This document shows, one piece after another, positions 1 to 29,722 of a DNA stretch of 29,722 nt. The notes below the pieces were generated by a model, which made no database searches, was not told the origin of the DNA, and saw only the letters and a list, made by a program, of their open reading frames with translations. Where the stretch lies: IMG/VR virus record IMGVR_UViG_3300036772_000079, positions 1 to 29,722 of that record; one strand, written 5' to 3'. Both the position numbers and the translations under genes were made by a program. Positions within the stretch are counted from its first letter, which is position 1, and each line of letters begins with the position of its first letter. This DNA comes from a virus.

Positions 1-54
1 CAAAAAAAGAGCCTGGCTCCGTTTATTGAACGTGCTGAGAAGTTATGTAGTTAA
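1..54 (+). CDS. Possible 3' end of a host gene (partial)
   Basis: Frame 1 is open from the window edge to a TAA at 52-54 (17 codons, ending ERAEKLCS). A strong hairpin terminator begins 27 bases later, as expected after a real gene. It does not match the C-terminus of E. coli PphA, the gene next to sdsR in that species, as I remember it. Too short to identify; it may be chance. Confidence 0.3.
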   Translation, partial: QKKSLAPFIERAEKLCS

Positions 55-80
55 AAACGCTAAGCTGTTAATTCATAATA

Positions 81-119
81 AAAAACCGCAATATCCGTAG
101 CCCGGGCATTGCGGTTTTT
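81..119. terminator. Bidirectional intrinsic terminator left of SdsR
   Basis: A 12-bp perfect stem (81-92 with 108-119) is flanked by an A-run on the left and a T-run on the right, so it can end transcripts from either side. In E. coli the antisense RNA RyeA (SraC) covers all of SdsR and ends on this side, so this is the likely 3' end of RyeA-type transcripts. It may also end the host gene whose stop is at 54. Confidence 0.8.
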
Positions 120-193
120 TGCTAAAACATCACCTGTAACGCGGTTTTTTTCCGAACACTTTTGCGCCGGACTGGAAAACCTGCGCCGGTAAT

Positions 194-200
194 CTATTCT
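194..200 (+). promoter_or_regulatory. Sigma-S type -10 element of sdsR
   Basis: CTATTCT ends six bases before the SdsR start at 207. The C just upstream of the TATTCT hexamer is the feature preferred by sigma-S. There is no good -35 hexamer, consistent with the known sigma-S dependence of sdsR. Confidence 0.7.
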
Positions 201-206
201 TAGAAG

Positions 207-310
207 GCAAGGTGATGTCTGCCTGCATTAATGCCAACTTTTAGCGCACGGCTCTCTCCCAAGAGCCATTTCCCTGGACCGAATATAGGAATCGTATTCG
301 GTCTTTTTTT
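207..310 (+). ncRNA. sdsR: SdsR (RyeB) small regulatory RNA
   Basis: The core, with CTGCATTAATGCCAACTTTT, the GCTCTCTCCCAAGAGC hairpin and a long GACCGAATA/TATTCGGTC terminator hairpin (277-285 with 295-303) followed by seven T, is nearly identical to the sRNA known as SdsR or RyeB in E. coli and Salmonella. Known role: a sigma-S-dependent, Hfq-binding trans-acting RNA of stationary phase that represses several mRNAs. The 5' end is set at G207, six bases after a -10 element. The gene is intact up to its terminator; the prophage starts immediately after it. A few bases in the first 25 nt differ from the E. coli form, which argues against E. coli or Salmonella as host. Confidence 0.93.
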
Positions 311-402
311 ATCCGCTGTTTAAAAACAGCGACTTATAATCAATTCAGTTACTTACCGCACATCCTGTTGCACTCCATTACACCCAATATGATGCTCTGT
401 AG
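277..402. other. attL: Presumed attL region: SdsR 3' end to integrase stop
   Basis: Host sequence (SdsR terminator) and phage sequence (integrase stop at 403) meet here. The ryeA/ryeB locus is a documented insertion hot spot in Salmonella. The core is probably within the SdsR terminator, about 277-310, because SdsR is reconstituted intact. The exact core cannot be defined without attR, which is outside the window. A small palindrome (GCTGTT-TAAA-AACAGC, 315-330) lies just inside the phage side. Confidence 0.55.
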
Positions 403-1440
403 TCACTTTGTGGACGCCCCGCCAAGCTTACTGAGCGGGTTTAATATAAGCGCATCCTCAAGATGATCAGGTGCAAAATGGGCATAACGCATCGTAACTC
501 GAATATCAGAATGCCCCAAAATTCTTTGCAGGACAATAATATTCCCGCCCCCCATCATAAAATGACTGGCAAATGTATGCCTAAGTACATGACTCATTTG
601 ACCTTCTGGTAATATCAGTCCCGCAATTTTTATAACACGGTAAAACTGGCGATAACATTGTTCGAAAGGCTTGCCGTCACGGTCGATAAGTTGCTTATAT
701 AATTCGTCAGATATTGGAACTGTTCGGTTCTTTTTGCCCTTCGTGTTTACGAAAGTAATCTTATTAGGCGAGAGTTGGGATTTCTTAAGATTTGCTGCTT
801 CGCTCCACCGTGCTCCAGTGGACAGGCAGATTTTAACAATCAGTGTTAATTCAGGATTTCCATGCCCACGGCATGCCCCCATTAACTTCTGCACTTCATC
901 ATCCGTCAGCCAGGACATCTCTTTTTCAGGCTCATCAAATTCACGAATATTCTTGAGTGGGTTAGCGTAGTTAACCTCACCAAGTCGGGTTAATTCATTA
1001 AACACTGCTCGTAGAAAGGCATGTTCACAGTTCACCGTTCCGATGGAAACCTTGAGTGATTTTTCACTGGTTTTATAGCCGTTAGCAATCTGGCCGGTGA
1101 GTCGTCTATCCCGGTAATGTGCCCAATCTTTGGCGGTGATTTGTGAGGCTACGGGATCACCAAGGCCATTGCAGATAATATGCAGCTTTCCTAAGCGGCC
1201 TTTCTTATCACTCAGAGAACAACCGTGTAGCTTGTACCATAACTCGATGAGTTCGCTCAGGTGGCGACGATCATCTTTCTCCGCCAGCCAGGGCTTTTGT
1301 TTCGTCTGTTCGAGTTGATAACTTTCATAGGCAAGAGCTTCGCCTTTAGTGGAAAACTTCTTTCTAATGCGCTTACTTCCTCGCCCGTCTGTATAGACAT
1401 CGCAAAGCCATTGGCCATCAGCTTGCTTGCGTACGGTCAT
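403..1440 (-). CDS. int: P2-type tyrosine recombinase (integrase)
   Basis: 345 aa; catalyses integration and excision at attP/attB. The N-terminal residues 1-60 form the arm-binding region typical of P2 Int (GSKRIRKKFSTKGEA). The core-binding domain covers about 60-170 and the catalytic domain 175-330. All catalytic residues are visible: R211 (STGARWSEA), K234 (NTKGKK), H284 and R287 (SHVLRHTF), H310 (LGHSD) and nucleophile Y319 (MRYAHF). Unusually, it lies between attL and ogr and reads leftward towards the host. In P2 and 186, int is next to the repressor and at the opposite prophage end from ogr. Its promoter overlaps a LexA box. Start at 1440 is preceded by a modest GCGAGA Shine-Dalgarno. 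Confidence 0.96.
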   Translation of the reverse strand: MTVRKQADGQWLCDVYTDGRGSKRIRKKFSTKGEALAYESYQLEQTKQKPWLAEKDDRRHLSELIELWYKLHGCSLSDKKGRLGKLHIICNGLGDPVASQITAKDWAHYRDRRLTGQIANGYKTSEKSLKVSIGTVNCEHAFLRAVFNELTRLGEVNYANPLKNIREFDEPEKEMSWLTDDEVQKLMGACRGHGNPELTLIVKICLSTGARWSEAANLKKSQLSPNKITFVNTKGKKNRTVPISDELYKQLIDRDGKPFEQCYRQFYRVIKIAGLILPEGQMSHVLRHTFASHFMMGGGNIIVLQRILGHSDIRVTMRYAHFAPDHLEDALILNPLSKLGGASTK

Positions 1441-1469
1441 GTGAGAATCTCGCTAAATCAAATGGTTAA

Positions 1470-1498
1470 AAAATACTGTATATTTAAACAGTATTCAA
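1470..1498 (-). promoter_or_regulatory. SOS-controlled int promoter with LexA box
   Basis: On the minus strand TTGAAT (1498-1493) and TATTTT (1475-1470) are 17 bp apart, a good sigma-70 arrangement. The spacer is filled by TACTGTATATTTAAACAGTA (plus strand 1474-1493), which fits the LexA consensus CTGT-N8-ACAG with matching outer TA bases. Bound LexA would block polymerase directly. The int start codon lies 30 bp downstream. Confidence 0.85.
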
Positions 1499-1572
1499 TG
1501 TTTGATTTTGCAAACTCATACATTCAAATGCTAATGGAAAGGCGTATCTTCATTGGGAGAAGGGAAAGCGGA

Positions 1573-1602
1573 TATAAAAAAACCTGCTTTCGCAGGCCTT
1601 TT
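1573..1602 (-). terminator. Terminator of the D-ogr late operon
   Basis: On the minus strand CCTGC-GAAA-GCAGG is followed by seven T (stem 1583-1587 with 1592-1596). It directly follows the ogr stop at 1604-1606. It separates late transcription from int, so int depends on its own promoter. Confidence 0.85.
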
Positions 1603-1603
1603 T

Positions 1604-1822
1604 CTACATCCAGAGCTGTTGTTGTTTATAGCGGTTAGGGTGGGGCGGTGCGGGTTCAACTTCGCCAGGCTTTACGATGTATCGCGCAAGAGACTCATGG
1701 GTGACAAAAGTGCATCCACAGTTGATATTCTGGCACTGGTGGTAGCGCTCCTTTGTTTCGATACTCAAATATCTACTGGATCGCGCGTGGGCAGCGTCCT
1801 GACATAACGGGCAATGCATCAT
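1604..1822 (-). CDS. ogr: Late transcription activator Ogr
   Basis: 72 aa zinc-binding activator of P2 late promoters, which contacts the alpha subunit of host RNA polymerase. The four zinc-ligand cysteines are C4, C7, C30 and C35 (CPLC...CQNINC), the Ogr/Delta spacing, and KERYHQCQN and YIVKPGEV are close to P2 Ogr. Starts at 1822 after a strong AGGGGG Shine-Dalgarno. It sits just after D, as in P2. Sites fitting its recognition pattern occur before FI and before O in this window. By family knowledge, satellite P4 can exploit such helpers through its Delta protein. Confidence 0.96.
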   Translation of the reverse strand: MMHCPLCQDAAHARSSRYLSIETKERYHQCQNINCGCTFVTHESLARYIVKPGEVEPAPPHPNRYKQQQLWM

Positions 1823-1904
1823 GATTTATTTCCCCCTCTCGCTCATCATTGGGGAATGATAAACTCAAGAGTTGCATTTGCAAGTTATTGTTTGCAAATT
1901 ACAC
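1823..1904 (-). promoter_or_regulatory. Intergenic region D-ogr, likely ogr promoter
   Basis: An AT-rich 82-bp gap separates the D stop from the ogr start. It holds two direct copies of TTTGCAA (1877-1883 and 1891-1897), 14 bp apart, which could be a control site. In P2, ogr has its own promoter in this gap. I cannot place the -10 and -35 with confidence. Confidence 0.4.
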
Positions 1905-3059
1905 TTAATCAAGTTCATAACTCACATCATTTAATCTTACCTCAAGCTCAAGCGACGTCGTGAAGCCGCTATTACTGAGAGAGTGCATAACCTTAGTGAT
2001 GGTCCACGCTTGCTCGTCTATCACGCGCTTAAAGCCTGTGACCGTGACCGGTGTTTCCGGGTAGAGATCTGCGCGCCCCATGGCGAGACTAATCGAAAAC
2101 TCCGCCACCCCGCGTTGTAGTTTGTCCCATTTAGCCTGAGCCGCGCGCATCGCCTGCGCTTTGCTGGCGTAAATGGTGGTCAGCGCAAACACATTATCTT
2201 CCTCACCGACCATGTACTCACCCTCGCGTGATTCCTTTTCCTTTGGAGCGGCCCTGGCTTTTACCGGCTGCGCTTTCGGGTGCTGGAGGGCGCGCAGATT
2301 CTGCGGCTTCGCCTTACGCTTGAGTTTGACCTGCTGCTTTTGTTCTTTCGGCTCTCTGGTATGCAGCCATTTCACCGTGACGCCGGTGTACGCGCCCCGG
2401 TCGGCAATCGCAAACTGATGACGGTCACCATCGCGGCGCTCGAGGGTCATCTGTGGAATGGGTTTGCCGCTGGCCGTCACTGCGGCACCCGCTTTCAGGA
2501 ACAGCAATTTCCCCGCCTTGACCGACACCTCCGCCCCGTTGCGTTCCGCCAGCCGGGTGAGAAATTTCGCGTCGGACTCTTGCGACTGGTCAATATGCGG
2601 GATAGCAATCGAGGCAAACAGCGGCGCGACACTGGCCGTCAGCTTGTTACGGCTGGCAATGGTGTTGAGGATTTCACCGAGGGTGGTGTCGTGATACGAC
2701 GTTTCACGACGTGAGTTGAGTGTGCCGCGAAAATCCGCACTGCGCGCCCGGATAGTCAGCGTGTCCGGTGCGCCCCGGTGCTCAATTTCATCCACCGTGA
2801 ATTGTCCTTTACCGAGTAATGCCGAGCCCTGCCAGCCGAGGAACAGCGACAGCACTGCGCCGCGCACCGGCAATTCAATCAGGCCGTCAGTGTCATCGAG
2901 TTCGATATCGAGCTGGTCAGCCTCAAAACCGCGGTTATCTGCGAGGCTGAGACTAATCAACCGCTCACTGATATTGCGGGTGATATCCTGATTATTGAGT
3001 GTCAGCATAAACGCCGGGGCCAGCGTTGCCCCTGCATCCAGTGTCATTCCGGTCAGCAT
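1905..3059 (-). CDS. D: Tail hub protein gpD (late control protein D)
   Basis: 384 aa, near the P2 gpD length. This is the baseplate/tail hub protein of contractile P2-like tails, related to T4 gp27, sitting between tail tube and spike. Family features seen include the start region LTPAFMLTLNNQDIT-like, LTIRARSADF and a C-terminus with VTVTGFKRVID and TTSLELEVRL. A lysine/arginine-rich stretch lies around residues 235-275 (KLKRKAKPQ). Its start codon overlaps the U stop by one base (TAATG), so the two are translationally coupled. Last but one gene of the F-D operon, before ogr. Confidence 0.94.
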   Translation of the reverse strand: MLTGMTLDAGATLAPAFMLTLNNQDITRNISERLISLSLADNRGFEADQLDIELDDTDGLIELPVRGAVLSLFLGWQGSALLGKGQFTVDEIEHRGAPDTLTIRARSADFRGTLNSRRETSYHDTTLGEILNTIASRNKLTASVAPLFASIAIPHIDQSQESDAKFLTRLAERNGAEVSVKAGKLLFLKAGAAVTASGKPIPQMTLERRDGDRHQFAIADRGAYTGVTVKWLHTREPKEQKQQVKLKRKAKPQNLRALQHPKAQPVKARAAPKEKESREGEYMVGEEDNVFALTTIYASKAQAMRAAQAKWDKLQRGVAEFSISLAMGRADLYPETPVTVTGFKRVIDEQAWTITKVMHSLSNSGFTTSLELEVRLNDVSYELD

Positions 3060-3520
3060 TAAAATAACCCTCCGACTTTGCTCTGCACGTTTCCGACCAG
3101 GCTGTCGGCCTGTTTCTGAATATCGCCAAACATCGCCGTCAGGGACTCATCCACGCGCGTGAGGTTGACCGTAAAGTCAATTTTTCGCGCCGAGCCATCG
3201 GCAAAAAACTCGCTGTAGGTCTCGCTCACCGAATTAATCACAAACATGCCGTAAATCGTGCCGCTGCCATCAAGTAGGGGCCAGGCACGCCCCTCATCGG
3301 CCATCAGGTTGAGTGCGAGCAGTGACAACTTCCCGCCGGTGATTTCCGGCAGCAGGCTTCCGGTGAGGGCGATTTTTTCCTCATTAACGCCGAGAAACTG
3401 CATCGCCGGTCGCTGGCCGACGCGACTGTTCGACGGCCAGCGGTAATCCACATCCCGTTGCAGGCTCTGAAAGGGAAGCGTCTGTAACTGAAAAACAAAC
3501 ATGCCGAGGGCAAGCATCAT
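3059..3520 (-). CDS. U: Tail protein gpU
   Basis: 153 aa. P2 gpU is a tail completion or terminator protein needed for tail assembly. The opening (MMLALGMFVF), DYRWPSNSRVG, LTGGKL-like and EGRAWPLLDGSGTIYGM segments are strongly P2 gpU-like. It lies between tape measure T and hub D, the conserved order. A short two-methionine start leaves 3520 or 3517 as alternatives. Confidence 0.94.
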   Translation of the reverse strand: MMLALGMFVFQLQTLPFQSLQRDVDYRWPSNSRVGQRPAMQFLGVNEEKIALTGSLLPEITGGKLSLLALNLMADEGRAWPLLDGSGTIYGMFVINSVSETYSEFFADGSARKIDFTVNLTRVDESLTAMFGDIQKQADSLVGNVQSKVGGLF

Positions 3521-3532
3521 CGTGATTTCTCC

Positions 3533-5968
3533 TTAGTCGTGCATCATGCTGGCGCGCTGTCTGGCACGTTTCTCACGCTCGTATTTTTCCAGACTGTCAC
3601 GGAGCTGGCGGTCAAGCTCACCGCCGTTCTGTACACCACCCCCGATGGCAATGTGATACTCGTTGCGGCTCTGATCCGTATAGCTTTTACCGGCACTCGC
3701 CGTGACCGGCTGATAACTGCCGGTCAGTAACCCACCGGACGGGGAATAGCCGCCACCATTGGCGTATGCATTCACCTTTTCGGCTTTTGCATCAAGCTGG
3801 CCGGACTCCTGATTAATAAGACCGAGCTTTTCCAGCACGTAATCAATCCCGCTGCGCAGTGCGGTGACTGGTGCCAGCGCGAGTTTGAAGGCTCCGGCCA
3901 GCGCCTGACCGACGGCAACGCCGGAATCTTTCCAGGCATCGAGCGTATCTTTGCTGGCTTTCACCGGTGCAATCAGCTCAGTGAACCACTGCCACACCGC
4001 CCGGAGCTTCTGCACCGCCACGTCAAATAGCGGGATAAACGGGGCGAACATCTCCCCGACCGGCGCAAAGGCGGCGCTAATTCCCTCGACCACACCGGAG
4101 AAAAATGTGCCCAGCGGCTCCCAGTATTTACGGATCATCAATGCACCGCCGACGATAAGCGCGCCCACCGCAACAATCGGCCAGGTAAGCGCGCCGAGTA
4201 CCGTCATAATCGCACCACCGGCCACGGTAAACGCGGTGCCGAGCAGACCGGCAGCGGCAATCATGGCATTCACCCCGGCAATCACCGGCCACGCCACCAG
4301 ACCAATAGCGCCGACCATACCCACCACCGCCAGGGCCACGCCGCCAACCTTGAGCAGCGTCTGCGCGAGTCCTTTGTTCTGCACAATCCAGTGGTCAAGT
4401 TTGAGCACATACGTTGTGGCAGTTTGCGTCAGCTTACGGAGCGAGGATTCCTGCTGGTCAAACAGGTCAGTCCCGACCGCCTCATACGCCGACTGAAACT
4501 CTTTGAAGTCGCCGCCGAGGTTATCCTGCATCACCTTGACCAGTTCGGCAGTTTTGCCGTCCGAGGCTTTAAAGGTGGCGGTGAGTTTGTCGAGTTTGCC
4601 GGTCATGGCATCGGTCATCAGCACAGCAGCGGCGGAGCTGGCTTCCTCACCAAAAATGACTTTCATGTACTCGGCGCGCTGTGTGTCACCGAGCTTGTTT
4701 TTCTCAAAGCTGCCCTGCATTTCTTTGAGGATGGTAAACAGCGGGCGCATATTGCCCTTACTGTCTGCATTCCTGACACCCAACTCGCCGAGCGCCGCCT
4801 TCGCCTGGCCGACTGGTGCCTGCAACCGACTGATCACCGCGCGGCTTCCCGTCCCCGCCATTGAGCCGGTGATTTTCGCATCATGCAGCGCACCCGCCAT
4901 CGCGGAAGTTTCTTCGATACTGATCCCGGCGTTTTTCGCCACCGGTGCGACATAGGTGAGTGCATCACTCAGCCCGTTAAAATCGGCAGCGGTTTTGTTC
5001 ATCGTGGTCGACAGCACATCACCAATGTGCGCGACTTTGTCGTTTGACAGCTGGAAAGCCGAGCGCATCCCCATCAGCAACGCGGCGTTTTCTTCCATCG
5101 TGCGCTGGTTAGCAAGCGCCATATTCAGCGTGACCGGTGTCGCGGCCTGAATGGCGGCACTGTCGCCACCGGCTTTGGCGATAATAATCTGCGCACCGGC
5201 GGCGTCATCGGCTGAGGCCGCCGTGTTGTCACCGAGCTGGCGCGCCTGTTTACGCAGGGCGTCCATTTCGGGTGAGGTTTTTTCCACCCCGAGCACCGCC
5301 TGCAACTCAGAATTTTTCTGCGCAAAGTCATAGCCCGGTTTCAGTATGCCCACGCCAGCCGCCACACCGGCGGTTGCCATGCCAACACCGGCGGCACCGA
5401 CCGCGCCCGCTGTTCCGGCCAGCTCCTTACCGGCCTGATAACGGTTTTTTACCGCGTTGAGTTTTGCCTGTTTTACGCTGACCTGCTCCAGTGCCAGCTT
5501 CTGCCGGTTAAGCTGATTCGTGGTTTCACTGATACGGCCTTTCAGGCTCTTTTCATCGCGGGTGAGGTTGCGGGTATTAATCCCGGCCTGCCCGAGTTCA
5601 CGCTGCTGGCGCTTCACCGATTCGGTGAGGCTGTTAACTTTGCTCTGCAATCCGTCTGCCGCTGCCTTTGCCGCCGTCAGCGCTTTCGCCTGTTCGCGCG
5701 TCGGGCGTTCGGTGTTTTTAAACTGCGTGGCAAGCGCTTCGGCTTCGGCCTTTGCTTTCTGCAGTGACTGCCCGGTGACGGCCAGCTGCGCGCTGGTTTT
5801 ACGAAAGCCCTCAATGCGTGATGCCTGGCCGTTTAATTCCTTGAGGGTTTTCTGGGTGTTACGAATATCTCCCGACAGCGTTTTGCTCGCGGTCTGGATG
5901 TGTTTAAACGGGCGCGTCGCCTGGTCAACGGCTTTCAACAGCACTTCGATTCTGACGTTATTACTCAT
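3533..5968 (-). CDS. T: Tail tape measure protein gpT
   Basis: 811 aa, close to P2 gpT. It sets tail length and passes into the cell during DNA entry. Residues 1-180 are predicted coiled coil, rich in Q, K, E and A (TQKTLKELNGQ, LNRQKLALEQVSVK). Residues about 180-215 are a Gly/Ala hydrophobic segment. A tape-measure core domain covers about 225-460 (GMRSAFQLSN, ALHDAKITGSMAGTGSRAVI). Several hydrophobic segments follow at about 540-615. The start overlaps the end of the E' frame, which couples it to the frameshift product. The chaperones encoded just upstream (E and E+E') are expected to coat this protein. Confidence 0.96.
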   Translation of the reverse strand: MSNNVRIEVLLKAVDQATRPFKHIQTASKTLSGDIRNTQKTLKELNGQASRIEGFRKTSAQLAVTGQSLQKAKAEAEALATQFKNTERPTREQAKALTAAKAAADGLQSKVNSLTESVKRQQRELGQAGINTRNLTRDEKSLKGRISETTNQLNRQKLALEQVSVKQAKLNAVKNRYQAGKELAGTAGAVGAAGVGMATAGVAAGVGILKPGYDFAQKNSELQAVLGVEKTSPEMDALRKQARQLGDNTAASADDAAGAQIIIAKAGGDSAAIQAATPVTLNMALANQRTMEENAALLMGMRSAFQLSNDKVAHIGDVLSTTMNKTAADFNGLSDALTYVAPVAKNAGISIEETSAMAGALHDAKITGSMAGTGSRAVISRLQAPVGQAKAALGELGVRNADSKGNMRPLFTILKEMQGSFEKNKLGDTQRAEYMKVIFGEEASSAAAVLMTDAMTGKLDKLTATFKASDGKTAELVKVMQDNLGGDFKEFQSAYEAVGTDLFDQQESSLRKLTQTATTYVLKLDHWIVQNKGLAQTLLKVGGVALAVVGMVGAIGLVAWPVIAGVNAMIAAAGLLGTAFTVAGGAIMTVLGALTWPIVAVGALIVGGALMIRKYWEPLGTFFSGVVEGISAAFAPVGEMFAPFIPLFDVAVQKLRAVWQWFTELIAPVKASKDTLDAWKDSGVAVGQALAGAFKLALAPVTALRSGIDYVLEKLGLINQESGQLDAKAEKVNAYANGGGYSPSGGLLTGSYQPVTASAGKSYTDQSRNEYHIAIGGGVQNGGELDRQLRDSLEKYEREKRARQRASMMHD

Positions 5969-6140
5969 AAGAGTTCCCGCTTCGCTGGAGCGCCTTTTCG
6001 CGCCACAGGATGAGTTCGGTCAGGCTCATGAGATACAGTTCAGAGGGCGGCCAGTGAAATATCACCGCGATATCCGCCATCAGGTCGTCAACCATCAGCC
6101 CCGACGGAAAGGTTAAACCGCCGGATCCGGTGCCAAAAAA
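5961..6140 (-). CDS. E': gpE' extension made by -1 frameshift (E+E' fusion)
   Basis: The slippery heptamer T-TTT-TTG lies at 6140-6134 in the E frame (GGT TTT TTG). After a -1 shift at codon 95 the frame stays open for 57 codons to a TAA at 5963-5961, giving a 152-aa E+E' protein. Its tail includes MVDDLMADIAVIFHWPPSEL and LTELILWREKAL, as in the P2 extension. The frame has no start of its own and ends inside the T start. Known role: the two forms are tail assembly chaperones, like lambda gpG and gpGT. A GC-rich palindrome (CCGGATCCGG) follows the slip site and could stimulate shifting. Confidence 0.9.
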   Translation of the reverse strand, partial: FFGTGSGGLTFPSGLMVDDLMADIAVIFHWPPSELYLMSLTELILWREKALQRSGNSYE

Positions 6141-6418
6141 CCAATCACCTTCGCAGCAATACTCATCATGTCCGGCAGTTCCAGTGCGGCGACATCTGAC
6201 TCGGTCAGCGTCGGATAGGTCATGCGCGGCAGCACTTTAATCAGTGCGTTCACATCTGAACTTGCCACATCGGCGAGACTCACCCCACGCAGGGTGCCTG
6301 CCGTCGGCTTAATCAGGGTGATGGTTTCAATCACGATCTCCCCGCGTTGAACCGGTTTCACCAGGGTCACAATGTTCGGGTTATCAGAGGTGTTTTTGTA
6401 TTTTTTTGCGTTGCTCAT
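6113..6418 (-). CDS. E: Tail assembly chaperone gpE
   Basis: 101 aa, the unshifted product; P2 gpE is slightly shorter. VQRGEIVIETITLIKPTAG and LRGVSLADV...KVLPRMTYPTLTE are conserved P2 E segments. It is thought to bind the tape measure protein until the tail tube assembles. A GGAG Shine-Dalgarno lies 10 bases before the start. It lies between the tube gene FII and the tape measure gene T, the usual place for tail chaperones. Residues 94-95 (Phe-Leu) are coded by the slippery site. Confidence 0.94.
   Translation of the reverse strand: MSNAKKYKNTSDNPNIVTLVKPVQRGEIVIETITLIKPTAGTLRGVSLADVASSDVNALIKVLPRMTYPTLTESDVAALELPDMMSIAAKVIGFLAPDPAV
6134..6140 (-). promoter_or_regulatory. Programmed -1 ribosomal frameshift site
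   Basis: The minus strand reads T TTT TTG in the E reading frame, the same heptamer type used for E/E' in P2. The overlapping frame downstream is open for 57 codons and encodes the conserved extension. Confidence 0.9.
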
Positions 6419-6479
6419 GAGGTTTTACTCCGTGGATTTCACAAGGATTAACCGGCCAGCACACCTGACCGGGCAGTAA

Positions 6480-7001
6480 TCAGGACAGGCCGATATTGCG
6501 GCGGCGCTGTTCAAGACGGTCGATGCCGTTGACCTTCTCAATCATGTTGAGGGTGTCGATTTCAATCAGCTCTTTGCCGTTCATCGTCAGCTTGTAATAG
6601 GTGCACACCGTGGTGATTTTGGTCTCGGTGTCTTCACCCTGTTTGCTGTCGCCGCCGTCAAATTCTTTATGACGACCACGCACCACTACCTCGACGGCGG
6701 TTTCTTCTTCGGTATCGTCACGCTGATAGGAGCCTGCAAAGCGCAGCGGTACGCTGGAGGCACCCGGCAGCGCGTACTGCGCCCAGAGTTCTTCATCCGG
6801 GAAGCCGCCGAGCGTCCATTCAATCGTGAGCGCATCATCATCGAGACCAAAATCCACCTGCGCGGCACCGTTCATGCCGCCGCCGCGATAATTTTCCAGC
6901 TTGCGGGTGAGTTTCGGCAGCGTCACCGAGGACACCACGCCCATATAACTGAGGCCGTCGTTAAACAGGTTCAGTGATTTAAGTTTGCGGGGCATTGCCA
7001 T
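6480..7001 (-). CDS. FII: Major tail tube protein gpFII
   Basis: 173 aa, near P2 FII. It polymerises into the inner tube of the contractile tail. MPRKLKSLNLFNDGLSYMG at the N-terminus, LPKLTRKLENYRGGGMNG and the C-terminal MIEKVNGIDRLEQRRRNIG are hallmark segments. The start at 7001 has an AAGGAG Shine-Dalgarno eight bases upstream. It follows FI by 11 bp and is expressed from the same late promoter. Confidence 0.96.
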   Translation of the reverse strand: MAMPRKLKSLNLFNDGLSYMGVVSSVTLPKLTRKLENYRGGGMNGAAQVDFGLDDDALTIEWTLGGFPDEELWAQYALPGASSVPLRFAGSYQRDDTEEETAVEVVVRGRHKEFDGGDSKQGEDTETKITTVCTYYKLTMNGKELIEIDTLNMIEKVNGIDRLEQRRRNIGLS

Positions 7002-7012
7002 TTGAGTGCTCC

Positions 7013-8191
7013 TTATCCGTTAACCGAGGCAATCAGGTTCACCAGGTATTTATCGGTGATGCGCTGACGCAGGGTGAGGTTTTCCAGTGGCGGCACCGGC
7101 GTGTAGTCGTAATCGAGGTACAGCTTCCCGGCTTTCAGCGATTCCTTATCGTTGGCCGTTTCATCAAACCAGCAATCCGCATCCACGATATAACCGGCGG
7201 TTTTCAGCTCGCGGAATTTGGCCTTGATACCGTCGACAATGTCGCGGATGAGCACCGGCGTAATCGGTTTATCCACCGCCCACATATGCCCCTCCGCCAT
7301 GGTATCGGCAATTACCTGTGCGGTGCGGGTGTAATTCTCAAACAGGAATAACGGGTCGTCAGAGCAGGTGCGGTTGCCCCAGAAACGAAAACCGTCCTTG
7401 CGGATAAGCGTGGTGACACCCGCCTCATTGAGCAGGTCAGCATCGGTGCCGGGTGCCTGTAAATCCCAGAACACCGAGGCGCTGATGCCGGTGACACCCT
7501 GCACGCCGACGTTAGACAGGGTTTTATGCCAGCCGATGGTCTGGTCGATAAAGGCACGCAGGCCGAGTGCGCGCGCGGTGGCATAAGCCGGGGCGCTGGC
7601 ATTTTTCTCCGTCTCCCAGGCGATAAAGTCCGGCCAGATAACCATTAATTCACGCTGGCTGAAATTGTCGCGGTATTTGATGGCATCAGAAATCGTGTTG
7701 CAGTTCCACGCACTGACATAGCCAAAGGCGCGCAGGCTGACACAGACCGAGGCGAGGGCGACCGCCACCGGTTGTGAGTCCAGCCCCGGCACACCGAGAA
7801 TGCGAGGTTTCACACCAGTCACTGCTTCGGCGGTCAGCAGCGCTTTAATGCCGGTGTATTTGCCGTTTTCATCGGTGCCGCCAATGAGGTTCGACACGGT
7901 CTGCTCTTCGGCATCGTCACCGGTGCCTTCTTCCACGCGCACCACAATCGTGACTGGTTTACACTGGTCAGCAATCGCCTGTAGCGAGGCAGCCAGCGTG
8001 CCTTTGGTTCCGGCCTTGCCGATGGCGGTCTGCACATTGGTGATGAGCACCGGCTCATTGAGGGGAAAGGTTTTCGCGTCGGCATCGCTGGCAGTGCACA
8101 CCATGCCGATGACCGCCGTCGAGACCGTGGAAATAACACGCGTGCCGTCGTTGATTTCAACAACCTGCACGCCGTGGTGATAGTCACTCAT
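7013..8191 (-). CDS. FI: Tail sheath protein gpFI
   Basis: 392 aa. This is the contractile sheath subunit. The sequence from MSDYHHGVQVVEINDGTRV to ENLTLRQRITDKYL follows P2 FI closely, including GWHKTLSNVGVQGVTGIS and FRFWGNRTCSDDPLF. The frame is open upstream to 8308, but the extra 39 residues cover the late promoter and are not P2-like, so the start is placed at 8191, preceded by CGGAGT. First gene of the FI-FII-E-T-U-D-ogr late operon. Confidence 0.96.
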   Translation of the reverse strand: MSDYHHGVQVVEINDGTRVISTVSTAVIGMVCTASDADAKTFPLNEPVLITNVQTAIGKAGTKGTLAASLQAIADQCKPVTIVVRVEEGTGDDAEEQTVSNLIGGTDENGKYTGIKALLTAEAVTGVKPRILGVPGLDSQPVAVALASVCVSLRAFGYVSAWNCNTISDAIKYRDNFSQRELMVIWPDFIAWETEKNASAPAYATARALGLRAFIDQTIGWHKTLSNVGVQGVTGISASVFWDLQAPGTDADLLNEAGVTTLIRKDGFRFWGNRTCSDDPLFLFENYTRTAQVIADTMAEGHMWAVDKPITPVLIRDIVDGIKAKFRELKTAGYIVDADCWFDETANDKESLKAGKLYLDYDYTPVPPLENLTLRQRITDKYLVNLIASVNG

Positions 8192-8263
8192 CCGGGACAC
8201 TCCGTAGTTTTCTGGAATGTCTATTTTCGGCGGTTGTGTGAGGAGGGAGCCAGCAATGGGGGA

Positions 8264-8283
8264 TGGGTGAAGCGAGGCACAAC
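8264..8283 (-). promoter_or_regulatory. Ogr-binding site of late promoter PF
   Basis: The minus strand reads GTTGTGCCTCGCTTCACCCA, an exact fit to the P2 late activator pattern GTTGT-N8-TNANNCA. These sites centre near -55, which puts the transcription start near 8219, about 28 bp before the FI start. An AT-rich AAAATAGACAT stretch lies where the -10 should be. Confidence 0.8.
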
Positions 8284-8326
8284 AACCCGATAAAAATAAT
8301 GAAATCAAGGGTTCTGCGAGGAATGG

Positions 8327-8364
8327 ATTGATCGGTGAGAGCGATCAATCAGGGATAATTGATC
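8327..8364. repeat. Three alternating ATTGATC/GATCAAT motifs
   Basis: ATTGATC at 8327-8333, GATCAAT at 8343-8349 and ATTGATC at 8358-8364 alternate in orientation with centres about 15-16 bp apart. They lie between the late promoter PF and the 40-codon plus-strand gene. This could be an operator for that gene or a hairpin in its leader; the function is unknown. Confidence 0.5.
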
Positions 8365-8430
8365 GTTTATATCCATTATCTATCAGGGGATATTGCCGCT
8401 ATCGTCTCAACCATTCACGGAGGCGATACG

Positions 8431-8553
8431 ATGGAATATGTTTTGTGGGGCGTGGCGGCACTGGTCGGCTGGTTGTTATTCGGTTACGTCTGGTGCGTCT
8501 GGTTTGTGGATGACGAAGAAGAAGATGAGTATCAGGAATGCCCGTATGACTAG
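8431..8553 (+). CDS. Small single-pass membrane peptide in the Z/fun position
   Basis: 40 aa, transcribed against all its neighbours. Residues 3-26 are one hydrophobic, tryptophan-rich membrane helix (YVLWGVAALVGWLLFGYVW). The rest is acidic (DDEEEDEYQE), so the tail probably faces the cytoplasm or binds a basic partner. Start 8431 is chosen because GGAGG lies seven bases upstream; the frame is open further upstream to 8359 without a good ribosome site. A terminator overlaps the stop codon. In P2 this slot between FI and the tail fibre assembly gene holds the lysogenic conversion gene Z/fun, which excludes phage T5. The product here is unrelated as far as I can see and its function is unknown. 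Confidence 0.75.
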   Translation: MEYVLWGVAALVGWLLFGYVWCVWFVDDEEEDEYQECPYD

Positions 8554-8573
8554 CCCACATCACGTGGGCTTTT
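8552..8573 (+). terminator. Terminator of the 40-aa membrane peptide gene
   Basis: AGCCCAC (8552-8558) pairs with GTGGGCT (8564-8570) around a 5-nt loop, followed by TTTCTTT. It overlaps the TAG at 8551-8553, which supports this being a self-contained single-gene cargo unit. Confidence 0.75.
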
Positions 8574-8582
8574 CTTTGTCTG

Positions 8583-9107
8583 TCAGACAGTGGCCGGCAT
8601 CTCCGGCCAGACGATATCCGGTGCCGTTGCGGTATCTGTCCGGTTAAGCAGCACGCGGTATTTTTTCCACGCCAGCAGTTGTGCGGTTTCTTCTTCTGTC
8701 GCCATGTCCAGCTCGACCGCATCCTGTAAAGGTGCAATGGCCGTCGTGGCCTGCTCCAGTAATACCGTTTTACGGATGTCAGCCTGTTCACTTTCCGACG
8801 GCACACAGGCAATGATTTTCCCCTTCTCATAGCGATACGGTTTCACGCCAATATCATCGTGATAATCCGCCGCCACAATCTCATAAATACTGACCCCTTC
8901 ACTCAGGGTCATGAAATTGGGATCACGCGCGCCGGTGGTGATAAAGCCGTCTGGTGATACGGCAATAAAGGCGGTCTCACCCCTCCATGTTTTATCGCGC
9001 AGTGTGTACCAGTCACGCCCCCGAGCATCTTCAAAATAAATAAAGGGTTGGGTCACGCCTTTCTCAATAACTCGTTTTGAGATTTTGATATTTTTAAACT
9101 GGATCAT
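8583..9107 (-). CDS. G: Tail fibre assembly chaperone (gpG/Tfa family)
   Basis: 174 aa. Helps fold or attach the tail fibre encoded just upstream. The C-terminal half is typical of the Tfa family: ATTAIAPLQDAVELDMAT, EEETAQLLAWKKYRVLLNR and a final WPEMP. The N-terminal half (residues 1-95) includes PYRYEKGK after a beta-rich part. Its start overlaps the H stop by one base (TAATG). Fibre and chaperone usually swap between phages as a matched pair. Confidence 0.93.
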   Translation of the reverse strand: MIQFKNIKISKRVIEKGVTQPFIYFEDARGRDWYTLRDKTWRGETAFIAVSPDGFITTGARDPNFMTLSEGVSIYEIVAADYHDDIGVKPYRYEKGKIIACVPSESEQADIRKTVLLEQATTAIAPLQDAVELDMATEEETAQLLAWKKYRVLLNRTDTATAPDIVWPEMPATV

Positions 9108-11056
9108 TACGCAATACTCCCTATCTGCCGCCAGCCGCCGCTATAGGTTCTCACCACAGTGGCGCGATAATATTTGCCCATACTGCGGCAGTCGCCCATG
9201 TCACCACGGATATTTAACCCGGTCATATAGCAACCTTCCGGGGCTTCCCATATCGTGTCAGTCGTATGCCCGGGGTTCTGGAGAGCCTGCCCTCCGCGAG
9301 CGACGTCCATAACATAGCGGTTATCGGCTATTCCATAAGTGACATAGCCGCTTAAATCCTGCGGGGGCGGCGGGTTGTTCGATGAGTAAACCCGCACACG
9401 ACCACCGGATTCATACACCGCCGTCCCGGCCTGAAGCAGTCCTGAGCACGAAATATTTCTGTCGCTGTATAAATCCCCCACGGCGGTAACCTCACCACTG
9501 GCGCGCACACTGCCTGTGGACGTCATACCGCCCGCCGTAACAGAACCACCGGCAACGACATCTCCCCCGTTATCGCCGAGCGTTACTATCCCTCCGGCCT
9601 GAGTCTGAACAGTGACCCCGCCGCCAGCCTTAAAGATCAGACGGTGGGAATAATCCACGCCGTCTTGTGTGCCGTCAGTGTGAATATCAATATAGAAATT
9701 ACCGGGTGCGCCCCCAAGATGACCTAACTCAAGCGGAGATCCAGACTGAGCGGTGAAAAGGCTGGTGACGTTCTGAAACCGTCGCACGGCATTCACAATG
9801 CCCTCCGCGAGCAAGGGAACGGCACCGGCATCCGCTGCGGTGGGTTTGTGGTTTTCGCCGTAATACTCAGACCACGGCCCCCACGGCCCGTCCTTACCGT
9901 TCCATGTACTCGTGAGTCCCCGCGCAAATTTGCGGTGAGTGGAAAAACTGGTGTACTCCTGCTGGCAGCCATACGCCGACGGCGTGACCAGCAATGTGCC
10001 TGACTGCATAATCGGATAATTCAGCTCTGATTTTGCGTTCGCATCCAGCTCCTGAAAATAAACGCCCCGGTGTGTCTGATGCCCGAGCGTATTCAGGTTC
10101 ACGCTGAGTGCTGCCGGTGCCACCGGGAAGGCGTTCACCATGCGCGGGTCATCACCGGCGGCAACCGTTCCGGCAGTGGTGCCGACATCAAGCAGCGCGG
10201 CACCTTTCAGTCCGAGGTTGTTTCTGGCGACGGCTTTGTCAGGCACATCAGCGAGGTTATTGCCTTTTTGCAGCGCATTGACGATACGCGAGTCATCACC
10301 CGCCGCCACCGTTCCCGCCGTGGTGCCGGTGTCCAGTACGGCAGCACCTTTCAGCCCGAGATTGTCCCGCGCTTTCGCCTTGTCCTGAACGTCTGAAAAG
10401 TTGCTGTTTTTTGCCAGGCGTTTATCCGCATTCTGGTTAGCGGTATCAGCCAGGTCATTAGCCGCTTTGACCGCTTTCGGCGTGGCGGCCAGCGCCTCAC
10501 TGTCGCTGTCTGTCGCGTTACTCAGTTGGGTAAAACCTTTCGCTTCAAGCGTGGCGTCAGGATGACGGCGCGAGCGTTCATGCTCCGTGAGCTTGTCATC
10601 GACATAATCCTGGGTCGCCATCACCGTGGTGGTGTCGATAGTCAGGTCAACCGACTCAATGGCGCTGACCATGATCACCATGCGCACCGTTTGCGCACGC
10701 CCTGAGCCTTCCGCCAGCTCCGGCTTGTAGCTCTCGGCCATATTGGCAATGGCAATCAGTGTGCCGTCAGCATCAAACAGCCCCATTTCACGCATCCAGA
10801 ATCCGCCCACCTCCGGGGGGATCACCAGCTCGGCCACCACGTAATTATTATGTGTTTTGTCCACGCTGATTTTATTCAGGGCCGCGCGCCATTTTTCATT
10901 GATGAGGGTAGTCTGACTGACATCCGGCTGCGGCAGCATACCGCCCCCGTCACCGACAGCTATGTGCGTCAGGGAAATCAGTGTGCCGCCTGCGGTGGCG
11001 GCTGCAAGTTTTGCCGCCCCGGCGGTGGTTAATAACGTTTTATATTTGGTTGTCAT
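9107..11056 (-). CDS. H: Tail fibre protein gpH
   Basis: 649 aa receptor-binding fibre. Residues 1-170 are the conserved baseplate-attachment part (KYKTLLTTAGAAKLAAA, VGGFWMREMGLFD). Residues 170-215 are the phage fibre repeat zone (EAKGFTQLSNATDS). Residues 219-310 contain two copies of a roughly 47-residue unit (NLGLKGAA...GTTAGTVAAGDD). The distal part from 310 is variable and determines host range; its end carries cysteines and RATVVRTYSGGWRQIG. It is the penultimate gene of the V-W-J-I-H-G operon. Confidence 0.95.
   Translation of the reverse strand: MTTKYKTLLTTAGAAKLAAATAGGTLISLTHIAVGDGGGMLPQPDVSQTTLINEKWRAALNKISVDKTHNNYVVAELVIPPEVGGFWMREMGLFDADGTLIAIANMAESYKPELAEGSGRAQTVRMVIMVSAIESVDLTIDTTTVMATQDYVDDKLTEHERSRRHPDATLEAKGFTQLSNATDSDSEALAATPKAVKAANDLADTANQNADKRLAKNSNFSDVQDKAKARDNLGLKGAAVLDTGTTAGTVAAGDDSRIVNALQKGNNLADVPDKAVARNNLGLKGAALLDVGTTAGTVAAGDDPRMVNAFPVAPAALSVNLNTLGHQTHRGVYFQELDANAKSELNYPIMQSGTLLVTPSAYGCQQEYTSFSTHRKFARGLTSTWNGKDGPWGPWSEYYGENHKPTAADAGAVPLLAEGIVNAVRRFQNVTSLFTAQSGSPLELGHLGGAPGNFYIDIHTDGTQDGVDYSHRLIFKAGGGVTVQTQAGGIVTLGDNGGDVVAGGSVTAGGMTSTGSVRASGEVTAVGDLYSDRNISCSGLLQAGTAVYESGGRVRVYSSNNPPPPQDLSGYVTYGIADNRYVMDVARGGQALQNPGHTTDTIWEAPEGCYMTGLNIRGDMGDCRSMGKYYRATVVRTYSGGWRQIGSIA
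10127..10402 (-). repeat. Two tandem ~47-residue repeats inside the tail fibre gene
   Basis: Residues 219-265 and 266-310 of the fibre share DKA.AR.NLGLKGAA.LD.GTTAGTVAAGDD.R.VNA, with the DNA also similar. Repeats like this form shaft segments and are places where fibres recombine or change length. Confidence 0.8.
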
Positions 11057-11067
11057 CGCTGTCTCTT

Positions 11068-11598
11068 TTATCCGGGGTACACGGTAATAATGTCGCCGTC
11101 ATAGCTGACGCCGCCGGTGTAAAAACGGCCTTTAACGTCCTGGGTAATATTCAGGCCCGTCAGGTGACGGCTCGCGGCTTTCGCATCAGCAATCAGGCGC
11201 TCCATTTCGAGATACATTTCCTCGGTAATGCCGCTTTCCAGCACACCGATATCCAGACGAAAGGTGCCGGGTTCATCACTGGTCTGCCACCATTCAGTGA
11301 CGTTAATCAGATAGCCGAGCGGCTCCACCACACGCCGGATAGCACCGATAGTGCCTTTGTGTTTGTGGATGTATTTGGCGGTCTGGATCACGGCGCGCTT
11401 TGCATCTTCCGGCCATTTCTCATCCCAGCGGTCAACCGAGAACGCCCACGCCAGATATGGCAACAACGGTGCGGGACAGGTTGCAGGGTTCCAGAGCTGG
11501 CGCAGTGGCACCGGCACGCGGGTCAGTTCGGCACAGGCTTTGGCGGCGGCCAGCTCAAGCGGGGATGAGCCCACCGGCAGCAGCCGGACGTTATTCAT
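11068..11598 (-). CDS. I: Baseplate protein gpI
   Basis: 176 aa baseplate wedge component. RLLPVGSSPLE at the start, VPLRQLWNPATCP, LPYLAWAFSVDRWDEKW, HKHKGTIGAIRRVVEPLGYL and TFRLDIGV are P2 gpI segments. The frame extends upstream to 11721 but the added residues are J in another frame; start 11598 (MNNVRLLPVG) matches the family. The start overlaps J by 8 bp. Confidence 0.95.
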   Translation of the reverse strand: MNNVRLLPVGSSPLELAAAKACAELTRVPVPLRQLWNPATCPAPLLPYLAWAFSVDRWDEKWPEDAKRAVIQTAKYIHKHKGTIGAIRRVVEPLGYLINVTEWWQTSDEPGTFRLDIGVLESGITEEMYLEMERLIADAKAASRHLTGLNITQDVKGRFYTGGVSYDGDIITVYPG

Positions 11599-12499
11599 CG
11601 GCACCCCCGATAGTGATTTGGTAATCGGCACAGTACGAGGCCTGCGTATCATCGAGCACAATATCGGCCAGCGGTTTCGCCAGCTCGACACGCTGCACCC
11701 CTTCCACATGCAGGGCGGCATAAATGGCTGACTTGCGGATATCCCGCCCGAGGCGGTGCTGCGCGCTGATGTAGGCTTTCAGTTTGGCTTCAGCCGCCTG
11801 CCTGACCGGCTCCAGCTCGGGGCCGGGATACAGATAGAGTGTGGCGTCAATTTCATAGTCGACGATGACTGCTGACTGTACGGTCACCCGGTCAGCCACC
11901 GGGCGTACGTCCTCATCATTCAGGGCAAGGCTGACGATGTTCACCAGCTCATCACTGGCGGTGCCGTTCCCTTCACGCGAAAGCACCGAAATGGTGACGC
12001 ACGCCGGTGACGGGCTGATCACCGACACATCCGCGACCCGTCCGTCAGCACTGCGGCCATGAAACTGGTATGCGCCGACCGGCCCCGCCACACTCAGCCC
12101 TTCAAATGACTGCTGAATACGCAGACGGAAATCACTGTCGGACTCCATCACCGCCAACAACGGCGGAATGGCGGTCTCATCAGCAGGGATAATCACCAGG
12201 CGGGCGACGTTGTTATTTGCGCCAAGCACATCGAGGTCATTGCCCCGGGAAAAGGCCAGCATCACCGCCAGCGCTGACTCGTTAACCCGCTGGCGCAAAA
12301 TCAGCTCACGATAGGCGTTTTCCTCCAGCAGTTTGACTATGGGCTCGGATTCCAGTGCCAGCGTACGCGCGACGGCGTCCTGCTCATCTTCGGGATAAAG
12401 GGAAATCAGCGTCGCTTTGCGCTCGGCCAGCAGGGTTTCATAGTCCAGCACCTCGACCACATCCGGGGCGGGTAACTGGCTCAGGTCAATGGTTGCCAT
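11591..12499 (-). CDS. J: Baseplate protein gpJ
   Basis: 302 aa, the P2 length. It is a baseplate wedge protein related to T4 gp6. Family segments include LPAPDVVEVLDYETLLAERK, ENAYRELILRQRVNESALAVMLA with GNDLDVLGA, and SPACVTISVLSREGNG. It lies between W and I, the standard order. Confidence 0.95.
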   Translation of the reverse strand: MATIDLSQLPAPDVVEVLDYETLLAERKATLISLYPEDEQDAVARTLALESEPIVKLLEENAYRELILRQRVNESALAVMLAFSRGNDLDVLGANNNVARLVIIPADETAIPPLLAVMESDSDFRLRIQQSFEGLSVAGPVGAYQFHGRSADGRVADVSVISPSPACVTISVLSREGNGTASDELVNIVSLALNDEDVRPVADRVTVQSAVIVDYEIDATLYLYPGPELEPVRQAAEAKLKAYISAQHRLGRDIRKSAIYAALHVEGVQRVELAKPLADIVLDDTQASYCADYQITIGGADE

Positions 12500-12503
12500 A
12501 ATC

Positions 12504-12854
12504 TCAGCTCAGGGGAATGGTTAAGGAAAATGACGCGCCGCCGGTAATGGTGCGCACGCCGGTGATGTCGACGAATAACTCGCCTGCGGTTGTGCTTTCA
12601 AAGGTGATGGACGACAGGCGGATACGGGGCTCCCATTTCAGTATCGCCATGTAGCAGGCCGACATAATTTGCAGACGCAGTGCCGGGTTATCGGGCTGGT
12701 CAATCAGTGCCGAGAGCAGCGAGCCATAATCGCGGCGCATGACACGCGAGCCGATAGGGGTGATAAGAATGTCGCGCACGCTTTGACTGATATGTCCGGA
12801 ATCGGACACACTCAAACCGGTGGCACGATCCATGCCGAGGAAACGTGCCGTCAT
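12504..12854 (-). CDS. W: Baseplate protein gpW
   Basis: 116 aa baseplate component of the T4 gp25 family (a sheath-initiator-like wedge protein). SDSGHISQSVRDILITPIGSR, RRDYGSLLSALIDQP and the central KWEPRI are the classic family segments. It overlaps the V stop by 4 bp (ATGA). Confidence 0.95.
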   Translation of the reverse strand: MTARFLGMDRATGLSVSDSGHISQSVRDILITPIGSRVMRRDYGSLLSALIDQPDNPALRLQIMSACYMAILKWEPRIRLSSITFESTTAGELFVDITGVRTITGGASFSLTIPLS

Positions 12855-13492
12855 TGGGTGCCCTCCGTCCAGTTGTTACCGCGTTCTATCCCGCCGTGAC
12901 CGTGGTCGTCGACCTGCACGCCGTTAGAGGTAAAGGAGCCGCCGCTGTGCTCGATATTTCCGCTCATCCTGCCGCCTTTCTGCACCTCCAGCGTGCCGGT
13001 GGTTAGCTTGTTCGTGCAGACTACTTCCGGGGTATCGAGGGTGATTTTCTGGCTGGCTTTGACGGTCACAAGCGGCACAGTGACGACCACGGATTCCGAT
13101 GCCGTCACCGAGGCGGTTTTAATGCCCGACACCGTCAGCGCGCTGGTTTCCGGTTCGTACTCAATCACCGCGCTATCAGGAAAGGAAATGTGAAACGCAT
13201 CGGCAGACGCAGACGGCGCGGGGTTGTCATCGGAATAGATGCCAGGCAGCACAAAGGCGGTTTCCAGCTCGCCACCAATTGCCAGCACTAAGACCTGCTC
13301 GCCGACAGACGGTGCCCACCATGTGCGGGAACGACCGGCGCGGGGTGTCAGCCAGTGCAGCCAGTCGGTTTTAAGGCCGCCGGTTTCCACGCGACATAAC
13401 GCCTGCACGGTGTCGACGTCGGTCACGATGCCGGTGCGGATAAGGTTGCGCAGCAGGCGCGCGAGATCCTGGAGAGATAAGAGAGTATTCAT
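12851..13492 (-). CDS. V: Baseplate spike protein gpV
   Basis: 213 aa; forms the trimeric membrane-piercing spike under the baseplate. The N-terminal OB-fold region contains DWLHWLTPRAGRSRTWWAPSVGEQVL and GGELETAFVLPGIYS. The beta-helix follows (SALTVSGIKTASVTAS, LDTPEVVCTNKL). Near the end H197 and H199 (DDHGHGG) correspond to the HxH pair that binds iron at the P2 spike tip. The ATG at 13492 has no clear Shine-Dalgarno (upstream ATTCTATACCC), which is odd for a first gene of a late operon. The cargo gene ends only 188 bp upstream. Confidence 0.95.
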   Translation of the reverse strand: MNTLLSLQDLARLLRNLIRTGIVTDVDTVQALCRVETGGLKTDWLHWLTPRAGRSRTWWAPSVGEQVLVLAIGGELETAFVLPGIYSDDNPAPSASADAFHISFPDSAVIEYEPETSALTVSGIKTASVTASESVVVTVPLVTVKASQKITLDTPEVVCTNKLTTGTLEVQKGGRMSGNIEHSGGSFTSNGVQVDDHGHGGIERGNNWTEGTQ

Positions 13493-13538
13493 GGGTATAG
13501 AATGCTAATAACCCATAAGTTTCTCCATTAAAGACTGC

Positions 13539-13558
13539 TCGAAGATGGATGGCACAAC
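13539..13558 (-). promoter_or_regulatory. Possible degenerate late promoter element (PV)
   Basis: The minus strand from 13558 reads GTTGTGCCATCCATCTTCGA. The GTTGT half is intact but the second half matches TNANNCA only partly (TCTTCGA). Its distance to the V start (about 66 bp) fits the -55 placement. Tentative. Confidence 0.4.
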
Positions 13559-13680
13559 TATACTTACAAGTAACTGAAGCATATATTGTAAATATCAATC
13601 TAATTTTGTGATGCATTCAAAAAGCTGCATTAACCCCCTGCTAATTATTACATTTAAATAATTAAACAGATTTTATTATG

Positions 13681-14739
13681 CTACTTCATGGTAATCAGCC
13701 ATGTGCAATTATGGTATTTCTTGCTAGTAGACATCTCCCATGCAGAAGCGTATTGGTCCAATGTGTCTTTTGTAGCCGTAAAGGTCAGTATTTTTATACC
13801 CGTATCGGATTGGAAGTTTTGTTTAATTGTTCTAACAAGTCTACTGTTACTGCAATCTGCGCTATTAGGATACTGCGTACAATACCCAGCTAAACTCTGA
13901 AGTTCTGAACTCAAATTATCTGTATTATCAATAGGTTCTCCTTTGGCCCCACCAAACCCACTAATAATATTACTTATAAATTTAGTATATTTATCTCCAA
14001 AGCAAAACTCTTCTGGAGCTTTTTCGCTTCCTTCGGTTCTCTCCCTGCCTGGCCGATCTTTTCCTTGATTAAATTGAGAAGTATACAACCTAGATAATCT
14101 AAGCTTTATATCTGTCGCTTTGTTTTTATCAAAGGTCACATACGCATCAAATGGCTGACCAAATAAATCCTGTGTATACTTAAAAAAGGTCTTGCCTTTG
14201 TATATTTCCCAAACACCATTAACCTGTAAGTCTTTCTTTAGTGAGCCGACCGGAACATCAAAAATATTACTTTGAGTATCCACGGGGGTAGTATTATTGG
14301 AATCCAACGGTGTAGTAGGGGCTACTTTATCACTAGGCTGAGTTGATGGGGTTGATGGGGTTGATGGGGTTGATGGAGTTGATGGACGGTCCAAAAAAAC
14401 AATCATTGTAGGAAACAGTTTCTGCACACATTGTCTGTAATCTTTGTTGTCACTAGCTTGCTCTTCCCTGAGAACTTGCTGAACACCTTCCCATTCTTTC
14501 TTTGTCATATCTGCTGATACATTTGCACCAACACTGCCTAATAACTTAACACTCAACGAGCCATTTAGATCCGTGTCAGCATGAGCTTCAAGATATTTTC
14601 CCGACTCCCCGGGTTTCTGACATACGTTACTTAAAAACTTAGCCAATTCGTCACTTGTCATAGCGAATGAAAACGGACATATAAATAAAAAACCTATAAA
14701 TACAATGGTTTTAAATGTGTTAACTTTATCAATATCCAT
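13681..14739 (-). CDS. Cargo gene: exported protein of unknown function with (STP)n linker
   Basis: 352 aa. Residues 1-26 are a signal peptide (hydrophobic IVFIGFLFICPFSFA, likely cut after SFA-26), so the product is periplasmic or secreted. Residues 27-118 form a first domain with two cysteines (NVCQKPGESGKY, DYRQCVQKLFP). A low-complexity linker follows (PSTPSTPSTPSTQPS, about 118-155). The C-terminal domain, about 160-352, has CFGDKYTKFI, SLAGYCTQYP and a final CTWLITMK; its cysteines could form disulfides. It starts after an AAGGTG ribosome site. The DNA is clearly AT-richer than the virion genes around it, a sign of separate acquisition. It occupies the S-V junction, which holds the lysogenic conversion gene orf30 in P2. 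I do not recognise the family; superinfection exclusion or virulence are guesses from position and export. Confidence 0.85.
   Translation of the reverse strand: MDIDKVNTFKTIVFIGFLFICPFSFAMTSDELAKFLSNVCQKPGESGKYLEAHADTDLNGSLSVKLLGSVGANVSADMTKKEWEGVQQVLREEQASDNKDYRQCVQKLFPTMIVFLDRPSTPSTPSTPSTPSTQPSDKVAPTTPLDSNNTTPVDTQSNIFDVPVGSLKKDLQVNGVWEIYKGKTFFKYTQDLFGQPFDAYVTFDKNKATDIKLRLSRLYTSQFNQGKDRPGRERTEGSEKAPEEFCFGDKYTKFISNIISGFGGAKGEPIDNTDNLSSELQSLAGYCTQYPNSADCSNSRLVRTIKQNFQSDTGIKILTFTATKDTLDQYASAWEMSTSKKYHNCTWLITMK
14342..14386. repeat. Five tandem 9-bp repeats coding Ser-Thr-Pro
   Basis: Units of GTTGATGGG (three) then GTTGATGGA (two) lie head to tail, encoding Ser-Thr-Pro on the minus strand. Gain or loss of units stays in frame, so it would change linker length without breaking the protein. 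Confidence 0.92.
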
Positions 14740-14935
14740 AATTCACCTTTTCATAAATGTTTTTCTCATTAGTTTGCAAGGAAATACAACAAGATAAACT
14801 TTCATTTTGAGTGCCATTTGAAATATCGAGACAGTGATTTAATTGTTTAACCCTTTCGAATTCAACAAAGTCCATTGGTTTTTTACTGCGAATGTTATTA
14901 ATACTATGTTGAGTCCTGAGAGTTTCACCTCATTC
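14740..14935. other. AT-rich gap upstream of the exported-protein gene
   Basis: No ORF of substance. It should hold the promoter of the cargo gene. TTGCAA (14779-14774) and TTATGA (14756-14751) are 17 bp apart but too close to the start codon, so I do not assign a promoter. No terminator is visible after S, so late transcripts from O to S could also read into the cargo gene. Confidence 0.4.
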
Positions 14936-15394
14936 TTATTTATTATTTTTTCTAAAAGCCACCAGAAACATCTCCTCAACTAACGTTTTATTACTCTTAT
15001 TCATACCAAGCAGTATACGCGCCTCATACTGCACACCCTCACAGTAACGGTTTGGCTTATCTTTAAGCCCCTCCTGATGCACCCGCGCTACGCGCTGCAC
15101 CTTGCCGGCAAACTCCACGACCGCAGCGTCGTTTGTGCCTTTCGCTTTCATATACCGGTTGGTGCGTAACTTCGTGAACATCTCTCGCTTAACCCGACCT
15201 TTTTTGCCTTTTACCGGCTGTCGTTTGCGGGCGGCATACGGGGTGCCGTCCGGTGCCTGCTGGCGCTTGATTCGTTGTTGTTGTGAAGCTCGGAGCTGCT
15301 TCGCAATCTCAGCCGTCATTCTGCGCCGCGCAGCCGGTGACAGGCTGGCAATCAGCCCGGCAAGTTTGTCCTCAAAGGCTCTGAACTCATTCAT
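14936..15394 (-). CDS. S: Tail completion protein gpS
   Basis: 152 aa. P2 gpS is needed for tail completion and head joining. FEDKLAGLIASLSPAARRRMTAEIAKQLRASQQQRI and the basic RKRQPVKGKKGRVKREMF stretch are typical, as are the VEFAGKVQRVARVHQEGL residues. It overlaps R by 8 bp. It is the last virion gene of the O-to-S operon before the cargo gene. Confidence 0.94.
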   Translation of the reverse strand: MNEFRAFEDKLAGLIASLSPAARRRMTAEIAKQLRASQQQRIKRQQAPDGTPYAARKRQPVKGKKGRVKREMFTKLRTNRYMKAKGTNDAAVVEFAGKVQRVARVHQEGLKDKPNRYCEGVQYEARILLGMNKSNKTLVEEMFLVAFRKNNK

Positions 15395-15854
15395 ACCACT
15401 GACTCACCAGCTCGCCATGCACATAAAGCGCCACCGGGCGCGTGACATTCTCCGGCAGCGGTGGCTCGGCGGCGTGTTTCACATGCAGGGCTTCACCTTC
15501 CTGCCTGACCAGCGTGCGCTCGGTAAGTAACAGACTGATACTCACATCGACGCTTTCGTCGTCGTTAATATCGGCGATATAGGTGAAGCCCTTTTTACGC
15601 CCCTCATCGGTCGTCATGATGTCGGGCTGGTTTTCCCGCAGCCAGGCGTTGACCGGCACGATGAGATAATCGAGGTCGCCGTGATAATCGGTGACCACGA
15701 TGTTGAGCGTGTACTGATTTTCAAACGACAGTGAGCTCGCAAGTGTTGCTGCAATTTTCCCGCTGTCGATAAAAATGCGCAGCATATCCGGGTTATTACG
15801 CAGTACCGGTGCCGCGTCACAAAGGGCTTTGCGTAAACTGGCTGGCTTGAGCAT
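15387..15854 (-). CDS. R: Tail completion protein gpR
   Basis: 155 aa, the P2 length. Needed for tail completion with gpS. LKPASLRKAL, FIDSGKIAATLASSLSFENQYTL-type residues, VPVNAWLRENQPD and KGFTYIADIN match the family. Start 15854 is preferred over the longer frame (to 15938) because AGGA lies eight bases upstream and the P2 protein begins here. Another ATG at 15863 is possible. Overlaps lysC by 38 bp. Confidence 0.93.
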   Translation of the reverse strand: MLKPASLRKALCDAAPVLRNNPDMLRIFIDSGKIAATLASSLSFENQYTLNIVVTDYHGDLDYLIVPVNAWLRENQPDIMTTDEGRKKGFTYIADINDDESVDVSISLLLTERTLVRQEGEALHVKHAAEPPLPENVTRPVALYVHGELVSQWYE

Positions 15855-16107
15855 CGAGTTCATCCTGACAGTGTCTGATGGTTTCAACCTGGAGCGCGCA
15901 GCTTGCGAGCGCGCCCTCAAGCTGACGAATATCGGCACTTAAATCGCCGTTAGTGCGCGGGCGGCTTGCCGGTATTGGGCACCGTGCTACTTTCGGACAA
16001 CCACTGTAAATAACCGGCGGTGGTGGCAAAGGCGGGGCGGGTGTGCAGCCGGATAATGTCATCAGGCAGCTCAGACTCATACCAGTCACGCAGTGCTTTA
16101 TTTTCAT
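15817..16107 (-). CDS. lysC: Outer-membrane spanin subunit LysC (Rz1-like)
   Basis: 96 aa lipoprotein. The positively charged start, hydrophobic stretch and lipobox L18-S19-G20-C21 indicate lipidation at C21, leaving a proline-rich mature part (TPAPPLPPPP). It is coded largely inside lysB in another frame and runs past it into R, the nested Rz/Rz1 arrangement. With LysB it bridges both membranes and fuses them in the last step of lysis. Confidence 0.92.
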   Translation of the reverse strand: MKIKHCVTGMSLSCLMTLSGCTPAPPLPPPPVIYSGCPKVARCPIPASRPRTNGDLSADIRQLEGALASCALQVETIRHCQDELDAQASQFTQSPL

Positions 16108-16375
16108 TGAGTAGTCTCGTCACGGTTTCGCCACGCTTTGCCGCGAGGGTATTCGCGGTGGTGAGTTTATTGCGTAAATCGACCTGCGCCTGCTCGTTGC
16201 GCTGCCGGAGAGTTTCGGCAACATTAAGCTGGTTGCGCAGCATGGTTATCTGGGTTTTCTGCTCTCCGGCAACACGGTTGGCCTTTTCAAATGAGCGGGT
16301 AAGCGTGCTGTTTTCGTGTTTCATCCACACCAGAACGGCGGCGGTCAGCACCAGTAAAATAATCAGCGTTTTCAT
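15950..16375 (-). CDS. lysB: Inner-membrane spanin subunit LysB (Rz-like)
   Basis: 141 aa. Residues 3-18 form an N-terminal membrane anchor (LIILLVLTAAVLVWM), followed by a periplasmic coiled coil (EKANRVAGEQKTQITMLRNQ, VDLRNKLTTANTL) and a C-terminal part with ALRDWYESELPDDI. The start overlaps the K stop by 4 bp (ATGA). It is the i-spanin partner of the nested lysC product. Confidence 0.93.
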   Translation of the reverse strand: MKTLIILLVLTAAVLVWMKHENSTLTRSFEKANRVAGEQKTQITMLRNQLNVAETLRQRNEQAQVDLRNKLTTANTLAAKRGETVTRLLNENKALRDWYESELPDDIIRLHTRPAFATTAGYLQWLSESSTVPNTGKPPAH

Positions 16376-16881
16376 TGCGCCCCCTTAAGGCAGTAGTTCA
16401 GCTCACGCGCGCGGCGATTTTCGAGACCTTTGTTTTTCTGGCCGTTGACGAACACCCAGCGCGGAAGCTGGTTACACGCCTGCACCCACTGCTGGCGCTG
16501 GATAAACGAGACCAGCGTCGATTTACAGGCCGCACCGGTGCCGACGTTAAACGCAAAACTCACCACCGCGTCATACACCGGCTGCGGCATGATAACCGGC
16601 GCGCAGACCGCAAGCCGGCGCTCGACAGCCAGCACATCGCTGACCAGGTTCTGCGCGGCCTTTTTCTCGGTGATGTCACCTTTCGGGGTGGCACCGGCGG
16701 TGTGACCGATACCCGATGTCCAGACACCGGCGCTGCACTGGTAGGGTTTCAGGCGGCATCCTTCGAGGTCGGCAATCAGTGCCAGCCCGTCGGGGGAGGT
16801 TTTCAGTAAACGGAAATCCGGCACCAGAACGGCGAGCGCCAGCACCACGGCCACGCTGCAACGTTTAACGACTGAGGCCAC
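16372..16881 (-). CDS. SAR-type endolysin (NucD/P21 R family)
   Basis: 169 aa muramidase of the T4-lysozyme-like phage family. The catalytic pattern E-x8-C/D-x5-T is present as E40, C49 and T55 (DLEGCRLKPYQ...VWTSGIGHT). The N-terminus (residues 8-21, CSVAVVLALAVLVP) looks like a signal-anchor-release segment, which tethers the enzyme inactive in the inner membrane until the potential collapses. P2 itself has an unrelated lambda-R-like gpK in this slot, so this is a swapped lysis module as in Fels-2-type phages. Confidence 0.93.
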   Translation of the reverse strand: MASVVKRCSVAVVLALAVLVPDFRLLKTSPDGLALIADLEGCRLKPYQCSAGVWTSGIGHTAGATPKGDITEKKAAQNLVSDVLAVERRLAVCAPVIMPQPVYDAVVSFAFNVGTGAACKSTLVSFIQRQQWVQACNQLPRWVFVNGQKNKGLENRRARELNYCLKGAQ

Positions 16882-17086
16882 GCGCCACCTCCTTATCCAG
16901 TCCTGCCGCTTTCAGCCACAGATACGTTTTGCGGCGATACCACCAGTTCACCAGCGCGGTAAAAATGGCAGCACCGCTGCCGATATAGAGTGCCGCCTGC
17001 TGCGGGGTCATCGCCCCGAAATAGGCCAGCCCGACCGCCAGCCAGTAGACCAGAAAGGTCAACACTTTCTCCATTGTCAGTCCCAT
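16865..17086 (-). CDS. Small holin (NucE/HP1-type), Y position
   Basis: 73 aa with two membrane helices, about 7-25 (VLTFLVYWLAVGLAYFGAM) and 30-48 (QQAALYIGSGAAIFTALV), then a basic cytoplasmic end (WWYRRKTYLWLK). It sits where P2 has gene Y, but the sequence is of the short holin type that goes with SAR endolysins, probably a pinholin that depolarises the membrane. Overlaps the endolysin start by 17 bp and X by 10 bp. Confidence 0.9.
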   Translation of the reverse strand: MGLTMEKVLTFLVYWLAVGLAYFGAMTPQQAALYIGSGAAIFTALVNWWYRRKTYLWLKAAGLDKEVARGLSR

Positions 17087-17280
17087 AAATTCAGCGTCTC
17101 CGTGACCGGTGAAGGTTCAACATCCGGCAGCTCAACGGCGGTGCCGTGAGGCACTTCTTCACCGAGGTCTGCCAGTCCGGGATTTGCCAGCAGCACCGAC
17201 TCGACCACGCCCTCCGTGCGCCCGTAATGGCGCGCACACAGTGCATCGAGCGTGTCGCCTTGTAAGGCTGTGACCCGCAT
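17077..17280 (-). CDS. X: Tail protein gpX
   Basis: 67 aa, the P2 length. ALQGDTLDALCARHYGRTEG is a LysM-like fold segment, and VLLANPGLADLG with HGTAVELPDV completes the family signature. The longer frame to 17349 is not used because start 17280 matches P2. Its ATG overlaps the L stop (TGATG). P2 gpX is essential for tails; its exact place in the particle is less clear. Confidence 0.94.
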   Translation of the reverse strand: MRVTALQGDTLDALCARHYGRTEGVVESVLLANPGLADLGEEVPHGTAVELPDVEPSPVTETLNLWD

Positions 17281-17780
17281 CAGATTTGCCCGATGATGCA
17301 ACGGGGTTTGCCCTGGAGGCGCGACACCGCCCAGCGCATATCCCGCCACAGCTCATCAATGACGCTCTCAATGTCGTCGGCCTTTTTATCCCCTTTGGCA
17401 CTCGCATCCACACCGCGATAACGCTCGTAAAGGGTCGCGGTGGTCATCGCTACTACCGCACGCAGGTAATAAAAACAGCGCACGCTCTCACCGTCGATTT
17501 TCTCGGCAGGTACATCCGTCAGGCACTCAAAACCGAGGGCAATTTGTTCACGTCGCCAGTCGTATAACTCCGCATTGGTTTCGGCGATACCGTCCTTAAT
17601 GGCCACGCGCAGCCGTTCCGGTGTGACGGTGTGCTCGAGGCGCATCAGCTCACGGATGCGCGCCGGGTCGACATCGGGGAAAAAGAAGGTGTTGCCGATA
17701 ACCGGTTCGCGCACCGGCTGCGGGGGAATAACCACACCGGCCTGCGGTGTGTCGGGCTTACTGATAATCACTGTCGTCAT
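17280..17780 (-). CDS. L: Head completion protein gpL
   Basis: 166 aa. P2 gpL is a head completion protein acting after DNA packaging at the head-tail connector. NTFFFPDVDPARIRELMRLE, ELYDWRREQIALGFECL and VRCFYYLRAVVAMTTATLYERYRG are family segments. A 91-bp gap with a large inverted repeat separates it from M. Confidence 0.95.
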   Translation of the reverse strand: MTTVIISKPDTPQAGVVIPPQPVREPVIGNTFFFPDVDPARIRELMRLEHTVTPERLRVAIKDGIAETNAELYDWRREQIALGFECLTDVPAEKIDGESVRCFYYLRAVVAMTTATLYERYRGVDASAKGDKKADDIESVIDELWRDMRWAVSRLQGKPRCIIGQI

Positions 17781-17798
17781 GACAACCTCAAAATGGGG

Positions 17799-17855
17799 GG
17801 ACGGTGGACGCCGGTATCGATGAAGGACGAAGCTGTCTCAACCGGCGTGCCGTCC
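17799..17855. repeat. Long imperfect inverted repeat between M and L
   Basis: GGACGG (17799-17804) pairs with CCGTCC (17850-17855), and ACGCCGGT (17808-17815) with ACCGGCGT (17841-17848), leaving a 25-nt loop. It lies in the only sizeable gap of the head gene run. With no T-run after it, it is not a terminator; an RNA-stability or processing hairpin is possible. Confidence 0.55.
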
Positions 17856-17871
17856 GGCGCGGGGCGCATTC

Positions 17872-18630
17872 TTAACCGGTGGTGTTAACCACTTTGCGGG
17901 GGCGACCGCGCTTGCCTGGTGTGGTCGCAGGTTTACGCGGTCGCGGTTTTGTTTTGGGTTTGGTTTTGTTAGCCGCTGCGAGTTTCGGTTTCAGCGCACT
18001 TTCCAGCCGCTCAATGTCCTTTTTCACCCCCGCCTGCGCATCGAGCTGCATCGCACGCTTAAGCTGTTCCAGTGCCTCCGCCAGCCGGCCGCTATCGCGC
18101 AGTACCAGCCCGGTGATTTTGTGCAGGCGTCCGCGCACCTTGTCGGGCATATCGGCGGTAGCCGTCAGGGTCTGGGTTGCCAGCAGCAGCGCAATATCGA
18201 CCGGCTCACCGGCGGCGTGGGCGCGCATGGCCGCCAGTGCCACATCTTCGGCGAGTACATACGGCGTGGTGCGTTTGTGCTGTGATGGCATGGTGAGACC
18301 GTACTGCATCGCATAACGCGCAATCTCCAGCGCCCCGGCAATGTCACCGGCATCGAGCTTCCACAGCATGACGGTCATCACGATGTCATCCTGCGCGCCT
18401 TTGCCCTCAGCCAGTACACCGGCCACCCACGGTGCATAGGACGGCAACAGCACACGCTTTTTGTCGGCCTTGCGCTCAATGGAATGAATGGTTTTTAACG
18501 TGCGCCGGTCGGCGGCCAGTTTGACCAGCATCTGCTCGTAAGCCGATGCATGGCGCAGCGGGTTATCGTCCCGCTGCGCGGTCACAATGGCCGAGACCCG
18601 CATCATGTGACGTGCGGCGGGACTCGTCAT
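17872..18630 (-). CDS. M: Terminase small subunit gpM
   Basis: 252 aa. The P2 small terminase subunit that recognises cos and cuts with gpP. QMLVKLAADRRTLKTIHSIE, LPSYAPWVAGVLAEGKGAQDDI and ALEIARYAMQYGLTMP are conserved. The C-terminal 40 residues are very basic and end in an AT-hook-like KRGRPRK, suited to DNA binding. It follows N with a 3-bp gap. Its target should be the cos site at 26546-26564. Confidence 0.95.
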   Translation of the reverse strand: MTSPAARHMMRVSAIVTAQRDDNPLRHASAYEQMLVKLAADRRTLKTIHSIERKADKKRVLLPSYAPWVAGVLAEGKGAQDDIVMTVMLWKLDAGDIAGALEIARYAMQYGLTMPSQHKRTTPYVLAEDVALAAMRAHAAGEPVDIALLLATQTLTATADMPDKVRGRLHKITGLVLRDSGRLAEALEQLKRAMQLDAQAGVKKDIERLESALKPKLAAANKTKPKTKPRPRKPATTPGKRGRPRKVVNTTG

Positions 18631-18633
18631 GGC

Positions 18634-19716
18634 TTACGCCTCCTGCGCCGGTGCGTCGGTCTTCACTTCTTTCTGCGGCTCCGGGAACTCACCGAGCTGG
18701 ATGTTTTCCACCAGGCAACCGGCGGCGTAGTCTTCAATCACGTAATCAATGTTCATGGATTCGTAGTTTTCGACGCGGTCGAGCTTGCCGTTCTCATCAA
18801 TGATGCGGCGGTGGGAGTCATCCATGTAGTAAATGGACAGGTTTTCCAGCGTGGTGACCATCAGGCCATTAGCCGGGAAGTACGGCACGCGCACCGCAGG
18901 CAGGTTGCCGATGCGTTTCTGGCTGACAATCACGTCGGCGGCCATCGCTTCGGTGTTCGCCTGCTCCTGGTTCACAATCGGGAAATATTTGTCGGCCAGC
19001 AGCTGACGGCCACAGATGACGACCAAATCCGGATCTTCCTGGTACCACGGTGCAATCAGATTATTGGTTGCATCCATCACCAGTGCATCAAGGTTGGCGA
19101 AATCACCGTTTTTACCCACGCGAATGACATCGGAAACAGTGCCATCTTCAGCGGTATGTTTGTTCATCACGCGCGCGGGAGCTTCGCTGCGGTACTTCTG
19201 CAACCAGCCGACTGCCACGTCCTGCAACAGTGGGTTTTTGCTGCGGTCAGAGGTCGCAGCACGCTTAATGCCGTTAAAACCGGCCATCATTAAATCGAGG
19301 GACTGACGCTTGATGATGGCGTTACGGATACGGAGCTGGAAGTCCTGGAAACGCGCCCATAAATCGAGGGTGCGAAAACGAATATGGAAATCGAAGTTAA
19401 TCTGATCGCATTCGTATTTGTTGGACTCCAGCGCGGTGAAATCTTCGGTCTGTCGCTCATCACCGCTGGCGGTATCGGCAGTGCTGGCAATCGAGCCGGA
19501 CACACCGACACCGATTTTTTCACCTTTCATTTCCGCGACCGGCACCATGTTGATGCGGGTCAGAAAGTCGGATGACTCCTGCATGGTGTTCATCAGCGTC
19601 TGGGTGACGGACGGGTCAACGCTGAATTTTTTGGTCATGTCACCGGCGTCGACATTGTTGAGTTTCGCCACCTGGGTGAGATAGGCATTAAATTTAAATC
19701 GGGTCTGTGGCTTCAT
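18634..19716 (-). CDS. N: Major capsid protein gpN
   Basis: 360 aa, close to P2. It forms the T=7 head, and P4 satellites redirect the same protein to small heads. TRFKFNAYLTQVAKLNNVD at the start, RINMVPVAEMKGEKIGVGV, DFHIRFRTLDLWARFQDFQ and NIDYVIEDYAAGCLVENI are strongly P2-like. In P2 the N-terminal ~31 residues are cut off by gpO. Start 19716 has AGGA seven bases upstream. Confidence 0.97.
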   Translation of the reverse strand: MKPQTRFKFNAYLTQVAKLNNVDAGDMTKKFSVDPSVTQTLMNTMQESSDFLTRINMVPVAEMKGEKIGVGVSGSIASTADTASGDERQTEDFTALESNKYECDQINFDFHIRFRTLDLWARFQDFQLRIRNAIIKRQSLDLMMAGFNGIKRAATSDRSKNPLLQDVAVGWLQKYRSEAPARVMNKHTAEDGTVSDVIRVGKNGDFANLDALVMDATNNLIAPWYQEDPDLVVICGRQLLADKYFPIVNQEQANTEAMAADVIVSQKRIGNLPAVRVPYFPANGLMVTTLENLSIYYMDDSHRRIIDENGKLDRVENYESMNIDYVIEDYAAGCLVENIQLGEFPEPQKEVKTDAPAQEA

Positions 19717-19764
19717 CGTTATTCCTGAATGAGTGTTGGTTTTGTTCCGGCAGTGTGTCCGGGC

Positions 19765-20619
19765 TTAGCAGTTGGTCAGCAACGAGTCGCCATTGCCGCC
19801 GCTCGACGGTTCACGGCGGCGCTGCGCAAAGCTCTCGGTGTTATCCAGCGACGTTTCCAGCGCAGACAATTTCTGCTGGCTTTCTTCAAGCTGGCCGGTG
19901 AGTTCACCTTTGAGGGTGAGGATGGATTGCTCCATCGCAGAAAGGCGTTGTTCCGCGCTTTCATGGTTGGCCTGCACCTGCTCAGTGACCACCGTCACCG
20001 CTTCATGCACATCGTTAAAACGCGCATCGTCATCCGCCTGTTTGCGGCTGAAAATGCCTTTAACGGTGTCGGTCAGTTTGTTAAACAGGGTGTCGGGCTG
20101 GTCTTCAAATTCCAGCTCGGCCAGCGTGGCGACAGAGAACACATCCTCCGGGCGTTGTTTGCGGCCAGAGAGCGGATTGGTCTTCGCGCGGGAGCAAAAT
20201 TCCAGATATTCGGTGCCGAGGCTTGCGGGGTCGTCAGTGACCGCGAGGCCAATCAGATAGCATTTGCCGGAGTTGGAGAAATTCGGGCGAATTTCCATGG
20301 AGGTGTAAACCTTCTGGCCTTTGCCAATCATTTCAACCAGATTTTCCAGCGGGGTGATGCGGGCAAACAGCGCCAGCTTGCCGTTCAGTGCCGAATCATC
20401 GTCAATGGTTTCGGCTTTCAGCTCAGTGACATCGCCATAACGGCAGAATGGGCTGTCGGGTAACACACTGGTGATGTGCTCGAGATTGATGCGTGCGCCA
20501 TAAACACGCGGGTCAAATGATTCGGCCATTTCCTGAATATCGGCACCGCTGATGACACGACCGTCGCAGGTGTCACCTTCAACGCCAATGCGAAACCATT
20601 TAGAAACTTTCTTTGCCAT
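19765..20619 (-). CDS. O: Capsid scaffold and maturation protease gpO
   Basis: 284 aa, the P2 length. The N-terminal serine protease cleaves gpN, itself and the portal. The C-terminal half is the scaffold, a Gln/Glu-rich coiled coil (residues about 200-265). The catalytic triad occurs at exactly the P2 positions: D19 (TCDGR), H48 (LEHIT) and S107 (YTSMEI). First gene of the O-to-S late operon, divergent from P. Confidence 0.97.
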   Translation of the reverse strand: MAKKVSKWFRIGVEGDTCDGRVISGADIQEMAESFDPRVYGARINLEHITSVLPDSPFCRYGDVTELKAETIDDDSALNGKLALFARITPLENLVEMIGKGQKVYTSMEIRPNFSNSGKCYLIGLAVTDDPASLGTEYLEFCSRAKTNPLSGRKQRPEDVFSVATLAELEFEDQPDTLFNKLTDTVKGIFSRKQADDDARFNDVHEAVTVVTEQVQANHESAEQRLSAMEQSILTLKGELTGQLEESQQKLSALETSLDNTESFAQRRREPSSGGNGDSLLTNC

Positions 20620-20632
20620 GTTCAGGCATCCT

Positions 20633-20652
20633 GATGTGGGGTGAATGGGTCA
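20633..20652 (+). promoter_or_regulatory. Possible Ogr site of promoter PP (for P and Q)
   Basis: GATGT-N8-TGGGTCA fits GTTGT-N8-TNANNCA with two mismatches and lies at a suitable distance upstream of P for a start near 20698. In P2 the promoters for O and P overlap face to face in this gap, as proposed here. Tentative. Confidence 0.4.
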
Positions 20653-20697
20653 GGCTTAGTTTCCAGACTCCGCACCCGGCCTGCCATTCATCCCGGA

Positions 20698-20717
20698 TGG
20701 CTTACCCCTGACACAAC
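20698..20717 (-). promoter_or_regulatory. Ogr-binding site of late promoter PO
   Basis: The minus strand reads GTTGTGTCAGGGGTAAGCCA, an exact fit to GTTGT-N8-TNANNCA. With the usual -55 offset, transcription would begin near 20653, about 34 bp before the O start at 20619. Confidence 0.8.
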
Positions 20718-20782
20718 AGCACCTTAGCGCGCATCCCTCAACGCTTCAGTAGCCTTGCATCATCGAATAACGCGAGGCCATC

Positions 20783-22555
20783 ATGACCATCATCACAGAC
20801 ACCTCCCTGACTCTTGACCCACGTCGACAGGCGTCACTGCTTTACTGGCAGGGATTTTCCGTGCCGCAGATTGCCGAAACGCTCGGCCAGAAACGCCCGA
20901 CGGTGCAGAGCTGGAAGCAGCGCGACGGTTGGGACAATATCGCCCCGATTACGCGCGTCGAAAACAGCCTCGAAGCGCGATTAATTCAGCTCATTACCAA
21001 GACAAAAAAAGACGGTGGCGATTTCAAAGAGATTGACCTGTTAGGCCGACAGATTGAGCGACTGGCGCGGGTGAACCGCTATAACCAGACCGGCAGCGAG
21101 GCCGATTTAAATCCTAACGTGGCGAACCGCAATAAGGGCGAGCGTAAGAAGCCGAAAAAGAACTTTTTCAGCGATGAAGCTATCGAAAAACTGGAGGAGA
21201 TTTTTTTCGCGGAATCCTTCGAATATCAACTCGGCTGGCATCAGGCTGGCCTGCAACACCGTATCCGCAATATCCTCAAATCCCGCCAGATTGGCGCAAC
21301 GTTTTATTTCTCACGCGAGTCGCTCTTACGCGCCCTGAAAACCGGCCATAACCAGATTTTCCTCTCGGCCAGTAAAACGCAGGCGTATGTGTTCCGCGAG
21401 TACATCATCCAGTTTGCACGCCTGGTCGATGTCGACCTGACCGGCGACCCGATTGTCATCGGCAACAACGGGGCAAAACTGATTTTTCTCGGCACCAATT
21501 CCAACACCGCGCAGAGCCATAACGGTGACCTGCTGGTCGATGAGATATTCTGGATCCCCAACTTTCAGAAACTGCGCAAGGTGGCATCGGGCATGGCCTC
21601 ACAACAGCACCTGCGCTCGACGTACTTCTCGACGCCGTCAACGCTGGCGCATGGCGCGTATCCGTTCTGGTCAGGGGAGCTGTTTAACAAAGGGCGCGCC
21701 GATAAAAGCGAGTGTGTGGAGCTGGATATCAGCCACGCGGCGTTAAAAAACGGCGTGGCCTGCGCCGACGGTCAGTGGCGGCAGATTGTCACCATTGAGG
21801 ACGCGCTCAAAGGTGGCTGTGACCTGTTTAATCTGGACACGCTGAAGCGCGAAAACAGCGCCGATGATTTCCGCAATTTATTCATGTGCGAATTTGTCGA
21901 CGATAAAGCCTCTGTGTTTCCGTTCGAGGAGCTGCAACGCTGCATGGTCGACAGTATGGAAGCCTGGGCGGATGACTGGCAGCCGTTCGCCACACGCCCG
22001 TTTGGTTATCATCCGGTATGGATTGGTTACGACCCGTCACACACCGGCGACAGCGCCGGGTGTGTGGTGCTGGCACCACCCGTGGTTGCCGGGGGTAAAT
22101 TCCGCATTCTGGAGCGTCATCAGTGGAAAGGGATGGACTTTGCGACGCAGGCTGAATCCATCAAAAAGCTCACCGAAAAATACCACGTCGAGTACATCGG
22201 TATCGATGCGACCGGCATCGGCCAGGGTGTGTATCAGCTCGTGCGCGCGTTCTATCCGGCAGCGCGGGAAATCCGCTACAGCCCGGAAGTAAAAACCGCG
22301 ATGGTGCTCAAAGCCAAGGACACCATCGGGCGCGGTTGCCTGGAATATGACGTGAGTTATACCGATATCACCGCCTCGTTTATGGCGATACGCAAAACCA
22401 TGACCAGCAGTGGCCGCAGCGCCACCTATGACGCCAGCCGCAGTGAGGAAGCCAGCCACGCCGATGTCGCGTGGGCGACCATGCACGCGCTGCTCAATGA
22501 GCCATTAACCGCCGGTAGCGGTCAGGCATCCACCTCAATTCTGGAGTTCAACTAA
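20783..22555 (+). CDS. P: Terminase large subunit gpP (ATPase/nuclease)
   Basis: 590 aa, the P2 length. The motor that pumps DNA into the head and cuts cos. Residues 15-55 form a helix-turn-helix (YWQGFSVPQIAETLGQKRPT). The ATPase domain has a deviant Walker A (SRQIGATFYFSRES, about residues 167-180) and Walker B in LLVDEIFWI. The RNase H-like nuclease domain shows acidic residues in GYDPSHTGD, GIDATGIGQGVY and HADVAWATM. It diverges from O and overlaps the Q start by one base (TAATG). Confidence 0.96.
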   Translation: MTIITDTSLTLDPRRQASLLYWQGFSVPQIAETLGQKRPTVQSWKQRDGWDNIAPITRVENSLEARLIQLITKTKKDGGDFKEIDLLGRQIERLARVNRYNQTGSEADLNPNVANRNKGERKKPKKNFFSDEAIEKLEEIFFAESFEYQLGWHQAGLQHRIRNILKSRQIGATFYFSRESLLRALKTGHNQIFLSASKTQAYVFREYIIQFARLVDVDLTGDPIVIGNNGAKLIFLGTNSNTAQSHNGDLLVDEIFWIPNFQKLRKVASGMASQQHLRSTYFSTPSTLAHGAYPFWSGELFNKGRADKSECVELDISHAALKNGVACADGQWRQIVTIEDALKGGCDLFNLDTLKRENSADDFRNLFMCEFVDDKASVFPFEELQRCMVDSMEAWADDWQPFATRPFGYHPVWIGYDPSHTGDSAGCVVLAPPVVAGGKFRILERHQWKGMDFATQAESIKKLTEKYHVEYIGIDATGIGQGVYQLVRAFYPAAREIRYSPEVKTAMVLKAKDTIGRGCLEYDVSYTDITASFMAIRKTMTSSGRSATYDASRSEEASHADVAWATMHALLNEPLTAGSGQASTSILEFN

Positions 22556-23580
22556 TGGCGAAGAAACGCAAACAACACGCGGCTAAAAACACCCTCACAG
22601 CACCGGCTGCGGCACCGCAAAAAATGGAAGCTTTCACTTTTGGTGAGCCGTCGCCAGTGCTTGACCGTCGTGACATTCTGGATTACACCGAGTGCGTCGG
22701 TAACGGCAGATGGTTTGAGCCGCCGGTGAGTTTTACCGGGCTGGCGAAAACACTACGCGCCGCCGTGCACCACAGCTCACCGATTTATGTGAAGCGCAAT
22801 ATTCTCGCTTCAACCTTTATCCCGCATCCGCTGCTTTCACAGCAGGATTTCAGCCGCTTTGCGCTGGATTTTCTGGTGTTCGGCAATGCGTTTCTGGAAA
22901 AGCGCATGAGCGTCACCGGCAAGCTGTTACGGCTGGAAACCTCACCGGCCAAATACACCCGCAAAGGCACCGAGGAGGACGCGTACTGGTTTGTACAGTC
23001 GTTTGTCACCCCGCATGAGTTTGCGCCCGGCTCGGTGTTCCACCTACTGGAGCCGGATATCAACCAGGAGTTGTACGGCCTGCCGGAATACCTCAGCGCA
23101 CTCAACTCCGCCTGGCTGAATGAATCGGCAACACTTTTCCGCCGCAAGTATTACCAGAACGGCGCGCACGCGGGTTATATCATGTACGTAACGGATGCCG
23201 CGCAAAGCAGCACCGACGTGGAAGCCTTGCGCGAAGCGATGCGCAGCTCAAAAGGATTAGGGAATTTTAAGAACCTGTTTTTCTACGCGCCGAACGGAAA
23301 ACCTGACGGGATTAAAATTGTGCCGCTCAGTGAAGTGGCGACAAAAGATGATTTCTTTAACATCAAGAAAGCCAGTGCTGAGGACTTAATGAGCGCACAC
23401 CGCGTGCCACCACAAATGATGGGTGTTATTCCTAACAATACCGGCGGGTTCGGTGACGTGGTGAAGGCAGCGCAGGTATTTGTGCGTAACGAGTTGACGC
23501 CGCTGCAGGAGCGAATTAAAGAGGTGAACGAGTGGGTAGGGGAGGAGGTAATAAAGTTTGTAGGCTATAATATGAATTGA
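22555..23580 (+). CDS. Q: Portal protein gpQ
   Basis: 341 aa. Forms the dodecameric DNA entry and exit ring of the head. FTFGEPSPVLDRRDILDYTEC, YVKRNILASTFIPHPLLS, FLVFGNAFLEKR and the C-terminal SAHRVPPQMMGVIPNNTGGFGD are typical of P2 gpQ and the PBSX portal family. It is the last gene before the accessory cassette and cos. Confidence 0.96.
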   Translation: MAKKRKQHAAKNTLTAPAAAPQKMEAFTFGEPSPVLDRRDILDYTECVGNGRWFEPPVSFTGLAKTLRAAVHHSSPIYVKRNILASTFIPHPLLSQQDFSRFALDFLVFGNAFLEKRMSVTGKLLRLETSPAKYTRKGTEEDAYWFVQSFVTPHEFAPGSVFHLLEPDINQELYGLPEYLSALNSAWLNESATLFRRKYYQNGAHAGYIMYVTDAAQSSTDVEALREAMRSSKGLGNFKNLFFYAPNGKPDGIKIVPLSEVATKDDFFNIKKASAEDLMSAHRVPPQMMGVIPNNTGGFGDVVKAAQVFVRNELTPLQERIKEVNEWVGEEVIKFVGYNMN

Positions 23581-23587
23581 TTTTGTG

Positions 23588-23621
23588 CAAGGCGGTTTAT
23601 AATGAGGTTAAAACCGCCTTG
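23588..23621. terminator. Hairpin between convergent Q and TPR genes
   Basis: An 11-bp perfect stem (CAAGGCGGTTT at 23588-23598 with AAACCGCCTTG at 23611-23621) fills the gap between two genes that meet end to end. The following T-run is poor on both strands, so termination would be moderate or need Rho. Confidence 0.65.
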
Positions 23622-23639
23622 ATATTTCGTGTAGGAAAA

Positions 23640-25295
23640 CTATTTTTCCGGATTTTTTTTCGCGGGAATCCAAATTGTAGGGTTCTCACGACTGAAATCA
23701 AAGGTACCTGCTGGGAAAATTTGTCTTTTATTTTCAACTTTTGATACCAAGTCGTTCTCGCTTAATGTGGAGCCCCACTTAGAAGCATCAGTTCTTATTT
23801 TTTGAAGTTTATTAAGATAGAATGGAGCACAAGGCTCACGCCAGAAACCGCCAGAAGTAGACATCAACTCTAAATGCACGAACAAATCTTCTTTCCATGG
23901 GGCATTTGAAATTAATGCCTCTCTAAGGTGATTGAGTTCTGCAAGCACTGCGCTTGGATGATTTGTTTTTTTAAATTGTTCTACAGCTATCTCGTAGTAA
24001 TTTTTACCTTTTTCAAGCTCGCCATTTTTATAGTGCAACAGACCCAAGTTAGCAAAAGCATGTCCGTAGGTGTCTTTATCTTCTTTTTTAATTACCTCAT
24101 TCACTATATCTAAAGCATGATTGTATGACTCTATAGATATTTCACCACTCTCAAGGTGTTCCTGTGAAATTGAAGAAAAAATAAGGTTAAGACGTAATGT
24201 TTCATCACTTGGGTCTATAAGTAAACCTTTCTTGGAAATCTCCATTGTTTGTTTGTAATCATCTAGCAGAGATGCTACGTAAGAAGCATGAATTGCTGGT
24301 TGCGAGTTGAACGGTTCCTCATCTAACCATTCTTTAGCATAATCGAGTGCTAGTTTCATTTCTTGATTATAATATGCCTCGCGATATTTAGCTTCAAATG
24401 CTCGCTTGTGATTAACTAATGCTTCATGTGGAACTAACCCTTTGATATTACCCTTTCTTTCAGCCCACTTTGCTTGAGCAAAAATATTTCCATTTGGATA
24501 AGCAAGTGAGTGTCCAAAATGATTTTTGGCTTTTTTGATTGAGCCGCTTTTTAATTCAAGGGTGCCTATTGAACTTTGCAGTTCCGATGTGTGGCATTCA
24601 GAGTAACCAAATTTTAATGCTTTTTTAGCGCTGGACCAGTATCTTGAATTACGGCCATAAGAGCTTGAGATCGCTAACTCAGAGGCCAAAAGCCATGGAT
24701 CGGAATTGATGTTTGGATGTCGTATTAAAATATCATGGGAACGCTCGTAGCTCCCTATGTTGAAAAAAAATCGTGACGATACACGAGTTACCCACCGGTT
24801 ATCGTTTGATAGCCCTAATCCAATCAAGATTGATCTCTCTGCTTGGTTTATTTGACCAATGCTCATATACAAACGAGACAAATCAATCCATGACAAACAA
24901 TCATTAGGGTTTTCTTTGAGCCACTTTTTAATCACACTAATTTGTGCTTGAGTGTTTTTTGTTTCTATTGTGTTTTTATTGTTTTCAGAAAGAATATTTT
25001 TACAAAATTCAGTGAGAGTAACTGGGACTACCTTTTTACTTTCGATGATAAAAGATGCGGCTTGCTGTGCTTTTTCAATATCACTTTCAGTATAGGATAA
25101 GCTAAGTATTTCGAGTGCTAATTCAAATGTTGGACGTTCGATAAAACTTGCATGTAATACTTCTAAACTAGAAGGGTTGTAATTCATCGTTTTATTTTTA
25201 ACGAGTGAACGTAATTCTGCGGAGTAAATAGCTTCGTCCGACTTAAACCAAGCAGGAGCAAGCACTCTATTATCATCAGATTTTAATATGCTCAT
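23640..25295 (-). CDS. TPR-repeat protein, second gene of the kinase cassette
   Basis: 551 aa, all-helical, no signal peptide or membrane segment, so cytoplasmic. TPR-like helix pairs can be seen at about residues 118-163 (NPNDCLSWIDLSRLYMSIG, INQAERSILIGLGL), 165-200, 237-268 (LELKSGSIKKAKNHF), 313-362 (ALDYAKEWLDEEP, QTMEISKKGLLIDPSD) and 408-447 (FANLGLLHYKNGELEKGKNYY). The C-terminal 90 residues are not TPR (GGFWREPCAPF, IFPAGTFDFSREN). The start overlaps the kinase stop (ATGA), so the two are coupled and probably act together. The DNA is AT-rich, unlike P and Q. TPRs bind other proteins; substrate-holding or sensing for the kinase is an inference. Confidence 0.88.
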   Translation of the reverse strand: MSILKSDDNRVLAPAWFKSDEAIYSAELRSLVKNKTMNYNPSSLEVLHASFIERPTFELALEILSLSYTESDIEKAQQAASFIIESKKVVPVTLTEFCKNILSENNKNTIETKNTQAQISVIKKWLKENPNDCLSWIDLSRLYMSIGQINQAERSILIGLGLSNDNRWVTRVSSRFFFNIGSYERSHDILIRHPNINSDPWLLASELAISSSYGRNSRYWSSAKKALKFGYSECHTSELQSSIGTLELKSGSIKKAKNHFGHSLAYPNGNIFAQAKWAERKGNIKGLVPHEALVNHKRAFEAKYREAYYNQEMKLALDYAKEWLDEEPFNSQPAIHASYVASLLDDYKQTMEISKKGLLIDPSDETLRLNLIFSSISQEHLESGEISIESYNHALDIVNEVIKKEDKDTYGHAFANLGLLHYKNGELEKGKNYYEIAVEQFKKTNHPSAVLAELNHLREALISNAPWKEDLFVHLELMSTSGGFWREPCAPFYLNKLQKIRTDASKWGSTLSENDLVSKVENKRQIFPAGTFDFSRENPTIWIPAKKNPEK

Positions 25296-26401
25296 GCAAC
25301 TCTCTCTTTAGTATTGCTTTTTATTTTCACTTGTTTGGTAAGGTAATCGAACTCACTTATAAGTCTATCAATCCCTAGTACTGGATTTCTCATTCCGATA
25401 GTTTTAATCATGCCTCTTTTTTCATAATTTGGGTGGCTACATTTTATTACGATTTGTTTAAGGCGTGAACTTAACCATTTAGGTTCTAAATTGTCAAAGT
25501 TGGTAACTAATTCATTGAATGCATGTTCAAGGTGATGTAAAGATTGCGAATAGGAATCACCTTGACCACCCCAAAGTACAGGTGCTATTTCTAGAGGTAA
25601 CTTTTCTTTTAGGAGGCCATTAATAGTCATACCTAAAAAGAGAAATGACACAATTGATCCCAATTGATATAAATCGCATCTTTCTCTGCGATCTATCCAT
25701 TCATTCGGAACATAGCCATATAACTGCTCTGGTGGTGCATATCCTCTATCACCAGCTATATCGATAGAATCATGCCAATGAGGCTGTCCTTGCAAACTAG
25801 CGCGACCTAAATCACCTATTTTGGCTCCAAGGTCAGAAAATATCATGACATTAGAAGGTTTAAGGTCTTGGTGAGAAATCTTTGCACTATGTAACTGATT
25901 CAACCCAATTGCTACATCTTTTAAATACTCAAGCTTTGCAGTTAAAGTAATTTCTTGGGTTATTTCAACGTACTTTCGAATATCACCACTATCTGCAAGT
26001 TCCATTATTAAATACGGAACCACATTCATGAAATTGTTATCTAAAACTACTTGACCACGATCTAAAACCTTTACTATTTTGCGGAAACGTTTTGATAAGC
26101 AAATTTCATTTAATTTATTTTCAAATTGATAATTAGAGGTTAAACCCGCAAGTTCACCCATAACATCCTTTTTCTCAGCTACTGATTGCATCAAAGTTTG
26201 ATGAAAATCAAAAGCTTTTAAAAAAGCTTTTGTTTTTTTATCAACACTTTCAACTTCATAAGATACCGAGAAATGACCACCTGTCCCATTTCCACCGGCT
26301 TGAACCCCCACTAATATACGCTCTCCAACTACCCAATTATTGTTTAGTAATTCTCCTGAAAGACGTTTTGCAGGGCTTACTGGTTGTTCAGGTTCAGACA
26401 T
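25292..26401 (-). CDS. Hanks-type Ser/Thr protein kinase, first gene of a candidate defence cassette
   Basis: 369 aa. The kinase domain covers about 24-345 and looks active: a glycine-rich loop (AGGNGTGGHFSV, 35-46), catalytic lysine K62 (AFLKAFD), catalytic loop H177-Q178-D179-L180-K181-P182-S183-N184, magnesium-binding D197 in a DLG variant of DFG, an APPE motif at 222-225, and DLYQLG at 243-248. No transmembrane segment or PASTA repeats, unlike housekeeping PknB-type kinases. Start 26401 follows GGGAG seven bases upstream. It is AT-rich and coupled to the TPR gene. The slot between portal gene Q and replication gene A is a known hot spot for anti-phage systems in P2-like prophages, and some phage-defence systems use Ser/Thr kinases. 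The defence role is inferred, not shown. Confidence 0.9.
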   Translation of the reverse strand: MSEPEQPVSPAKRLSGELLNNNWVVGERILVGVQAGGNGTGGHFSVSYEVESVDKKTKAFLKAFDFHQTLMQSVAEKKDVMGELAGLTSNYQFENKLNEICLSKRFRKIVKVLDRGQVVLDNNFMNVVPYLIMELADSGDIRKYVEITQEITLTAKLEYLKDVAIGLNQLHSAKISHQDLKPSNVMIFSDLGAKIGDLGRASLQGQPHWHDSIDIAGDRGYAPPEQLYGYVPNEWIDRRERCDLYQLGSIVSFLFLGMTINGLLKEKLPLEIAPVLWGGQGDSYSQSLHHLEHAFNELVTNFDNLEPKWLSSRLKQIVIKCSHPNYEKRGMIKTIGMRNPVLGIDRLISEFDYLTKQVKIKSNTKERVA

Positions 26402-26545
26402 GAAGTTCTCCCACTAAAATGGTTTAATAAAGAATTATTAACATAATTATTTGGCGTAGTAGAGCGTGAGTGGTTGCTAAGATAGTACATTATTGATTTT
26501 GAATAAAGTAGCCTGTAGGTATCGTAAGCGGAGATTCTGCGCGCA

Positions 26546-26564
26546 ATGCTATCCCCGCCACGCC
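26546..26564 (-). other. cos: cosN, cohesive-end site of the phage genome
   Basis: The minus strand reads GGCGTGGCGGGGATAGCAT. It differs at one base from the 19-nt cohesive end of phage 186 as I recall it, and is also close to that of P2 (GGCGAGGCGGGGAAAGCAC). It lies between Q and A, its place in P2 and 186. Cutting by gpP/gpM puts the kinase-TPR cassette at the left end of the virion DNA and the tum-like gene at the right end. Confidence 0.85.
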
Positions 26565-26610
26565 TGCGCGCTTCATGGGTCGGTTTTAATGCAGGTGCAA
26601 CAGAGACAGC

Positions 26611-26637
26611 AAAGCCCGCCAGAGCTGGCAGGCTTTG
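26611..26637 (-). terminator. Hairpin after the tum-like gene
   Basis: AAAGCC-C-GCCA, loop GAGC, TGGC-A-GGCTTT forms a stable stem between the tum-like stop (26728) and cos. The T-run after it on the minus strand is short (CTTTGC), so it may be a partial terminator or a packaging-related structure. Confidence 0.5.
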
Positions 26638-26727
26638 ATAAAAACGATCCATTTACGATCATGCGATTCCATGCACTATATGCATGCACGCGTTTTAGCG
26701 CGTTAAATGGGGTTTTCTGCAGAAAAA

Positions 26728-26913
26728 TCACTTCGCTTCGTAGTAAACATCATCACTTTCCTGATTCTCATTTTCACTGTTCGCCAGGTCTGCAATCAGC
26801 GAAAGCGCCAGCTTTAAATCTGATGGTTTGCAATTCGCAATCAGTGATACCTCAGCGATAAATTGCACACAGGCCCACTTATGTTGGGCGCGGCTGGTCT
26901 CTTCCATCAGCAT
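26728..26913 (-). CDS. SOS-regulated small protein in the 186 tum position
   Basis: 61 aa, no signal peptide; helical, with cysteines (KWACVQFIAEVSLIANCKPSD) and an acidic tail (ENENQESDDVYYEAK). A LexA box lies 20 bp upstream, and the start has a strong GAGAGGA ribosome site. In phage 186 the LexA-repressed promoter p95 lies at this place, between A and cos, and drives tum, whose product inactivates the CI repressor during prophage induction. Sequence alone does not let me claim homology with Tum (or the neighbouring orf97), so the role is inferred from position and control. A DinI-type function was considered but the DinI motifs are absent. Confidence 0.72.
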   Translation of the reverse strand: MLMEETSRAQHKWACVQFIAEVSLIANCKPSDLKLALSLIADLANSENENQESDDVYYEAK

Positions 26914-26932
26914 GAGTTCCTCTCGATAAATT

Positions 26933-26976
26933 CACTGTATGAATATACAGTATCATGTGCGGTTAACATTTGTGAA
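26933..26976 (-). promoter_or_regulatory. LexA-controlled promoter of the tum-like gene
   Basis: CACTGTATGAATATACAGTA (26933-26952) contains CTGT-N8-ACAG with an AT-rich centre, a good LexA box. On the minus strand TTCACA (26976-26971) and GATACT (26954-26949) are 16 bp apart, and the -10 overlaps the box, so LexA would block it. The layout matches the 186 p95 promoter. Confidence 0.82.
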
Positions 26977-27027
26977 GGAAATTATCATCCTGTGACTGGA
27001 TTTATAGTCATGAAAACAATAGATAAA

Positions 27028-29409
27028 TTATTCTTGCCTGAAAGTTGCGCAAATTCGCTGCCTCGTTTTATCGGTTCCGAAAAGGCGCTCCCACGCGGCA
27101 CGGTCAGCCTTCTTTAGCATCTCCGCATACTGGCCGAATGGATCATGAACAACCTTGTGTGTATCAACGTTGTGCATTTTTTCCATGCCTTTCCAAAGCT
27201 TTTTAACTCTCGATACCGTGGTGTCTGGTTTCGTAGCGATTAAATCGCCATTAGCTGTGCCTCGATACCAATTGCCATCGATAGACATTTTACTGCCAGC
27301 GATAAGATGCAGAGCTGTACCACGGTTTATGGTTTCACCAGTTTGTTCCTTCGCGTTCTCAATGAGCAAGTTCACCGCCTTATCGTTAGAAACATCGGGG
27401 TAGGGTGATGAATGCAGCCGTTTTGGCTTCTTCACTGTTATTCGTTCCGCTAATTTTCGTCTGGCCGACCGGCTCAGAGGTTTACTTAGGTCAATTTCAG
27501 ACGAAGAAGGGGGAGCTTCAAAATCCTTCCCCGTACAGTTATTGACAGAACTCCGAGAGGGCGAAGGATCGCCCTTAAGGTCAACGTCCAAATCAAGGGC
27601 GAGTTTCGGTACAATTTTCCACTGTATGAGCCGGGTTAAAATCGGTGTGTCGCTGCCGACGGTCGTATCAAAGACACCTTTAATTCGCAGACATTCCTCA
27701 CCGTATTCATTGAGGGTTTCGGTAGGTTCATACCAGGTGCGCACCTGTAACTCATCACGGCGTACAAACGGCCCACCCTGCGCGTTAACGTATTCCGCCC
27801 AATGACCGCCATCAGCAGCATCATGTACGGCGGCAAATTCAACGCTGAGTGCATGAGCAGTTTCGGTATCAGCCATTTTTCGCAGTTCACGATAAACCGT
27901 TACCGGCGCACCGCCTACAAACTGAAACTGACGGATACGCCAGCGAGCCGCCCAGGCAGCAACAGCCGGAGCCGTTTCTTTTAACAGCTCACCGCTTTCG
28001 TCATCACGTTCACCGTCCAGCGCAAAACCATCAATATTTTTACTGATGTATTTCGCCACATAGCCGGTGGCGCTGCCTTTTTCAGGGTCGATAGCTTCAG
28101 CATGAAAGCGAGCCTTACGGGCTTTATCACTCACCAGCTCGGCGGCATCTTCCTGATGTGCATATTTCAGCATTACAGCACGCACACGAGAGACATCCTC
28201 GGGGCGCATGAATATCAGCATGTGCCAGTGGGGTGTGCCATCGTGATGAGGCTCTGCAACACGGATACCAAAAATACGCAATTCAGCGCGGTGCAGTTTG
28301 GCGCGAATGCGCGACCAGACTGAGGTTAAATAACTTTGTGTATCTGCGGGGCTGGCACCGTTCCACTTACTGTTGCGGTAACCTGCTTTCGTTGTGGCAT
28401 GGTATTTCGACGGTGCGGTGATGGTGTAAAACTCACCCACATAACCCAGCTCATTTGATATCTTTTCAAAACCGCTAATGCGGGTCATCAACTCACCACG
28501 ACGAATTGGTGGATTAGCCACACTGCCATCGTATTTATCAATCAGGCTGATGCGGTTGCCATCATCATCAATGAGATCCATTCCTTTGAGAAATTCACGG
28601 GTGCGCCGTCTTTGTTCACGCCATTCAGCAACGCATGATTTACTGGCATATGGGGTGTGCTTTTTACTGACATTGCCCAGGGCTATTTGCAGGTGTTCGC
28701 GCCATTCAGAAGCGACCCGGCGCAAGCGGCCACGCCACCATTTTTCATTGACCATGCGCAGTACGGCAGGGCCAATATCATCAAGCGAAACTAATTTAGT
28801 GGTGACGCGCTCCCACAAAGGGGGCTGACACCTGAAATGACGGGCAATCTGTGCCGCACGCATATAAATCGCATACATCACTTTTAACCTACCGACATCG
28901 CCCTCGATAGTCCCGATCTCGCCGTTAATGTAATTCGCAATATCAGCAGCCAGCAGTTCAATGTCGGCTTTGGACATATCCTGCAGGCGGTTATATCGGT
29001 CGGTCAGGCTAACCAGTTTTGAGGCAAGAAAACGGATGTCCGGCGCATCAAAACGACCGCCAAATAATTGCTGTGAAAGATGGCTGTCGATGCCGGTGAT
29101 TTGATAAATACCGGCGACCAGCTCAAGCCGTGGCAATGCCCGCCTGACAAATGTCACAAGATGAGCATTGGCTCGTTGAGCTCCGAAAGTACGTTCTAAA
29201 TAATCCACCCGTCGGTTGATATCAAATCGCACACAATCAGGTTGTTTCGCCAGTTCACTGCGCGCACGCAGCAACGCCGCAATCTCTCGATCACGGCGAT
29301 GCTGCTGTTCATAGGTCAGATATGGACTTGGAATAGCCTGAAGAGGTAAATTCCACCAGTATGTACAGCTATCAGATACTTCTTTTGTTGGGATATTTAC
29401 CATACTCAT
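27028..29409 (-). CDS. A: Rolling-circle replication initiator gpA
   Basis: 793 aa; nicks the phage origin and stays covalently bound to the 5' end to start rolling-circle replication. The HUH metal-binding motif is HWH at 394-396 (PHWHMLIF). The paired active-site tyrosines are Y450 and Y454 (GYVAKYISKNIDG), the same numbers as in P2 gpA. In P2 the origin lies inside gene A. The N-terminal 300 residues are rich in basic helices. The first ATG (29409) and the third codon (29403) are both possible starts; neither has a good Shine-Dalgarno, and no gene is tightly coupled upstream. Part of the early operon, read leftward towards the tum-like gene and cos. Confidence 0.95.
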   Translation of the reverse strand: MSMVNIPTKEVSDSCTYWWNLPLQAIPSPYLTYEQQHRRDREIAALLRARSELAKQPDCVRFDINRRVDYLERTFGAQRANAHLVTFVRRALPRLELVAGIYQITGIDSHLSQQLFGGRFDAPDIRFLASKLVSLTDRYNRLQDMSKADIELLAADIANYINGEIGTIEGDVGRLKVMYAIYMRAAQIARHFRCQPPLWERVTTKLVSLDDIGPAVLRMVNEKWWRGRLRRVASEWREHLQIALGNVSKKHTPYASKSCVAEWREQRRRTREFLKGMDLIDDDGNRISLIDKYDGSVANPPIRRGELMTRISGFEKISNELGYVGEFYTITAPSKYHATTKAGYRNSKWNGASPADTQSYLTSVWSRIRAKLHRAELRIFGIRVAEPHHDGTPHWHMLIFMRPEDVSRVRAVMLKYAHQEDAAELVSDKARKARFHAEAIDPEKGSATGYVAKYISKNIDGFALDGERDDESGELLKETAPAVAAWAARWRIRQFQFVGGAPVTVYRELRKMADTETAHALSVEFAAVHDAADGGHWAEYVNAQGGPFVRRDELQVRTWYEPTETLNEYGEECLRIKGVFDTTVGSDTPILTRLIQWKIVPKLALDLDVDLKGDPSPSRSSVNNCTGKDFEAPPSSSEIDLSKPLSRSARRKLAERITVKKPKRLHSSPYPDVSNDKAVNLLIENAKEQTGETINRGTALHLIAGSKMSIDGNWYRGTANGDLIATKPDTTVSRVKKLWKGMEKMHNVDTHKVVHDPFGQYAEMLKKADRAAWERLFGTDKTRQRICATFRQE

Positions 29410-29430
29410 CGTTTAAGTGAGGCTTATGTC

Positions 29431-29722
29431 ATGGAAGAGCGAAACGGAAAAAAGCATCAATCACAAACTAGATACGTGGATGGCATTCGATTCATGAACC
29501 AACCCGTAAATAACGAGAACCGATATAGATTGGCTGGAGCTAATGATCTTCTTCTTTGCTGTGATGCCTTGCTGAAGGGGAGTTCATTGCATCTGTCAGA
29601 TAGATGGCCGCGCGAGAAAATGTATCGAATTGATTTCTCACGGCGTGTGGCGAGGCATTTACCATCCGAATGGCCTGATCGCGCAGCATGGTCAGAGATA
29701 ATTCAGCAAGCGGTAAAAACTG
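29431..29722 (+). CDS. Open frame divergent from A, running off the window (partial)
   Basis: 97 codons without a stop from ATG 29431 to the edge. AAGTGAGG lies eight bases before the ATG, a good ribosome site. The product is rather basic (RYRLAGANDLLLCCDALLKG, DRWPREKMYRIDFSRRVARH). I recognise no family. A competing open frame exists on the minus strand (29540-29722), which fits the leftward early operon better. Only one of the two is likely real; the missing sequence to the right would decide. Confidence 0.4.
   Translation, partial: MEERNGKKHQSQTRYVDGIRFMNQPVNNENRYRLAGANDLLLCCDALLKGSSLHLSDRWPREKMYRIDFSRRVARHLPSEWPDRAAWSEIIQQAVKT
29540..29722 (-). CDS. Alternative early-operon gene, C-terminal part (partial)
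   Basis: 60 codons are open from the window edge to TAG at 29542-29540; the end reads FSRAAIYLTDAMNSPSARHH and then an acidic KEEDH. Its direction is that of the early operon leading to A, where P2-like phages carry small genes. It overlaps the plus-strand frame fully. It would leave a 130-bp gap before A. Unidentified. Confidence 0.35.
   Translation of the reverse strand, partial: QFLPLAELSLTMLRDQAIRMVNASPHAVRNQFDTFSRAAIYLTDAMNSPSARHHSKEEDH

Follow-up and report, generated by a model that had tools for sequence, protein, structure and literature searches.

A kinase–TPR gene pair beside cos in a P2-like prophage belongs to the catalogued candidate defence family PDC-M71

What is the role of a protein kinase gene and an overlapping gene for a TPR protein that lie together between the portal gene and the cos region of a P2-like prophage? 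The question is raised by the window analyzed here, the whole 29,722-nucleotide stretch of IMG/VR virus record IMGVR_UViG_3300036772_000079. Few kinase-based systems of phage defence are known, and a first-pass annotation made from the sequence took the pair for a candidate anti-phage system that had not been described. The part of that claim concerning defence is well supported by context, whereas the pair is not undescribed, being catalogued as PDC-M71. The view that the A–Q interval is an antiviral hotspot has experimental support as well: the P2 A–Q and P4 slots are hotspots with many validated defence systems (PMC9122126, PMC9519451).

The window covers a P2-like prophage region with an integrase gene (403–1440), tail and head genes and a terminase gene (20783–22555), and the structural genes share about 77% identity with those of P2 and of Klebsiella P2-like phages. 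The terminase gene is followed by portal gene Q, the kinase–TPR cassette and gpA (Table 1). The position of the pair between Q and cos, as originally read, is upheld by a cos-like core that was found with the P2 cos core as the search pattern; it is located 145 bases upstream from where the kinase gene starts, so that the cassette sits on the Q side of cos. The cassette is AT-rich, with a GC content of 0.356 in the kinase gene and 0.368 in the TPR gene versus 0.534 in Q and 0.50 in gpA. In Klebsiella phage ST147-VIM1phi7.1 and in P2_AC1, the cos core near Q matches the P2 core exactly, and in the former the A–cos interval (positions 906–2334 of the segment examined, L037) is filled by an HTH gene and a retron-like reverse transcriptase gene, so that its cargo is on the A side of cos whereas that of the window is on the Q side.

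Table 1. Features of the kinase–TPR cassette and of the slot that holds it (window coordinates)
Feature	Position	Strand	Evidence
Portal gene Q; convergent with the cassette, slot boundary	22555..23580	+	phrog_68 1.9e-170
TPR-solenoid protein gene, 551 aa, PDC-M71B; sensor/regulator candidate	23640..25295	-	PADLOC PDLC04781 2.1e-99
R10-x3-P14-x-W16, N-terminal motif of the TPR protein	25248..25268	-	invariant in 15 aligned loci
ATGA overlap of the kinase and TPR genes, 4 bases; translational coupling	25292..25295	-	sequence
Hanks-type protein kinase gene, 369 aa, PDC-M71A; candidate effector	25292..26401	-	PADLOC PDLC04780 2.4e-100; Pfam PF00069
GDRGYAPPE, activation-segment motif, kinase residues 217-225	25727..25753	-	translation and alignment
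cos-like core GGCGTGGCGGGGATAGCAT	26546..26564	-	16/19 match to P2 cos core (3 mismatches); chance 0.01
61-aa phage ORF between A and cos, outside the cassette	26728..26913	-	phrog_1993 3.3e-30
Replication endonuclease gene A (gpA), opposite slot boundary	27028..29409	-	PF05840 2.3e-122; phrog_91 5e-263

Catalogue identity, relatives and mobile settings

The identity of the pair emerged from profile searches of both proteins, which the first-pass annotation had proposed. Against PADLOC-DB v2.0.0, the kinase matches PDC-M71A (PDLC04780) over residues 8–362 of 369 and profile positions 6–349 of 352, and the TPR protein matches PDC-M71B (PDLC04781) over residues 1–479 and profile positions 1–490 of 515; all 12 homologue pairs scanned match both as well. 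PDC-M71A and PDC-M71B are two sets of models that form one catalogued candidate defence system, representing, at near full length, the same two proteins as the window pair, with nothing found to distinguish them. The earlier statement that no described system consists of exactly this pair thus has to be withdrawn: the window pair adds a rare member, one from an enterobacterial prophage, to the candidate family already catalogued as PDC-M71, and is not a new type of system. The catalogue entry is itself a prediction, PDC denoting a phage defence candidate obtained by the embedding approach of Payne et al. 2024 (bioRxiv 10.1101/2024.01.29.577857), according to the passages that refer to it in PMC12988326 and PMC13356809. 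The full-text literature, in a coverage that leaves out preprints and most subscription papers, yielded no paper in which PDC-M71 is named or subjected to an experiment, or in which a kinase–TPR anti-phage pair is described, and the system, though catalogued as a candidate, is perhaps undescribed at the experimental level.

Including the window, 16 distinct loci were collected, 15 of which were aligned. Among the relatives of the window pair, with percentages of identity given for kinase and TPR protein, respectively, are those of Trabulsiella (L002; 79 and 58%), a P2-like prophage (L018; 72 and 53%), an Enterobacteriaceae element (L026; 57 and 41%), a P4-like satellite (L019; 55 and 37%) and E. 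coli (L033; 55 and 36%). Further loci are present on phage-type contigs (L022, L025, L029), on IMG/VR contigs (L023, L024), on plasmids of Deinococcus (L003), Rhizobium (L004) and Arthrobacter (L005), in a gammaproteobacterium (L032) and in a member of the Enterobacterales (L040). Neither megablast of the cassette against 5,426 E. coli genomes nor tblastn against INPHARED phages returned a full-length relative, a single-sequence scan of IMG/VR came up empty, and it took distant blastn together with profile-derived patterns to reach such loci. The family is rare and patchy: genomes with clear matches number 2 among 392 in the Trabulsiella family, 2 among 395 in the order, 2 among 369 in the class and 1 among 398 in the phylum, each count including the centre genome, and 13 among the 5,426 complete genomes of E. 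coli, with near-identical strains making up several of the 13. A set of weak Enterobacteriaceae matches to the TPR protein (L008–L017; E about 1e-3 to 1e-6) was dropped, as these appear to be ordinary TPR proteins with no family kinase in the DNA examined.

Homologues found solely in non-mobile metabolic contexts would, as had been pointed out at the outset, speak against a defence role. All 16 loci lie in mobile settings, comprising prophages, a satellite, other phages, plasmids and integrative elements. Because collections of viruses or plasmids supplied 11 of the 16 and so inflate the share of mobile settings, it matters that the five chromosomal loci (L002, L026, L032, L033, L040) all adjoin an integrase or relaxase gene. 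The layout of the window is repeated in the P2-like prophage L018, where gpA, an identical cos core upstream of the pair, the kinase and TPR genes and, on the opposite strand, the portal gene follow each other. The P4-like satellite carries a D5-type primase gene, psu, a similar cos core at the psu end, the kinase and TPR genes and an integrase gene; its kinase shares 90% and its TPR protein 79% identity with their counterparts in E. coli mobilisable elements, which shows transfer between types of element. The portal gene of L018 is split into two overlapping frames (9722–10731) next to an intact kinase–TPR pair, so that this prophage may be defective.

PADLOC identified a retron type VI reverse transcriptase, the Abi reverse transcriptase AbiP2, ThsB-like TIR proteins, SIR2, an Avs4-like protein and PDC-S02 as neighbours of the pair, the first four beside it in E. 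coli elements and the Avs4-like protein near it on the IMG/VR contig L024. No metabolic neighbour recurs, defence genes often adjoin, and the enrichment of the pair near defence genes is a qualitative observation. In E. coli EC0026B (L036), a mobilisable element with a MobQ relaxase holds a type VI retron-like reverse transcriptase, a ThsB-like TIR protein, AbiP2 and the kinase–TPR pair (2733–5838 and 21610–23154), forming a compact defence island within about 21 kb.

Two coupled genes and their products

Both genes are present at all 16 loci, always in the order kinase first, and their spacing, measured at 15 loci, lies between -8 and +10 bases throughout; the 4-base overlap of the window recurs in the Trabulsiella, Deinococcus and Arthrobacter loci, in the P4-like satellite and in L024. 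Nearly all of the 16 loci have intact homologues and, with synonymous sites mostly saturated, the two usable estimates of dN/dS are 0.095 for the kinase and 0.123 for the TPR protein, which together indicate that both open frames are real genes. Kinase and TPR protein have diverged in parallel (r = 0.94, reached in 0 of 2000 permutations with the 15 aligned loci), a mirror-tree correlation that follows from co-inheritance and is no proof of binding. In 99 of 105 comparisons it is the TPR protein that has diverged further, as is expected of any scaffold as well. The kinase and TPR trees have 7 of 12 splits in common, and at the Rhizobium locus they contain two conflicting pairings, each with support >0.9, so that partners may have been exchanged between loci long ago. 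In E. coli 0H26 an IS5 element is inserted between the kinase and TPR genes (L034, 12683–13663), which probably breaks the module.

The description of the first protein as a soluble Hanks kinase with its catalytic residues in place proved accurate. It matches Pfam Pkinase at 7e-19, no membrane-like segment was found in it or in the TPR protein, and its AlphaFold model (mean pLDDT 84) adopts the protein-kinase fold, with PknB and Aurora A as the nearest solved folds. The active-site set of Hanks-type kinases, that is, the β3 lysine, the αC glutamate and the HxDxKxxN and DxG motifs, is complete, and residues K62, E94, H177, D179, K181, N184, D197 and G199 are invariant in all 15 aligned loci. 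The canonical RD (HRD) catalytic loop is absent: the catalytic aspartate is preceded by glutamine or asparagine in every aligned sequence (HQD/HND), and the aligned kinases are therefore of the non-RD type, which does not preclude kinase activity. Non-RD kinases are usually not activated by phosphorylation of the activation loop, which would make control by the TPR partner an attractive possibility.

The assignment of the second protein to the TPR class stands on weak Pfam TPR matches and on an AlphaFold model (mean pLDDT 80) that is an all-helical solenoid of the TPR type. Residues 1–20, with a mean pLDDT below 50, and the C-terminal tail are predicted to be disordered. The conservation of the R-x3-P-x-W motif inside this N-terminal disordered segment suggests that something binds there, the kinase being one possibility. 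In the PDB, the folds matching the TPR protein (OGT, APC/C, IFIT1) are generic solenoids with low TM-scores and were not used for function.

Proposed role of the pair

Defence is the best-supported role, which we infer strongly from context: the cos-proximal hotspots of P2 and P4, the mobile elements that surround the pair everywhere and its defence-rich neighbours all point in this direction. We thus regard it as probable that the pair is an anti-phage module of the PDC-M71 type carried as prophage cargo. Most likely it acts by abortive infection through two components, a TPR protein that senses or restrains and a kinase that is the effector, with the exact order of events being proposed tentatively. 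The kinase and the TPR protein would form a complex in which the latter holds or positions the former; the faster-evolving TPR protein would bind a phage product, or register the loss of a host product, and this event would release or target the kinase, which could then phosphorylate host or phage proteins and so stop the infection. The cell would probably be sacrificed, and the host population of the prophage protected against competing phages. A more specific proposal, that the pair represents a distinct class of phage sensing in bacteria, with a TPR receptor that reads infection directly and controls a non-RD kinase to which an R-x3-P-x-W docking motif links it, and that this system passes back and forth between cos-proximal slots in helper phages and in their satellites, is rather doubtful.

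To our knowledge, PD-T4-6 is a single-protein system with no TPR partner, and we know of none in the described Stk2 system. The window kinase has in common with PD-T4-6 the use of a Hanks-type kinase domain in phage defence but differs in not being encoded by a single gene, as the TPR gene is adjacent at 16 of 16 loci. In PADLOC, its matches to the defence kinases PD-T4-6, mad6 and Stk2 are weaker than that to PDC-M71A and limited to the catalytic core, with PD-T4-6 models covering about residues 104–260 and reaching 3.8e-19 at best, over residues 108–250 only (67 bits versus 334 for PDC-M71A), and Stk2 4e-11 over residues 109–257 only. Stk2 of Staphylococcus protects against phages (Depardieu 2016, as referred to in PMC9122126 and PMC9519451), and the systems of the P2 A–Q hotspot (tin, old, a retron-like reverse transcriptase and others) occupy the same interval as the pair with unrelated proteins (same sources).

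The coupling of two genes, one of them encoding a potentially harmful kinase, and the presence of the pair on plasmids and integrative elements besides phages are also what would be expected of a toxin–antitoxin-like pair that stabilizes its element, the kinase being a toxin that inhibits growth and the TPR protein the antitoxin, with protection against phages secondary or absent. HipA-type kinases work in this manner. A HipA-like kinase is part of the two-gene defence pair DS-6 (PMC13092281), which resembles the window pair in its composition of a kinase and a partner but belongs to the HipA family and has a DUF3037/DUF1829 partner with no TPR. Pfam places the window pair outside the HipBA type, assigning Pkinase and TPR with neither HipA nor HTH; its partner protein is a large, fast-diverging TPR solenoid with no DNA-binding match, unlike typical small antitoxins, and the pair occupies defence slots of phages and a satellite and adjoins defence genes. 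For these reasons, we consider element stabilization improbable as the primary role.

The position of the pair beside cos in P2-like prophages and a P4-like satellite alike would fit a regulatory module whose kinase phosphorylates phage or host regulators in lysogeny, induction or the interplay of helper and satellite, with no bearing on outside phages, but the pair is also found on the plasmids of Deinococcus, Rhizobium and Arthrobacter and on mobilisable elements in which no P2 genes are evident, and related phages lack it, which makes such a role very unlikely. Slightly less likely still is a lysogenic-conversion or stress function of benefit to the host and unrelated to phages: AT-rich cargo of foreign origin and generic kinase and TPR domains would be compatible with it, yet the pair is rare, patchy and mobile in every locus, with no recurrent metabolic neighbour and often with defence genes at its side. 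The pair is a compact example of a kinase-based system, in which a single kinase and a single candidate receptor have been kept as one unit from Enterobacteria to Deinococcus and recur beside cos in P2-like phages and a P4-like satellite. The results lower the novelty of the pair and strengthen its biology, that of an intact, mobile two-gene module in cos-proximal slots.

Other features of the prophage

An ORF of 91 aa (26377–26652, minus strand) overlaps the kinase start and crosses cos, and was judged non-coding by its position. A promoter scan returned 9 sites versus 10.5 expected, i.e., not above chance, and none of them is put forward as a promoter; a scan for tRNA genes was negative. The host sRNA genes RyeA/SraC and SdsR/RyeB lie at 169–314, flanking the integrase end, so that the prophage is probably inserted beside the sdsR locus. 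A second AT-rich cargo ORF (13681–14739, minus strand; GC 0.38), located between gpV-like and gpS-like genes, encodes 352 aa with a signal-peptide-like start and PST repeats and has no significant match in Pfam, NCBIfam or PADLOC. In P2_AC1, the same interval between the gpV-like and gpS-like genes is likewise occupied by a gene on the opposite strand.
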